DNA of 64,000 nucleotides from Desulfogranum japonicum DSM 18378 (lineage in GTDB: Bacteria > Desulfobacterota > Desulfobulbia > Desulfobulbales > Desulfobulbaceae), in the NCBI RefSeq assembly GCF_000429945.1, contig NZ_AUCV01000019.1, positions 1 to 64,000 of the forward strand, given 5' to 3'. The position numbers and the translations under genes are program-made. This document shows positions 1 to 64,000 of the stretch, one piece after another (the first letter of the stretch is position 1; each line of letters opens with the position of its first letter). The notes beneath the pieces are model-generated. The model did not search any database and had not been told where the DNA came from. It was given only the letters and a program-made list of their open reading frames with translations.

Positions 1-448
1 TTTCTCTTTTGCCCCTGCTTGGTGTTTGAAAATTGTGCTTGCAGAGGAGAAAGTAAATCCTTTAATATGAACATGGTGAGTTGCTCCTTTTGGTATATTT
101 TCAGTTACTTAGTACTAATTGAACTATACCATAGTGGCGCTCACCTTTCACCTCTTATCATGTTGATATTGCGTAATATATTTATATTTCCGACTCAAGA
201 TAGGCACAGAAAATGAACCGCTTTTTAATAGTCATTCTCATATAAAAACGTTTCCCATGTTTACGGTTTAGCTTTTAACCTTGCCGCACAATTTTCAGGA
301 AACTTCAGATTCTCAATTGAGTGTAACGAAAAAACTCTGTAAATAGACCTTTCGTAGTCACTGCCTGCAGCCTATGCCGCAGAGAGCCTAATCCTTCCAA
401 ATTTTATCTCTTAACAACTTATCAGCCTGACCAGGCGATCATAAGCTA
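1..448. other. Non-coding flank downstream of oleC
   Basis: No convincing gene was found. The only open frame on the plus strand (19-216) has no recognisable domain or ribosome binding site. A short stem GCCTG/CAGGC at 424-435 lies just after the oleC stop but has no T-run, so I do not call it a terminator. An oleD gene, which often accompanies oleABC, is not present here. Confidence 0.5.
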
Positions 449-2104
449 TCAACAACTATTTCCTATCTTACCTGCTGCCCAATCAGCCAGTTTCTCTCTA
501 AATATTTTTGCATTATGCCGGATATCGACGGGAAATCTGGTATGCACCAAAAATTTCTTTATGCATGCCGTATGCTCGTATTTATCGGCAATATTCTGTA
601 ATTCTATAAAGAATTCCTTTTCGTTTTGTATTCTTTCTACGGGTTCAACGATAATGACAGGTTGCTGATTCCCCTGTTCACCTACACCGACGAGGGCTGA
701 CCGGTACACAGCAGGGTGTTGATTGAAAACCGCCTCACACATCACGGAGTATAAAATGGTTTTCCCGCATATGACACGGTGAGCCTTTCGCCCACAAAAC
801 CATAGCCTGGACTGGTCATCAAGGTAGCCCATATCTCCCATACGGTGCCAGAAAGAACCTGAGTCCATTATTTTGGCTAGATGAGTCTGGTTTTCGTTAC
901 CATCATAGGCCCTGGTCACCACAGGACCTTTGGCTACAATTTCTCCAATCTCGTTACTCCCAAGTTCGGTAACTTGATGCCATGATTCGATGGCCTGTTC
1001 AGATGGTTCTATAATGCGGATTTCGATACCAGGCAAAGCTCTCCCCACACAGGTTCCTGCACCCTGAACAGTCTGTTGCCAAGTGTCTTCAATAATTTCA
1101 CGGCCTTCCATACAGACAATTGGCAGACTCTCCGTGGCTCCGTAAGGAGTAAAAATCTCAGCGTCGTCAGGCAAAATCTGCTGTAACTGTTCAATAAGTT
1201 CTCCAGGCACAGGAGCACCTGCCATCAATATTTTTCGCAGTCCAAGATGTACGTTGCGCTCAAAACAATAACGGGCAACGACGCGCCAAATTGCAGGAGA
1301 CCCAAAGGAATATGTCACGCCATATTTCTGAATACTTGCCACAAACTTTACAGGATCAACTTTGGCTGGCCTTGTCGGATCCATATCAGGAATGACAGCA
1401 GTAGCTCCCAGAGCTATGGAAAACAATCCGAACAGGGGAAATCCTGGTTGATCAGTATCAGAACTGCTTATACCGAAATAATCACGTATATACTGCAATT
1501 GTGTGTGAAAAATCCCATGGGTATATTGGACCCCTTTGGGAGGACCAGTGGAACCTGTGGTAAAAATAATTGCTGCCAGGTCATCAAAAGAGGCCTTCAC
1601 AGTTGCTTCCTTTTCAGCTCCAGAAACAGACAACCTATTCTGAGCAGCCAAGGGTATAACATATTTTTTCCACCAGAAACTTTTCCCTACGCTAATGCGC
1701 AATCTCAAAGTATGAAAAGGTCTTCGAAACACAAGGCTGAGGAGTACAGCTTTTGGAATGCCAATAAGTACATCAGGACGAACAGAACCTATACATCGCA
1801 ATAAATTACGAAATCCCATACCCGGGTCAATGAGGATGACAACAGCACCAAGCTGAAACAACGCAAAAGTGAGAGAGATAAACTCTACAGATGGCTTCAC
1901 CATGAGCATAACCCTATCACCCTTTGCAACCCCCAGGTCTTTTAAGCGCAAGTTATAATCTCTCGTTATCCACGTCAGTTCTGCAAAATTCCAGGCTCCC
2001 CAGTCTCGCCCTCGCCGGCAGATCAATGCGGTTTTATCATCGAGTTCTTCAGCAAGTTGCTGAAGAACATGGCCAATATTGAAATCAGTCTGTTGTTTTT
2101 CCAT
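449..2104 (-). CDS. oleC: OleC-type AMP-dependent ligase (beta-lactone synthetase)
   Basis: Member of the ANL adenylating superfamily, about 551 aa from the chosen start, the usual OleC length. The ATP-binding loop is visible as TTGSTGPPKG, followed by YGATES and a C-terminal GRKAHRV segment. In olefin biosynthesis OleC converts a beta-hydroxy acid to a beta-lactone using ATP, which OleB then decarboxylates. The assignment rests mainly on context: it sits directly behind oleA and oleB on the same strand and overlaps the end of oleB. An upstream ATG at 2155 gives 17 extra residues. I prefer 2104 because the conserved part begins soon after it, but ribosome binding sites are weak at both. The alternative reading is an acyl-CoA or acyl-ACP ligase of the same superfamily, less likely given oleA and oleB next door. 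Confidence 0.85.
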   Translation of the reverse strand: MEKQQTDFNIGHVLQQLAEELDDKTALICRRGRDWGAWNFAELTWITRDYNLRLKDLGVAKGDRVMLMVKPSVEFISLTFALFQLGAVVILIDPGMGFRNLLRCIGSVRPDVLIGIPKAVLLSLVFRRPFHTLRLRISVGKSFWWKKYVIPLAAQNRLSVSGAEKEATVKASFDDLAAIIFTTGSTGPPKGVQYTHGIFHTQLQYIRDYFGISSSDTDQPGFPLFGLFSIALGATAVIPDMDPTRPAKVDPVKFVASIQKYGVTYSFGSPAIWRVVARYCFERNVHLGLRKILMAGAPVPGELIEQLQQILPDDAEIFTPYGATESLPIVCMEGREIIEDTWQQTVQGAGTCVGRALPGIEIRIIEPSEQAIESWHQVTELGSNEIGEIVAKGPVVTRAYDGNENQTHLAKIMDSGSFWHRMGDMGYLDDQSRLWFCGRKAHRVICGKTILYSVMCEAVFNQHPAVYRSALVGVGEQGNQQPVIIVEPVERIQNEKEFFIELQNIADKYEHTACIKKFLVHTRFPVDIRHNAKIFREKLADWAAGKIGNSC

Positions 2105-2969
2105 GGACTCTTGCAAAAAACCGGTACAGAAGATGTTGCATTTCAGAATAGGCATCTTCGAGAATATAATGCCCGGCAGAAGGAAAGTAATGAGCTATGG
2201 CATGGGGAAAACATTTCAACCATTGCGCATAAAAATGTTGAGTAAAGCAAAAGTCTTTCCCACCCCAGCATATAAGCATGGGTACGGAAGCGAGTTTTTC
2301 AAGGCTAAATTCTATGTCCTGAAGTTTGCTGTACGATCTGTGCTCTGGCTCAAGAGGTATATCATGTACGAATTCAAGAATAGCTTTTCTATTTTTCCAT
2401 GAATTATAGGGTGCAATAAAGCTGGCTGCGACAGGTTGCTCCAGTGGTTTGGAAACAGCCATAAACAGAGCTGCCCTTGCAAACCCGTTTATTCCTCTCA
2501 CCAGCAACGAACCGAGAATGGGAACCCTGCACAGGGCAATGCGAAACGGAATTCTAGAAGATCGAAAGGCGGCAGTATTCAAAACAACAACTCCCCGCAC
2601 TTGAGAGACATGTTCAACAGCCCATCCCATACCAATGGCTCCTCCCCAGTCATGGACCATCAAGGCACATTCTTTAATTCCAAGATAGTCCAACAGATAC
2701 TCTAAATGTCTGATATGGTTTTCAAGAGTGTAGTCGAATTTTTGCGGTTTATCAGAAAAGCCGCAGCCAATATGATCAAGAGCTATAACTCTATATTCCT
2801 TGGAAAAATCCGAAACTACCTGTCGGTACATATATGACCAGGTAGGGTTGCCGTGAACACAAACAATGGCTGGACCTGATCCTTCATCCAGGTACGCAAT
2901 CCTGTTTCCATTTATATCAAAAAAACGCGGAGTAAAAGGATATTGTGTAAGAGTATGAGAATTCACCAT
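2085..2969 (-). CDS. oleB: OleB-type alpha/beta hydrolase (beta-lactone decarboxylase)
   Basis: A 294-aa alpha/beta hydrolase of the haloalkane dehalogenase-like group. HGNPTW at about residues 39-44 forms the oxyanion region, and the nucleophile Asp107 lies in VHDWGG. A late GHYILEDA supplies the catalytic His. OleB enzymes remove CO2 from the cis-beta-lactone made by OleC, leaving a cis olefin. The start overlaps the oleA stop by a few bases and the 3' end overlaps oleC, so the three are translationally linked. OleB and OleC are separate proteins here, unlike the fused OleBC of some bacteria. A haloalkane dehalogenase is the sequence-level alternative, but the oleA and oleC neighbours argue against it. 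Confidence 0.85.
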   Translation of the reverse strand: MVNSHTLTQYPFTPRFFDINGNRIAYLDEGSGPAIVCVHGNPTWSYMYRQVVSDFSKEYRVIALDHIGCGFSDKPQKFDYTLENHIRHLEYLLDYLGIKECALMVHDWGGAIGMGWAVEHVSQVRGVVVLNTAAFRSSRIPFRIALCRVPILGSLLVRGINGFARAALFMAVSKPLEQPVAASFIAPYNSWKNRKAILEFVHDIPLEPEHRSYSKLQDIEFSLEKLASVPMLICWGGKDFCFTQHFYAQWLKCFPHAIAHYFPSAGHYILEDAYSEMQHLLYRFFARVHGKTTD

Positions 2970-3997
2970 TCAACACCAAGGATCAAAGAATTGATACCGG
3001 AACCGATACCCATCAAGGCTGCGCGTTGTCCCGAGGTTAGAGCCCCCTGCTCAATACCGAGGGCCATGGTAATCGGTGCCGAGACAGAACCAACATTCCC
3101 AAGAAAAGGAAGGGTTTCAAAATTTTTATCAGATTGAAGCTGGAGTTGTTCAAACAGCAGCTTGGCATGGGCACGCCCTACCTGATGGCAGAAGAAGCGG
3201 TCTACCTGCTGTGGCTGCCAATCCATGACAGCAAGAAAATTCTGCCAGCATCTCTTGGCTGTTGCAACGCCCTGTTGTAACAATTCTTCAGAATCAGTGG
3301 ACATCAGCGTTCCTTGTTCAGAATTCTGGCCTCCCTGGCAAAGTGTATTATAGGCTGTATTCGCCTGACACGCTCCACCAAGCAAATAGTGACCGGTATC
3401 ATGGAGGCTTTTCCTTGTCATTATTAAAGCAACAGCTCCGGAGCCGATTGTAAGAGAGGCAAATAATGGTTTGACGCTTTTTCTGGTGAGACTTTTGTCG
3501 GCAAGCATTGCTGCAATGGTTGATTCAATCAAATCCTCAGCGGTTTCACCTGCCACGATAATCCCTGATTCCACCTGTCCAAGTTCAATCATGTTTGCAA
3601 GAGCTATCATGCCGTTCAAAAAGCCGAGGCATGCATTGGAGATATCGAATATCTGACAAGTGGACGGGAGTCCAAGCTCACTATGGACAAAAGAAGCTGT
3701 CGCGGGTTCCATCATATCCCGACAGACAGAGGTAAACAGAAGGCATTCCAATTTCTCTGGTGCAATTCCACTTTGTTCGATTGCATGCCTGCCTGCAAGG
3801 GCTGCAGCCTGACTAGGTCGCGTACCGGGGTGCCAGAGGCGTCTGCTGGCGATACCACTCATTAATTCCAACCTTCCGGCCGGCAATTTCAAACGGGTAT
3901 ACACCGCTTCCAATTGTTGTTCAATTCCTGCAGAGCTTATCTCTCTTGGTGGCAGAGCATAGCCAAAATTGTGAAGACACACCTGTGAATAACGCAT
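2963..3997 (-). CDS. oleA: OleA-type thiolase, 3-oxoacyl synthase III fold
   Basis: A 344-aa thiolase-superfamily enzyme. The active-site Cys123 is in the SNACLGF motif, and a catalytic His (FCHQVGRAH) and Asn (LGNVGSVS) follow in the usual order. OleA joins two fatty acyl thioesters head to head to give a beta-keto acid, the first committed step to long-chain olefins. A ribosome binding site (AAGGG) precedes the ATG. A sigma-70-like promoter lies just upstream, so oleABC may be transcribed separately from the FAS-like genes above it. A FabH-type initiation synthase is the alternative, but the three-gene order oleA-oleB-oleC makes OleA much more likely. Confidence 0.87.
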   Translation of the reverse strand: MRYSQVCLHNFGYALPPREISSAGIEQQLEAVYTRLKLPAGRLELMSGIASRRLWHPGTRPSQAAALAGRHAIEQSGIAPEKLECLLFTSVCRDMMEPATASFVHSELGLPSTCQIFDISNACLGFLNGMIALANMIELGQVESGIIVAGETAEDLIESTIAAMLADKSLTRKSVKPLFASLTIGSGAVALIMTRKSLHDTGHYLLGGACQANTAYNTLCQGGQNSEQGTLMSTDSEELLQQGVATAKRCWQNFLAVMDWQPQQVDRFFCHQVGRAHAKLLFEQLQLQSDKNFETLPFLGNVGSVSAPITMALGIEQGALTSGQRAALMGIGSGINSLILGVEW

Positions 3998-4018
3998 ATC
4001 CCTTAAATGAACCTAAAT

Positions 4019-4046
4019 ATTATATCTATATGTAACTATATGTGAA
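4019..4046 (-). promoter_or_regulatory. Sigma-70-like promoter upstream of oleABC
   Basis: On the minus strand, TTCACA (4041-4046) is separated by 16 bp from a perfect TATAAT (4019-4024). Transcription would begin about 12-15 nt before the oleA ATG, with the Shine-Dalgarno in that short leader. The surroundings are AT-rich. This is a sequence match only. Confidence 0.55.
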
Positions 4047-4073
4047 TACGTCGAATGGCTGACAGAGTCTATG

Positions 4074-4087
4074 ACGGACATGTCCGT
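4074..4087. promoter_or_regulatory. Perfect 14-bp palindrome upstream of the oleA promoter
   Basis: ACGGACATGTCCGT is a perfect inverted repeat placed about 27 bp upstream of the candidate -35 element. Position and symmetry suit a dimeric activator or repressor site controlling oleABC. I did not see a second copy upstream of fabF, so if it is an operator it may be specific to the ole part of the cluster. Confidence 0.4.
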
Positions 4088-4195
4088 TATCGCCAGACAG
4101 GGGGTTATCGAAAGTCATGCTTGAGACGAGAGTACAGACTGTTATCATGGTAACCGGGAATACGGTACACATCTAAACAGATCAGTCTCTCACCC

Positions 4196-4429
4196 TCACG
4201 CTTCAAACTTGTTTGCCCACCCAATCAGTAGTGCGGCCAGCGCCAAATCGTCAAGAACCCCTATTACGGGTATCCATTCAGGAATGACATCATAGGGACT
4301 AAGGGCGTACAATAAACCCGCTGCCAATACTATCTTGACATACATCGGAGTTGACGGAGAAATAAACACTCGGTACGCATGTTTCAACATGCCTAGCATC
4401 TTGTTGCCAATACTTTTATCTCCACCCAT
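4196..4429 (-). CDS. YkvA/DUF1232 small membrane protein
   Basis: A 77-aa protein with the DUF1232 signature LSPYDVIPEWIPVIGVLDD, flanked by hydrophobic helices. Function is unknown for the family, which is widespread and often found beside membrane or lipid genes. It starts 4 bp after the end of the FabI-like gene and is therefore probably cotranscribed with it. Its place between the FAS-like enzymes and oleABC suggests a membrane role connected with the lipid product, but that is only inferred from position. Confidence 0.75.
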   Translation of the reverse strand: MGGDKSIGNKMLGMLKHAYRVFISPSTPMYVKIVLAAGLLYALSPYDVIPEWIPVIGVLDDLALAALLIGWANKFEA

Positions 4430-4433
4430 GATA

Positions 4434-5234
4434 TCAGGAAACCACCTTGCCCACGATCTCTGCGTCGTAGTAATTCATGCCCATTCCAGCGTCCACTATC
4501 AGGCATTGACCGTTCATCCCGGAAGATCGAGACGAAAGAAGAAATGCAGCCACATTAGCGGCCTCAGAGGTTTGTAAAGCACGTTTACGAAAAGTTGCTT
4601 TCTCTGCATACAGATATGAGTCAATGTATCCCGGTATTCCTGCAGAGGCTGAGGTTTTGAGTAAGCCAGGACAAACAGCGTTAAAGCGAACTTCAGAAAA
4701 AGCTGAAAAACTTTTAGCCAAAAATACCACAGAAGACTCAAGTGCTGCTTTTATTGGAGCCATATACCCATAATTCTCAGCAGCCATGCGGGTAGAAGAT
4801 ATCGAAATGGTTATAACCGATGCCTGCCTTGATAGAAGTGATGAAAAGTGATTGGCAATGGCGATAAGAGAAAAACAGCTTATATCTACAGCCTGTAGAA
4901 AATCGCGTTTCACTGTTTGCTGAAAAGGCTTCAACCCCTGGCTGTAATTGGCAAATGCAATCGAATGAACCAGTCCGTCAATGGGACCGGCGTTTTTCTC
5001 CTGTATCTCATCTCTGAGCGCGATGATATTGGCTTCGTCTTCCACATCACATGTGTATACCTGTGAGTCGGGAAACAGTTTTCTTGCTGCAGCGACACGT
5101 TGCTCACTGCGCACAACATGTATGACTTCGGCACCGGATTCAGTGAGGACCTTGCCGACATGTGCAGCAACGGATTTTTTATTGGCCAGACCAAAAACAA
5201 CAATTTTTTTTCCCTTAAGCCCCAAAAAATCCAT
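4434..5234 (-). CDS. FabI-like enoyl-ACP reductase (SDR)
   Basis: A 266-aa short-chain dehydrogenase resembling enoyl-ACP reductase FabI. The N-terminal nucleotide-binding segment reads [13 protein letters not shown], the FabI-type variation on the glycine motif. The Tyr-x6-Lys catalytic pair is seen in YGYMAPIK, and the C-terminus ends in a glycine-rich [12 protein letters not shown] stretch. I place the start at 5234 (MDFLGLKG), after a GGGG-containing ribosome binding site, rather than at an upstream codon that would overlap the FabZ-like gene. In the cluster it would reduce trans-2-enoyl-ACP. If an unsaturated chain is the product, its specificity should spare some double bonds. Confidence 0.75.
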
Positions 5235-5236
5235 GT

Positions 5237-5683
5237 TTACCCCTTGAGTGCACATGAAAAATCAACCTGTACGGCTGTTTTCCCGCCAACTTTTACTGAC
5301 CCTTTAAGAAACCATGCCCCGGCCAAGCACTCCTTGATGGTTGCAGAAACAGTAATGGTATCTCCTGGACGAACTTCACGTTTGAATCTGGCCCCCTGAA
5401 TTCTGGTTAAAACCGGTACTCCTTGTTCCACTTCTGACGTATTACCTTGTACCAGTTCGCCTATAAGCAACGCACCGGCCTGAAAGACAGCCTCACAAAG
5501 AATAACTCCGGGCATGAGAGGATAGTCTGGATAATGCCCCTTGAACAGATCAGTATCCGGCAGTATCTCTTTCTCTGCAACAATGCTATCGTCGCTGATT
5601 TCCACAACTCGATCTAACCACAGAAATGGTTCTCTATGTGGTATCCGCCGACAGATATACTCTTTCCCTCTCTCTCCCATCAC
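5237..5683 (-). CDS. FabZ-like 3-hydroxyacyl-ACP dehydratase
   Basis: A 148-aa HotDog-fold protein. [12 protein letters not shown] near the N-terminus matches the FabZ entry motif, His50 lies in [11 protein letters not shown] and the acidic catalytic residue is Glu64. It removes water from 3-hydroxyacyl-ACP to form the enoyl-ACP. Its ATG overlaps the stop of the FabG-like gene by 4 bp, which indicates translational coupling. Because a dehydratase generates the double bonds of a growing chain, this dedicated copy is a candidate for setting the unsaturation pattern. FabZ-type proteins of the anammox ladderane clusters are the comparison I would make. Confidence 0.8.
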
Positions 5684-6417
5684 AGACCTCCGGTGACCTC
5701 CAAGACGGCACCATTAATATATGCAGCCTTCTCACTTGCCAGGAACAGGACTGCCTCAGCTACCTCTTCTGGTTTTCCAAAACGTTTAAGAGGCACCATT
5801 TTTTTATATTCCTTAACCTGAACATCGGTGAGGTCATCAATGAGATCAGTGGCAATAAAACCAGGGGAGACACAGTTAACCGTGATTTTCTTTTTAGCAA
5901 CTTCTTTACTCAAGGACTTGGCAAGTCCCACCTGCCCTGCTTTGGAAGCAGCGTAATTTCCCTGGCCCGGAAACCCCAAGGATCCCATGGGGGAGGTGAT
6001 GAAAATTATCCTTCCATATTTCTGCTTCATCATAAGGGGAACAGCGAACTTTGACATATTGAAGCCTCCGCCCAAGTTCACGTCAATAACCTGCTGCCAG
6101 TCTTCCAACTTCATCAAGGCGACCATGGCATCTCGCCGTACGCCTGCATTGTTCACCAGAATATCGATGGAATCATGCGTACTCTCGATCTGTGAAAAAA
6201 ACTCTTCCACAGCGGTATATTCACGGACATCGAGTTGGTGCAGTTGTAATATCCCGCTCAACTGTTCGGCTTCTGCCGTCAACTGTTCAGCGGCCTTGGT
6301 ATTACCTGCATAAATGCCAATTACCTGTGCCCCCCGGGACAGTAATGCCAAGGTCACGGCTTTTCCTATTCCACGGGTGGCACCAGTTACAATAGCCTTC
6401 TTTCCTGTAAACTCCAA
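5680..6417 (-). CDS. FabG-like 3-oxoacyl-ACP reductase
   Basis: A 245-aa classical SDR. The TGATRGIG cofactor motif is at residues 11-18, NNAG near residue 90, a catalytic Ser around 142 and the Tyr155-x3-Lys159 pair in YAASK, followed by a SPGFIATDL segment. It would reduce 3-oxoacyl-ACP to 3-hydroxyacyl-ACP. The only sensible start is a TTG (6415-6417), placed a few bases after a GAGGGG ribosome binding site, so expression may be held below that of its neighbours. It overlaps the FabZ-like gene by 4 bp. Since no oleD is visible, this enzyme is also a candidate for reducing the OleA beta-keto product, but typical OleD is a larger extended SDR, so this is speculative. Confidence 0.8.
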   Translation of the reverse strand: MEFTGKKAIVTGATRGIGKAVTLALLSRGAQVIGIYAGNTKAAEQLTAEAEQLSGILQLHQLDVREYTAVEEFFSQIESTHDSIDILVNNAGVRRDAMVALMKLEDWQQVIDVNLGGGFNMSKFAVPLMMKQKYGRIIFITSPMGSLGFPGQGNYAASKAGQVGLAKSLSKEVAKKKITVNCVSPGFIATDLIDDLTDVQVKEYKKMVPLKRFGKPEEVAEAVLFLASEKAAYINGAVLEVTGGL

Positions 6418-6634
6418 TGATCCCCCTCAGCCTGCCACACTCATGACTATTGCTTTAACATGTTTTTTACGTTTATGTTTTCTCCTGTCCAGGCAGGTTA
6501 TGTTGAGATTATAAACCTTCTGCCTGAAAGGAGATGCGATGTACACGCATCAACACTTTTGTCAGTCTTTACCGTATATTCCTTGTCTGCCGCACATCCA
6601 CCCCAGCAAGGCAACGGCAGGTTTTCTTCATCTT

Positions 6635-8041
6635 TCAACTGTGAAGAAAACCATCCACATCATTTGCCACAATCACACCATAATTAATGGCTCCCAGCCA
6701 ACCAGACATGATGATTCCAACGGAACCGACATGAAATAACCCGGGAATTTCCTTATGCAAGGATCTGGAGATGTCGAGTCCTTCGAACTTTGTACCGAAC
6801 GAAGTGCCTCTGGTATGGAGAGTATATCGATGAAAAGTGCGGGGAGTTGCGGACTCCACAGTGTCTATTTTCTCACGTATACCGGGCAGGTATCTTTCCA
6901 AATCATGAATGCACCGTTCGATCATTTCCTGTTTGGCCTGTTGGTACTGATTATCGTCGAGCTCAGCCCAATCATCATAGTCAGCATTCATCGAAGCAAC
7001 AATGGTATAATCCGGATGCTCAGGACGTGTCTTCGGATAGTACACTGAAAACGTTCTGCTAGACGTATCCATGCGACGCATTTCAGCTGCAGAAAATTCG
7101 GGAGCAGAGGAAGAAAAAATCAAATCACCGATTTCTGCTATTGTCTCTCCTTTACGGAGCCCAAAATACACCTGACAGCTCGAATTACTTACCTCGACAC
7201 GATCAAATTGTTCCAGGAAACTCTCTTTAAACTGATCTCGACCGGCAAGTTTGTCTACGGTGTTAGTTATCCCGGCATTTGAAACCACAGCCCCTGCTTC
7301 AATAAATTCACCGTTAACAAAAACCCCCTTGACTTTCCCCTGTTCAATGGCCACCCGTTCAACCAGCGCTCGGGTGACAATGGTCACCCCATTGTTTTCC
7401 AGCTCTGTGGTCATAAGAGAAATCAGTTTATCTGTGCCGCCTTCAAAGGTAAAGACACCTTTATTCATAAAGTTGGAGAACACGATGCCGTAGGTAATAG
7501 CCGGTTCATCCAGAGTTGACCCGTTAGCATAGGTTATTGGCTCCATAAGAAGCCTGTGAACATCGCTCCTGCCTGGAAAAAATTGTTCAAACAACTCTCT
7601 GGTTGTCATGGACTGATCATCGTAAAAATTCATACTGTCTACGGTTTTAAAAAACTCAACAACAGTCTGTTCCGCAATATGAAATTTTTCCTGGATAATA
7701 CGGATAAAATCCTCTTTGCTGAAGGTGGTGGTCAACTTGAACTGAGGATTATTAAAGACAATGTTAGGCAATGGGACAATGGCATCCCTGATCGCTTTTC
7801 CCCAGTATTTTTTGCATGTTTTTACCATGCCGTACGGAAAGCCGTGTAAGGATACGTCAAAAATGTGCCCACCGCGTTTAAACCAGGTAGCAAGACCACC
7901 CAACTGAAAATGATGCTCAAGTAACAGCACACTGTGTCCGGCTTTGGCCAATCTGTTGGCACAGGTAAGACCACCAAGTCCCGAACCGATGACAACAACA
8001 TCATAGCGGGGAAGAAGTTCTTTTTTTAGGGCAGTATTCAT
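6635..8041 (-). CDS. CrtI-like FAD-dependent oxidoreductase 1
   Basis: A 468-aa flavoprotein of the phytoene desaturase/carotenoid isomerase/retinol saturase superfamily. A Rossmann dinucleotide-binding motif near the N-terminus ([18 protein letters not shown]) is followed by [11 protein letters not shown], and a C-terminal [16 protein letters not shown] segment matches the FAD-closing motif of the family. No carotenoid genes such as crtB or crtE are nearby. It lies inside a FAS II-like operon and next to a second member of the same superfamily. It may desaturate, isomerise or saturate an ACP-bound or free polyene chain. The family assignment is firm; the substrate is inference. A gap of 217 bp separates it from the fabG-like gene. 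Confidence 0.8.
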
Positions 8042-8074
8042 TAAATCTTTTCAGTCTGTTTGAGTCGTTGTTGA

Positions 8075-9448
8075 CTAAAGGACATGGGCATTCACCATTG
8101 ACACCCCGCTGAGCATGGAGCCTACTATACCCAGATATCCCTGATCGGTTCCTGCAATATATAAATTTTCCCAGGGAGTTGCACCGGTTGCCAACTTTAC
8201 AGGGCTACCATAAATGGCCCCTCCTTTTTTACGGGTAAAACGCTCGATTGTAAGGGGGGTAAAACTATCCTGAAAGATAATATCCTGTTCATACGGACCG
8301 ATTATCTTACCAGCACTGACAACAGCTTCTTGTGCACACCGCTTTTTTTGCTCTTCATATTCGCTTTCAGACATGACACACCAATGCTGATAATTGGCAG
8401 CATTGGTCACCCGCACCTGCGGCTCAGTCTTCACAGGGAGTCCCTGAAAATTATCAGGAAAACAAATAACTCCCCACTGAGGCTCAAACAAAGCGGTTGG
8501 CCGCCGATAGTGAAAAGAGTCAGAATGGCTGTAAAAAATTATCGTTTCCCGTTCACGGGAAGAGACTGTCGTATCGGAACGGAGGACAGACAGCGTTTCC
8601 ATGAAGCTCATCTGACCGACATACTGCTGCATATCAGTCTGCCAACCTGTCAGGCGTATTGTTTCAGGCAGTCCTACAGTGGAAACAATATGATCAGCTG
8701 AAACTGTACTGCCATCAGCAAACCGTAACCGGTGAACCCTATTATGATCGTGCTCTATGCCTTCAACCGGTTTTTTATACCAGATTTCACCTCCAAACTG
8801 TTCGAATTGCTGCAATAAAAGCTGGAGAAAATCTTTGATTGTTCCTTCAGGACGAAAAAAACCCTCCTGGAAAATGGCACGGAACATAATGGTAAATTGT
8901 CCCAGATCCATATCATCTTCTTCTGCATTGCCATAGATCATTGTTGGCAGGAGCAGCATATGTTCAAGCAATTCATTTTCAAGATGCTGCTTCAAGAAAG
9001 CTTTTGCTGATTTCCATGGTTTCACAGAGAAGGAATCGTATTCACAGATATTCTTTTTCAGAACTCTGAACCGGTCAATCGCTTCTGGAAACGTTTGAGC
9101 AATTTCCTCTTCCAGCAGAGCAGGATCATTGGAAAAACGAAGCAATGCAGAAGGAAACTGAACCAGTGAGTGATTTTGCTGATTCGCTTTGAACGTTTTG
9201 CGTGACAGCTTGAGCTGGCGGAACAGGAGGTTGAGGGGAGCTCTTTTATCTCCTGGCGAGGCAAAATTCGTCATGGCATGAAGGCCGGTTTCGAAAAACC
9301 GGCCCTGCCTGTAATAATAGGAGTTCAGGCCTCCTGGCAGCGCATGTTGCTCGACGATCAGTGTTTTTACACCAAAACGGGCAGCACGTATCCCTGCTGC
9401 AATTCCTGAGAGTCCACAACCTATGATGAGAAGCTGATAATCAGCCAT
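8075..9448 (-). CDS. CrtI-like FAD-dependent oxidoreductase 2
   Basis: A 457-aa relative of the preceding protein. The N-terminal FAD motif reads LLIIGCGLSGIAAGIRAA, then LIVEQHALPGGLNS, and near the end YIAGTDQGYLGIVGSMLSG, the usual C-terminal FAD-contact region. It is clearly diverged from its neighbour across the middle, so the two are not a recent duplication and probably do different steps. Only 33 bp separate the genes. Pairs of CrtI-like proteins beside ACP, FabF, FabZ and FabG are a hallmark I recall for proposed ladderane gene clusters of anammox bacteria and for a related cluster of Desulfotalea. The exact chemistry is unknown. Confidence 0.8.
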   Translation of the reverse strand: MADYQLLIIGCGLSGIAAGIRAARFGVKTLIVEQHALPGGLNSYYYRQGRFFETGLHAMTNFASPGDKRAPLNLLFRQLKLSRKTFKANQQNHSLVQFPSALLRFSNDPALLEEEIAQTFPEAIDRFRVLKKNICEYDSFSVKPWKSAKAFLKQHLENELLEHMLLLPTMIYGNAEEDDMDLGQFTIMFRAIFQEGFFRPEGTIKDFLQLLLQQFEQFGGEIWYKKPVEGIEHDHNRVHRLRFADGSTVSADHIVSTVGLPETIRLTGWQTDMQQYVGQMSFMETLSVLRSDTTVSSRERETIIFYSHSDSFHYRRPTALFEPQWGVICFPDNFQGLPVKTEPQVRVTNAANYQHWCVMSESEYEEQKKRCAQEAVVSAGKIIGPYEQDIIFQDSFTPLTIERFTRKKGGAIYGSPVKLATGATPWENLYIAGTDQGYLGIVGSMLSGVSMVNAHVL

Positions 9449-9504
9449 AAAGGATATATCGTTCCCCTATGCCTAGACTTTGCAGTAACCTGGCAGCAAA
9501 AAAA

Positions 9505-9756
9505 TCAGGCGTCTTTCAGTTTTGGCTCCAGGTAGTTCACACAACTTGTCAGTGTTGCCAGTTCAGGATATTCATCTTCAGGAATCTGCAATTGATATCT
9601 CTTTCGTAACTCCATAACTATATCCAGAAAGTCCATGGAGTCCAGATCAAGCTGATCGCGCAGAGGAGCATCTGCATCTAAATTATCGAAATCTGCTTCT
9701 TCGTCTATTTCTTCAATGATTTCAAGGATAACGTCCTTAATTTCGTCACGAGTCAT
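9505..9756 (-). CDS. Acyl carrier protein, cluster-specific
   Basis: An 83-aa acidic carrier protein. The phosphopantetheine attachment site is Ser40 in DLDSMDF, where housekeeping ACPs usually have DSLD. The N-terminal helix is rich in Glu and Asp, as in the family. It has a clear ribosome binding site (GAGAGGAAC) and stands between the CrtI-like pair and fabF. A dedicated ACP implies that the chain built here is kept separate from normal membrane fatty acid synthesis. A terminator-like hairpin upstream may tune its level relative to fabF. Confidence 0.88.
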   Translation of the reverse strand: MTRDEIKDVILEIIEEIDEEADFDNLDADAPLRDQLDLDSMDFLDIVMELRKRYQLQIPEDEYPELATLTSCVNYLEPKLKDA

Positions 9757-9776
9757 TCCTGTTCCTCTCTATACAC

Positions 9777-9816
9777 AAAAGACCTGATCAGGAATCCAGT
9801 GAATTTGGATCAGGTC
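9777..9816 (-). terminator. Terminator-like hairpin between fabF and the ACP gene
   Basis: GACCTGATC (9781-9789) pairs with GATCAGGTC (9808-9816), with further pairing inside, and on the minus strand the stem is followed by TTTTG. It falls in the 165-bp gap between fabF and the ACP gene. Because the genes continue on the same strand, it is more likely a partial terminator or RNA-processing stem than the true end of the operon. If it is fully efficient, the ACP gene needs its own promoter. Confidence 0.55.
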
Positions 9817-9921
9817 AATAGTCGTTTATCAGTTATACAATGTCTGCCTTATTTTCAATCGTTACAGGAGAGAATAAAGCTGAGATTGGCGACAAAGCCG
9901 AAACCTTTACCATAGAAAAAG

Positions 9922-11172
9922 TTAGTTCGCCATAAATCTCTTGACAATGACCACTGAATTTATACCCAGCATTCCAAAGGAGTTATTGAGGATGGCGTTC
10001 ACCTGAGGTACCTCACGAGCCTCATTAATTACCAGGCCTCGTAAATCACAGGCAGGGTCCAGCTCTTCAATATTGATGGTAGGATGTACCATATTGTCGG
10101 TAAAGGAAGGCAAATTTCCCGCCAATTCAAGAACCCCTGCGGCCCCCATGGCATGGCCAATAGCTGACTTGGTATTATTAATCCATGTGTTGGTACAGGA
10201 GTTAAAAAGCTCTCCCACCGCGCGGCATTCCTCACCGTCGCCTTGCTTGGTTCCAGTGGCATGGGTATTAACAATGGTAATGTCTTCTGGAGACATCCCA
10301 GCTTTAGCCAACGCGGCTTCCATGCACTCTTTCTGCCTTGGCCCATGGGGCAGAACAAAATCCTTGGCATCGGAATTCATGGCATATCCGACGAGTTCAC
10401 CATAAATTTTTGCATTTCTTGCCAAGGCCTTGTCCAATCGTTCAAGTGTAAAAATACACCCTCCATCGGAGATAACGATACCATTTCGAGCGTTGTCAAA
10501 TGGGCGGCTGGCTTTTGTCGGATCTTCATGTTCAGCCAATGCTCCCTGAGCCTTAAAGCTGGCAAAAATCCCAAAAGATCCTGTACATTCAGAAAATCCG
10601 CCGCACAGTGCCAGATCGACTTCTCCGAGGCGCAGCATTTGTATCCCCTGAATCAAGGCGGCATTCCCGGCAGCGCAGGCAGCACCGATACTATAATGGG
10701 GTCCGGTGATTCCCAGATTCATTGTTATCTCGCCGGCAGGATTGTTGAGAACCGTTCGGGGATTATGATGATGAGTCCAGTAGTCCACATTATTTTCAAA
10801 TTGTCCGATATTGTAGACTTCGTTTTCAGTCTCAACGGTTCCGTGTTCCGTTAATCCGAGGTATACGCCGGTTCGGCTTTTATCATACTCATCAAAGGTG
10901 ATCCCTGCATCCTGCAAAGCTTCGTTGGCACAGTATACCGCAGTACAGCCAGCCCGTGTCCCCCGCTTATTTTCTCGTTTCTTCCGGTATCTGGTTTCAT
11001 CAAACTTGCAAATACCTGCCGGATGGGGCCCCATGTAACGCAGGTCAATGGTCCCTACTCCACTCTTACCAGCAAGAAGGTTTTGACGATACTCCTCCAA
11101 AGAAGAGGCACCTGGAGCAACCAACCCGACACCTGTTATTACGATACGCTGTGAATCTGATAAATCGGTCAT
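9922..11172 (-). CDS. FabF-like 3-oxoacyl-ACP synthase (KAS II family)
   Basis: A 416-aa beta-ketoacyl synthase. The active-site Cys166 sits in GAACAAGN, and the two His motifs are seen as NTHATGTKQGD and NTKSAIGHAMGAAG, giving the Cys-His-His triad of elongating condensing enzymes. It extends an acyl-ACP by two carbons with malonyl-ACP. As the first main gene of the cluster it pairs with the dedicated ACP downstream. The start ATG overlaps the stop of a small upstream frame by four bases (ATGA). A chain-length or unsaturation-specific FabF is likely, but specificity cannot be read from sequence alone. Confidence 0.87.
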   Translation of the reverse strand: MTDLSDSQRIVITGVGLVAPGASSLEEYRQNLLAGKSGVGTIDLRYMGPHPAGICKFDETRYRKKRENKRGTRAGCTAVYCANEALQDAGITFDEYDKSRTGVYLGLTEHGTVETENEVYNIGQFENNVDYWTHHHNPRTVLNNPAGEITMNLGITGPHYSIGAACAAGNAALIQGIQMLRLGEVDLALCGGFSECTGSFGIFASFKAQGALAEHEDPTKASRPFDNARNGIVISDGGCIFTLERLDKALARNAKIYGELVGYAMNSDAKDFVLPHGPRQKECMEAALAKAGMSPEDITIVNTHATGTKQGDGEECRAVGELFNSCTNTWINNTKSAIGHAMGAAGVLELAGNLPSFTDNMVHPTINIEELDPACDLRGLVINEAREVPQVNAILNNSFGMLGINSVVIVKRFMAN

Positions 11173-11396
11173 TCTCTATTTAAATTGTCTGTAAAACACA
11201 TATTGTCTTCAAGTCGTACGTCCTTAACAGCACAAAGTGCACATTCTGAACCTGCCGACCACTGCTGAGTTCCAATTCCTTTAGCCAGAATTTCCCATGA
11301 AAAGATGTAACTGCAACGACGAATTGCCGGTATATAGCTGTAGTTGCCTGTTTGAGACACGTTGGCGACTCTACAGATGCTGCACCACAACTTCAC
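11169..11396 (-). CDS. Possible small Cys-rich protein coupled to fabF
   Basis: A 75-aa frame that begins with GTG and ends with TGA overlapping the fabF ATG (ATGA). It contains CSIC near the N-terminus and CALC further on, a spacing that could bind a metal. No domain is recognised, and there is no strong ribosome binding site, so it may be a chance frame. The four-base overlap with fabF is the main reason to keep it. Confidence 0.25.
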   Translation of the reverse strand: MKLWCSICRVANVSQTGNYSYIPAIRRCSYIFSWEILAKGIGTQQWSAGSECALCAVKDVRLEDNMCFTDNLNRE

Positions 11397-11421
11397 TCAG
11401 CAGAGCGAGGCTTGAAAAAGT

Positions 11422-11458
11422 ATAAAAATACTCTTTGCATGGACAATATAAAGAGTAT
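11422..11458 (-). terminator. Rho-independent terminator after alaS
   Basis: ATACTCTTT (11428-11436) and AAAGAGTAT (11450-11458) form a perfect 9-bp stem with a 13-nt loop. On the minus strand it is followed by TTTTATA. It lies about 45 bp after the alaS stop, isolating alaS from the fabF cluster downstream. Confidence 0.75.
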
Positions 11459-11503
11459 GACCTATACAATTTTATTGCAGAAACATCATAAGAACTACAG
11501 GCA

Positions 11504-14149
11504 CTATTTCAGGAGCTGCTGCACAATTTCGGGAACTTTTGCCATAGCCTCATCAAGTTTATCAGGCATTGAGCCACCAGCTTGAGCCATGTCAGGACGT
11601 CCTCCACCCTTTCCACCTACTATAGCTGCGACCTCTTTAACCACATCACCAGCCTTAATTTTTGAGGTCATATCTTTGGAAACAATAGCCAAAAGCGCAG
11701 CTTTTCCCCCAAAAGCACCACCGAGGACAGCGACACCAGACGACAGCTTATCCCGAACTTTATCCCCGATTTCGCGTAGAGTTTTCGGACTGTCCAATTG
11801 TACCAGAGAGGCCACCACAGGAACACCCTCGACCTCAACAGATCCTGCAATCATATCATCCAGATTGGCCAGGGACATGGAAGCGTTAAGAGAAGCGATC
11901 TCTTTTTCAAGCTCTTTCTGACGTCGAAACAGTGTCTTGATTTTATCTGCCGCACTATCAAGGGGTGCAGCGACTGCATCTGTAACCGCAGCGACCTGAT
12001 TCACCAAAGTATGCATCCAGGCAATAGCTTCGGGGCCAGTCACAGCTTCAATTCTTCTTACACCAGCGGCAATCCCTGTTTCATGAATGATTTTAAAAAG
12101 CCCTATATTCCCGGTAGCTGATGTGTGGGTGCCACCGCAAAGCTCCTTGCTGAACTCTCCTATGGTAACCACTCGCACTTCATCCCCGTATTTTTCCCCA
12201 AACAGCGCAGTCGCCCCTTCTGAAATGGCCTGCTCCCGTTTCAGAACGTCTGTTTGAACAGATGCATTTTCACGGATTTTGGCATTCACTATCTGCTCAA
12301 TACGAACAATTTCTTCGGCGGTTATTGGAGAAAAATGTGTAAAATCAAATCGCAGTCGTTTACCATCAACCAACGAACCAGCCTGCTTGACATGATCTCC
12401 CAACACCTGTTTTAAGGCAGCATGTAGCAAGTGTGTTGCTGTATGATTCAAAGCCACATCGTTTCTTCGAGCTGCTACCGTCAAGGTTACATCTTGCCCT
12501 TGCTTCAACACCCCCTGGGTGACCACACCATGCTGAAGGATAATTCCTTCAGCAGGAGAACTTGTCTGCTCTACCTGCATCATCCCATCAGCCCAAACAA
12601 TCTTACCGCAATCACCGATCTGTCCACCTGATTCTGCATAGAATGGAGTCTTTTCACAAACTACCCGAACATGGCTCCCCTCTTTCGCACTATCAATCAG
12701 CACCCCTTGCTCATCAAGAATGCCTACCACTGAGCTGTTTTCAGATGTTGAAGCGTACCCTGTAAACCCACATACTGTTTCCTTATCAAGAAGAGTAAGT
12801 ATGCCTTTGTCCAGATGGTCGACATCACTGCCCTTCCATGATTTCCTGGACTGCTCGCGCTGCTGCTGCATGGCAAAATCAAAACCTTTCTGATCAAAAC
12901 CTACTCCGCGCTCAATGGCGATATCTCGAACAATATCGACAGGGAAACCGTATGTGTCATAGAGTTTAAAAATAAAATTGCCATCAATGGTAACGTTGTC
13001 AGCCTGCTCTTTTCGAAGTCGTCCAATCTCCTGATCGAGTTTTTGGAGTCCATTGTCCAAGGTCTCGCCAAAACGTTTCTCTTCATTTGTTACGACCTTT
13101 GCAAGCAGCTCAGTTGTTTCTGCAAGGTGCGGATAGGCCTCAACCATATTTTCAGTAACCAGAGCACAAACACCAGGAAAAAAAGAATCCAATCCAAGGG
13201 AACGTCCATATCGGATTGCTCGACGCATAATCCTGCGTAATACATACCCCCTTCCTTCGTTGGATGGCAGCACACCATCAGCTACAAGAAAAGTAGTTGC
13301 TCTTGCATGATCGGCAATGACCCGGAGAGAGACATCATCCTGATCATTTTCATGATATTTTTTCCCTGCAAGACTGGCGATATAGTCGATCAACTGTGTA
13401 AACAGATCGCAATCGAAATTATTGAATTTTCCCTGCAGGACCGCGGCTACACGCTCCAACCCCATACCTGTATCGATGGAAGGTTTGGGCAGAGGAGTCA
13501 TATTACCCTGTTCATCGCGATTAAACTGCATGAACACGAGATTCCATAACTCCAGATAACGGTCACAATCACAACCCAGAACACAGTCAGGTTTTCCGCA
13601 ACCGACTGCCTCTCCCTGATCGATATGGATCTCAGAACAAGGCCCGCATGGCCCGGTATCCCCCATGGCCCAGAAGTTATCCTTTTCTCCCATCCGAACA
13701 ATTCTGCCCGGTGGCAGATTTTCTACCTGTTCCCACAAACTATAGGCTTCATCATCATCCTCATACACCGAAACCCAAAGTTTTTGGGGGTCAATACCTA
13801 GTTCAACCGTGAGAAATTCCCAGGCAAAAGCAATGGCTTCCTTTTTAAAATAATCGCCAAACGAAAAATTACCCAGCATCTCAAAAAATGTATGATGACG
13901 GGCTGTATAGCCAACATTTTCGAGATCATTATGTTTTCCACCGGCACGCACACAGGCCTGGGCAGTGGTCGCACGAAGATATGGCCGCTGCTCTTCCCCC
14001 ATGAACACTTTTTTAAACTGAACCATGCCTGAATTAGCAAAGAGCAGAGTAGGATCATCATGGGGTACCAATGAGGAAGATGACACCACTGTATGTTGTT
14101 TTTGTTCAAAATATTGCAGGAAACGTCTTCTGATCTCTTTTCCAGTCAT
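11504..14149 (-). CDS. alaS: Alanyl-tRNA synthetase
   Basis: An 881-aa class II synthetase of full length that charges tRNA-Ala in the cytoplasm. The N-terminal FFEQKQHTVVSSSSL and GMVQFK segments belong to the catalytic core, MGDTGPCGPCSEIH is a characteristic AlaRS motif, and the editing domain has HTATHLLH plus the zinc-type CGGTH. The C-terminal C-Ala domain ends with GGGRPDMAQAGG. It appears to be transcribed alone: a terminator follows it and about 590 bp separate it from the acs stop upstream. Nothing is unusual apart from its position between two lipid or acetyl-CoA related loci. Confidence 0.97.
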   Translation of the reverse strand: MTGKEIRRRFLQYFEQKQHTVVSSSSLVPHDDPTLLFANSGMVQFKKVFMGEEQRPYLRATTAQACVRAGGKHNDLENVGYTARHHTFFEMLGNFSFGDYFKKEAIAFAWEFLTVELGIDPQKLWVSVYEDDDEAYSLWEQVENLPPGRIVRMGEKDNFWAMGDTGPCGPCSEIHIDQGEAVGCGKPDCVLGCDCDRYLELWNLVFMQFNRDEQGNMTPLPKPSIDTGMGLERVAAVLQGKFNNFDCDLFTQLIDYIASLAGKKYHENDQDDVSLRVIADHARATTFLVADGVLPSNEGRGYVLRRIMRRAIRYGRSLGLDSFFPGVCALVTENMVEAYPHLAETTELLAKVVTNEEKRFGETLDNGLQKLDQEIGRLRKEQADNVTIDGNFIFKLYDTYGFPVDIVRDIAIERGVGFDQKGFDFAMQQQREQSRKSWKGSDVDHLDKGILTLLDKETVCGFTGYASTSENSSVVGILDEQGVLIDSAKEGSHVRVVCEKTPFYAESGGQIGDCGKIVWADGMMQVEQTSSPAEGIILQHGVVTQGVLKQGQDVTLTVAARRNDVALNHTATHLLHAALKQVLGDHVKQAGSLVDGKRLRFDFTHFSPITAEEIVRIEQIVNAKIRENASVQTDVLKREQAISEGATALFGEKYGDEVRVVTIGEFSKELCGGTHTSATGNIGLFKIIHETGIAAGVRRIEAVTGPEAIAWMHTLVNQVAAVTDAVAAPLDSAADKIKTLFRRQKELEKEIASLNASMSLANLDDMIAGSVEVEGVPVVASLVQLDSPKTLREIGDKVRDKLSSGVAVLGGAFGGKAALLAIVSKDMTSKIKAGDVVKEVAAIVGGKGGGRPDMAQAGGSMPDKLDEAMAKVPEIVQQLLK

Positions 14150-14659
14150 CGCTCAGCAAAAAGTAAAAGTTTACATGGAACCAGAATACCTGGCACGCAC
14201 AATTAGTCCGGATTTCTTACACACGTATTTTGCTGCAGCAGCACGGATCGAATTTGCGTTCGTAATAATGCCTCGTAACTGTCGGCACCTAAGCTACTGC
14301 AGTAAATCCACTCGCCCGGCAGGGTGACTTTGAGTTTGCATGCAAAGTGCTCTGCCTTTACAGCCCTCAGCTTTCTTCCACAAATTTAACCAATTACCCT
14401 ACTCTTCAAAAAAACGAAAAAGTACCGGGCCAGCCTCTAATCCATCCTGAACACCAGAGTGGTCACAAAAATTAACTCTTCATGATATACATGAAATCTC
14501 CTAATGCCAATAAAAAAACAACGTCTCCACGCAGAGGACTCTTGAAGACTGATAGAAAAAGAGCAGACATCAGGCCGATCTGCATACCAAGCTTCAGCAT
14601 ACTGGTACTACTCTCGCGATTGAACTGAACAACGACAGGAGCAACACAAAGCAGCAGAT
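14150..14659. other. Intergenic region between acs and alaS
   Basis: No convincing gene. A 119-codon frame on the minus strand (14472-14831) overlaps the acs 3' end and runs straight through the acs terminator. Its last 42 codons, from an ATG at 14600, could encode a small hydrophobic peptide but lack a ribosome binding site. The alaS promoter must lie in the part nearest 14150; I could not pick a clear -35/-10 pair. Confidence 0.4.
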
Positions 14660-14694
14660 AAAAAAACAGGCAGAGCGAAAACGCCCTGCCTGTT
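14660..14694 (-). terminator. Rho-independent terminator after acs
   Basis: A 13-bp stem made of AACAGGCAGAGCG and CGCCCTGCCTGTT with an AAAA loop, followed on the minus strand by a run of T. One wobble pair is the only irregularity. It begins about 45 bp after the acs stop. Confidence 0.85.
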
Positions 14695-14739
14695 GATATC
14701 CATGCTATTTGCAGTGGGGTGTCTAGATTACCGCCCTGT

Positions 14740-16728
14740 CTATTGATCCAGCTTTTTCTTCCCCTCAACCAGTTGGTCAACCACCGACGGATCCGCAAGC
14801 GTTGATGTGTCGCCAAAATCTGCAAAATCATTGGCAGCGATCTTGCGTAGGATACGACGCATGATTTTTCCGGACCGAGTTTTGGGAAGCCCGGGAGCCC
14901 ACTGAATCGCCTCAGGAGTTGCGATCGGACCTATTTCCTTACGCACATGAGTTCGTAACTCAGCGAGAAGCTCATCAGTCTCTTCAGCCCAACTCATCAA
15001 AGTAACATAGGCAAAAATAGCCTGCCCTTTAATGGGATGCGGCATACCTACTGCAGCTGCTTCAGCAACAGCCTCATGGGACACCAAGGCGGATTCGATT
15101 TCGGCTGTCCCCAAACGATGTCCGCTGACATTAATGACATCATCAAGACGACCCATTATCCAAAAATACCCATCCTCATCACGCCGGGCACCGTCCTCTG
15201 GATCGTAAATGCCTTCATAGCGGCTAAAATATGTTTTCTTGTATCGCTCCGGATCCCCAAATACCCCCCTGAGCATCCCTGGCCACGGCCTGCGAATGAC
15301 AAGATGCCCGCCTTCATTGGGGCCGGCCTCATTCCCTTCTTCATTGAGAATAGCGGCATCAATGCCGGGAAGGGGGTAACTTGCAGATCCTGGCTTCAAC
15401 GGTGTCGCATAGGGAAGCGGTGAAATCATAATTCCACCGGTTTCTGTTTGCCACCATGTATCCACAATGGGAAGTTGCTCTTTTCCCACATTCACGTAAT
15501 ACCACATCCAGGCTTCAGGATTGATCGGCTCTCCCACAGAACCGAGAACGCGCAGACTGGACATATCATGGCGTTGCGTATGTTCTTCGCCTTCACGCAT
15601 CAGTGCACGAATAGCTGTCGGTGCCGTATAAAATATGCTGACTTTGAATTTTTCAACAATTTTCCAGAACCTGTCAGGAGCCGGATAATTAGGTACACCC
15701 TCGAACATCACAGTGGTTGCGCCCAAACCAAGTGGTCCATAGAGAATATAACTGTGACCGGTAATCCACCCAATATCTGCCGTACACCAGTAAACATCGT
15801 CATCCTTGAGATCAAACACCCATTGACACGTATGCATGGCATATGTCAGATACCCACCCGTAGTATGCACCACGCCTTTCGGCTTTCCGGTGGAGCCTGA
15901 AGTGTAAAGGATAAAGAGCAGATCTTCACTGTCCATAGGTTCGGGAGCGCATTCTGTCGTAATATCATCGGCAGCGACTTCTTCATGCCACCAGGTATCG
16001 CGGCCATCCTGCATCTCAATGGCAGTGTTTCCACGATTGACAACAATGCAACTTTCCACACTAACGCACTCCTGGAGTGCTTCATCAGCATTTGCCTTCA
16101 GAGGAATGGCCTTGCCAGCCCGCAGTACGGCATCTGCTGTAATCAACACCTTCGCCTCACAATCCTGGATACGACTCTGCAGGGCAACGGCAGAAAAACC
16201 TGCGAAGACAACCGAATGTACAGCCCCCAGTCTTGTACAGGCGAGCAAGGCGATGGCCAACTCAGGAACCATCGGCAAATAAATAGCGACCCGGTCACCC
16301 TTCTTAACGCCTTTCTTTTTTAATACATTGGCAAAGCGACAAACCTCGGAATGCAGCATCTGATAGGTATATACCTTGACATCTTCCTCTGGTTCTCCTT
16401 GCCAGATTATGGCAGCTTTGTTCCGCCTGCCATCGGTTAAGTGACGATCGAGACAGTTGGCTGACACATTGAGCTTTCCACCTTTGAACCACTGCACTTC
16501 CGGCACTGTCAGGTCGGCTTCTACAACTGCATCCCATTTTTTATCCCAAGTGACTAGCTCTTCTGCCCTCTCTGCCCAAAAAACCTCGGGATCATCCATG
16601 GATCTCTTATACGCTTTACGATAATCATCCAAAGACTTGACCCAAGCCTGCTCACGCCCCTTCTGAGGCGGATCAAACGTTTTCCCTTCACTTAACAAAC
16701 TTGTGATTTTGTCTTCCTGCGCGCTCAT
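14740..16728 (-). CDS. acs: Acetyl-CoA synthetase (AMP-forming)
   Basis: A 662-aa ANL-family enzyme activating acetate to acetyl-CoA with ATP through acetyl-AMP. The ATP-binding loop [10 protein letters not shown], the WWQTETGG motif and the C-terminal SGKIMRR segment, with the Lys that is reversibly acetylated in this family, are all visible. Length matches the standard enzyme. The ATG follows a GAGGGAC ribosome binding site, and an inverted repeat sits right after the candidate -10 in the leader. It supplies acetyl-CoA for biosynthesis or for complete oxidation; the adjacent lipid cluster would be a consumer, though the terminator and alaS separate them. Confidence 0.96.
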
Positions 16729-17438
16729 ATGTCCCTCAATTGAAGCTTTGGGTGAAACGTTCTTCCTTTCAATGGTCTACTGAAAGAAAAACTGACGGAA
16801 TGGCCCTGTTTATCTGTCGCACTCTCGATTTCTGCCGGCCAATGAAGAAAGAAAATCGAACGTTATCAGGAACCTCCCTTTCCTGATAAGATTATACGAG
16901 TAATCTTCAAAGCCTGTTTTGTCAAGCGCTATGAAGAGGTTGCGGTTCCCATTCCAGGCCGAAAATCCTTATATGCGACCCCATTGCAAAAGCTCTGCGA
17001 TTACAAAACCAGGCAACTAAACATACTGTTTTATCTAACAGTTAACTCAATAATCCGGAAAAAGACTGCACCTGTCACAGGCCTGCAGAGGTACACATGT
17101 TGGACCATCATTTTTTTTTATTTTTTCACCAGATTCACATCAGATTTGCTTATGCAAAACTTTTCTAGACTCCTGCAAAATAAACTCCGCAACAGAATTC
17201 TACCTCCAATCTGAACCATCATTCATCCCTCCCTTCCCTAAGCATTCCTTCTCATACTTGACACCTGCTCCAGGCTGATGGATAATTTTATACAAACCAG
17301 TGCATTTCAATAAATACCTGTCCAAAAAGCAACTCCCTTGAGGAACCACTTCCAATCGGTAAAGGGTGAAGACGTACCATCCCTGGAGAGAAAGGAAATT
17401 TGTCGTCGGCCCGACAGGCGAGGTAAACGAGGAACACT
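16729..17438. other. Divergent intergenic region acs / MMPL exporter
   Basis: A 710-bp region with no supported gene. The acs side holds TATAAT (minus strand, 16891-16896), a TTGACA 23 bp further upstream (too far for a standard promoter) and the dyad listed separately. The exporter side is AT-rich with long T-runs around 17110-17130. Short frames here lack ribosome binding sites or recognisable domains. Confidence 0.45.
16863..16889. promoter_or_regulatory. Inverted repeat at the acs promoter start site
   Basis: TTATCAGGAA (16863-16872) and TTCCTGATAA (16880-16889) are perfect 10-bp arms separated by 7 bp. The element begins directly downstream of the minus-strand TATAAT (16891-16896), so it would overlap the transcription start of acs. 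It may be an operator for a dimeric repressor, or a leader hairpin. Confidence 0.45.
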
Positions 17439-20189
17439 GTGACTTTTTCACTCAAACTCATCACGCTGGCGATCACCCGCCCCAAAATGGTCCTTGGCCT
17501 GGGGATGATATTTCTCATCGCCTGCAGCGCGGCATGTATCACCATAAGCTCCTCTGTACTTTCCTATCGCCTGGCTCAAGGCTTTCCGTTTTCTAGTATT
17601 GAGAACAAAACTGAATTTGACCACACCTCGCAGGACAACCTGATAATTGCGCTGAGAGCCCCAGGTAAGCCGAATGGTGTTTTTACAGAAGAAACATTAC
17701 ACAAGGCATACCAGTACTGCAGTGCATTCAAACATTTCTCTGGTACAGACAAGGAGCACCCAGCCTTTATTGCTACAGATTTCCTTGGCCTGTGCAATGT
17801 GGACATGGTGTCTGAAGAAAATCTGGGGAGCGCTCAACTGACCCCGCTCATGTCTGATAATTTCATTTATGATTCTCAAAATATTGACAGCCTCATAGAG
17901 CGCACAGAACAACACCTGTTCTTCAACGATCTCCTTATCTCCCGCGGACGCCAGTCAACAGCTTTGTACCTGCCCCTCCGCTCACCGGGGGTAACGGGTG
18001 AACTCATATCTATCAGCGAAGATCTGATCGAACAGCTTAAGCTTCCCCGCAATCATGTGCACTATGGAGGACTGAGCTTATTGCGTGAAACGTTTTTCCG
18101 GGATGGCTACTGGAAGGGAATCCTCCTGTCTCTTATATCCTGTGTGCTTGTCTACACCACGATTTCCATTTCCCTGAAAAAAGCCACCCATGGCCTTGTG
18201 GCTTTGTTCCCTATTGTCAACGCCGTCATGTTTGTCCTTGTCGCGCAGCTTGCCACCGGTCTCAGGCCAGACATCTTCATATTCACCTCGCCTGGCATCA
18301 TCGCAATATACACGTTGCTAAGCGGGCTCTTTATTTTTCATAAAATCAATAATAACGCGAAATGGACACAGAAAGAACCTGAATATATTGTTGAACTCCT
18401 TGAACCGTACCTCGGCAACTGGTTTAAACTCATGTGTTGCTTATTTACAGGTTGCCTGGTCATGCTTCCCTATACCTCTACACCGCTATTCCATGCAGGT
18501 GCAGTTCTGGCGTCCGGCATCGTTGTTTCATGGTTTATGGTACTCCTGCTCATTCCCGCCGGCCTGGTTTTCTTCGGGCCGACGAAAAGAAAGTCAAAAC
18601 TGGCGGCATCATATCTCTTACCTCCTGAGACTCCAGAAAAAACCTTTGATTTCCCTCACCTCGCCTATAGTATCACCAAAGCCCCCCTGGCTTTCATTGC
18701 TGCAGTATGTGTCGTTACCTTCACCTGCGCTCTCGGCGTTTCTCTCCTTCAACAATCCCCCCCTCTTGTTTCCTTATACAGCCAGGATCATCCGTTGCAT
18801 CGTTCTGAACAATTGCTCAATAAGAATTTTACAGGCACGTATCAACTTTTTTTGAGAATAAAATCACCAGACAGAGACACACCACTGGAACATATAGCCT
18901 TGCAATTGAAGGATAACCTTTTCAGGCCACTTGCCGCAGGTGTTGACACGCGCACCGTTATCATGCACCAAATAGACGAAGCGCTTTCAGCCAGCACAAG
19001 TGCAGCTGAATTCCACGACACTCTTGCCCACAAGTGGCAACAAGAACTACTCAATATCCCGGAAGATGACGCACTTTCCCAGGATCTGTGGTCCATCGCC
19101 CTTGACAGCCTCTCCAGCATCACCCACGCATCGGCACCATTCGCCCACCCAGACATTCTCCGCTACCTTGATCAATTTTCTCTTTTCCTGCGAAATAAAG
19201 GAGTTGCCAGCAAGGTCTTTTCCATAGTGGATATGACCAAGATGATGCACCAGGAACTTTACGAAGGTGCACAACAACACTACACCATCCCCACAACAAC
19301 CAACGGTATTCTGCAGACATGGCGCCAATACCAAAAGGGACGGCACCCTGAATTCTTCAACCGCTTTATCAACAGTTCGTACAGCACAGTCGACATACTC
19401 CTGCTACTTGAAGACGCTTCACCGGTTGTCCTTCACAAAACCGAACGGACAGCATTGGAATACTTTGAAACAGAACCGCCGCCTATACCTCTTGAGACGA
19501 GCTGGCGAGGACCGCTCCATGCCCACACGGAGTGGAACGAACGACTCAACCTCTCTATTCTGGCGCGATGGGGTATATTCCTCATAGTCACATCCACCCT
19601 GCTTTCGCTCAGCACACGATCAATTACCACCGGGACAGCCCTATGCGCGACAGGCATTGGCAACCTGCTCATCACCCTTGGCATAATGGGATTCGGCAGC
19701 CTGCACTTAAGCCCCTGCTCGTCCATGTTTCTGGGGCTGGCAGTATACACCTCCAGCATGGCGACCTGGCAAATCCTCTATACCCTGAACAGGTATATGG
19801 AAAAAGGCGACACCTACCGCACAGCGCTACCAGATGCCATTGAACACAATTCCGTACCGCTACTCCTTGGATTCGGCTGCGTCATTGCCGGTACCCTTCC
19901 ATTCCTGTTCACCCAGTTCACTCTTTTCAGCACAGGCGGCAGCATAGCTATTGCTGCAACTGGCGCCGCATTACTGACATCACTGTTACTTTTGCCCAGT
20001 ATTTGCTGGTTGTTTTATACAGAAGCTAAAATAGAAATCTCGCCTGCACTTTCCCTCAACAAAGGTAAAGCTAAAACACCAGAGCCAGATACTGCAGCAG
20101 GAGGAGATATATCTTTCCAGGACGGGACATCAGAAAATACCCCTCTCCAGGAAGACGAAGAGTCCAAGGAGAATACACTGAAAATTTAA
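17439..20189 (+). CDS. MMPL/RND-superfamily exporter
   Basis: A 916-aa integral membrane protein with two halves, each an N-terminal membrane helix followed by a large extracytoplasmic domain and a block of five or more helices (about residues 225-390 and 710-870), the usual MMPL/RND design. I start it at a GTG (17439), spaced 7 bp after a GAGGAAC ribosome binding site; there is no good ATG upstream. Relatives move lipids, hopanoids or siderophores across the inner membrane. No periplasmic adaptor or outer membrane channel is adjacent. A hydrophilic, Glu-rich tail of about 45 residues follows the last helix. The substrate is unknown. It could serve the lipid cluster 6 kb away, but no evidence ties them. 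Confidence 0.8.
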   Translation: MTFSLKLITLAITRPKMVLGLGMIFLIACSAACITISSSVLSYRLAQGFPFSSIENKTEFDHTSQDNLIIALRAPGKPNGVFTEETLHKAYQYCSAFKHFSGTDKEHPAFIATDFLGLCNVDMVSEENLGSAQLTPLMSDNFIYDSQNIDSLIERTEQHLFFNDLLISRGRQSTALYLPLRSPGVTGELISISEDLIEQLKLPRNHVHYGGLSLLRETFFRDGYWKGILLSLISCVLVYTTISISLKKATHGLVALFPIVNAVMFVLVAQLATGLRPDIFIFTSPGIIAIYTLLSGLFIFHKINNNAKWTQKEPEYIVELLEPYLGNWFKLMCCLFTGCLVMLPYTSTPLFHAGAVLASGIVVSWFMVLLLIPAGLVFFGPTKRKSKLAASYLLPPETPEKTFDFPHLAYSITKAPLAFIAAVCVVTFTCALGVSLLQQSPPLVSLYSQDHPLHRSEQLLNKNFTGTYQLFLRIKSPDRDTPLEHIALQLKDNLFRPLAAGVDTRTVIMHQIDEALSASTSAAEFHDTLAHKWQQELLNIPEDDALSQDLWSIALDSLSSITHASAPFAHPDILRYLDQFSLFLRNKGVASKVFSIVDMTKMMHQELYEGAQQHYTIPTTTNGILQTWRQYQKGRHPEFFNRFINSSYSTVDILLLLEDASPVVLHKTERTALEYFETEPPPIPLETSWRGPLHAHTEWNERLNLSILARWGIFLIVTSTLLSLSTRSITTGTALCATGIGNLLITLGIMGFGSLHLSPCSSMFLGLAVYTSSMATWQILYTLNRYMEKGDTYRTALPDAIEHNSVPLLLGFGCVIAGTLPFLFTQFTLFSTGGSIAIAATGAALLTSLLLLPSICWLFYTEAKIEISPALSLNKGKAKTPEPDTAAGGDISFQDGTSENTPLQEDEESKENTLKI

Positions 20190-20470
20190 ACAGCGCGAGA
20201 TTACTATACCGCCGGGAAATATTGCTGAAAGAAGCTTTCTTTTGTACGCTATCTGCCCACGGCAGCCATATCGTACAAACAGAGCACGACAAGAAGGGAG
20301 GGAAAATTCGGTAAGGGCACCGTTGACCGGTCATGTAACACCAAGGATCACTCCCCCATCTTGCATATAGGCAAAAACATCTTTGAGATGGAAACTATTT
20401 GCAAAAAAAACAAATTTTTTCTCGTGTAAAGCAGAGATCATACTTATAACCTATCAGGAGTAAATTTCTC
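20190..20470. other. Intergenic region before the trxB pair
   Basis: About 280 bp without a gene. The portion near 20400-20440 is strongly A/T-rich and probably holds the promoter of the following two-gene unit. No clear terminator for the exporter gene was found. Confidence 0.4.
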
Positions 20471-20686
20471 ATGATTATTAACGATTGGATTCATGTTGCA
20501 GCTGGCTTTTTTATTCTCATAAGCGTTACTCTGGGGGCTGACTTCAGCGGCAACCCTTTTTTCATGAGTAAATACTGGCTACTGTTTACAGCCTTTGTTG
20601 GACTCAACCTCTTCCAGTTCGGCTGGACGAAATTCTGTCCACTGGGCCTTATCCTTAAAAAACTTGGAGTACCTGAATCCAGATAA
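20471..20686 (+). CDS. YgaP-type/DUF2892 small membrane protein
   Basis: A 71-aa protein with two hydrophobic helices and the pattern IHVAAGFFILISVTLG followed by FTAFVGLNLFQ and FTKFCPL-like residues, typical of the DUF2892 or YgaP transmembrane family. A single Cys lies in the FCPLG motif. It has a ribosome binding site (AGGAG) and is 14 bp upstream of trxB, so the two are probably one transcription unit. Members are often found with rhodanese or thiol-redox proteins, which fits this neighbour. The function is not established. Confidence 0.75.
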   Translation: MIINDWIHVAAGFFILISVTLGADFSGNPFFMSKYWLLFTAFVGLNLFQFGWTKFCPLGLILKKLGVPESR

Positions 20687-20700
20687 AAACAGGAACAGTT

Positions 20701-21642
20701 ATGACCGTACATGAAATGTATGACCTTGTTATTGTCGGGGGCGGCCCAGGAGGTATGACAGCGGGAATCTACGCCAAACGCGCCGCTTTAAAAACCATAC
20801 TCATCGAAAAAGGCTTTCCCGGTGGTCAAATGGCCGCCACAGATGTGGTGGAGAACTGGCCTGGAATCGAGAACATCACTGGCCAGGAACTGGCGGACAA
20901 TTTTTTACATCACGTCAAATCCTATGATCTTCCAATCCTGCAGGAAGAAGTGGAATCCGTAATTCCCGGTATAAATCACCATACCGTCCGCTTAACCAAT
21001 GGCGATGAGTACCCCTGCCAGAGCGTCATCATTGCAGTAGGGGGTAGCCCAAAGAAATTGAACATCCCGGGAGAAAATGAATATTACGGCAAAGGAGTAT
21101 CGTACTGCGCTGTCTGCGATGGATTTTTCTTTCGAAACAAAACGGTTGTTGTCATAGGAGGAGGAGACTCTGCCACCGAAGAATCGCTCTATCTGGCAAA
21201 AATAGCAAAAAAAGTCTACCTGGTTCATCGACGAGATACCCTGCGGGCTGGCATGATCCTCCAGGAACGCGTAAAAGCTGACCCCAAAATTGAAATAATC
21301 TGGAACACTGTACCCATTGAAATCAAAGCAGACGAGCAGGGAGTAAACGAGATTCTCTTCGAGAACACCCTCAACCATGAGCAGAGCAGCATCCAAGCCG
21401 ATGGCATATTTATTTTCATTGGGTTTAATCCAAACAATCAACTCATACCAGCAGGAACGCCGATGAATGCGGACGGATATGTGGTTACAGATTGTAAAGG
21501 AGAAACAACAAATCCGGGTATCTTTGTCATAGGCGATCTCAGACAGAAGTACGCCAAGCAAATTGTTGTAGCTGCCGGCGAAGGAGCAACCGCAGCCCTT
21601 GCAGCAGCACATTACATTGATTCAAAGCAGGAAACCCTTTAA
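20701..21642 (+). CDS. trxB: Thioredoxin reductase
   Basis: A 313-aa class II pyridine nucleotide-disulfide oxidoreductase. The FAD motif IVGGGPGGMTAG lies at the N-terminus, the redox-active CAVC is in the middle and the NADPH-binding motif VVVIGGGDSATEE follows it. A C-terminal GIFVIGDLR closes the FAD site. It passes electrons from NADPH to thioredoxin in the cytoplasm. No thioredoxin gene is adjacent; the partner upstream is a small membrane protein. A later ATG at 20716 is possible and would still leave the FAD motif intact. Confidence 0.93.
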   Translation: MTVHEMYDLVIVGGGPGGMTAGIYAKRAALKTILIEKGFPGGQMAATDVVENWPGIENITGQELADNFLHHVKSYDLPILQEEVESVIPGINHHTVRLTNGDEYPCQSVIIAVGGSPKKLNIPGENEYYGKGVSYCAVCDGFFFRNKTVVVIGGGDSATEESLYLAKIAKKVYLVHRRDTLRAGMILQERVKADPKIEIIWNTVPIEIKADEQGVNEILFENTLNHEQSSIQADGIFIFIGFNPNNQLIPAGTPMNADGYVVTDCKGETTNPGIFVIGDLRQKYAKQIVVAAGEGATAALAAAHYIDSKQETL

Positions 21643-22304
21643 CATCCTGGCCGGATTTCCCACAAGCAGATTTTGCAGAAGATTTGAGGAACTGACATGC
21701 AACCGTGGCGAACCGCCGCACATGTTCGGTACCATAACAGGCCCTGTAAAATCTGCTCGCCCTCCGGGAGATCTTTTTCAACTTCCTTCATACACAAACT
21801 GTTTTTCAGACACTCCCACGCCCCCATCTTCCATCTCCCTTTTTAGCCCTCCACATCACCCCGCAAGCATCACCTGATCTTTTCACTATAAAAACAACAT
21901 GCGCCACCCCATACTCACTTTTTTGTAAACACAGCTCCATATTATTAACAATTATGAAACTTATTGTTCATTCTTCATGCCACACCCTTTCACTTTTGTA
22001 GAAAAAAAATCACACAAAAACAACCTTCCACGCCTCACATGTCGCTGAAAAAGCAATAATGGCACACTCTCTGCACATAACCACTCACAGGAGAAGACCG
22101 ATAACTTCGATTAACTCCAGTATTTGTAACTGCTTGCAGGTGCCTGATATTTACGCAAGCAGATTGGTGCAGCGTATTTGGTCATACATAAGCCTGGCTG
22201 ATAGCGGATGGATTGGGTGCGCCGTGAGCACTTACCTCTACACAACACCGATAGAACAGAATCATCCCCCTTATTCTTCAAACACAGACTCACAGGAGAG
22301 ACTA
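21643..22304. other. Urea operon regulatory region and leader
   Basis: About 660 bp between trxB and urtA. It contains a sigma-54 promoter (22060-22075) and, from the predicted start site near 22087, a leader of roughly 218 nt with no recognised riboswitch. A frame beginning at 22059 is in phase with urtA but precedes the signal peptide, so I treat it as untranslated. I looked for an NtrC-type palindrome upstream and did not find a convincing one. Confidence 0.55.
22060..22075 (+). promoter_or_regulatory. Sigma-54 promoter of the urea/urease operon
   Basis: TGGCAC-N5-CTGCA: the -24 half matches the consensus fully and the -12 half differs in one position (TTGCA to CTGCA), with exact GG-GC spacing. 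It faces urtA on the plus strand. Control by a nitrogen-responsive enhancer-binding protein such as NtrC is the natural expectation for urea use. Confidence 0.7.
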
Positions 22305-23594
22305 ATGAAAAACCAACTTTTTGCCCTTCCCCTGGCCTGCGGTTTACTCGCCGGAAGCCTACTAACTTCCGGCGCACAAGCCGCCGACACTATCAAGGTG
22401 GGCGTTCTGCACTCTTTGTCAGGGACCATGGCAATCAGCGAGACCACCTTGAAAGACACCATGCTGATGCTGATCGAAGAGCAGAACAAAAAAGGCGGAG
22501 TCCTGGGAAAAAAGCTTGAAGCGGTTGTTGTGGATCCGGCTTCAAACTGGCCACTATTTGCTGAAAAAGCCCGTGAACTGATAGAAAAAGAAAAAGTTGC
22601 AGCCACATTTGGCTGCTGGACGTCAGTTTCTAGAAAATCCGTATTACCTGTTTTTGAAGAACTTAACAGCCTCCTCTTCTATCCTGTTCAGTATGAGGGT
22701 GAAGAATCGTCATTGAATGTCTTTTACACTGGCGCTGCGCCGAATCAACAGGCCGTTCCCGCTGTGGACTACCTCATGAACGATCTGGGCGTTGAGCGCT
22801 GGGTTCTTGCGGGAACCGACTATGTTTACCCGCGGACAACCAATAAAATTCTGGAGGCATATCTGAAATCAAAAGGTGTACCCCAGGAAGATATCATGAT
22901 CAATTACACCCCCTTTGGACACTCAGACTGGCAGTCTATAGTGGCAGATATTAAAAAATTCGGTTCAGCTGGCAAAAAGACCGCCGTGGTATCGACAATA
23001 AACGGGGATGCCAATGTACCTTTCTACAAGGAATTGGGTAACCAGGGTATTACAGCAGACAACATTCCAGTTGTAGCCTTCTCAGTTGGTGAAGAAGAAC
23101 TCTCAGGTATTGACACCAAACCACTGGTCGGACATCTTGCTGCTTGGAATTACTTCATGAGCGTAGATAGCGACGCAAACATGGATTTTATTGAAGCCTG
23201 GCACAGTTTTATAAAAAATGAAAAACGCGTCACCAACGATCCCATGGAAGCACACTTCATCGGCTTCAACATGTGGGTTAAAGCAGTGGAAAAAGCAGGC
23301 ACCACAGATCCCAAGGCGGTCCAGGAGGCCATTATTGGCGTAACTGTTCCCAACCTTTCCGGCGGTTATTCCGCAATGATGCCCAATCACCATATAACCA
23401 AGCCTGTACTTATCGGAGAAATTCAGGAAAACGGTCAATTTGATGTGGTCTGGGAAACCCCGGGACTGGTTGTGGGTGATGCATGGTCTGATTACCTGGA
23501 AGGCTCTAAAGATCTCATTTCAGATTGGAGAGCGCCTCTTTCCTGCGGAAATTACAATGTTGTAACCAAAACCTGCGCAGGCAACAAAGAGTAA
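22305..23594 (+). CDS. urtA: Urea ABC transporter substrate-binding protein
   Basis: A 429-aa periplasmic binding protein of the branched-chain amino acid/amide group. I start it at 22305, directly after an AGGAGAG ribosome binding site, giving a signal peptide that ends at AQAADT. The mature start KVGVLHSLSGTMAISE is typical of UrtA. The C-terminal motif with several Cys residues (SCGNYNVVTKTCAGN) may form a disulfide. It captures urea in the periplasm and hands it to UrtBC. It is the first gene of a 12-gene urea operon, and a strong stem-loop follows its stop codon, which probably keeps its transcript abundant relative to the permease genes. Confidence 0.93.
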   Translation: MKNQLFALPLACGLLAGSLLTSGAQAADTIKVGVLHSLSGTMAISETTLKDTMLMLIEEQNKKGGVLGKKLEAVVVDPASNWPLFAEKARELIEKEKVAATFGCWTSVSRKSVLPVFEELNSLLFYPVQYEGEESSLNVFYTGAAPNQQAVPAVDYLMNDLGVERWVLAGTDYVYPRTTNKILEAYLKSKGVPQEDIMINYTPFGHSDWQSIVADIKKFGSAGKKTAVVSTINGDANVPFYKELGNQGITADNIPVVAFSVGEEELSGIDTKPLVGHLAAWNYFMSVDSDANMDFIEAWHSFIKNEKRVTNDPMEAHFIGFNMWVKAVEKAGTTDPKAVQEAIIGVTVPNLSGGYSAMMPNHHITKPVLIGEIQENGQFDVVWETPGLVVGDAWSDYLEGSKDLISDWRAPLSCGNYNVVTKTCAGNKE

Positions 23595-23601
23595 CCTCCC
23601 C

Positions 23602-23630
23602 GCACTCCCTGACGTAACATCAGGGAGTGC
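23602..23630 (+). ncRNA. Intercistronic stem-loop between urtA and urtB
   Basis: GCACTCCCTGA (23602-23612) pairs perfectly with TCAGGGAGTGC (23620-23630) around a 7-nt loop. There is no T-run, so it is not a classical terminator. Such stems after binding-protein genes often protect the upstream message from 3' exonucleases, giving excess binding protein over permease. That role is inferred. Confidence 0.6.
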
Positions 23631-23658
23631 TCACACTCTCTTCAACGTACATAGAACC

Positions 23659-25287
23659 ATGGGACAACACCATTACCGTGCTCTTCTGAGCCTGGTTACT
23701 CTACCATTTTTACTCCTCGTGTGTTTTTTCCCTGCTGTTGCTGCCCAGACTGCGACCCAGGAATCATTTGAGCAAGGGATACACCTTCTGAAAAGCAGAA
23801 AATTCCAGGAAAAAAACCGAGCTGTCGAGCTTATCACAGATAGCGGAGACCCCCGCAGTATGGATGTGCTGCAAGATCTTCTTGCCGGCAAACTTTTCCT
23901 GCTCAGGACAGACCAGACCGTGGTGCAAGTCAAATCGGCAAAGGGAGGTTACGCTGTTACAGGAGTTCTCCAGCAACAGGATCTGGGAACTCTGCAAACA
24001 AGACAGCTTAAAAAAATCACCATCAACAATGCGCTACGCGGTGCCCTTAAATCAGGCATTGCCAAAATCAATCTTCAACATCCCGATCCAGGTGTCAGGG
24101 CCAATGCTGTAGAAAGTATGCTGGAAGAAATCACTGCCGATTCAGTGCAAATGCTCGAAGAGCTCAAAACCAAGGAACAGAATAAAGCTGTTCGCAGAGA
24201 ACTTGAAACGGCAATCGCAATTTCCTGGCTGAAAGGTAACGACGAGGCCCAAAAACTTAAAGCTCTGGACACGCTTTCCGGCAGCCTGACACCGGTTGTT
24301 CGTAATGAACTGAAAAAAATCACCACCCAGGAAAACAGTGAGGCGGTCCAAAAAAAGGCTTTGCAGGCACTTCATACAATAGAAGCCAAAGTCAAATGGT
24401 ATGCAAAATTAGAAACCCTGTTCTTTGGATTGAGCCTGGGGTCAGTTCTGGTTCTCGCAGCCATTGGCCTGGCCATCACTTTCGGAGTAATTGGCGTTAT
24501 CAACATGGCCCATGGCGAACTGATCATGATCGGGGCATACACAACGTATGTACTGCAGCAATGCATGCCAGACCATATAGGGCTATCGCTGGCCCTGGCC
24601 ATTCCTGCAGCTTTTTGCGTATCCGGCCTGGTGGGAGTGATTATTGAAAGGTCAGTTATTCGTTTTCTTTACGGGCGTCCCCTGGAAACCCTGTTGGCAA
24701 CTTTCGGCATCAGTCTTATCCTGCAGCAGACTGTGCGCTCTATTTTCTCCCCCCTTAACCGCTCTGTCATAACCCCTGAATGGATGACCGGTTCTCTGGC
24801 CATCAACCCAGTGCTTTCGCTGACAACCAACAGGGTAACTGTATTCATTTTTGCCATGCTCGTTTTTACAACGCTCTACATCCTGTTGAAAAAGAGCTCA
24901 CTGGGACTGCAGGTACGTGCTGTCTCACAAAATCGTGCTATGGCACGCTCCATGGGAATACATGCAGCAAAAGTCGATGCTCTCACCTTTGGGCTTGGGT
25001 CAGGTATTGCTGGTATCGCCGGAGTTGCTCTCTCCCAACTTACCAACGTGGGACCTAATCTCGGACAATCCTATATTATCGACTCGTTTATGGTGGTTGT
25101 ATTCGGAGGCGTCGGCAACCTTTGGGGAACCATGCTTGGCGGCCTATCACTGGGCATTGCCAATAAAGTCCTTGAACCCTGGAGCGGAGCAGTTCTTGCC
25201 AAAATACTTATCCTGGTATTGATCATCCTCTTTATCCAGAAACGTCCCCAGGGACTCTTTCCTCAAAAAGGACGCGCTGCGGAGTAA
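23659..25287 (+). CDS. urtB: Urea ABC transporter permease UrtB
   Basis: A 542-aa protein, the long form of UrtB. A signal-like N-terminus (to about residue 30) is followed by a periplasmic helical-repeat domain of roughly 220 residues with HEAT-like spacing. From about residue 250 comes a LivH-type permease with eight or so helices, including the INMAHGELIMIGAY and VFGGVGNLWGT segments of the family. It forms the channel for urea together with UrtC. It is followed four bases later by urtC. The long N-terminal domain is normal for urea-type systems and helps separate them from amino acid permeases. Confidence 0.92.
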   Translation: MGQHHYRALLSLVTLPFLLLVCFFPAVAAQTATQESFEQGIHLLKSRKFQEKNRAVELITDSGDPRSMDVLQDLLAGKLFLLRTDQTVVQVKSAKGGYAVTGVLQQQDLGTLQTRQLKKITINNALRGALKSGIAKINLQHPDPGVRANAVESMLEEITADSVQMLEELKTKEQNKAVRRELETAIAISWLKGNDEAQKLKALDTLSGSLTPVVRNELKKITTQENSEAVQKKALQALHTIEAKVKWYAKLETLFFGLSLGSVLVLAAIGLAITFGVIGVINMAHGELIMIGAYTTYVLQQCMPDHIGLSLALAIPAAFCVSGLVGVIIERSVIRFLYGRPLETLLATFGISLILQQTVRSIFSPLNRSVITPEWMTGSLAINPVLSLTTNRVTVFIFAMLVFTTLYILLKKSSLGLQVRAVSQNRAMARSMGIHAAKVDALTFGLGSGIAGIAGVALSQLTNVGPNLGQSYIIDSFMVVVFGGVGNLWGTMLGGLSLGIANKVLEPWSGAVLAKILILVLIILFIQKRPQGLFPQKGRAAE

Positions 25288-25291
25288 TTTC

Positions 25292-26383
25292 ATGATCTCA
25301 TTATTCGCTTCCCTTCGGGGAGATAGAGCAGGCATCATTCTGCTTATTCTACTTTTACTGGCCACGGTGGCAGTGCCTGTCTGCAACCTCGTCGTTCCGG
25401 AAAACAGCCCGGTACACATCTCGACCTTTACCATGGCTCTATTGGGGAAATATCTTTGCTATGCCCTGTTAGCCATTTCCGTAGACCTCGTCTGGGGATA
25501 TCTGGGTATACTCAGCCTGGGGCATGGGGCTTTTTTTGCTCTCGGTGGCTATGCCATGGGGATGTACCTGATGCGCCAGATCGGGGATAGGGGTGTTTAC
25601 GGAAACCCTCTGCTTCCGGACTTCATGGTATTTCTCAACTGGAAAGATCTTCCCTGGTTCTGGCATGGGTTTGACATGTTCTGGTTTACCCTGCTCATGG
25701 TCCTGATTGTCCCTGCCCTCCTCGCCATAGTCGTTGGATGGTTTGCCTTTCGATCAAGAGTGACAGGCGTATACCTGTCCATTATCACCCAGGCTATGAC
25801 CTATGCACTGATGCTTGCCTTTTTCAGAAATGAAATGGGCTTTGGCGGCAACAACGGACTCACTGATTTCAAAGATTTACTTGGATTTTCACTGCAATCC
25901 GACTCCACCCGTGCAGGCCTGTTTATTGCTTCTGCTCTGGCCCTTGCCTTTGGGTATATCTCCTGCCGATATATCACACGCAGCCGTCTTGGCCAGGCAG
26001 CATTGGCCATCCGAGATCAGGAAGCACGCCTGCGTTTTATCGGTTATCGTGTTGAAAATATCAAATTATGGATATTTACCTTTTCCGCCATGCTCGCCGG
26101 ACTTGCCGGAGCTCTTTACGTCCCTCAGGTCGGAATCATAAATCCAACCGAATTTTCCCCGCTCAACTCCATTGAGATGGTAGTCTGGGTGGCGGTAGGT
26201 GGTCGTGCGACCCTTTATGGAGCAGCAGTGGGTGCCTTGCTGGTTAATTATGCCAAAAGTTTTCTTACAGTCACCTTTCCGGATGCCTGGCTTTTCGGAC
26301 TTGGAGCCATTTTTGTATTGGTTACACTGTTTCTTCCCAAAGGTGTTGCCGGATTATTTAAAAAGCAGGAGGCTCACCGATGA
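25292..26383 (+). CDS. urtC: Urea ABC transporter permease UrtC
   Basis: A 363-aa LivM-type permease with about nine hydrophobic helices. The YLGILSLGHGAFFALGGYAMG segment and the GGRATLYGA segment near the C-terminus match the family. It pairs with UrtB in the membrane. It overlaps the start of urtD by 4 bp (ATGA), consistent with coordinated synthesis of the permease and its ATPase. Confidence 0.92.
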   Translation: MISLFASLRGDRAGIILLILLLLATVAVPVCNLVVPENSPVHISTFTMALLGKYLCYALLAISVDLVWGYLGILSLGHGAFFALGGYAMGMYLMRQIGDRGVYGNPLLPDFMVFLNWKDLPWFWHGFDMFWFTLLMVLIVPALLAIVVGWFAFRSRVTGVYLSIITQAMTYALMLAFFRNEMGFGGNNGLTDFKDLLGFSLQSDSTRAGLFIASALALAFGYISCRYITRSRLGQAALAIRDQEARLRFIGYRVENIKLWIFTFSAMLAGLAGALYVPQVGIINPTEFSPLNSIEMVVWVAVGGRATLYGAAVGALLVNYAKSFLTVTFPDAWLFGLGAIFVLVTLFLPKGVAGLFKKQEAHR

Positions 26384-27210
26384 TCAGCAGTAGCTCCCTT
26401 CGTTCACTGCTCAACAGAGAGGAAGTTTTTCCCTTTCTCGTTCCGGACATTCCCCCTGAGCTTGATTTAAGCCATGGAGTTATTCTGTACCTGGAAGGGA
26501 TAAGTGTCAGTTTTGATGGATTCAAGGCCATCAATGACCTGAACCTGTACATTGATGATGGCGAATTACGTTGCATAATAGGCCCCAACGGTGCCGGAAA
26601 AACAACCATGATGGATATCATCACCGGTAAAACACGCCCAGACATCGGGTCTGCCTGGTTTGGGCAGGGAATAAACCTCCTTAAACTGGATGAACCTGAA
26701 ATTGCTGCCAAAGGTATTGGTCGAAAATTCCAAAAGCCTACTGTTTTTGAAGAGCATACAGTCCATACCAACCTTGAGCTGGCCATGGCCGGAGACAAAT
26801 CGGTATGGAAAACCCTGAAGGCAAAACTTTCAAGCGAGCAGAAAGACTCGATTTATGAAGTCGCAACCCTTATTGGACTCAAAGAACAAATCAGGACAAG
26901 GGCAGGTTCCCTTTCCCATGGCCAGAAACAGTGGCTTGAAATTGGCATGCTTCTCATGCAGAGCCCCAAACTGCTGCTCATCGACGAACCGGTGGCAGGT
27001 ATGACCCAACAGGAAATGGAACGAACAGCAGAGTTGCTTACCACTTTAAGCGGCCAACATTCGGTTATCGTTGTGGAGCATGACATGGATTTCGTCCGTT
27101 CCATCGCCCGCAAAGTGTCTGTACTCCACCAGGGATCCATCCTGGCGGAAGGAACCATGGATGAAGTACAGAACAATCAACAGGTTGTGGAAGTGTATCT
27201 TGGAGAATAG
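26380..27210 (+). CDS. urtD: Urea ABC transporter ATP-binding protein UrtD
   Basis: A 276-aa ABC ATPase of the LivG type. Walker A is GPNGAGKTT, the signature is LSHGQKQWLEIG and Walker B is LLLIDEPVAG followed by the H-loop VVEHDMDF. The first 30 or so residues precede the ABC fold, as is common in UrtD. It powers urea import with UrtE on the cytoplasmic face. The stop is one base before the urtE start. Confidence 0.92.
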   Translation: MISSSSLRSLLNREEVFPFLVPDIPPELDLSHGVILYLEGISVSFDGFKAINDLNLYIDDGELRCIIGPNGAGKTTMMDIITGKTRPDIGSAWFGQGINLLKLDEPEIAAKGIGRKFQKPTVFEEHTVHTNLELAMAGDKSVWKTLKAKLSSEQKDSIYEVATLIGLKEQIRTRAGSLSHGQKQWLEIGMLLMQSPKLLLIDEPVAGMTQQEMERTAELLTTLSGQHSVIVVEHDMDFVRSIARKVSVLHQGSILAEGTMDEVQNNQQVVEVYLGE

Positions 27211-27211
27211 C

Positions 27212-27907
27212 ATGTTACAGATCGAACAACTCAATCAGTACTATGGAGAAAGCCACACCCTCTGGGATATTGAGCTTCAGGTACCTGCAGGTCAGTGCAC
27301 GGCACTGATGGGACGCAACGGTGTGGGAAAAACCACCCTGCTTTCCTGTATTATGGGACATCAAGCCATTGCATCAGGCAGCATACTCCTGCAAGATCAG
27401 CCGCTACATAAACTTGCAGTTGAAAAACGTGCTGCACTTGGAGTAGGATATGTCCCCCAGGGACGACAAATTTTTCCACTACTCACGGTCCGGGAAAACC
27501 TGGAAATAGGTTTAAAAAGCGGACGAAAAAAACAACAGGCCATTCCTGAGTTGATCTTTGAACTCTTTCCTGTATTGCATGAAATGCTGAACAGGAGAGG
27601 TGGGGATCTTTCCGGTGGACAACAGCAGCAACTTGCCATTGGCAGAGCCCTGGTCCTTGATCCTCAATTGCTTATACTTGATGAACCCACCGAGGGCATC
27701 CAACCGAATATTGTCCAGGAAATCGGTGATATCATCCAAAGACTTAAAAGTGAACTGGGCATGACCATCCTGCTGGTAGAACAAAAGTTAAAATTTGTCA
27801 GGGCCATTGCCGACCGATTTGCCATACTGGACCGTGGGCGCGCCATGGCTTCCGGAGACATCGACACACTGAACGAAAACCTGATCCGCGAATATCTTAC
27901 AGTTTAA
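27212..27907 (+). CDS. urtE: Urea ABC transporter ATP-binding protein UrtE
   Basis: A 231-aa LivF-type ATPase. Walker A is GRNGVGKTT, the signature LSGGQQQQLAIG and Walker B LLILDEPTEG. A longer upstream frame exists, but it lies within urtD; the start at 27212 follows a TTGGAGAATAG sequence that supplies the ribosome binding site, and gives the normal family length. The stop overlaps the ureD start by one base (TAATG), joining the transport and urease halves of the operon. Confidence 0.92.
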   Translation: MLQIEQLNQYYGESHTLWDIELQVPAGQCTALMGRNGVGKTTLLSCIMGHQAIASGSILLQDQPLHKLAVEKRAALGVGYVPQGRQIFPLLTVRENLEIGLKSGRKKQQAIPELIFELFPVLHEMLNRRGGDLSGGQQQQLAIGRALVLDPQLLILDEPTEGIQPNIVQEIGDIIQRLKSELGMTILLVEQKLKFVRAIADRFAILDRGRAMASGDIDTLNENLIREYLTV

Positions 27908-28740
27908 TGGGCACAGCCAAACAACAGCACAGTGAGGGCTGGCGGGCTTCTTTGAACCTCGCTTTTGAACATAGAGGTAACACCACTGTCCTTGCGGAAA
28001 ACAGGCATCAGGGCCCGCTCATGGTACAACGCCCTCTTTACCCGGAACAAAAGGTATGCCACGTCTGTATCCTCCACCCGCCAGGTGGAGTGGTTGGCGG
28101 TGATGCATTACATATCGAAACCTCTTCCGAACCGCACAGCCACGCACTGATAACCACTCCGGGTGCGACAAAATTTTATCGTTCAAACGGGCTTACAGCA
28201 CACCAGAACACCCAGCTTTCCATAAACGGGGGAAACCTGGAATGGTTTCCACAGGATACCATACTTTTCCCAGGAGCCCATGCACGAATACAAACCAGGG
28301 TAGACCTGGAACAGGAAGGACAATTCATGGGCTGGGAAGTTGTAAGCCTTGGCCTTCCCACCCAGAACAGAGCGTTTGACCACGGAAGCCTGACCAACTC
28401 ATTTTGCCTGTACAGAAATAACGCCCCTGTCTTCATCGATCGACTGCAGATCGAAACAGCAGATCAGTTAAACAGCCTGACAGGTTTACACGGTTATCCG
28501 GTAAACGGGCTTTTTCTGGCAACCAACGCAAATCAGTCTCTGGTTCATAAAGCCAGGGAGTCCCTCCCCCTCCTTAACGGTGCCATGATATCTGTAACCC
28601 TGGCCGGCGAAATTCTGGTGGCAAGATACCTGGGATTCTCAACCTTTGAAGCCAGGACTATTTTTCAACATATCTGGACCAGCCTGAGGCCGGCCCTTTT
28701 TAACTGTGAAGCCTGTCCGCCAAGAATCTGGACGACATAA
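27907..28740 (+). CDS. ureD: Urease accessory protein UreD (UreH)
   Basis: A 277-aa chaperone that, with UreF and UreG, delivers nickel and CO2 to the urease apoenzyme. The sequence [10 protein letters not shown] near residue 60, the TPGATKFYR segment and the [14 protein letters not shown] block are conserved in UreD. It begins in the urtE stop codon. Its position before ureABC is the common arrangement. Confidence 0.93.
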
Positions 28741-28765
28741 TGCAACCACTGCAAGGATACTACTT

Positions 28766-29068
28766 ATGGAACTGACACCAAGAGAAAAGGATAAGCTCCT
28801 GCTATTTACAGCTGCGCTTCTGGCTGAACGCCGTAAAGAAAAAGGCCTTAAACTCAACTATCCCGAGGCTGTCGCGTATATCAGTGGAGCTATACTGGAA
28901 GGAGCCAGAGAAGGCAAGACCGTGGCAGAACTCATGGCCTATGGCCGGACCCTTTTGACCAGGGATGATGTCATGGATGGAATAGCTGAGATGGTTGAAG
29001 AAGTGCAGGTTGAAGCTACTTTTCCAGATGGAACCAAGCTCGTTACGGTCCATACCCCCATAGTCTGA
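28766..29068 (+). CDS. ureA: Urease gamma subunit
   Basis: Exactly 100 aa from the chosen ATG (28766), the standard UreA length. It opens with [14 protein letters not shown] and includes [13 protein letters not shown], both conserved. A longer frame upstream lacks a reason to be used. It forms the alpha-beta-gamma trimer with UreB and UreC in the cytoplasm. Confidence 0.95.
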
Positions 29069-29085
29069 ATGATAAGGAGCAGCTG

Positions 29086-29397
29086 ATGATACCAGGAGAG
29101 ATACGTACGGCTGAAGGTGAAATCGAACTGAACCAGGGACGAAGCACTGTGAGCATAACCGTGGAAAACAACGGAGATCGTCCCATACAGGTCGGATCCC
29201 ACTACCATTTTTATGAAACCAATCCAGCTCTGCAGTTTGACAGAGAAAAAAGCAAAGGGTTTCGTTTAAATATTGCTGCTGGAACCGCAGTTCGATTTGA
29301 ACCCGGACAGCAGAGACAGGTTGAGTTGGTTGCCTTTGCAGGTGAACGGAAAATCTATGGTTTTAATGCTCAGGTTATGGGCAAGGTGGAGGACTGA
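29086..29397 (+). CDS. ureB: Urease beta subunit
   Basis: A 103-aa subunit starting MIPGEIR and containing [14 protein letters not shown], the UreB hallmark. AAGGAG at 29074-29079 is the ribosome binding site. Its stop is two bases before ureC. Beta and gamma are separate genes, as in most bacteria and unlike Helicobacter, where they are fused. Confidence 0.95.
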
Positions 29398-29399
29398 TT

Positions 29400-31103
29400 A
29401 TGGTACGGATTTCAAGAAAGGCATATGCGGAAATGTTCGGCCCCACCACCGGCGACAGAGTGCGCCTGGCTGATACTGAACTGTGGCTGGAAGTGGAAGA
29501 AGACCGTACCATATACGGCGATGAGGTAAAATTCGGCGGTGGCAAGGTTATCCGAGATGGAATGGGACAAAGCCAGAAATGCGGGGCTCAAGTAGCTGAT
29601 ACTGTCATTACCAATGCACTCATCGTTGACCATTGGGGAATAATCAAAGCTGACATCGGTATCAAAAATGGCCGTATCAGTGGTATAGGCAAAGCAGGCA
29701 ATCCAGACATTCAGCCAGGAGTTGACATTATTATCGGTCCTGGAACTGAAGCCATTGCCGGAGAAGGCTCCATTGTCACTGCTGGTGGAATCGATGCACA
29801 TATCCATTTCATCTGTCCCCAACAGATTGAAGAAGCTCTGACCAGTGGTGTAACCACCATGATTGGAGGGGGAACAGGTCCAGCCACCGGAACAAATGCG
29901 ACAACATGCACGCCAGGGCCATGGAACATTCACCGAATGCTTCAGGCTGCCGATGTGTTTCCCATGAATCTGGGTTTTCTTGGTAAAGGGAATGCCAGCC
30001 TGCCAGAGGCCCTGGAAGAACAGGTTCTTGCAGGAGCCATGGGGCTAAAACTTCATGAAGATTGGGGCACAACCCCTGCCTCCATAGACAACTGCCTCAC
30101 TGTGGCGGATAAGATGGATATTCAGGTGGCAATTCATACTGACACGTTGAATGAATCCGGATTTGTGGAACAGACCATGGCTGCATTCAAGGATAGAACC
30201 ATTCACACCTATCACACAGAGGGTGCAGGTGGAGGCCATGCGCCTGATATCATACGTGCATGTGGTAAAGCCAACGTACTGCCTTCATCGACAAATCCGA
30301 CCAGGCCATACACCATCAATACCATAGACGAGCACCTGGACATGCTCATGGTCTGCCATCACCTTGATCCCAAAATTGCCGAAGACGTGGCTTTTGCTGA
30401 ATCCCGTATCAGAAGGGAAACCATTGCTGCTGAAGACATTCTCCATGATATGGGAGGATTCTCCATGATTGCCTCAGATTCCCAGGCAATGGGAAGAGTC
30501 GGTGAGGTAATTATCCGCACCTGGCAAACCGCTCACAAGATGAAGGTGCAGCGTGGAAGCCTGCCTGAGGATCCGATGGAGAACGATAACTTTCGAATTA
30601 AACGATATATTGCCAAATACACCATTAACCCTGCTATTTCCCATGGAATTGCCCATGAAGTGGGTTCCATCGAGGTAGGGAAACTTGCTGACCTGGTCGT
30701 GTGGAAACCCATGCATTTTGGCGTGAAACCAAGCCTTATTCTGAAAGGCGGTATGATTGCATCCGCACCCATGGGCGATGCCAACGCATCTATTCCTTCT
30801 CCGCAACCCGTGCACTATCGCCCAATGTTCGGCAGTTATGGGCAGGCTGCCAAAGCCACCAGTATGACGTTTCTTTCCAAAGCTGCCCTGGAATCTGGAA
30901 TAGGTTCGTCTCTTGGACTGCAATCGATTTTAGCTGCATGTTCAAAGTGTCGTTCAATCGGTAAAAAGGATATGATCCACAACAGCTACCAGCCGCTTAT
31001 TGAAGTTGATCCTCAGACCTATGAAGTTCGCGCCGATGGCCAGCTTCTGTTATGTGAACCCGCCAAGGTACTCCCCATGGCACAACGCTATTTCCTCTTT
31101 TAA
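29400..31103 (+). CDS. ureC: Urease alpha (catalytic) subunit
   Basis: A 567-aa nickel amidohydrolase. Lys217, the residue carbamylated to bridge the two nickel ions, is in GLKLHEDWG. Nickel ligands are seen in HIHF and in the [15 protein letters not shown] stretch, and the flap His is in MVCHHLD. It hydrolyses urea to ammonia and carbamate. Length and motifs are full, so the enzyme should be active. The upstream ABC importer and sigma-54 promoter indicate use of urea as a nitrogen source rather than for acid resistance. Confidence 0.97.
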
Positions 31104-31105
31104 TC

Positions 31106-31555
31106 ATGCTTACCTTTACGACAAAAACCACCCCCGCGTCAGCCCCCTGGACAACGCTCACTCTCCCCTGGGATCTGCGGTTGAAAAGTCGAATCAAAGT
31201 CACCCTGGACAACGGTGTAGAAGCCGGGATCATCCTTCCCAGAGGAACCGTACTCAGAGGGGGGGATGTGCTTCAGGCAGAGGATACCATCATTGCAGTC
31301 ATTGCCGCACCTGAACTAATCTCAATCGTTCGCTGCGAGGACCCGCTGCTCTTTGCCAGGATCTGTTATCATCTTGGAAACAGACATGTGCCCCTGCAAA
31401 TTGACCAGGGAGAAGCAAGATATCAACATGATCATGTCTTAGATGACATGGTAAAAGGCTTGGGAGCTGAAGTGTTTTCAGACTCCCTTCCTTTTGAGCC
31501 CGAACATGGAGCATATGGATCACACGCCGAACACGGACACCACCATGCCCATTAA
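31106..31555 (+). CDS. ureE: Urease accessory protein UreE (nickel carrier)
   Basis: A 149-aa metallochaperone with the GNRHVPLQI motif around residue 90, containing the conserved His that binds nickel at the dimer interface. The C-terminus is His-rich ([11 protein letters not shown]), a variable nickel store. The DNA for this tail overlaps the start region of ureF, read in another frame. It is the only dedicated nickel-binding component visible; no nickel importer is found in the window. Confidence 0.93.
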   Translation: MLTFTTKTTPASAPWTTLTLPWDLRLKSRIKVTLDNGVEAGIILPRGTVLRGGDVLQAEDTIIAVIAAPELISIVRCEDPLLFARICYHLGNRHVPLQIDQGEARYQHDHVLDDMVKGLGAEVFSDSLPFEPEHGAYGSHAEHGHHHAH

Positions 31556-32222
31556 TCCGGCAGCACATGTAGCTCTTCTCCAACTTGTCAGTCCATCTCT
31601 GCCAACAGGTGCTTTCAGTTATTCCCAGGGGCTGGAATGGGCCATTGAACAAGACTGGGTTCATGACAGCACATCCCTTGCAACCTGGCTCAAAGAATCA
31701 TTGCATGGCCCTCTTGCGAAGGTCGACTTGCCCATCCTCATGCGAATGGCTGAAGCATACCATAAAAGAGATTCCGCAGCCCTGTCACATTGGTGCAAAA
31801 CGCTGCTTGCCTGCAGAGAAACCTTTGAACTACGTGAGGAAGAAATAAACAGGGGGAAAGCGATGTGCTCACTTCTCAAGGGACTTGACCTGCTGCCAGA
31901 GTGGGTTGAACCATCCTTGCTTGAACAAAGCCAACTGGCAGGCTTCGTCTGTGCTACTGTAAGCTGGCAGGTAGACATTGAAACGGCAGCAACAGGATAC
32001 TGCTGGAGTTGGCTGGAAAATCAAGTCCTTGCCGGGATAAAAACCATCCCGCTTGGCCAAACCGAGGGACAGCGCATCCTCATGAAGCTACGTACACATA
32101 TTGCGCCTGTCGTAAAAAGTGCAATACAAATACAAGACGAACAAATTGGCAGCTCATCGCCTGCATTGGCCATGGCATCCAGTTTGCACGAAACCCAATA
32201 TACCAGACTTTATCGTTCCTAA
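31545..32222 (+). CDS. ureF: Urease accessory protein UreF
   Basis: A helical chaperone recognised from [19 protein letters not shown] near the N-terminus and the [10 protein letters not shown] core. From the ATG at 31545 it has 225 aa, the usual size, overlapping ureE by 11 bp. Earlier in-frame starts at 31506 and 31515 are possible; none has a strong ribosome binding site, so translational coupling to ureE is likely. It binds UreD and UreG in the urease activation complex and controls UreG GTPase activity. Confidence 0.9.
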
Positions 32223-32229
32223 TTACTCC

Positions 32230-32844
32230 ATGACACACACAAAACACACTCTGCGAGTTGGAGTCGGCGGCCCTGTTGGCTCAGGCAAAACAGCTCTCCT
32301 TGAACAGCTCTGCAGCCGCCTGTCGATAAAATACCAGCTGGCTGTGGTAACCAATGATATTTACACCAGGGAGGACCAGGAATTCCTCATACGCAGCAAG
32401 GTCCTGCCTTCAGAGCGTATCATGGGGGTGGAAACAGGAGGGTGCCCCCATACAGCCATTCGTGAAGATGCATCCATGAATCTGGCAGCTATTGATGAAC
32501 TGCAAAAACGCTTCCCCCAACTGGATCTCATCCTTGTTGAAAGTGGGGGAGATAACCTGAGCGCGACATTCAGCCCAGAACTGGCAGATTTGACAATATA
32601 TGTCATTGATGTTGCTGCTGGAGACAAAATTCCGCGTAAAGGCGGCCCAGGCATAACCAGATCCGATTTGCTGGTTATCAATAAGATTGATCTCGCACCC
32701 TTCGTGGGTGCATCACTGGATGTGATGGACAAGGATAGCAGGAAGATGCGAAAAGAACGCCCCTTTGTTTTTGCAAATATGAAAACCGGCCAAGGCCTTG
32801 AAGAAATCATCACGTTTATTGAACGTGAAGGCATGCTGCCATAA
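32230..32844 (+). CDS. ureG: Urease accessory GTPase UreG
   Basis: A 204-aa SIMIBI-class GTPase. The P-loop is GGPVGSGKT, the metal-binding Cys-Pro-His lies in [20 protein letters not shown] is the conserved switch region and NKIDLAP supplies guanine specificity. GTP hydrolysis drives nickel insertion into UreC. The start at 32230 ([14 protein letters not shown]) is preferred over the longer frame that begins within ureF. It is the last gene of the operon. Confidence 0.95.
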
Positions 32845-32980
32845 CAGGCCCAGAACAATCCAGCTGCACGTGCTACATCATTATGTCTCAGGTCAGTATA
32901 AATGAAGCAGAAATATGGGGAATCGACCAATAGTCTCCCGGGCTGAATACCTGCCGAGTCTGCCTAACCCACTCTAATGA

Positions 32981-33016
32981 AAACAGGGTGATTGCCTCAC
33001 AAAGACAATCGCCCTG
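32981..33016 (-). terminator. Rho-independent terminator after mlaC
   Basis: CAGGGTGATTG (32984-32994) pairs with CAATCGCCCTG (33006-33016) with one G-T wobble and an 11-nt loop. On the minus strand it is followed by TTTTCATT. It lies about 40 bp past the mlaC stop. It could also slow plus-strand transcription leaving ureG, but there is no T-run on that side. Confidence 0.65.
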
Positions 33017-33056
33017 TATGTATCACAGCACCTGAACCACTTACGAAAAACCCAGA

Positions 33057-33683
33057 CTAGGATTCTTGTGTGGGACTGTTTTTTAATTCAGTAATTTTTG
33101 CCTCCAACTTGACGATAAGTCCCTGAAAATCTTCTTTTCGCAATATTTCCTGAAACTGTTCCAGATAATTACGAATCAGGCTTACCCCCTCGACAACCAC
33201 ATCATAAATCAACCATTTTCCCTCTCGATCAATCAAAATATACGAGACAGGGATCTGAGTGTCGCCATCAAGGAACAACGTTTTGACCTCAGCCCTTTTT
33301 CCACGAATCCTCTGGTCCAAAAACTCTATACGCTGACCCGAATATCTGTCTATCTGTCTCACATATGCATATTTCAATAACTCTGTAAAGGTATCAACAA
33401 ACTTGGACTTCTCCTGGGCTGACAGTGACCGCCATCGGGACCCCAATACCCGCTTGGACATCTCCTCAAAGTCAAAACCATCGCGGGCAATCTCCATTAC
33501 TCTATCAACTTTTTCTTCATTACTGTGATGAGCTGAAGAGGAATCAGTTAATATATCAGTGACCTTATCAATCAGAGGACGCAATTGATCTGTCGGGTCC
33601 TGGGTGGCAGCACCGACCTGTACAGCAAGGCTCAATGAGCATGGCAAAACAATCATGAGCAAAACAAAGAGTCTTCGCCTCAT
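33057..33683 (-). CDS. mlaC: MlaC/Ttg2D family phospholipid-binding protein
   Basis: A 208-aa secreted protein. The start at 33683 follows an AGGAG ribosome binding site and gives a signal peptide (MRRRLFVLLMIVLPCSLSLA) ending near VGAATQD. The body matches the MlaC fold (FEEMSKRVLGSRW, FVDTFTELLKYAY, YDVVVEGVSLIRNYLEQF). It would ferry phospholipids across the periplasm between inner and outer membrane complexes. None of mlaA, mlaD, mlaE or mlaF is in the window, so it is either an orphan or its partners are elsewhere. The letA/letB system 17 kb away is a different MCE pathway. Confidence 0.88.
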   Translation of the reverse strand: MRRRLFVLLMIVLPCSLSLAVQVGAATQDPTDQLRPLIDKVTDILTDSSSAHHSNEEKVDRVMEIARDGFDFEEMSKRVLGSRWRSLSAQEKSKFVDTFTELLKYAYVRQIDRYSGQRIEFLDQRIRGKRAEVKTLFLDGDTQIPVSYILIDREGKWLIYDVVVEGVSLIRNYLEQFQEILRKEDFQGLIVKLEAKITELKNSPTQES

Positions 33684-33923
33684 TTTTATCTCCTCGTTAT
33701 TACATGCGAACATGCATTTTCCATTATTTTTATCAGCAATATATTGAGAAACTCTGCATATTGTCTGAAAACGATAGTCCAATTATAGCAACAAATGTTC
33801 CAAGGGGTACGAAAACCTTTTTTGATGAACATGGACTTCGATTTCAACGCGACCCGAAATTACCCCAAACCGGGCACATGCTTAAATACACAGAAACAGT
33901 AAAATACACAAACTGAATACAAA

Positions 33924-34136
33924 TCAGGTCCTTTTTCTCAAACACCAGATTTTCGAAACAACTTGCGATAATTCTACTTTATAGAGACAACGGTTACATA
34001 AGTTCTTTCCTGGAAGAAGATTAACTTTTTCCATGGCAACCATTTTATTACAACGGTCGCATCGAACAAGATGACATATTAACGCATCCATCTTCCTTAC
34101 CACTCTACAGATTCTCCCCCGGATACACACAATCAA
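33924..34136 (-). CDS. Possible small zinc-ribbon protein
   Basis: A frame of up to 70 codons that begins with TTG overlapping the TetR stop codon, or more plausibly with the ATG at 34091. From that ATG the 55-residue product has RCDRC and LCNRC, a four-cysteine zinc-ribbon pattern. An AAGGAAG lies immediately before the ATG, rather close for a ribosome binding site. I do not recognise the family. It may be cotranscribed with the regulator. Confidence 0.4.
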   Translation of the reverse strand: MIVCIRGRICRVVRKMDALICHLVRCDRCNKMVAMEKVNLLPGKNLCNRCLYKVELSQVVSKIWCLRKRT

Positions 34137-34777
34137 TCTCCGCGCAAATCCCGGGGTAACGGAAGCTGCACAAGCAAAATCATTGCTTTGGCCACTGCTC
34201 GTGCAGCATGTTGATACAATTCTTGGTCAATATATTCCTTTCCTTGCAGCAGGCAGAAAGTATCTTCTGCCGCTGAATAGAAAAATATTTGAGCATGGAG
34301 TAAATCCATCCATATATCAGCCTCTTCATCGGTTGCCGATGGCTTAATTCTTTTGAACACGGCACGAGTCGCCAAGATATCCGGCATGAACAACTGCTCA
34401 GAAATCCTGGGCATGGCGGATGAAGGGTTAACGACTTCACGCACAAGTATCTTTCGCTCCCATTGTTTTCTTTCCGGCCTGAAATAATCATGAAAGGTGC
34501 GAAACACAACCATGCGGATCAATTCTGCCAGGCCTTCGGGAGACTCCATAAGGGCTGAATTTTCCTGTAAAGCATCAGCAAAGCCATTGGTTTTTTTGGC
34601 CCCCATAGCTCTCCGGCATGCTTCGATATATAAATTTTCTTTGGTCCCGAAATGGTAATGAATGCTTCCCAGGGTAACGTTGGCCCTCTCAGCAATTGCC
34701 CGAGTACTGACCCCATCAAAGCCAAATTCCGCAAATAATTTACCTGCTGTAAGAATCAGCGTCTCTTTCGTGTCCAG
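34133..34777 (-). CDS. TetR-family regulator, CecR-like, CTG start
   Basis: The coding frame runs upstream of the first in-frame ATG (34606), and the extra part encodes a complete TetR DNA-binding domain: KLFAEFGFDGVSTRAIAER, then ANVTLGSIHYHFGTKENLY. No ATG, GTG or TTG precedes this domain in frame before a stop. The only well-placed codon is CTG at 34775-34777, 8 bp after GGGAGG. The protein is then 214 aa. The C-terminal ligand domain resembles the CecR/YbiH (DUF1956) type. Target genes are unknown: the nearest candidates are the small zinc-ribbon frame and mlaC downstream. A lost ATG is the alternative to a real CTG start. Confidence 0.75.
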   Translation of the reverse strand: MDTKETLILTAGKLFAEFGFDGVSTRAIAERANVTLGSIHYHFGTKENLYIEACRRAMGAKKTNGFADALQENSALMESPEGLAELIRMVVFRTFHDYFRPERKQWERKILVREVVNPSSAMPRISEQLFMPDILATRAVFKRIKPSATDEEADIWMDLLHAQIFFYSAAEDTFCLLQGKEYIDQELYQHAARAVAKAMILLVQLPLPRDLRGD

Positions 34778-35096
34778 TGTACGTTCCTCCCTTATTTACA
34801 CACCAAAGCCTTTCTGGATCTTAAACTTTCATTTGACCTAGAAATTTAGTCATTTGACCAAAAAATGTCAACAGTATTTTAAAGGCGACAGATCAGACGG
34901 TTGCCTATACTGTAATTTGGTCTTTGCCGCTCTCTTACATCTACCCACTCCTATACGCGAGAACAAGCTGATGTGCACAGCTCAATTCATAAAACCATTC
35001 TCCCCCAGGTATTATTCCAGATTTATGAAAAAAAAATTCGCTAATCCGTCCTAAAGAAAACTGTATCCACAGCATTAAAAAATACAAAACATTAAC

Positions 35097-35120
35097 TTAT
35101 TGTTATTATTGCGACAATAA
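35097..35120. promoter_or_regulatory. TTATTG dyad upstream of the PEP-CTERM promoter
   Basis: TTATTG-CGA-CAATAA (35106-35120) is a perfect 6-bp dyad, and another TTATTGT arm lies just before it (35097-35103), giving two overlapping ways to pair with ACAATAA. It stands 12 bp upstream of the -24 element. This is close for an enhancer site, so a repressor or IHF-like site is possible. Confidence 0.35.
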
Positions 35121-35132
35121 ACTGAAAATCAA

Positions 35133-35148
35133 TGGCACGCTGTTTGCT
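35133..35148 (+). promoter_or_regulatory. Sigma-54 promoter of the PEP-CTERM gene
   Basis: TGGCACG-N4-TTGCT is a full match to the -24/-12 consensus. Transcription should begin near 35160, about 40 nt before the start codon and its AAGGAG site. Sigma-54 control with the PrsK/PrsR two-component system is known for PEP-CTERM genes in several bacteria. Confidence 0.75.
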
Positions 35149-35201
35149 TTAGATAAAAGCACTAAGACGATTATTACTCATTTCAAAAAAGGAGAAGTGA
35201 A

Positions 35202-35945
35202 ATGAAAAAGAAAATATTGACGGCTGTAGCAATCGGAGCAATGGGATTGGGGTTGGCACAAAACGCTTCTGCAGCCAGCTATGCTGACGTGGTATTCATG
35301 GTCGATCAATCGGGCAGTATGGGTGATGAGTTCGGTTGGATCAGCAACAGCATCAGTACCATTGCCTCATCTATCTCTTCAGCAGGCATTACAGCAAACT
35401 ACGGAATCGCTGGTTATGAGTACTATGCTGGCACCGAAAGTTCTTCCAATGTTTTCCAAGATCTTACATCAGATATCAGTCTTGTAATTTCAGAGGCAAA
35501 CGCTGCAGGTTCAAGTTTGTACGGGTATCAGGAAAGAGGCTATCATGCGGCAGAATGGTCCACAAACGGGTTCAACTGGTCAGGCGGTGATTATGCAAAA
35601 GTCCTGATTCTGCTTACCGATGAAGAAGGTGATCAATACAGTGGTATCAGTGAGACAGATCTGGGTTCTCTTATGACGACCAGTGGTATATTGCTCAATG
35701 TAATCACGTATCAATACTATTTTAATCAATGGGATGATGCTGTTTTCTCCACCACTGATGGGTATCACGGATTATTTGATCTTTCTTACCTGCAAAGTAA
35801 CCCCACAGCATTCACAGCAGACTTTACCGCTGCAAAACTGACTGAAATTCAGAACTACAACCCAACAGTTCCCGAACCAACCACCATGCTGTTGTTCGGA
35901 GCTGGCCTGGCTGGACTCGCTGCAGTAAGCAGAAGAAAAAAATAA
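35202..35945 (+). CDS. Secreted VWA-domain protein with PEP-CTERM sorting signal
   Basis: A 247-aa exported protein. The signal peptide ends near NASAASYAD. A von Willebrand A-like domain begins at once with VVFMVDQSGSMGDEFG, whose DQSGS is the MIDAS metal site (DxSxS), and KVLILLTDEEGDQY supplies the later acidic part. The tail is VPEPTTMLLFGAGLAGLAAVSRRKK: a Pro-Glu-Pro motif, a hydrophobic stretch and basic residues, the PEP-CTERM signal processed by exosortase. It should be delivered to the cell surface or extracellular matrix. No exosortase gene is in the window, so EpsH/XrtA must be elsewhere. A terminator follows. Confidence 0.88.
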   Translation: MKKKILTAVAIGAMGLGLAQNASAASYADVVFMVDQSGSMGDEFGWISNSISTIASSISSAGITANYGIAGYEYYAGTESSSNVFQDLTSDISLVISEANAAGSSLYGYQERGYHAAEWSTNGFNWSGGDYAKVLILLTDEEGDQYSGISETDLGSLMTTSGILLNVITYQYYFNQWDDAVFSTTDGYHGLFDLSYLQSNPTAFTADFTAAKLTEIQNYNPTVPEPTTMLLFGAGLAGLAAVSRRKK

Positions 35946-35984
35946 ACGAGACCTCAAGCCAAATCATTAGCATTTCCTGTTGTA

Positions 35985-36016
35985 AGTGGGCTTGTATGAA
36001 CAAGCCCACTCTTTTA
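35985..36016 (+). terminator. Rho-independent terminator after the PEP-CTERM gene
   Basis: AGTGGGCTTGT (35985-35995) and ACAAGCCCACT (36000-36010) form a perfect 11-bp stem with a 4-nt loop, followed by CTTTTAT. It ends a single-gene transcript. Confidence 0.88.
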
Positions 36017-36053
36017 TATACACTGCTCACTCTCAATTCGATTTCACTGCAGA

Positions 36054-36317
36054 CTATTCATCGCTTACTTCATCGTTTATTTCATCGCTTACAATTACGG
36101 GTTTTAGGTCTTTAAGATTTTTCCGCATAAGCGAAATAGATTTTTCTGGTTCAAACAATTCTAACCTGTAAAAGCATGCCGACGTATTCTTAGGTCCCTG
36201 TTTTTTCCCGAACTTCACGGGCTATGGCATGCCCGAAAGCAAATGCTTTTCACATCCGGGAGAAAAACAAGAAGAAAAAGTGCTAATCGTATTCCCGCAG
36301 CACTGGCAACGCCGAAT
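36054..36317 (-). pseudogene. Decayed small zinc-ribbon ORF with internal TAG
   Basis: In the same frame as the MscS gene upstream, but beyond its TAA stop, there is an open stretch of about 88 codons broken once by TAG (36222-36224). The first part has RRCQCCG and SSCFSPGCEKH, a four- or five-cysteine cluster. The second part continues with coding-like sequence (SACFYRLELFEPEK, LKDLKPVIVSDE). There is no ATG; an ATT at 36317 sits 6 bp after an AGGTG sequence and could be a mutated start. The 3' end carries three copies of a 12-bp repeat (36057-36092) encoding SDE units. I read it as a degraded gene; TAG read-through is a less likely option. Confidence 0.35.
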
Positions 36318-36365
36318 GAAATCACCTTTTCCGCCAAAATCTCTTAAAAACTCATCAAACCAAGT

Positions 36366-38723
36366 TTATGGTAACTTGTGAACATCTTCTTCAAGGGCTT
36401 GCTCTCCCCCCTGTTTAATCAGCTCTGCAGCGGCACCAGCTTCAACGGCCTGTTTTATCTGATCCGGTGACGGCTGATTCTGCCCGTTCTGGGGGACCTC
36501 GACAATAACTTTACGGTGGGCATAATGAATGTCTTTGGCAGCCAGAGCCTCTGTGATTCTACGAAAAGCCTCCCTGCGTATTAAAAACTGCCGCCCCGGT
36601 TTCGCGGTAAACTTCACCCGGATAACCATGACTGAGTTGGTAATCTCATACACACCCTGGGACTTGACCGGTAAAATAAAATCCGGACCGAGTTCTTCAT
36701 CCAGCAGCATGGCCTGGCCGACTCTTTTGATAATCTTACGTACTTTTTCCACATCAGTATCATAGGGAAATTCAAGGTTGAATTTCACCACAATACCACC
36801 GCGCATATAGTTGGTTATGGAACCAAGCTCGCTATGGGGAACAATCTGCAACATGCCTCTGTGGTGTCGAAGCATGACGTTACGTAAGGTTATATTTTCC
36901 ACAGAGCCTTTAACAGTCCCAGCTTCTATGTACTCTCCAACGCGAAAGGCATCATCTAGCAGATAAAAAATCCCAGAGAATACATCACTGACCAGCTTCT
37001 GAGCTCCAAACCCTACCGCGAGTCCAATGACGCCAGCACCGGCAAGAAGAGGACCTATATCTATACCTATTGCAGACAAAATTATCATGGTCACCATCAC
37101 CATGAGACTCATTGCCACCATTTTCCGTATAAGTGGAAGCAGAGTGTAGCTGCGCCCAAAGTTTCTGACATTGCCGAATTCACCGCCATCATCCTCAGGG
37201 ACGTCTTCCTCTTCCGGCATGGATTCTGCTATTTTGCGTTCAATAAACCGGGAAGTGAAACGCCAGACAAAGAGAGCCAGAGCCAGGGTTACTAAAATAT
37301 CAAATGCTGCGTCTACAATTGCATATCCATAAGGAAAAGGGTACCCCCACAAACTGAGCAGCCATATAGCCAGGATAAAAAAGATGAAGAGGCGAACTGC
37401 CTGTGTAAGGAGACGACGAATGGTATCAATGCGCTCTTCCGGAGGACGATAGTCTTCACCCAGGGCCTTTTTCTTTTTTTCTTCTTCTTCCTGATCCGGT
37501 TGTATTTCCAATGCTTCGACAATATTACCGATAACCCAGAACCCCAAGCGATCAATGACTAAAAAAATAGGAACAATCAGTAAACTGATAATTAAGGCTC
37601 CGTTATTCCTGATTTCTCCAGAAAAGACAGAATTTATCCACACCAACCAGACGACAAACAGATATAACAGTGCAAGAATATGCCAAAATTGAGCCATCTG
37701 CCTGCGAGCCCATGAAATCCCTCCCCCATGCTCACTGATGATCGCCCGGACAACAGTATCTTTGCAAAACACCATGCCCCCGCCAAGAAAAACAATCAAC
37801 AGGGTCCCAACCAGCACCAACAGCGCTTGATAGCCGGGCCTGATTCCTCCCAGTTCTTTCAAGAAGGTAAACAGCAAGAGCCCAACGGACAGGTACCAGA
37901 CCAGGAAGCGTAATCCCTTGTAGAGGGATTTGGCCAGATGATCATCAATGGCAAGCATACGAAGATTTGGATGATCAGGAGCACAAAGAAAACGCATTAT
38001 TAGCGACATGCCTCTGCCAAGTGCAATGGCCAGCAGACACGCCATAAATGCCATGCGGACAGCAGACTGTTCAACGCCAAGAAGAAAAAAGGTACAAAAA
38101 GCTGTTAAGGTAAAGATCAGCAGATGCACCACAGCAGGTAACAGGACCAGACAGGCCGCAATCAGACGACCTCCCCCAAGCTCGTCACTTGCCTTGACTT
38201 CCGGGAACTGCAATGTTGCATTTCCCGTTACACGATGGAAATAGTATTCCACACCACAAGATGCGACAAGTATCGCCACAATCAGGGCCAGCTGAAGTGC
38301 AAAACCAGCAACGGTTCCATCGCCCACCTGCAGAAACGCAGCAGCAACATCTGCTGGAATGCGTTTCATAGCAGCTGCGAATCCTGCAGCACCATCACCA
38401 TCTTCAATATCTTCAAACGTGACACCTTGCAATATATGCAGCAAACCCTGTATATATGTGAACACGTTCTTCTCTGCAACCTGATGATTTTGTGAAGGCT
38501 GCAGCTTTTGCTGTAGTTCCTGCCGAAGGACCTCGCGTACCTGTTGGTCATCCATGGTTGCAAGTACACTATCAAGTTGAGCCTGATCCTGCACGAAATC
38601 CAACGCTTGCACACGTTCACTCTCCGCCAAGGATTGGGCTGACGCAAGATCAATACTTGTAAAAATTTGTACGACAAAAAGAAGCAACACAACGCTGTGT
38701 TTCAATCTCCCTCCCTGTATCAT
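36366..38723 (-). CDS. Large MscS-family mechanosensitive channel
   Basis: A 785-aa inner membrane channel. I start it at 38723, after a strong AGGAGGGAC ribosome binding site, rather than 24 bp upstream. It has a signal peptide (to about ASAQ), a periplasmic region of about 100 residues and roughly ten helices. The MscS core comes at about residues 550-700 with GLAVGFGAQKLVSDVFSG, the pore-lining pattern, followed by the cytoplasmic beta domain. A Glu- and Lys-rich linker (EEEEKKKKALGEDY) joins the two membrane blocks. Such large relatives protect against osmotic downshock. It may be in one unit with the TolC-like gene 113 bp upstream. Confidence 0.88.
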   Translation of the reverse strand: MIQGGRLKHSVVLLLFVVQIFTSIDLASAQSLAESERVQALDFVQDQAQLDSVLATMDDQQVREVLRQELQQKLQPSQNHQVAEKNVFTYIQGLLHILQGVTFEDIEDGDGAAGFAAAMKRIPADVAAAFLQVGDGTVAGFALQLALIVAILVASCGVEYYFHRVTGNATLQFPEVKASDELGGGRLIAACLVLLPAVVHLLIFTLTAFCTFFLLGVEQSAVRMAFMACLLAIALGRGMSLIMRFLCAPDHPNLRMLAIDDHLAKSLYKGLRFLVWYLSVGLLLFTFLKELGGIRPGYQALLVLVGTLLIVFLGGGMVFCKDTVVRAIISEHGGGISWARRQMAQFWHILALLYLFVVWLVWINSVFSGEIRNNGALIISLLIVPIFLVIDRLGFWVIGNIVEALEIQPDQEEEEKKKKALGEDYRPPEERIDTIRRLLTQAVRLFIFFILAIWLLSLWGYPFPYGYAIVDAAFDILVTLALALFVWRFTSRFIERKIAESMPEEEDVPEDDGGEFGNVRNFGRSYTLLPLIRKMVAMSLMVMVTMIILSAIGIDIGPLLAGAGVIGLAVGFGAQKLVSDVFSGIFYLLDDAFRVGEYIEAGTVKGSVENITLRNVMLRHHRGMLQIVPHSELGSITNYMRGGIVVKFNLEFPYDTDVEKVRKIIKRVGQAMLLDEELGPDFILPVKSQGVYEITNSVMVIRVKFTAKPGRQFLIRREAFRRITEALAAKDIHYAHRKVIVEVPQNGQNQPSPDQIKQAVEAGAAAELIKQGGEQALEEDVHKLP

Positions 38724-38836
38724 CTGTCCCTCCTTTTGTCTTTTCATGGATCACGGATAGCTGGTTAATGCCTGTCCATAATGAAGGAACAGGTAAAGCA
38801 AAGACTTCAAGCAGATCATTTGCAGAGGGGCGCTGG

Positions 38837-40204
38837 TCAATGTTTAATGGGCCCTTCCTTCCAATGTGGCGAGCTGCAAAGCCCCCCATCTTCCGGCAAT
38901 ACCAATCCTTCAGCAACGCCAGTAGCTTTTTCGATTCTGGCCAGGCTGACCAGATACCCATAATAAGCAGAAACAAGACTGGTTCTCGCTGCAGAGAGAT
39001 TAAGCTGAGCATCGTTGAACTCTATCATATCGTTCAGACCAGCTTTATAACGACCTTCGGCTAAATCAAGGTTTTCCAGGGCAAGTATCAACGTTTCATC
39101 GGCCAGGGTAACGCTCTGACTATTTTCTTCTGCCCGCAGATAACTCTCCGTAACCTCCTGGGTAACAGCGAGTTCAAGCTCATGCATGCCAGCCTGGAGT
39201 TCACGGAATCTGGATTTGGCTTCCACCATCTCCCCTTGGGTACGAAAGCCTGAAAACAACTCCCAGGTTAGACCAACCCCTAGACTCCATTGATCACGCA
39301 GGGACGAAAGATCTGTTTCATAATCATCATATCGGCCCTTGGCCTGCAGGGATGGAAGAAATTGTCCTTTGACCTGACGAACCTTCGCCTGGGCAGCATT
39401 CACAAGAAACTGCACCTGTTGCATATCTGGCCGATTTTCGACAGCAGTTGTAAGGAGAGTGTCAAGGGAAGTGGACATGGCAGGCCTTTTTTGGGCGAGC
39501 AGATGAAGAGGCTGATGTTCGAATACCACCTCATAAGCATCCTGTTTCGAATTGCTCCCTAAAGCCCTGTTAAGCGATACCAGGGCTGACTTCAGATTCG
39601 ACTGTGCCTGTACAAGCTCCAGCCTCGCATTTGAGAGGTTTACCTGGGCATTGGTAACATCCACCCGGGTACGAACCCCGGCCTCATAATACCGTTTGGC
39701 ACGGTGCAGGTGTTTTTCGTAATTGGTTACAGTTTCCCGGCTCACCTCAACGAGTTGTTGTTTTTCCAAAACATTATAAAACGCCTCTTTGGCCAGGAGG
39801 ATGACATCTAAAAAGGATTGCTGAAGGTTAGCATTGGTGGCAAGCAGGGAAAATTTACCGGCATCAATGGCCCCGGTAGTTTTTCCAAAATCATAAATCA
39901 ACTGAGAAAGGGCAATTGAACCGTGCCCGACATTGTCTTCATCTTCAGGGGTCAGGCCGTCAATGGACTGCCGTCCATAATCAGCACCAAGGGAGACCTG
40001 CGGCAGATAGGCTGAGCGTGCCTGCTGCAAAACCCCTTCTCCCTGCCGACATTGCTGGAGGGCGACATCAATACTCGGATTGTGCTGTAACGCAAGTTGA
40101 ACCGCTTTATCCAATGAGAGCTCATCAGGGGCTGCAAAGGTAATCTGCAACGGTACTCCCATCAGGCACATCAACAGTAAACATCCCAATCGTCTGAATT
40201 GCAT
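38837..40204 (-). CDS. TolC-family outer membrane efflux protein
   Basis: A 455-aa outer membrane factor with a signal peptide (to about TFAAPDE). Two tandem OEP repeats are visible; each has a long coiled-coil helix with the pattern KRYEAGVRTRVDVTNAQ in the first and GRYKAGLNDMIEFNDAQ in the second. It forms the trimeric exit duct of a tripartite pump. The adaptor and RND pump are encoded divergently, about 465 bp away on the other strand, and these three genes very probably form one efflux system. A GGAGAGAG ribosome binding site precedes the ATG. Confidence 0.9.
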   Translation of the reverse strand: MQFRRLGCLLLMCLMGVPLQITFAAPDELSLDKAVQLALQHNPSIDVALQQCRQGEGVLQQARSAYLPQVSLGADYGRQSIDGLTPEDEDNVGHGSIALSQLIYDFGKTTGAIDAGKFSLLATNANLQQSFLDVILLAKEAFYNVLEKQQLVEVSRETVTNYEKHLHRAKRYYEAGVRTRVDVTNAQVNLSNARLELVQAQSNLKSALVSLNRALGSNSKQDAYEVVFEHQPLHLLAQKRPAMSTSLDTLLTTAVENRPDMQQVQFLVNAAQAKVRQVKGQFLPSLQAKGRYDDYETDLSSLRDQWSLGVGLTWELFSGFRTQGEMVEAKSRFRELQAGMHELELAVTQEVTESYLRAEENSQSVTLADETLILALENLDLAEGRYKAGLNDMIEFNDAQLNLSAARTSLVSAYYGYLVSLARIEKATGVAEGLVLPEDGGLCSSPHWKEGPIKH

Positions 40205-40382
40205 CGTGCTCTCTCCAACTGAAGATATGGTAACATTTGCAAGGTACCACAGAACTGTAATACCAAAAAACAGGGAAACCAGCTGACCACTGTATCATCA
40301 TTCAAACACAGGTATGGAGAAATCCAAAACACTATTTTATTACAGGAATTTCTTTTTATCCTTGTGGTGATCGCATCAGTCT

Positions 40383-40393
40383 ACTAGACTAGT
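40383..40393. promoter_or_regulatory. ACTAG-A-CTAGT dyad in the efflux control region
   Basis: An 11-bp dyad with perfect 5-bp arms, near the centre of the divergent region. Short, so chance is possible, but the CTAG tetranucleotide is rare in many bacteria and is doubled here. Candidate operator. Confidence 0.3.
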
Positions 40394-40445
40394 GTATTAC
40401 AGACAATTTCTTTTCCTGACAAGGTTTTCGATAGCTTCTCGCTGG

Positions 40446-40467
40446 CACATCATCTTCTTATGATGTG
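40446..40467. promoter_or_regulatory. CACATCAT inverted repeat in the efflux control region
   Basis: CACATCAT (40446-40453) and ATGATGTG (40460-40467) are perfect arms with a 6-bp spacer. The 22-bp size suits a TetR or MarR dimer. It is placed to influence the adaptor and pump genes and may affect the divergent TolC-like gene. Confidence 0.4.
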
Positions 40468-40668
40468 TTGTAACGACATTATACGGTCAGCCTGATTCAA
40501 CACTTCCGGTAACTTTTTTGCAAGGCAGCTGGAGGGTTTCATCTGACCTCCTCAGTGAGAGCTTGAAGCATTACATTACTGTGCAGATATACAAAGCCCG
40601 TGCAGGCTTGGCAGTTACGTGTAATCTGTTTCTTTTATCCTTTTTACAGCTTTGGTTGGGGTGTTTCC

Positions 40669-41844
40669 ATGCAATGTCTCCGCAAGCTTGTTCTCTCCCT
40701 GTTTCTCTTTGCTTCTCTCTCTGCCTGTAATGAAAATCAGCAGGCAGAACAAAAGCCTCAACAACCGCCTCCGATGCCGGTTGAAGTCATCACAGTCAAA
40801 CAAGAAAATATTCCCATCTGGCTTGAATACACCGGCAAAACAGAGGCAACCCGACGAATTGAAGTCCGTGCCCGCATAGGCGGACGCCTGGAACAGGTCA
40901 CGTTCAATGAAGGTGATGTGGTCGAACAGGGACAGATACTTTTTGTCATCGAAAAAGACAGCTATGAGGCTGCCCTAGCCAAGGCAAAAGCTACCCTGCA
41001 AAAAAACAAGGCATCCCTCGCCCTGGCCAAAGCCGATGTCGCCCGCTACAAACCTCTGGTTGCAGAAGGCCTGGCACCCCGGGCGACTCTTGAACAATAT
41101 ATAGCCAGGCAGGGAGAACTTGAAGCCATCATCATAGGAGATGAAGCAGCCATACGCGATGCCCGGCTCAATCTTGACTATACTGAAGTAGTAGCCCCTG
41201 TTACCGGCAGGATAAGCCGTAAGCTCGTTGATGTGGGGAATATTGTCGGGTACGGTGAGACCACCCTGCTTACCACGATCATTGTCGACAACCCCATCTA
41301 CAGTTATTTCAACCCAACAGAAGAAGAATTCCAGATAATGCGGCAATACAGGGACAAGGATTCCATGGATGCCCGGGTTCGAGTACCTGATACAATGGCT
41401 CAAATAGTCAATCGCCCGCATTTCACCGGCCATGTAGATTTCACAGACAATAAGGTTGACCCCATGACAGGTACCATTACCATGCGGGCCATCATTGATA
41501 ACCCTGAACATTTCTTACTGGAAGGAACATTCGTCTACACGGAAATTTTCCTGACCGGTAAAAGTTCTTTTATTACCATCCCACCTGAAGTTGTGTTCGA
41601 CGACCAATTGGGCAGCTATGTGTATACTGTTGGAGAACAGAATACAGCCACGAAAACCTATATAGAGCGAGGCCATGACAATCGATATATGCTGGTGGTT
41701 CAGAAAGGTCTAGATGAAGGTACCCGGGTCATCATAAATGGTCTTGCCAGATTGCAGGAAGGAATCAGGGTTGAGCCTGACGATGTCACCGATACAAAAA
41801 GCGTTCTGGCTGTCTTTAAAGAAAAGGGTATGATCCCGAAATAA
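40669..41844 (+). CDS. RND efflux periplasmic adaptor (membrane fusion lipoprotein)
   Basis: A 391-aa adaptor starting at 40669. Its signal peptide has a lipobox ending LSAC, so the mature protein is a lipoprotein anchored in the inner membrane. The lipoyl halves (PIWLEYTGKTEATRRIEV, GRISRKLVDVGNIVG) flank a helical hairpin, as in AcrA. It bridges the RND pump to the TolC-like duct. An in-frame ATG 69 bp upstream would bury the signal peptide, so I reject it. The pump gene follows after 40 bp. Confidence 0.9.
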   Translation: MQCLRKLVLSLFLFASLSACNENQQAEQKPQQPPPMPVEVITVKQENIPIWLEYTGKTEATRRIEVRARIGGRLEQVTFNEGDVVEQGQILFVIEKDSYEAALAKAKATLQKNKASLALAKADVARYKPLVAEGLAPRATLEQYIARQGELEAIIIGDEAAIRDARLNLDYTEVVAPVTGRISRKLVDVGNIVGYGETTLLTTIIVDNPIYSYFNPTEEEFQIMRQYRDKDSMDARVRVPDTMAQIVNRPHFTGHVDFTDNKVDPMTGTITMRAIIDNPEHFLLEGTFVYTEIFLTGKSSFITIPPEVVFDDQLGSYVYTVGEQNTATKTYIERGHDNRYMLVVQKGLDEGTRVIINGLARLQEGIRVEPDDVTDTKSVLAVFKEKGMIPK

Positions 41845-41884
41845 CCCGACATCCCACTCCCTAACCTTTTAACGGAAGCGTAAT

Positions 41885-44800
41885 ATGTTACCGGTTTTTT
41901 TCATCAGAAGACCCATCTTCGCCATGGTCATCTCCCTGATCATTGTACTGACAGGTGCTGTAGCAATTTTCACCCTTCCGATACAGGAATATCCAGACGT
42001 TTCTCCACCGACAGTTGCTGTATCAGCGACGTATGTGGGCGCAAACGCCTATACGGTTGAAGAGGCTGTCACCCGTCCCCTGGAAGACAAAATAAATGGC
42101 GTCAAAGGAATGATTTACATGCAGTCTTCCAGCACCAGTACGGGCCAGGCAACCATCAACGTCTTTTTTGAACCTGGTTATGACCTTGATATTGCAGCTG
42201 TTGATGTGCAAAACAAGGTCTCCATGGCCACCCCTCAACTACCGGCCGAAGTTCGTCAGCAGGGGGTTATTGTCGATAAACGTTCACCTTCCATTGTCTG
42301 CCTGGTTGGCCTGACCGGGGATGAACGTTACGACGATAAATTCCTGAGTAATTTTGTCACATTAAATATCCTGGATGAATTGCGTCGTATCCCAGGTGTT
42401 GGTAAAGCGGAAAATCTGGGTGAAAAAAAATATTCCATGCGCATCTGGATTAATCCAGACCGGGTTAAAGCACTGAATCTTTCACCAACAGATGTCATTA
42501 ATGCTGTAAAGTCCCAGAACAGACAGGCAGCCCTGGGACGAATCGGTGCTGCGCCGACCGACCAGGACCAGAAACTCCAGTTCGTTCTTACAACCCGCGG
42601 CCAACTGGAAAATGTCGAAGAATTTGAGCAGATCGTTATAAAATATAAGGCTGATGGTACCCTGGTTTACCTGAAGGATGTCGCTGAGATTGAACTGGGG
42701 TCAGAAAGTTATGACTGGAATGCCATACTCAACCAAAAAGGTGCTGCTGCCATTGGTGTTTACCAGCTTCCCGGCTCAAATTCTCTAGAGATACGAAAAT
42801 CCGTTAAACAAAAAATGGCAGAGCTGGAAGCACGATTCCCAGACGGTGTCAGCTGGACAATTCCATATGACACAACCCTTTTTGTAGAGATTGCCATTAA
42901 AAATGTTGTGGAATCCCTCTTTATTGCCGTTGTTTTGGTTATCCTGGTTATTCTGCTGTTTCTCGGCGCAGTAAGACCCACAATTATTGCCACTGTTGCG
43001 GTCCCGGTATCACTGATAGGCACCTTTGCCATTATGAAGGTTTTTGGTTTCTCCATCAACTTTCTAACTCTTTTCGGCCTTATTCTGGCCATAGGAATTG
43101 TTGTGGATGATGTCATTCTCGTGGTGGAAAATGTTGAACGTCTGCTCCACGAACATCCCGACCTCACAGTTCCCCAGGTTGTCAAGGAAGCCATGCTGCA
43201 ATTGACAGCGCCCATCATTGCCACAACCCTGGTCCTGGTTGCAGTCTTTGTTCCGGTTTCATTAATGCCGGGTCTTACGGGATCAATTTACCGCCAATTT
43301 GCACTCACCATATGCTTTTCTGTACTCATATCCTCTCTTAACGCTTTAACACTCTCCCCTGCCCTATCCGCCATCCTGATTAAACGCCAGAAAAAAGGTC
43401 AGGTGAAATTTATTGTCTTTCGATTATTTGACCTGCTCTTTGAACGTATAACCACTGGCTATATGTTGTTGGTAAACCTGCTGATAAAACTCCGTTATAT
43501 CGTTATCTTTGTGTTCATAGCCCTGATTGGTGCAACATACCTTATGTTCATAAACAGCCCGTCGGGATTTGTTCCGGAAGAAGACAAAGGCGCGTTTCTG
43601 GTAATAGTAAACCTGAAGCCAGGCACATCACTGCAAAAAACCACTGAGGTGCGTAAAGAGGTTGAAACGCTCCTTAATAGCATTCCCGGCATCAAGGATA
43701 GCGTCCTCATCGACGGATACAACCTGCTCACATCCACCCTGGACTCGGCGGCAGCAGCCGGATTTATTTCCCTTATTCCCTGGGAAGAGAGGACAGACCC
43801 CGGAATGTCTGTGCAGGAAATCATCATGGCCATCAACAAGAAAGGTCGTCAGATAACCGATGCCAGCGTTGTCGCCTTTAATATACCGGGTATTCCCGGG
43901 TTGGGAACCGTAGGCGGATTCGACTTTCGTTATCAGGATTACATGGCCGGAGACATCAACACCTTTCTTGCGAATACCGGTGCCATTATCGCGGCAGCTA
44001 ACAAGGATCCGAGAATAGGTATGGCATACACAACGTATGCTGCCAACTATCCCATGCTCCAGGTAGAGATAGATAGAAAAAAAGTCGCCGCTCTCGGCGT
44101 GAATATGGATGAATTATTTGGGACCCTGCAAGCCTATCTTGGATCAATTTACATTAATGATTTCAACAAGTTTGGTAAAGTCTTCAGGGTATACATACAG
44201 GCTGACAGCCCTTACAGAAACGATCGCCGCGATATAAGTCGTATTTTCGTACGCAACACCAATAACCAAATGGTCCCTCTCAGCACACTGCTCAAAGTCA
44301 AATACCAAACAGGCCCGCAAAGCCTGCAGCATCACAATATGTACCGCGCCATAACCATTAACGGTTCTGCAGCTCCGGGATACAGCTCCGGACAGGCCAT
44401 GGATGCCATGGCCGAAATTGCCAATACACAGGTAACCAGTAAAAATTTTGGTTTTGACTGGTCAGGCATGTCCTATCAGGAAAAGCTTGCCGGCAATATG
44501 ACTGTTTTTGTATTTTCTTTTGCCCTCATTGCCGTCTACCTGTTTCTCTGCGCCCAGTATGAAAGCTGGGTTCTGCCAGTGATGATCATGCTGCCGGTTC
44601 CCCTCGTTATGCTGGGAGCACTTGCAGCCCAACGACTTGCAGGACTGGACCTTAACCTTTTTGCCCAGGTCGGCCTGGTGCTGCTCATAGGTATGTCTGC
44701 CAAAAATTCCATTCTGATCATCGAATTTTGTAAAGAACAGAGGGAAGAAGGCATCTCCATCATCGAAGCTGCCCAAAACGCAGCACGCCTGCGTTTCAGA

Positions 44801-45031
44801 CCCATAATGATGACTATTCTTTCCTTTCTCCTTGGAGTGTTACCCCTTGCTTTTGCCAGCGGTGCAGGCGCGATGACCATGCGCTCAATCGGTGTGGTTA
44901 TCATGGGAGGAATGATTGCAGCTACCTTTGTTTCCACCTTGCTGGTGCCGGTGATATACGTACTGCTGGAAACAGTGCGGGAAATTTTTGTTGATGTTGA
45001 GGAAGAAGTGAAAAACAGAGAGTTGCTATAA
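41885..45031 (+). CDS. RND (HAE1-type) inner membrane efflux pump
   Basis: A 1048-aa AcrB-like transporter of full length. It opens with [20 protein letters not shown], typical of the class, and has the paired acidic residues in the fourth helix ([16 protein letters not shown]) needed for proton coupling, with the second membrane block near the C-terminus. It takes drugs or toxic lipids and solvents from the periplasm and inner membrane. Its gene ends convergently with the MFS gene, the two stop codons overlapping within 6 bp. Confidence 0.94.
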
Positions 45032-46390
45032 ATCCCTGGATCTTTTCCTCAGTAATGGCCAGCATATAAGTGTCACCAGGAGCAACCCAATCAACAAATA
45101 ACAGGGAGCCCACTGCAGGGATGCTTTAAAAGCCTCGTTTTCTAAGACCTGTCCGTCCAAATCCGGAAAGGCCTGACGCTGGCGCTCCCGTGAATAAACC
45201 ATTAAACCGGCATACAGAATACCGATCAAGCCATATGCTGCATTGAAAGCAAGACCTTTAAAACTCAAAACCGTTGCCCTTTGAGATGAGGAAGTAATTT
45301 CATTGAGGTAATGACTGGTAAAAAATGAAGTCATCATCATACCCCAGAACACCATCAGCATAGGGAGTACCCCCACATAAGGGATAAACCACGTCAAGGC
45401 CAAAAGAGCGACCAGCATGGTGCCCGCCAGAACAGCAACGTTATATGCAGGACTGAAACGCTCCGTCATGCGTCTGGCTATTCTCGGAACAATCAGGCCA
45501 ACCACAGCTACAATGGATCCCAGAATGCCGAAAATGGCTTCAGGAAGATGGATAAGACGGTAATACTGGCTGGTCATGGTTACCAGCATGCGCAAGATAT
45601 GGTCCAGAGTTGTGGCATACAGAATTACAGCCAGGGCAAAGGGCGTACGTAAAATCCATCCACCGGCGGATAATGTCATCCTGGTCATGGCAGCAATACC
45701 ATAACCCTTCGTTTCTTTCGAAGAATTTTCATCAACCAGCAGTGGGTCTCTCATCAACAACGTGACCAAACAGGCTACCATGGAAAACCCGAAAGTAAGG
45801 TACAAAGGATAACGCATGGTCACCTGCTGACTCAATAGCGGTTCCATACCCAACCATTCTCGAAGGGAATTCATGACCCCCGGATCATATACAGCTGCTC
45901 CCAAGGTCATGGCAATCATGAAACCAATATTCTGTGCCCACATCTGTACTTCAAGCACCCTGGGCCACTGTTTTTCCAGCCCGTGTTCAACCAGAGTGTC
46001 ATAAGCAAGAGCTTCATCAGTTCCACTCGCCATGGCTTCAGCCAGACCGCTGAGAATTCGATTCAGCAGGAAAACAACAAAAATAACCCGCATATTTCCA
46101 AGTGGCACAAAGGCAAGTAAAGTCATCTCGATGACCATGAGCATGCTGGTAGCCACAAGGAGTCTTTTCCGACCAAAGACATCAGCCAAAGCACCGGAAG
46201 GAACTTCCGTCAAGACAATGGTAAAGGCCCAAACAGTATTAAGCAGGGAAAACTGTTCTAGGCTCAATCCATAATCTAAAAACAGAATGGTGAATACCGG
46301 GTAATAAAACCGGGCATTAAACAACACCCGAAACAATATAAACAGTCTGATATTCGTAAGTCTGAAAGGGGACATTTTGTTAGGTACCAT
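45026..46390 (-). CDS. MFS transporter
   Basis: A 454-aa major facilitator with about 12 helices. The start at 46390 follows AGGTGGAGA, a strong ribosome binding site, and lies 27 codons inside a longer frame. The second-third helix loop reads [12 protein letters not shown], the characteristic MFS motif A (G-x3-D-x-x-G-R-K). The substrate cannot be told. The start codon has an independent upstream region and the gene is convergent with the RND pump. Confidence 0.85.
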
Positions 46391-46607
46391 TCTCCACCTT
46401 TTCCACAAAGAGGTTATAGGACAAGGGCTACGAGAGCATTCAACAATATAGTAGATCAAAAAATGAACCATACTCCCATACAGGACACTCTGGCATAAAA
46501 ATCGAAAACAGTGAAGAAAATCATTAGATTGGACTTAAAACGAATCTTTTTCTATAATATCGCTATTACCTGGTGTCTGCCCAGAAATGAGGTTTTTTGC
46601 CCAAGTT

Positions 46608-46774
46608 TAGGGTCACGGAAAATAATAAATATCCAAAAATCGCGTAGGATATCGGTTTGGTAACGTTGTCTCGTCAATGGTTGAATACTGGCCGTATTGA
46701 GCCATTGACGAGATGACGTTAGCGAGTTGAGAGACAAGCAAGATTGGATAATGCATTTTTTTCCGTGGCCCTTA
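46608..46774. mobile_element. MITE-like inverted-repeat element, copy 1
   Basis: A 167-bp element flanked by TA on both sides. The left end TAGGGTCACGGAAAA and the right end TTTCCGTGGCCCTTA form imperfect terminal inverted repeats. Inside, 19-bp arms (46662-46680 and 46702-46720) pair around TACTGGCCGTA, so the whole element can fold into one long hairpin. A second copy is at 59857-60021. No transposase is encoded. The TA flanks suggest mobilisation by an IS630/Tc1-type enzyme, which is inference. Confidence 0.7.
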
Positions 46775-46999
46775 GGTAAGTATAGAATCTGAGGCCTAAG
46801 AAACATCGCACCACAAATATAGAGCCGCTATCGGAATATACTCTTACCTGCGAACAATCACGTTTGCACAATTCTGGAATACCATAAATCACCTACAATT
46901 ATAATATAGATGAAAGGAAAGGATTACCTACCCCGTGATCAGTTACCAAAACAGTACTTCCAGCAGCGGCATGCAGATCATTTGCTATACTGCTTTTCT

Positions 47000-47092
47000 C
47001 AGGATCGCGACAAAAGAATAGCTCTCCATACATTGCACAGGAGAACGAGTTGAGAGACTTGCAAAAATTACTATTTTTTCGCGCGGCCCCTA
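47000..47092. repeat. Possible degenerate relative of the MITE-like element
   Basis: The left part (AGGATCGCGACAAAAGAATA) resembles the left end of the MITE copies. The right part contains GAGTTGAGAGAC, identical to a segment of copy 1, and then ATTTTTTCGCGCGGCCCCTA, close to the right end. The central hairpin is missing. It looks like an older copy with an internal deletion. Confidence 0.4.
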
Positions 47093-47378
47093 CATAACAA
47101 TTCCTGTTAAGGGGGCCAAAGCCCTGCCGAGAGGGAAAGGAAATGTCGCTTACGCTAAAAAACCATTCTCTTTTTTTGATCTGTTTGAGTAAGGTGGCAG
47201 TATAAGTATAGCATGACAGCAAACAGGATGGGCAGTGAGGAAGCGTGACCTTTGATCATCCACTACATAAAAGGATGCTATACTCAGTGCAACAAAAGTG
47301 TTCAGGCCAGGCAATACATTCATTTCGTCTTCCAAACAGGCAGCCTGAGACTCAGGATATAAGCTGTCGTAAAAACAC

Positions 47379-50342
47379 ATGAAAATATTTCAAAGCCTCT
47401 CCGTTCAACGCATATTCACCCTCTGCACAGAAGTCGCGCTTCTCCTCGCCCTTCTTGTGCCAGCCTGTGCGCACTTTTTTTTGCCCAAGTGGCCCGAGTC
47501 AGCGAAACAGGAGCAACAGGCTCTCAATCAAAGCGCTGATGAATTACAACGGTTACTTGAAACCTCCACAACACTCGCAGCTAAAAATGCTTTACAGGCA
47601 TCTGACGATCATATTGTTCAGGCCATCAAAGTTCTCTATACACAGCAGCAGCGTGATGCTCTGACCAGAGATGAGGCCCAGTGGCTGGCTGCAGAGATTC
47701 TATCTTCACAGGAACTTGGTATTCAGGGCAGTGTCTTTGCCATTACTTCAAAAGGCACCATGAAAGTTCATCCAAAAAAGGAACTGATTGGTAAAAATTT
47801 TGCCAAAGATGAAAATATCAAAGGGATTCTCAAGCAGCGAGATGGCTTTATCGAACATAGCTGGCAAACATCTGAAAAATCTGGACAGGGCACTGTGCAA
47901 CTCGCTTATCTCAGCTATTTCAAGCCATGGGATTGGATCATTGTCACCTCAATTCCAGTGCAAAACAGATACACTCTTCTTAATCCCGGGCTCATTGAAC
48001 TTCACCTTAATACTCTTTCTCAAAATGCTACCAGGCAATGGTTCATTCTTTACCCCGAGGGTCGACTCTGGCTGTCGAGTTCTAACGAATCAGGGACAGC
48101 AAACGGGCATGGTGAAGAAGTTTCCACCCTGATCGAATTTCTGCAAAAAAAGAAAAATGGATATCATACTTACAACTGGTTACCACAAAACAAAAAGAAA
48201 CACATTACCAAGGCGCTGGCCTTCCGTGAAAATGAATGCTGCGGCACTATTACAGGTGTAATTGGAGTGCTTCCGCACACAAAGCCGTGGCTTGCCCTGC
48301 TCAATCATTCATGGATTCATTTCACCCTCGGCACCATTATTTTTGTTGCCGGCCTGTTTCTATTTTTTCGCCAGAACCTCGTCGCTCCCCTGTATAACTT
48401 TCTTGATCGCACAGAAACAGCTGTTGATAAAATGTCTCCCCTTTCGATTAATAAAACGCACATTCTTGAATATAAGAAAGTGGCGACCCATCTCAACACA
48501 TTAATCGCCCAGTGCATCCAGTTAAAAAACGAACTGCAGGAAGAACAACGTGTAAGTGAAACCATCCATGAACAGTTGCGTATGGAACTCCTTAACCGTA
48601 AGGAAACTCACGACAAGTTGTTGACAGAAATCTCTACCAGAAAAAGTGCTGAAAATTACCTTCTTTTATTTAAAAACATTTTCGACTATGCCAATGAAGG
48701 CATTATCATCACGGATAAAGAACAGAGAATCCTTGCTGTAAATAAAGCATTTACCAACATAACAGGCTATAAGGCCTATGAGGTCATCAGCAATAAACCC
48801 AACCTGCTTAAATCCGGGCAGCAATCAGAAGATTTTTATAGGGAGATGTGGGATCGCCTGAATGAAAGAGGCAACTGGTCTGGTGAAATCTGTAATAGAA
48901 GAAAAGATGGTGTTACCTACACGGAATGGCTGTCCATAAGTGCCATAAAAGACACGGCTGATAATGTCACGCATTACTTCGCCTTTTTCCACGACATTAC
49001 AGAGCTGAAAAATAAGGAACAGCAGATCTCTTTTATGGCCTACCGCGATGCTCTGACAAAACTCCCCAACAGGGCGGCCCTTGAAACAAGACTCACCCAG
49101 GCCATCTCCCGTGCCAAAAGGGATAAAACCATAGTGGCAGTCTTTTTTATCGATCTCGATAATTTTAAAAATATCAACGACAGCCTGGGTCACGACAAAG
49201 GCGACCAGGTGCTTATACAAGTTGCCCAACGCATGTTGGAAACCATTCGTTACGAGGATACCTTATCCCGTTTGGGAGGCGATGAATTTATTCTCCTCAG
49301 TGAATATACCGAAAACGAAAGCGGTATCTTTACACTGGCAAGTCGTCTGCTCAATTGCCTGAAAAAACCATTCACCCTTGGACCGAGTAAAATATACATC
49401 AACGCCAGTATAGGCATCTCGACCTATCCGGAAGATGGCAGTACAACCCATGAGCTTATTAAAAATGCCGATATGGCCATGTATCGGGCAAAAAATGAGG
49501 GTAAGAACAAGTTTGTCATGTTCACCAGGGAGATGCATGAAAAATTCCTTGCTCATATCCGCATAGAAAATGCCATCCGTACAGGTCTGGCAAAACGTGA
49601 ATTTGTCATCTACTATCAGCCTAAACTCAATGCCAAAAGTGAACAGCTAACTTCGTTTGAAGCTCTGATTCGGTGGAAAAAAGGCGATCAGATCATATCC
49701 CCGGGAATGTTCATCCCTGTGGCTGAAGAATCAGGGCTCATTGATATCATGAGCTTGTATTCCCTGGAAGAAGTTTGTCGCTTTTTACGTGAATTGCAAG
49801 AACAGGAGATAGAACTGTTTCCAGTAAGTGTCAACATGGCCCCACGAACATTTAACAACCCTGAAGTGGTTGAAACCATTGATCGTATCCTGGAAGATAA
49901 TCGTGTTGATCCCAGATATATAGAATTTGAAATTACAGAAACCACAGCCATGAGTGATGTTGAACATACCATAGCCACCATGCACAGATTCAGACAACGG
50001 GGTATCCATCTCTCCATTGACGACTTCGGCACAGGGTATTCTTCCCTGAGTTACCTGAGTGAAATGCCGGTATCGACCTTGAAAATCGACCAAAAATTTA
50101 TCCGCTCCAAAGATACAAACAAAAAATCCATCGTTGCTGCCATTGCTGCAATGAGTCACCAGATGCAACTAAAAATTGTAGCCGAAGGAGTCGAAACCAG
50201 GGATCAATTATTGTGGCTCAGGGATCTGGGCTGCGATGAGGTGCAGGGCTTCTACTTTGCCCAACCCCTGTCTGAGATACAGACTATGCAGTATCTCACT
50301 ACCCGCCCGGAGCCGGATGGGGACTATGTGCAAATTGAATAA
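47379..50342 (+). CDS. Cache-PAS-GGDEF-EAL cyclic-di-GMP signalling protein
   Basis: A 987-aa membrane sensor. The N-terminal helix (residues 12-35) and a second one near 305-325 bracket a periplasmic sensor region of about 270 residues that looks Cache-like. A linker and a PAS domain (about residues 425-545) follow. The GGDEF motif (residue 633) is intact and preceded five residues earlier by RYED, the RxxD inhibitory site, so diguanylate cyclase activity with product feedback is likely. The EAL motif (residue 761) and [10 protein letters not shown] are also intact, so phosphodiesterase activity is possible. It is followed 70 bp later by letA; any control of envelope genes is speculative. 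Confidence 0.9.
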
Positions 50343-50412
50343 ACGCGTTGATCCGGCTATAACGCCACCCCATGGAATACTACCATCTTAGCCTTAACCA
50401 GACAAAATACCT

Positions 50413-51672
50413 ATGGAGTCAGAGCAAAATCACCAGCAGGCTGCCATTATCTGCCCACACTGCAGCCTCCCTTTATATCTGGTTATCCCAAGACCACATC
50501 ACCGTCTTCAATGCCCTCGGTGTGCACAGACACTGTATAAGTACAGGCGTAATTCACTGGAAAAAACACTGGCCTTCAGCCTTACAGGATTACTTCTCTT
50601 TATTCCCGCAGTTTCCCTGCCATTGCTCACCCTGGGAGTCTTCGGACTCTCATCGACCAGTTCCCTTGCAGAGACTGTAGCAAGCCTCTTTGCACAACAG
50701 GATTACCTGATTGGAACGGTGGTTCTCTGTACAGCAATCATTGCTCCTTTCACTATTTTGATAATGCTGTTTCTCGTGTCCCTTGGAATCATCAGAAACT
50801 GGCCCGCCACGCCTCTGACCACCCTGTTTCGCTGGTACCACCACGTCAATGAATGGGCGATGACCGATGTTTTTCTCATCGGTATTTTTATAACCATCAT
50901 CAAGATGGCCCACAGTTCAGACATTGAATTCAACACAGGTTTTTTTTGCTTTATCGGGCTGGTCCTTATGACTCTTGCTGCACAGTCAACGACAGCACCC
51001 TACCTGTTTTGGCAGCTGTTGGAAAAAAACAGCGGGAGTACAAATACCCAATGGCCTCTTAAGGAGCACGAGACCACCCCTCCCATTCTCTGTCATTGCT
51101 GTCACAAAATTATTCCTGCAACCGCGGCAACTCATTCCCATTGCCCCCGCTGCAGGGCCTCACTGCACCCAAGAAAACAGAATAGCGTGGCGCGCACATG
51201 GGCGCTTCTGATAACAGCTATCATCCTCACGATCCCAGCCAATCTCTTGCCCATAATGCAGGTGGAATTCTTTGGCATGCCGGACCGTTCCACCATACTG
51301 GATGGTATAATCTACTTTTTCCATGAAGGTTCTTACGGCATCGGGTTCATTATTTTTACAGCTTCCATCCTTGTTCCACTGTTTAAGATTGCAGGACTGA
51401 TCATAGTGCTTCTCTCCATACAATTACGCTGGAAATCATGGCTGCGGCACAAAACAACCATGATGCGTTTCATCCAGTTTATCGGTCGCTGGTCCATGCT
51501 GGATATTTTCGTTATTTCGCTTCTCTGCGCCCTCGTTCAGTTTGGTTTTCTCTCAACCATTGAAATCGCCCCGGCAGCTGTATATTTTACAGGCGTTGTC
51601 ATCTGCACTATGATGGCCGCAACCACCTTTGATATTCGACTCATCTGGGATACCACAGGTTCCCCATCGTAG
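50413..51672 (+). CDS. letA: LetA/PqiA-family inner membrane protein
   Basis: A 419-aa protein of the PqiA family. Two zinc ribbons are visible: CPHC...CPRC at the N-terminus and CHCC...CPRC near the middle. Each is followed by a block of four helices, with the NLLPIMQVEFFG-like segment of the family in the second half. It is the inner membrane partner of the MCE protein encoded 12 bp downstream. The pair resembles E. coli YebS-YebT (LetA-LetB), which moves phospholipids between membranes. The symbol is given by analogy. The ribosome binding site is weak. Confidence 0.85.
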   Translation: MESEQNHQQAAIICPHCSLPLYLVIPRPHHRLQCPRCAQTLYKYRRNSLEKTLAFSLTGLLLFIPAVSLPLLTLGVFGLSSTSSLAETVASLFAQQDYLIGTVVLCTAIIAPFTILIMLFLVSLGIIRNWPATPLTTLFRWYHHVNEWAMTDVFLIGIFITIIKMAHSSDIEFNTGFFCFIGLVLMTLAAQSTTAPYLFWQLLEKNSGSTNTQWPLKEHETTPPILCHCCHKIIPATAATHSHCPRCRASLHPRKQNSVARTWALLITAIILTIPANLLPIMQVEFFGMPDRSTILDGIIYFFHEGSYGIGFIIFTASILVPLFKIAGLIIVLLSIQLRWKSWLRHKTTMMRFIQFIGRWSMLDIFVISLLCALVQFGFLSTIEIAPAAVYFTGVVICTMMAATTFDIRLIWDTTGSPS

Positions 51673-51684
51673 ACAGGTACATCC

Positions 51685-54411
51685 ATGGAGCAACCAATTC
51701 AGAAACCTCGATATTTTTTCTCACCCGTATGGATTCTGCCCCTGCTTGCATTGTGTATAGGAGGCTGGCTGCTATATACCAGTATCCGTGATGCTGGCAT
51801 TGATATCACCGTTCATTTTCAGGATGCAAAGGGAATAACACCTGGAAAAACAGAAGTTATCTTCAAAGGAATTCCCATCGGCAGAGTAAAGGACATTACC
51901 ATTGACAAGGAAATGAGCGGAGTAGACATCCTCATTGAAATGCAGAAAAACACCCACCCTTTTCTGGTTGAGGACACTGCATTCTGGCTTGTGAAACCCG
52001 AGGTCTCAGCAGGCCGCATCAGTGGATTGGACACCCTTTTCGGCGGTTCATATATAGGGGCTCAGAAAGGCAAATCAAAGACGCCATCCAAAAGATTTGA
52101 GGGTTTGCAGGAGAGACCTCCACTTGACCCAGCAATTCCCGGCCTCAGATTTTCCCTGATTGCAGACAATCTGTATTCCCTGCAAAGAGGTTCCAATATT
52201 TATTCAAAAAACCTGCAAATTGGGCACATAGAAGATTACGCTCTTCGAGATGACGGCAAGATCGTCTTCAATGCATACGTAAGGCCTCGATTCAGCCATT
52301 TGATAAAAAACGAAACAAGATTCTGGAATTCCAGCGGTCTTTCACTGAGTGGCAACCTTCAGCAGGGTCTGTCAGTCAACATCGAATCACTGGCCTCCCT
52401 GGTTTACGGTGGTATTACCTGTGCAACAGACCCCAATATGGAAAAAACCACCGAGGCAACATCCGGGGCAGTTTTTACCTTGTTCAAAGACTTTGAAGAT
52501 GCAGAATACGGAATTCATATGCGCCTGCAACTCTCTTCTGGTGAGGGAATCATGGCAGGCAAAACCAAAGTCATGTATCGGGGATTAAAGGTTGGAGTGG
52601 TTAAAGAAGTCGTACTCAACAATGACGACATGCACACAGTGACCGCTCACATTCTACTGGATCCTCGAGGGGAAAAAATCTTACGTCAAAACACCAAATT
52701 TTGGGTAATAAAGCCTGAGATTGGACTCACCGGAATAAACAATATAGAAACATTGTTAGGGGGAATGTACATAACATTCGCCTTAGGTGATGGCGAGTAC
52801 AGAGACAGCTTTATCGCAGAATCCGGCCCCATGCCGCAACCTACGAACAGAGAGGGCAAACGATTTCAACTCCTGACCCGTGACAGCGGGTCCCTGACCA
52901 TTGGGGCACCGGTACTCTACAAACGTCTTCAGGTTGGTGAGATTACAAACATAACATTGAACCCCAATGGAACAAATGTATCCATCAAAATACTGATCTA
53001 TAATGAATACGCCCATCTGGTGAGAGACAATTCTGTTTTCTGGAATGTATCAGGTATCAATGTGGGAGGCAGCATTTCCAATATCAAGATAAATTTAGCT
53101 TCTCTACAGGCAATGCTGGCAGGGGGGGTCTCTTTTCTCAATCCGGGGCAAAACCTTACATCTCACGATCAGGCAGCAGAACAGACTATTTTCAAGCTGC
53201 ACGCTGATCTGGGCGAAGCGCTTACCAGCAACGAAGTACTCCGTAGCCAGGGACTGCTCATCAAGGTAACCAGTGAAAGTATGCCTTCTCTTGCCATTGG
53301 TTCACCGCTCATCTATAACAACGTCACCATAGGCAAAGTAGTCAGCTTCAAACTAGACAAAAATAATACAAGGGTCGCCATAGAGATACTGGTCAACTCG
53401 CCATACACAGACCTTATTTCCACCAGTTCGCGAGTCTATAACGTGTCGGGCATCACAGTTGAAGGCGGTCTGAGGGGGATAAAAGTACAGCTCGCTTCCT
53501 TTGATACCATTGTCAGCGGTGGACTTTCTCTGTTGAATCCCGAAAAAGGAAAACCTGTTAAACACGGACATACTTTTGAGCTTTTCACCAATCGAGCTGC
53601 AGCGCTGCATGCAGGAGACATTCGTGTAACACTCCATTTTCCACATGGCAAAGGGATACAAAAAGGCACTAAGCTCTTATATAAAGGCGTCAGTATTGGT
53701 GAAGTAGATACCATCAATCTTAATGAAAACAATACAGACATAGTTGCCACTGCGTACGTTCTGCCGGAAAGAAGTGATCTGTTGCGAAGCCAAAGCAGGC
53801 TATGGCTGGTGAAACCTCAGCTTTCTCTCACTGGTGCTATGCATCTTGATACACTGCTCACTGGTCCCTATATTGATGTTATCCAGGGAAAAGGTACACT
53901 CTGTACGGAATACACTGTTCAGGAGAAGACGGCCCTGGCACTGGTCGGACAAAACGGCCTGACACTCATCCTGGAAACACCTTACCTTGGATCCATAGCC
54001 GTTGGAAACCCCATCTATTATCGCCAGATTCAGATAGGCCAGGTAACAGGTTATACACTTTCACCTACAAATCAGCAGGTATGGGTCAGTATTCGCATTG
54101 ATTCTGAATATAGCCATCTGGTTTACTCAGGATCAAAGTTCTGGAATTCCAGCGGCTTACGGGTAAAAGGAGGGGTATTCACAGGGCTTTCCGTGAGTAC
54201 AGAATCCATGGAGGCTCTACTCAAAGGAGGCATATCCCTTGCTACGCCTGAGTATGAAAAAATGGGAATGCCTGCAAAAAACGGTGATCATTTCACCCTT
54301 GCTGATAAGGCAGAAGAGCAATGGCTCGCCTGGCAGCCGATCCTTCCCCCACCCGCAGAGGAGTCCACTCAAAAGAAAACCCTTGGTCACGAAGATACCA
54401 TAAATGAATGA
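51685..54411 (+). CDS. letB: LetB-type seven-MCE-domain lipid tunnel protein
   Basis: A 908-aa protein with one N-terminal membrane helix (FFSPVWILPLLALCIGGWLL) and seven tandem MCE domains. Each repeats the pattern of a short strand, G-x-V/K-Y-K/R-G and IGxV; examples are VIFKGIPIGRVKDI, VMYRGLKVGVVKEV, VLYKRLQVGEI and LLYKGVSIGEVDTI. Seven domains is the LetB/YebT number, against three in PqiB and one in MlaD. The stacked rings form a tunnel through the periplasm for lipid transport. The C-terminus is short and hydrophilic. Confidence 0.88.
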   Translation: MEQPIQKPRYFFSPVWILPLLALCIGGWLLYTSIRDAGIDITVHFQDAKGITPGKTEVIFKGIPIGRVKDITIDKEMSGVDILIEMQKNTHPFLVEDTAFWLVKPEVSAGRISGLDTLFGGSYIGAQKGKSKTPSKRFEGLQERPPLDPAIPGLRFSLIADNLYSLQRGSNIYSKNLQIGHIEDYALRDDGKIVFNAYVRPRFSHLIKNETRFWNSSGLSLSGNLQQGLSVNIESLASLVYGGITCATDPNMEKTTEATSGAVFTLFKDFEDAEYGIHMRLQLSSGEGIMAGKTKVMYRGLKVGVVKEVVLNNDDMHTVTAHILLDPRGEKILRQNTKFWVIKPEIGLTGINNIETLLGGMYITFALGDGEYRDSFIAESGPMPQPTNREGKRFQLLTRDSGSLTIGAPVLYKRLQVGEITNITLNPNGTNVSIKILIYNEYAHLVRDNSVFWNVSGINVGGSISNIKINLASLQAMLAGGVSFLNPGQNLTSHDQAAEQTIFKLHADLGEALTSNEVLRSQGLLIKVTSESMPSLAIGSPLIYNNVTIGKVVSFKLDKNNTRVAIEILVNSPYTDLISTSSRVYNVSGITVEGGLRGIKVQLASFDTIVSGGLSLLNPEKGKPVKHGHTFELFTNRAAALHAGDIRVTLHFPHGKGIQKGTKLLYKGVSIGEVDTINLNENNTDIVATAYVLPERSDLLRSQSRLWLVKPQLSLTGAMHLDTLLTGPYIDVIQGKGTLCTEYTVQEKTALALVGQNGLTLILETPYLGSIAVGNPIYYRQIQIGQVTGYTLSPTNQQVWVSIRIDSEYSHLVYSGSKFWNSSGLRVKGGVFTGLSVSTESMEALLKGGISLATPEYEKMGMPAKNGDHFTLADKAEEQWLAWQPILPPPAEESTQKKTLGHEDTINE

Positions 54412-54449
54412 AGCATCAGGGGGCATGGCCACCACCATCCCTTTTTTAA

Positions 54450-54593
54450 TAACTGATCACGCGGTTTACAACACTGATATTTCAATGAGTTCTGAGTTGT
54501 AACGGGTCATAGCTGCTTCAAATTTGTGCAAGCGCGGTGTTTCGAAGGTAAGCGACCAGGGGGGAAACTTCGTGGAATACCTGTGATCAGTTA
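54450..54593. repeat. Small element bounded by TAACTGATCAC inverted repeats
   Basis: TAACTGATCAC (54450-54460) recurs as its exact inverse GTGATCAGTTA (54583-54593), enclosing 122 bp. The same GTGATCAGTTA occurs once more at 46935-46945 in the other repeat-rich gap. The size and 11-bp perfect ends suit a MITE or IS remnant. No coding content was recognised. Confidence 0.45.
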
Positions 54594-54765
54594 CACACGC
54601 CAATACTCTCATCGTGTTAACCATATCTAAGACTTGAGCCACTACGCCAGAAAATGCTGAACATGCCTTTTCTTTTGCTTTTTGCTCACATTCATTACAT
54701 CTATCAGCTTTGAAAATCATTATTTACAAATGATTTCGTAATATTACAATAACAACTTTCATAGA

Positions 54766-54792
54766 AGAAGCCTACAATCAGATTAGGCTTCT
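54766..54792 (-). terminator. Terminator-like hairpin after the alanine symporter
   Basis: AGAAGCCTA (54766-54774) and TAGGCTTCT (54784-54792) form a perfect 9-bp stem with a 9-nt loop, 45-70 bp past the symporter stop on the minus strand. The T-run after it is interrupted (TCTATG), so efficiency is uncertain. Confidence 0.5.
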
Positions 54793-54836
54793 CCCAGGTA
54801 TCCTGAAAGAAGCCAGGCAAAACGCTGCTGAAAAAG

Positions 54837-56216
54837 TTATGATAGACTAGGTTCATATTTTTTTTGGGCCTCTTTGACAGACGAAAAGTACTCACGGGTT
54901 TCCGAGACTACCACCGGCGTCAGTAACAAAAGGCCGATAAGATTTGGTACAGCCATTATACCGTTCAAAGTGTCTGAGATGTTCCAGACCAGGCTGAGTT
55001 TTGACAATGCGCCGATCCCAACAAATAGAATAAAGAGAATCCGATAAGCCTTAATAGCCTTCACTCCATAGAGGTACTCCACTGACTTTTCACCATAATA
55101 ACTCCAGCCAAGGATGGTGGAGTAAGCAAAGAGAATCAGGCCGATGGTTACAACCTGCTCACCTCCTGGAAAACCTGCGGCAAACCCCATGGTGGTAAGC
55201 TCAGCCCCGGTGGCACCGCTTGACCATACACCGGTGAGAATCAAGACCAAACCGGTCATTGTGCAGACAATCAGGGTATCGATGAAAGTCTGGGTCATTG
55301 ATACCAGCGCCTGGGCTACAGGAAACTTGGTCTGCGCTGCCGCTGCTGCAATAGGTGCGCTTCCGAGGCCGGATTCGTTGGAAAAAATGCCGCGTGCAAC
55401 TCCCATCCTGATGGCGAGCATCACGGTTGCCCCGGTAAATCCACCGACTGCAGCAGTGGGATTGAACGCTTGCTCAACAATGAGGACCAGGGCTGCCGGT
55501 ACTTCGGCAATCTTGGCAAGAATGATGTAGGACGCACCGCCCATATAGAAAACGATCATGATCGGTACGAGATAGCCTGTCACCTGCCCGATCTTTTTAA
55601 TGCCGCCCAAAATAACTGCAGCGGTACAGATCATCAAGACGATTCCCGTGACAACTGGGGAAATATTATAGGTTGCATGTACTGCGTCGGCAACAGAATT
55701 GGATTGCACCATATTGCCGATGCCAAAAGAGGCTATGGCGGCGCAAACGGCAAACATTGTTCCCAGCCGCGGCATGTTGAGCCCTCTGGAGATATAATAC
55801 ATGGGGCCACCGCTCATCTCGCCATTTTCGTCAACAACGCGATACTTTACAGCCAGAACAGCCTCTGCATATTTCGTTGCCATCCCCACAAGACCGGTAA
55901 TCCACATCCAGAACATCGCTCCCGGCCCCCCTACGGCAATAGCCGTGGCTACTCCGGCAATATTCCCTGTTCCCACCGTTGCCGACAAGGCTGTCATAAG
56001 AGCCTGAAAATGGGTAATATCGCCAGGCTCGTTACCTTCTTCCTTGCGTTTAATCAACGCAAGATACAAGGCATAATGTAGCTTCCTGAATTGTAGCCCA
56101 CGCAGTGAGATGGTAAGCCAGACTCCCGTTCCCACAAGCAGAATGAGCATAGGCACTCCCCATACCAAGGTACATATCTTTCCTACTATTCCATCCAGTA
56201 ACGTAAAAAAATCCAT
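54837..56216 (-). CDS. AGCS-family Na+/alanine symporter
   Basis: A 459-aa amino acid carrier with about 11 helices. The segment [18 protein letters not shown] and the GPGAMFWMW motif are hallmarks of the alanine or glycine:cation symporter family. [20 protein letters not shown] is also characteristic. It imports alanine or glycine with sodium. A strong AGGGGGAAAG ribosome binding site precedes the ATG. Alanine dehydrogenase is the next gene upstream, so the two likely form an alanine use module, with the sigma-54 activator beyond. Confidence 0.93.
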
Positions 56217-56448
56217 CTTTCCCCCTTGATTTTTTTTCTTGATGCGTAGTACTGCTTTGTACTGTGTAGCTTGTTGTTCTTGCTGTTCGCCAATCCCCTT
56301 CTCTTTGAGTCGTCAATCTGTGTCTGTCCCCAAAATGATCTTTTCCTGGCCTACACCTGCCTGCCAAATTGAGCCATCAGGCTCAAAACTTCATCCTCTG
56401 ATATGCAGAGAGTTCTAGACATCAATCTGGACTTTTTTCATTTCCTGC

Positions 56449-56464
56449 TGCAATAAGGCTGCCC
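56449..56464 (-). promoter_or_regulatory. Possible sigma-54 promoter of the alanine symporter gene
   Basis: On the minus strand, GGGCAG-N5-TTGCA keeps the essential GG and GC pairs at the right spacing but has two mismatches in the -24 half. It would give a leader of about 220 nt before the symporter ATG. The -12 end lies in one arm of an inverted repeat (56440-56494). Confidence 0.4.
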
Positions 56465-56546
56465 TTGTTACCTCTATAGAACTGCAGCAGGAAATTATTA
56501 ACCCGAATTTAAGGCCATGGTGAGCATATTGCCGGGTTCGACACAA

Positions 56547-56584
56547 ACCGTAGCGCGGTTAGATTGTTCTACCGTATCACGGTA
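56547..56584. promoter_or_regulatory. Tandem ACCGTA-type palindromes upstream of the symporter promoter
   Basis: ACCGTAGCGCGGT (56547-56559) and ACCGTATCACGGT (56571-56583) are two near-identical dyads, 24 bp apart from start to start. They lie 85-120 bp upstream of the candidate sigma-54 promoter, the usual place for enhancer sites. They are candidate binding sites for the activator encoded at 58088-59698. They also lie just after the ald stop, so a role at the ald 3' end is not excluded. Confidence 0.45.
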
Positions 56585-56614
56585 AACTACTCACTGTAAT
56601 GGCAAGGGGTTGTA

Positions 56615-57727
56615 TTACAGCACGTTGTCCACGACCACATACTCAAGGTCAAAAGCCTCAGCAACCCCTTTGTAAGTTACCTTGCCATTAACCATATTCA
56701 GACCTGTTTTGATGGCATTGTTTTCAATGGCAGCCTGCTTCCATCCTTTATTCGCAATTTCAACAGCATAAGGGAGGGTGGCATTGGTAAGAGCTATGGT
56801 GGAGGTTACAGGAACGGCTCCCGGCATATTGGCAACGCAGTAGTGAATGACATCTTCCACTTCATAGACAGGATCACCGTGCGTGGTGGGGATTGAGGTT
56901 TCAAAGCATCCGCCCTGATCAATGGCAACATCAACAATCACAGAACCTTTTTTCATGGATTTGAGCATATCGCGGGTTACTAGCTTTGGAGCCTTGGCAC
57001 CGGCAACCAGTATAGCTCCGATAACAACATCGGCATCCATAACCAGCTCGCGAAGAAGAGCAGGACTGCTCATCATGGGAAAACAATTCTTGGGCATAAT
57101 TTCGGAAAGGTAGCGTAGCCTGTCCAGGTTCATATCAAGCAGATGCACTTTTGCACCAAGCCCACAGGCCATATGGGCTGCATTGGTGCCGACAACACCG
57201 CCACCGATAACGACAACATTTGCCGGGGCAACCCCAGTAACGCCGCCCATAAGGAGGCCGCGTCCACCATAGTAGCGTTCAAGATATTTTGCTCCTTCCT
57301 GGATGGACATGCGGCCAGCAACCTCGCTCATGGGAGTCAACAAAGGCAGATCGCCTGAGGGTCCTTCCACTGTTTCATAGGCAATGGCAACAGATTTGTT
57401 TTTGATAAAGGCCCGAGTCAAGGGCTCATCAGGAGCGAAGTGAAAATAGGTGAACACGATCTGACCTTCGCGAACCAGGTCATATTCAGACGGTTGCGGC
57501 TCTTTCACGTGCATTATCATTTCGCAATCAGCGTAAATTTCAGCCGGAGTATCGATTATTTTTGCACCAGCGGCAATATAGGCTTCATCGGAAAACCCGC
57601 TACCCAAACCGGCTGCTTTTTCAACCACAACATCATGCCCGTTGGCGCGCATGACCTCAACACCGGCAGGCGTCATGGAAACTCTGTTTTCTTCAGCTTT
57701 GATCTCTTTTAGTATTCCAACTTTCAT
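56615..57727 (-). CDS. ald: Alanine dehydrogenase
   Basis: A 370-aa NAD-dependent enzyme that oxidatively deaminates L-alanine to pyruvate and ammonium, or the reverse. It begins MKVGILKEIKAEENRVSMTP, the standard N-terminus, and the NAD-binding segment VVVIGGGVVGTNAAHMA is present; GAKAPKLVTRDM follows. The start at 57727 follows a GGAG ribosome binding site; a longer upstream frame is not needed. A sigma-54 promoter about 80-95 bp upstream points to control by the neighbouring regulator. Confidence 0.95.
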   Translation of the reverse strand: MKVGILKEIKAEENRVSMTPAGVEVMRANGHDVVVEKAAGLGSGFSDEAYIAAGAKIIDTPAEIYADCEMIMHVKEPQPSEYDLVREGQIVFTYFHFAPDEPLTRAFIKNKSVAIAYETVEGPSGDLPLLTPMSEVAGRMSIQEGAKYLERYYGGRGLLMGGVTGVAPANVVVIGGGVVGTNAAHMACGLGAKVHLLDMNLDRLRYLSEIMPKNCFPMMSSPALLRELVMDADVVIGAILVAGAKAPKLVTRDMLKSMKKGSVIVDVAIDQGGCFETSIPTTHGDPVYEVEDVIHYCVANMPGAVPVTSTIALTNATLPYAVEIANKGWKQAAIENNAIKTGLNMVNGKVTYKGVAEAFDLEYVVVDNVL

Positions 57728-57818
57728 TTTAAAATCTCCAGGTTGGTTAAAAAACACCCCTTAAAGTATTTCAGGGCTATTGTATCGAGCATCTGAGCTC
57801 CTTGCGTGGTTCACACAT

Positions 57819-57834
57819 AGCAAGGGGTGTTCCA
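57819..57834 (-). promoter_or_regulatory. Sigma-54 promoter of ald
   Basis: On the minus strand, TGGAACA-N4-TTGCT matches the -24/-12 consensus with one change (TGGCAC to TGGAAC). Spacing is exact. Transcription would start near 57808, giving an 80-nt leader to the ald ATG. Confidence 0.65.
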
Positions 57835-57961
57835 TAAGAGACGGAGTTAATCTCTTTCGGATATCTCCAGATAAAATCTAATAAAATCAAGTTATTATAA
57901 AAAAAGAGATTATAAAAGGCAACTATGCAGAAGAATCCAAAATGAAGAGTTGCGGTGCGTT

Positions 57962-58061
57962 TTGTTTCCACTTCAAAAGAGAAAGGCCTCTATCCTGTTG
58001 AATATGCAGCAATTTATTTATGGTGCATTTTCGTTCCAAAAACGGTGCTGATTGTTTCCAC
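57962..58061. promoter_or_regulatory. Direct repeat TTGTTTCCAC upstream of ald
   Basis: The 10-mer occurs at 57962-57971 and again at 58052-58061, exactly 90 bp apart. The two lie about 130 and 220 bp upstream of the ald -24 element, within reach for enhancer binding. They differ from the dyads upstream of the symporter, so whether one protein reads both is open. Confidence 0.35.
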
Positions 58062-58087
58062 CTGCGTGAATGAAACACGACAAGTGG

Positions 58088-59698
58088 TTACTTATCTGTA
58101 CCGATGGTGCTCCAAAGAGAAGTAGTGGTGTCGTGACACAGCATATATTTGTCAATTTTCCTAATGAGAGCAGTATGGGATATCTTAAGATGTTGGGCTG
58201 CTTGGCGGATAGTGGGGGTGGAGTTCAGTGCTTCTAAAAGCTTGTTTTTTTCATAGTTCCCGACCATTGTTTTTAACGAAACCTTTTCTGCGGCATCCGT
58301 AAATGGCACCTCGGAAAATTTGTTTTCTTCAACATGGATAGCCTGGGCCGGAATCTCGTACGAATCACTGATAATGGAAGCTCGCTCTATCACATTCTGC
58401 AGTTCCCGGACATTACCGGGCCAGCTGTAACGGGTGAGCTTTTCAAGTGCTGCCGGGCTAATGGTCTGCTCGGTTTTTTCCAGCTTGCGGTTGAACCGAT
58501 TGAGAAAGGTGGTTGCCATAATCGCAATATCGGGAATTCGTTTCCGCAAGGGGGGGATGTGGATGTTCAGCACGTTAATACGATAAAAAAGGTCTTCACG
58601 GAAGTTGCTAGTCGCAACCATGTCACCAAGATTTTTATTGGTTGCGGTAATGACCCTTGCATTGACAGGAATTTCCTCAACACCACCGATCCTCCTGACA
58701 AAACCGTCCTGCAGTACCCGCAGAATCTTTGCCTGGGGTCCAGGTGGCATATCACCGATTTCGTCCAAGAAAATCGTCCCATTTTGTGCCGCTTCAAAAA
58801 GTCCCGGTTTTCCCCTCTTTTTTGCCCCGGTAAAAGCGCCGTCAACATAGCCGAACAGTTCACTTTCTATCAATTGCTCAGGAAGAGCTGCGCAGTTAAC
58901 GGGAATAAAGGGGCCGCTTTTCCCACTCTCGTAATGAATACCGCGTGCAAACAGCTCCTTGCCTGTGCCGCTCTCCCCAGTGATAGAGACAATGGTATCC
59001 AGAGCGGCTATCCTTCTGGCAAAGGTTATCAGGTTTCTTACAGTCTTGCTCTCACCGATAAAATCGTCAAGCTTCACCTCAATGGGAGTCAGCACTGCGT
59101 CAACCATGGCTTTGACCTCTTTAAGGTCCTTCATGAGCAGGACAGCTCCGACAAACTGTCCCTGCGAATCATAAATAGGCTTTGCCGAACCGTAAAAATC
59201 AACCCTGCCTGTACCGGTAACCACGGATTTTCTTCTGCTGATGGGGATTTTTTTCTGCATACACTCCATCAGCAGGTTGTTCTTCGGTGTTATTTCGCCA
59301 ACATAGGTATTGACAAGGTCTTCATATGGAGTGTTGAGGATATGACAAGCTACCTTGTTCGCTGTATTGATGATGCCCTTGGAGTTGACCGAGATAATCC
59401 CTTCACTTATGCCATCAAAAAGAGTGCGAAACCAGTGATCCCTCTTTTCCTGGGGCAGTTTTGTTACGATATCGTGGCTTTCAATACCCGGTAAGGTTCG
59501 AAACAGGGCAAGCATTTCACCAGGATACTCGGCTTTATCACCGCTTATTTCCAGTGAAATTTTAGCATAGCCTTCTTCCTGCTCCACCTCCATGCTGATG
59601 ATGTTTATCCCATGTTCAAGCATGAGTCGCGTGATATCAAAAACAATCCCGATACGATCCCTGAACAGCAACCTAAATTTTTTCCCCTCAGCAAACAT
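58088..59698 (-). CDS. ACT-PAS-AAA-Fis sigma-54-dependent activator
   Basis: A 536-aa enhancer-binding protein of the TyrR-like layout. An ACT domain at the N-terminus (FRLLFRDRIGIVFDITRLML) suggests direct sensing of an amino acid, a PAS domain follows (about residues 95-200) and the AAA+ domain has Walker A GESGTGKE and the sigma-54 contact GAFTGA. A helix-turn-helix of Fis type ends the protein (TIRQAAQHLKISHTALIRK). With GAFTGA intact it can activate sigma-54, unlike TyrR of E. coli. Being next to ald and the symporter, with matching sigma-54 promoters, it is the likely alanine-responsive activator. Confidence 0.9.
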   Translation of the reverse strand: MFAEGKKFRLLFRDRIGIVFDITRLMLEHGINIISMEVEQEEGYAKISLEISGDKAEYPGEMLALFRTLPGIESHDIVTKLPQEKRDHWFRTLFDGISEGIISVNSKGIINTANKVACHILNTPYEDLVNTYVGEITPKNNLLMECMQKKIPISRRKSVVTGTGRVDFYGSAKPIYDSQGQFVGAVLLMKDLKEVKAMVDAVLTPIEVKLDDFIGESKTVRNLITFARRIAALDTIVSITGESGTGKELFARGIHYESGKSGPFIPVNCAALPEQLIESELFGYVDGAFTGAKKRGKPGLFEAAQNGTIFLDEIGDMPPGPQAKILRVLQDGFVRRIGGVEEIPVNARVITATNKNLGDMVATSNFREDLFYRINVLNIHIPPLRKRIPDIAIMATTFLNRFNRKLEKTEQTISPAALEKLTRYSWPGNVRELQNVIERASIISDSYEIPAQAIHVEENKFSEVPFTDAAEKVSLKTMVGNYEKNKLLEALNSTPTIRQAAQHLKISHTALIRKIDKYMLCHDTTTSLWSTIGTDK

Positions 59699-60366
59699 AA
59701 ACCTTATCCTAATGAATGCTATTAATTGGTGTAATCAACAGTAAGTGGCTCAGAAATAGTATTGGTTCATGTATTACGTTGCACAATTTCAATAGACCTA
59801 TTGCTGCCCATACAGCCTTGTCCTCAACCAGTTATTTTTTTTACAGATTATGCGCCTAGGGTCGCGGAAAATAATAAATATCCAAAATTGCGTAGGATAT
59901 CGGTTTGGTAACGTCGTCGCGTCAATAGTTTCATACTGGCCGTATTGAGTCTTTGACGAGACGACGCTACCGAATTGAGAGACAAGCAAGATTGGATAAT
60001 GTATTTTTTCCGTGGCCCTTACCTCAACTTGAGCAAGAATCCTCATGAACGGACAGACTCATAGACCACAGAAGGAACTTTCTAAAAGCCTCCAAGAAGG
60101 GAAGAAATCAAAAAGTTCTGTAAACAACCGTTATACAGACCACCATTCCATGGTTAGGATGGATTTTCTAATCCAGCATGTTGTTTTACCGTTTTCGGAT
60201 TTTACAGAGCAAATGTTTGGAGAGGCCTTGGTATCGGACAAAAATTCTCATGTATGGACACACAACGATATGAGTATTACTCATTCAGGGTGAATTGACG
60301 CCCAAATCAAATACTTGCTTGTTTCAAAGCATGTCATCCCCTCAATATGTAATACTCAGTATTTTT
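59699..60366. other. Intergenic region with MITE-like copy 2
   Basis: About 670 bp without a supported gene. It holds the promoter region of the sigma-54 activator, the repeat at 59857-60021 and an 82-codon plus-strand frame (60045-60293) that has no recognisable domain. Confidence 0.45.
59857..60021. mobile_element. MITE-like inverted-repeat element, copy 2
   Basis: A 165-bp copy of the element at 46608-46774, in the same orientation, again bounded by TA. Ends are TAGGGTCGCGGAAAA and TTTCCGTGGCCCTTA. The internal arms (59910-59928 and 59951-59968) still pair. At two stem positions where copy 1 has T-G and G-T wobbles, this copy has C-G and G-C pairs, so pairing has been kept. Identity is high over the whole length apart from scattered changes. 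Confidence 0.7.
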
Positions 60367-61236
60367 TTACTTCCAGGAGTGATCATTGGTAAACAGATAA
60401 TTGCTGACCAGCGTCAACAAGATGGCAAAGCCAATAGCTGTAATGCCTAAAACCACATTATAATAGACAGGTGCTACCAGGGCGATTCGAATCATCAATG
60501 TGGACAGCGCATATCCTGAATTTCGAAAAACGAATTTGGAAGACGGGTTAAAAATCTGGGAGACCAGGACGATTAAAATATCCGTAAGAATCAGCAGTGT
60601 ATAAAAATCATGAAAAAATTCACCATGTTTGGCACCATTGATTGTATCTGCCACAGTCATCAGCCCCATACTGAAAAAAGCGATCAGCAAAAAAAGTGCT
60701 ATGGCTTTTTTAGCAGCCACAAACCCATACAAATCCCTGGACCTGATTCCATCTTCTGCCCGTTTTTGCAATTTATAATAAAGACCAAGTAACCCGAATA
60801 CCACTATGGCACCAAACCCATTGGCAATGATGTGGAACACCTTATCCACATTATCAGCCATTGTAATGGGTTCGGGAAAATAACTCAGCTCCTTGAATGC
60901 ATTCCGAACAAGAATCAGAGATAAAATCTCAAACTGCTTCCCCAGGGACTTTGAAAAAGAACAGGGCAACACAAAAATCAGGCTGATAACCTCTAAAACC
61001 AGAATGATGGAAAAGGCCATCTCAACTGCAGAAAAATGGTTCATGGGAACCAAGGTCTTGAGCCCTGCAGGCAGCCAGTGTTGACGGTTGAATTCTATCA
61101 GGACCAAACTGCAAATAAAAAATACGACCAAAGCGGCAGAGAGTTTTCTGTGCAGCCGTTCATGCTCATAAAAATTGTGTAACGGATCAAAAATATAGGT
61201 GATCCTCTCATAAAAGCTATTCATCTGTATATTCAT
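60367..61236 (-). CDS. Unrecognised multi-pass membrane protein beside copA
   Basis: A 289-aa protein with about six hydrophobic helices. Landmarks include an N-terminal YERITYIFDPLHNFYEHERLHRK segment, the DGIRSRDLYGFVAAKKA loop and a short basic C-terminus. I do not recognise the family. Starts at 61236 and 61224 are both possible; neither has a good ribosome binding site, so translation may depend on the copper ATPase gene, which stops 20 bp upstream. A role in copper handling is suggested only by that spacing. Confidence 0.6.
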   Translation of the reverse strand: MNIQMNSFYERITYIFDPLHNFYEHERLHRKLSAALVVFFICSLVLIEFNRQHWLPAGLKTLVPMNHFSAVEMAFSIILVLEVISLIFVLPCSFSKSLGKQFEILSLILVRNAFKELSYFPEPITMADNVDKVFHIIANGFGAIVVFGLLGLYYKLQKRAEDGIRSRDLYGFVAAKKAIALFLLIAFFSMGLMTVADTINGAKHGEFFHDFYTLLILTDILIVLVSQIFNPSSKFVFRNSGYALSTLMIRIALVAPVYYNVVLGITAIGFAILLTLVSNYLFTNDHSWK

Positions 61237-61255
61237 AAAACAACGAAAAAAAAAA

Positions 61256-64000
61256 TCAGGGTTTAAAGAAACGTAGACGGTTGGCATTGCTCACCACGGT
61301 CACCGATGACAATGCCATGGCTGCACTGGCGAACATGGGCTGGAGCAACCAACCAGTCAGAGGATAGAACAGGCCGGCGGCCAGTGGAATACCGATAACA
61401 TTGTAAATAAATGCGCCAAACAGATTCTGGCGAATATTGCGCATGGTTGCAGATGACAGGCGTATGGCTGTGGAAACATGGATAAGGGAATTACCGGTCA
61501 GAGTAATATCTGCATGTTCGATGGCCACATCCGTACCGCTGCCAATGGCGAACCCGGTATCGGCCTGGACCAGGGCGGGTGCATCATTGACGCCATCACC
61601 GACCATGCCGACTTTTGCACCATCTGCCTGGAGATCACGAATCACCTGCAGCTTGTCTTCAGGCATAACCTCACTGTGCACGACCGCAATATCAAGTTGT
61701 GAGGCAACGGCCTCTGCGGTCTTACGGGTATCTCCTGTGCACATGACCACTGTGATACCTTGTTCCTGGAGCTGCCGTACAGCTTGAGCAGAGTCTTGGC
61801 GAACAGGATCCTTGAGAACCAGAAAACCGAGACACGTTGTGTGGTCTGCGAGCCACACCGGAGTCCCCCCCTGTTCCGCCTCCTGCGTTGCCAGTTCAAG
61901 AAGGTATGCAGGAGTTGCAACCCCTTTTTCGTGGAGCAACCGCTGATTTCCTAAAAGATACGCCGTTTCTCTCCATACAGCCTCTACGCCCATACCGGTA
62001 TGCGATTGAAAGGCCTCCACTTCCAGTAATTCCGCATCTTTTTCGGCAAAGGCATCAACAACAGCACCTGCCAGAGGATGTTCAGAATGCTGCTCAAGGC
62101 TTGCTGCCAATTGCAGAATTTTTTGTTCATCCTGCCCTGAATCAGCCACAATTCGGGTAACAGTTGGCTTACCCAGGGTCAATGTTCCAGTTTTATCCAC
62201 CACCAGGTAATCAAGGGTAGCCGCAGTTTGCAGGCCATCGGAATTTTTAATCAGTACATTACACTCAGCAGCTCGGCTCATACCCACCATAATTGCAATG
62301 GGTGTTGCCAGTCCAAGGGAACAGGGACAGGCAATTACCAACACAGCAATGGCAGTCGTCAGAGCAAAAGCGACATTTCCCTGATCCGCGAAAAAAAACC
62401 AGATACCAAAGGTTGCCACAGCAATGACAATGACCGCAGGAACGAAAACAGCTGCGACCTTATCCACCAGCCTGCCAATGGCAGGTTTTGATGTTTGTGC
62501 ATTTTTCACCATTGCGATGATAGCAGACAATGTTGTTTGTTTACTTGTGCGGCTCACCTCAAAGGCAAAAGAACCTTTTTTATTAATCGTTCCTCCTGTG
62601 ACCTCATCGCCAGGCTCTTTTGGCACGGCAACAGGTTCTCCGGTAAGCATGGATTCATCAACAGTTGACCTGCCTTTGGTGATAACACCATCAATGGGTA
62701 TTTTTTCGCCCGGCTTAACCAGTATGACATCCTTTGGCCTGAGCAGAGAAACCGGGACAGCAACCTGCCCGCCATTACGCTGAACCATTCCGACCTTGGC
62801 CTGCATTCCCACCAAAGAGCCTACAGCTTCACTGGTTTTCTGTTTAGCCCGAACTTCAAGCGCATGGCCAAATTGCAGAAAAGCAAGGATCATTACCGAG
62901 GCATCAAAATACAGATGGGGCTCTCCACTCAACAGATTCGGATGCAAAGTAACAAGCAAGGAGGACAGCCAGGCCGCCGCGGTTCCCATGGCCACCAGGG
63001 TATCCATGTTGGCAGAGAGGTGACGGGCCTGTTTCCAGGCAGTGATATAGTATCTTCGACCACTATACAACATGGTCACCAGGCAGAGAACTGCAACGCC
63101 CATCCAAAACAGACGATTCTCCCCTAAAGTGGGAAAGAATCCACCCATGTTACCTACCATCAGCCCCATGCCGACAACACCGGCAACCAGGGCGCGCTGC
63201 CAGGCCTGCCGAATTTGCTGTTTGGTTTCCCGTTTCTTTTTTACATGGGGTGATTCGTATACTTCTGCGATAATACCGGTCAAACCAAGATCGTTAATTC
63301 GCAATAAAACATCTGCAGGGTGTTCGCAGGTGGTTATCCGTACCCGCCCCTGCTCTTGTATTACTTCGGCAAGTTCGTCACGGGCAGAGATGATTTCTTT
63401 GATCTGGGTGAAATCCTCATCAGTAAGTGCTGAGTCAAGTACGAAGAAAAAGGTATCCTGATTCACCTCCCTGACCACCGTGGCAGGATACCCTTTCACG
63501 CTGACAGCCTCTGCCACGGACTCTGGATTACCTCCCTGGACGACGGCTTTTCCCTCCACCAGGTTGACATCTGCCTTCTTCACACCAGCAACATCCAGAA
63601 TAGCCTTCTCTACTTTACGCACACAGGAGGCGCAGGTCATATCCTGCACCTCAATCTCATACAGATCATTCTGCGGAATCTCGCCCTGCGATTCCAGACG
63701 GGCTTCGTATCCTTTCTTCCTGATTGCTGCAACGACCTCCAGCGGGTCACCGCCTTCAATCAGGGCATTTTTATCAACCAGGTTCACTTCTGCACGGACA
63801 ACACCGGCTACGGCCTGAGCTGCCTGTTCAACATTTGCCACACAACCAGCACAATGCATGTCTTCCACATCAATCAAATAGGGAAGCACAGGAAGTTGCC
63901 CACCACCGCCCTGCCCTGGAGCTGACGAATCGCACTCGTATTCGGGCTGATAGCCAGCCTCACGCAGGGCTGCAACAACCACCTCCGGATCACCTCCATG
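61256..64000 (-). CDS. copA: Cu+-exporting P1B-type ATPase, 5' end beyond window
   Basis: Over 910 residues are visible and the frame stays open to the window edge, so the start lies outside. Two complete heavy-metal-associated domains have CAGC and CASC; before them is the tail of another (ending [10 protein letters not shown]), so at least three are present. The CPC ion-binding motif ([12 protein letters not shown]), the phosphorylation site DKTGTLT and the hinge [10 protein letters not shown] are intact. It pumps Cu+ out of the cytoplasm. Four residues before the CxxC sites, and the spacing of the domains, fit CopA. An unknown membrane protein follows on the same strand. Confidence 0.93.

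Follow-up and report, generated by a model that had tools for sequence, protein, structure and literature searches.

A predicted palindromic enhancer and a candidate one-component activator for a VWA gene with a sigma-54 promoter and a PEP-CTERM tail in Desulfogranum japonicum

How PEP-CTERM genes outside the PrsR class are switched on is a question left by the description of the PEP-CTERM/EpsH system (Haft et al. 2006, PMC1569441), which sets out PrsK/PrsR and a promoter composed of motif 1 and motif 2 and states that further regulators and motifs are still to be found. The present analysis concerns a VWA gene in the window, a stretch of 64,000 nucleotides from Desulfogranum japonicum DSM 18378 (NZ_AUCV01000019.1, positions 1 to 64,000), the features of which are collected in Table 1. 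With a probability of roughly 0.7, this locus is a single-gene sigma-54 unit for an exosortase-sorted VWA protein, lying in a palindrome regulon under a PAS activator that replaces PrsK/PrsR. Domains, fold, promoter, exosortase, the palindrome shared among PEP-CTERM genes and the association of that palindrome with the activator were observed by computation. Under the proposed mechanism, the VWA gene would belong to an order-level PEP-CTERM regulon with the enhancer TTTCCG-N6-CGGAAA, and a one-component enhancer-binding protein encoded in the same genome (G000:C6:162492-163997; G, C and L numbers are our labels for genomes, contigs and loci, G000 being the genome of the window) would be the likely activator in place of PrsK/PrsR. 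The palindromic operator and the candidate one-component activator for PEP-CTERM genes are proposed here as new; no report of the activator-palindrome pair was found in the open-licence literature.

Table 1. Features of the VWA locus, in coordinates of the window
Feature	Position	Strand	Description
Predicted enhancer (UAS) ATTCCAGATTTATGAAAA	35014..35031		degenerate copy of TTTCCG-N6-CGGAAA
TTATTG copies and dyad	35097..35120		without support as regulon element
Sigma-54 (-24/-12) promoter TGGCACGCTGTTTGCT	35133..35148	+	12/12 consensus positions
Ribosome-binding site AGGAGA	35190..35195	+	from reading sequence
CDS	35202..35945	+	247 aa; VWA domain and PEP-CTERM sorting signal
Pfam VWA domain	35286..35711	+	PF00092, residues 29-170
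PEP-CTERM tail	35865..35936	+	PF07589; begins PEPTTMLLFGAGLAGLAAV, last residues RRK
Terminator-like hairpin GTGGGCTTG/CAAGCCCAC then T-rich run	35986..36015	+	from reading sequence

A Pfam scan of the 247-aa ORF returned both the VWA domain (PF00092, 32.9 bits against a cut-off of 23.8) and the PEP-CTERM tail (PF07589, 32.9 bits against a cut-off of 20.7, residues 222-245), bearing out the sorting signal that an earlier note on this DNA had read at the C terminus. Residues 1 to about 25 form a signal-peptide-like N-terminal segment by eye (MKKKILTAVAIGAMGLGLAQNASAA), and the hairpin followed by a T-rich run downstream of the gene suggests a single-gene transcript. The fold was modeled with AlphaFold2 at a mean pLDDT of 74 with 16 relatives aligned, as compared to a pLDDT of only 31 for a single-sequence prediction. 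The model contains an integrin-I-like fold over about residues 23-223, of the integrin I and collagen VI A domain type (Z about 13, 3.2-3.5 Å, about 160 residues), with a Z score of 13.5 over 162 residues at 3.2 Å for PDB 8ce6. A search of solved structures by sequence, up to an E value of 1, gave as its sole match a weak one to collagen VI (E 0.056). A complete MIDAS comprises DxSxS, a threonine and an aspartate. The fold is common to the model and the integrin I and VWA domains of PDB 8ce6, 3q3g and 6snk, with 12-16% identity in the top rows, and the VWA protein retains DxSxS (D35-x-S37-x-S39) and the later aspartate (D140). In contrast, a glutamine occupies the canonical loop-2 threonine position in the sequence alignment, which leaves the MIDAS incomplete by sequence; relatives carry either threonine (e.g., L229) or phenylalanine there. 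Thus, of the MIDAS-type VWA domain described in the earlier note, the domain itself is upheld by PF00092 and the fold and the completeness of the metal site is not.

An initial scan for relatives with the single protein as query returned none, as did a scan of plasmids, while the relatives search retrieved 32 related VWA loci, 19 of which encode a PEP-CTERM-type tail by eye. These tailed relatives occur in Desulfuromonadales, Thermodesulfobacteriota, Marinobacter, Nitrosomonas and others. Since PEP-CTERM-type tails recur on 19 of 32 related loci across several groups, single-domain VWA cargo is not rare, contrary to the earlier impression that it is uncommon, and a VWA-PEP-CTERM family extends over Marinobacter, Nitrosomonas and Desulfuromonadales. 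A search of the open-licence literature found no report naming such a family. A related VWA domain with 27% identity is also carried by an autotransporter (L060:1480-3537, from G075:C31; beta-domain 197.7 bits), an instance of this domain type on another surface anchor.

The genome has a single exosortase gene (238.1 bits to PF09721, over a cut-off of 25.7), the gene whose presence the earlier note had made decisive for its reading. This exosortase passes the general model TIGR02602 (190.2 against a cut-off of 105.55), falls narrowly under the XrtA model (197.9 against a cut-off of 208) and is adjoined by genes for EpsI (123.6 bits, cut-off 42.8) and for the TPR protein PrsT (TIGR02917, 371.8 bits, cut-off 312.2). 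Eleven PEP-CTERM places were found in the genome, the one in the window scoring best by a slim margin (37.3 versus 37.2 bits). The exosortase system of the genome would sort the secreted, integrin I-like VWA protein to the cell surface or exopolysaccharide, the PEP-CTERM tail presumably being cleaved in the process, and we infer a role for the protein in adhesion or matrix building; this cargo is thus a candidate integrin-like matrix protein. In the same genus, G006 encodes two exosortases (C7:127553 and C27:17724) and has 22 PEP-CTERM places, one of them just before the second exosortase. The genome of the window was also searched for prsK and prsR, as the earlier note had suggested, and neither was found over its curated cut-off, the best matches reaching 432.9 bits against 502.6 for PrsR (TIGR02915) and 120.5 bits against 300 for PrsK (TIGR02916). 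In positions 34802-35201, exact TTTACA or TGTAAA, the end of motif 1, is absent, a comparison made with these exact letters. An activator encoded beside the exosortase was considered as well and rejected: a motif scan of the exosortase stretches of G000, G002 and G006 yielded no ORF with GAFTGA and only one GAFTEG ORF, far along C27 (L054), and one GSYTGA ORF, in the C7 stretch of G006 (L139).

The sigma-54 promoter reported in the earlier note was confirmed as a full consensus match (Table 1). This element starts 69 bp before the ATG of the VWA gene, its score was not matched by any of 300 shuffled versions of the upstream region, and it is the sole place in the 64-kb window with at least 11 matches and intact GG/GC. 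Sigma-54 control of PEP-CTERM genes, likewise anticipated there, is supported across the genus, with a box of at least 10/12 preceding 16 of 41 PEP-CTERM genes as compared to 0.21 expected from shuffles. The adjacent TTATTG dyad fared differently. Its letters are present (TTATTGCGACAATAA, 35106-35120); however, matches with at most one mismatch number 22 in the 5.8-Mb genome versus 32 for a reversed control pattern, and by coordinates across the whole genome none of the other 21 lies near any of the 11 PEP-CTERM places. Upstream of other PEP-CTERM genes, where the earlier note proposed looking for it, the dyad was not found within 300 bp in any of the nine genes examined (the C3 place being left out). 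Inverted repeats with 6-bp arms in the AT-rich stretch amounted to 4 against 1.45 expected, a number reached by 9% of shuffles and hence no significant excess. The dyad was rejected as a regulon element, being neither commoner than the control nor shared by PEP-CTERM genes. Most of what the earlier note observed is upheld; its regulatory reading had the class of promoter correct (sigma-54) but erred on the specifics (the dyad, PrsK/PrsR).

PEP-CTERM genes were collected from the genus at 48 places in six of seven genomes (none in G004), of which 41 genes from five genomes were used. Six places failing the P-x-P test of the script were left out (G000:C3, G001:C37, G005:C15, G003:C366, G001:C10:25089 and G001:C10:20847), although at least one of these, G001:C37, resembles a genuine tail (VPVP); G002:C150 was omitted for want of a start in frame. 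A TTYCG-N6-CGRAA dyad was first seen in the genome of the window and recurs at 9 or 10 of its 10 positions upstream of 9/31 genes from the other genomes of the genus, as compared to the 3.7% (1.2 genes) predicted by shuffling all 41. De novo motif search on both strands of the 41 genes with a palindrome model yielded TTTCCGgaattcCGGAAa at a log-likelihood of 101.5, as compared to 39.1-47.5 for three shuffled sets. The best palindrome site attained P <0.01 in 21 of the 41 genes, the remaining 20 having no site at this threshold, and spacing to the sigma-54 box was 86-133 bp in 11 of 18 scored pairs (-52 to 244 bp in the rest).

Within 400 bp upstream of the VWA gene, the best site is ATTCCAGATTTATGAAAA, located 119 bp before the sigma-54 box and upstream of the stretch 35097-35945 marked in the earlier note. 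Its score ranges from 13.9 to 15.4 bits depending on the matrix and background, with a P value of 0.0047 when the window is left out of training. The site is weaker than the consensus and falls just short of 15 bits, A/T replacing the inner G/C at one symmetric core pair, and may nonetheless be functional. Requiring palindrome and promoter together proved weakly specific: the combined pattern gave 40 hits in seven genomes against 8 for the reversed control, with 8/40 coinciding with known PEP-CTERM genes and many falling within ORFs (overlap was checked for 30 of the 40, of which 10 were unmatched in the script). One occurrence outside ORFs (L129, G000:C11:16127-16252) precedes, by 184 bp, an ORF of 124 aa that resembles a PilZ protein by eye.

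A candidate activator was located 1.8 kb before a PEP-CTERM gene of the same genome. The encoded protein combines PAS, Sigma54_activat and HTH_8 domains without a receiver domain and has orthologues at 77-79% in G002, G003 and G006; matches at E ≤1e-95 were present in 27 of 57 genomes searched, that of the window included. Among 28 activator loci, 11 have a PEP-CTERM gene no more than about 4.5 kb further downstream, each of them passing the Pfam cut-off (G000, G002, G010, G031, G028, G023, G011, G074 [on the other strand], G087, G091 and G076). No downstream PEP-CTERM gene was seen in the other 17, in five of which the contig stops within about 1.6 kb and in several more within 2.5-4 kb. By eye, the next ORF after the activator is one of about 180 aa at 16 of the 28 loci, and all 11 of those scanned are PilZ proteins over the cut-off, the weakest barely passing (22.8 versus 22.5); an ORF of this kind was not seen after the activator in the genome of the window, G002, G003 or G006.

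The palindrome accompanies this activator beyond the genus. With the genus-trained matrix, a site at P ≤0.019 was found in 9/9 activator-linked PEP-CTERM genes from other genera, the best sigma-54 boxes of which match 9 or 10 of 12 positions (P from 0/500 shuffles to 0.10) at enhancer-promoter distances of 103-333 bp, a broader range than the genus shows, with start codons assigned by a heuristic. In the reverse direction, a matrix built from those nine sites alone recovered the palindrome at P ≤0.01 in 18 of the 41 genus genes and picked the same site ATTCCAGATTTATGAAAA in the window (P 0.005). The palindrome also occurs within 450 bp upstream of the conserved N terminus of the activator itself at P ≤0.008 in 11 of the 25 loci scored, every one of them in the family of the window (11/16); in other families it was found in 0/9, with none at P ≤0.03. 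Two of 27 loci (G090 and G018) were left out of this scoring, as the activator could not be placed. Over the 28 activator loci (197 kb), 37 sites of at least 15 bits were counted as compared to a mean of 0.45 when these loci were shuffled 20 times; the 37 represent 32 sites without overlaps, spread over 20 loci, and 10 of the 37 fall inside ORFs of at least 150 aa. Sites of this strength were absent from the 43 loci around other activators in the genome of the window (122 kb), from a further 142 kb of that genome and from 97 kb taken at other places in G002 and G006, and none of at least 13 bits was found in the exosortase locus of the genome of the window. The tests in other genera, upstream of the activator and at 15 bits use one matrix, and some of the 15-bit sites are the very ones found in the other two tests.

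From this pattern we infer that the activator would bind the palindrome. The activator would probably be autoregulated in its own family, the PilZ gene and the PEP-CTERM gene coming next in many relatives. Co-occurrence of the activator with exosortase over the 57 genomes was moderate (15 with both, 12 with activator only, 7 with exosortase only and 23 with neither; Fisher P 0.016 with relatedness ignored), which suggests that further targets of the activator may exist; a strict match of activator (E ≤1e-95) and exosortase in presence and absence was not found.

The same-genus VWA-PEP-CTERM homologue in G003 is preceded by a sigma-54 box of 11/12 and a palindrome, and sits 206 bp after a PrsT-like gene whose 306.0 bits fall short of the cut-off of 312.2. 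Across eight Marinobacter VWA loci, a 9/12 sigma-54 box was present at -59 to -66 in 8/8, a count made without a null model. At L232, L234, L236, L238, L239, L241, L242 and L244 (Marinobacter) and at L233 (Nitrosomonas), the VWA-PEP-CTERM gene has a sigma-54-like box between -59 and -75. Most of these lack TTTCCG-N6-CGGAAA, the best score being 13.2 bits (L244), so the activator there is probably a different one.

Three other explanations of the locus were weighed against the PAS activator acting through the palindrome. The VWA gene could be controlled by a classical PrsK/PrsR pair of the kind proposed in other Proteobacteria, the PrsR of this genome being merely too diverged for the NCBIfam cut-off; the subthreshold PrsR-model score given above favors this account, as does the report (PMC3333781) in which DAP-chip places PrsR of Desulfovibrio vulgaris (DVUA0057) on PEP-CTERM promoters. 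However, that best match (C21) scores higher to AtoC (517.1) and ZraR (479.6), also below their cut-offs, and was rejected as activator on this ground; it lies on a contig other than that of the exosortase, and the best PrsK match is far under its cut-off. Further evidence against such a pair comes from the N. vulgaris RCH1 plasmid, where the activator beside EpsI was taken as PrsR because of the DVUA0055-57 order in a table of PMC1569441. Proteins recovered from the genome of the window (30 of 44 activator loci gave one) reach at best 38% identity to this presumed PrsR. Seven upstream stretches of the plasmid exosortase region (of two PEP-CTERM genes, a TPR gene and neighbors) lack the palindrome, with scores of at most 4.2, and several instead carry TGTCGG/CCGACA-like boxes by eye. 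PrsK/PrsR control is accordingly distinctly unlikely. Similarity in the HTH to the presumed N. vulgaris PrsR was also tried as a guide and singled out none of the activators of the genome (35.0, 34.7 and 34.3 bits).

Less improbable, yet still doubtful, is that the sigma-54 box is real and another of the roughly 44 activators drives the VWA gene, the palindrome match having arisen by chance in an AT-rich upstream region. The window site is indeed among the weaker ones, with a leave-one-out chance of about 1 in 200, and a good site is missing in about half of the PEP-CTERM genes of the genus; in contrast, its spacing to the sigma-54 box fits the main range in the genus, and the VWA homologue in G003 has clear sites. 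An ordinary periplasmic or secreted protein with an incidental PEP-CTERM tail is very improbable. Sorting is predicted from sequence, and the VWA domain of the autotransporter in G075 shows that related domains also occur on another anchor, but the tail is over its cut-off and ranks best in the genome by its small margin, tails of this type are kept, by eye, in 19 of the 32 VWA relatives, and an exosortase is encoded in the same genome. The preferred reading thus remains an exosortase-sorted VWA protein under the PAS activator and its predicted palindromic operator.

As in the system of PMC1569441, the locus shows a single-gene PEP-CTERM unit with a long non-coding region, a sigma-54 box and an upstream activator site, in a genome with exosortase, EpsI and PrsT. 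In contrast to that system, D. japonicum lacks PrsR and PrsK over cut-off, the palindrome TTTCCG-N6-CGGAAA takes the place of a 17-nt motif ending in TTTACA, and the candidate activator is a one-component (PAS) protein, often PilZ-linked. The DVUA0057 (PrsR) regulon of Desulfovibrio vulgaris, for which PMC3333781 gives experimental promoter binding (the regulon also appears in PMC4641369), is alike in that a sigma-54 activator governs PEP-CTERM genes in another sulfate reducer; the regulator differs in being a plasmid-encoded response regulator adjoining exosortase, and the half-site letters differ as well. The pepA gene of Aquincola tertiaricarbonis is, according to the accessible text of PMC9850573, an RpoN-dependent gene that adjoins prsT, has a mapped -24/-12 promoter and plays a role in flocculation. 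It resembles the VWA gene in being a PEP-CTERM gene behind such a promoter, unlike it in that the strain has prsK/prsR, and no VWA domain is mentioned for pepA in that text.

We regard it as slightly better than an even bet that these data delineate a second class of PEP-CTERM regulon that works without PrsK/PrsR, in which a one-component PAS activator, autoregulated through TTTCCG-N6-CGGAAA and with a PilZ neighbor in many genomes, would couple a PAS-sensed internal signal, and perhaps cyclic di-GMP as well, to the sigma-54-dependent expression of exosortase cargo, integrin-like VWA proteins included, in several families of one order. Such an activator would link exosortase cargo with a one-component sensor and a PilZ gene. 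With an operator named, an activator put forward and dozens of sites predicted, the switching of PEP-CTERM genes can be tested directly.

Upstream of the N. vulgaris TPR gene at 5884, a TGTCGG-N5-CCGACA sequence at about 5600 of L144 is a possible PrsR operator. A T-x-T-C-x-G layout is common to this type of operator and the palindrome, which makes a shared origin of the two possible. Further palindrome-like sites of 13.3-16.7 bits occur in the window at 36120-36137, just 3′ of the VWA gene, at 60512-60529, and at 30154 and 53029. Between 29400 and 32844, the window contains ORFs whose translations resemble the urease genes ureC, ureE, ureF and ureG by eye.
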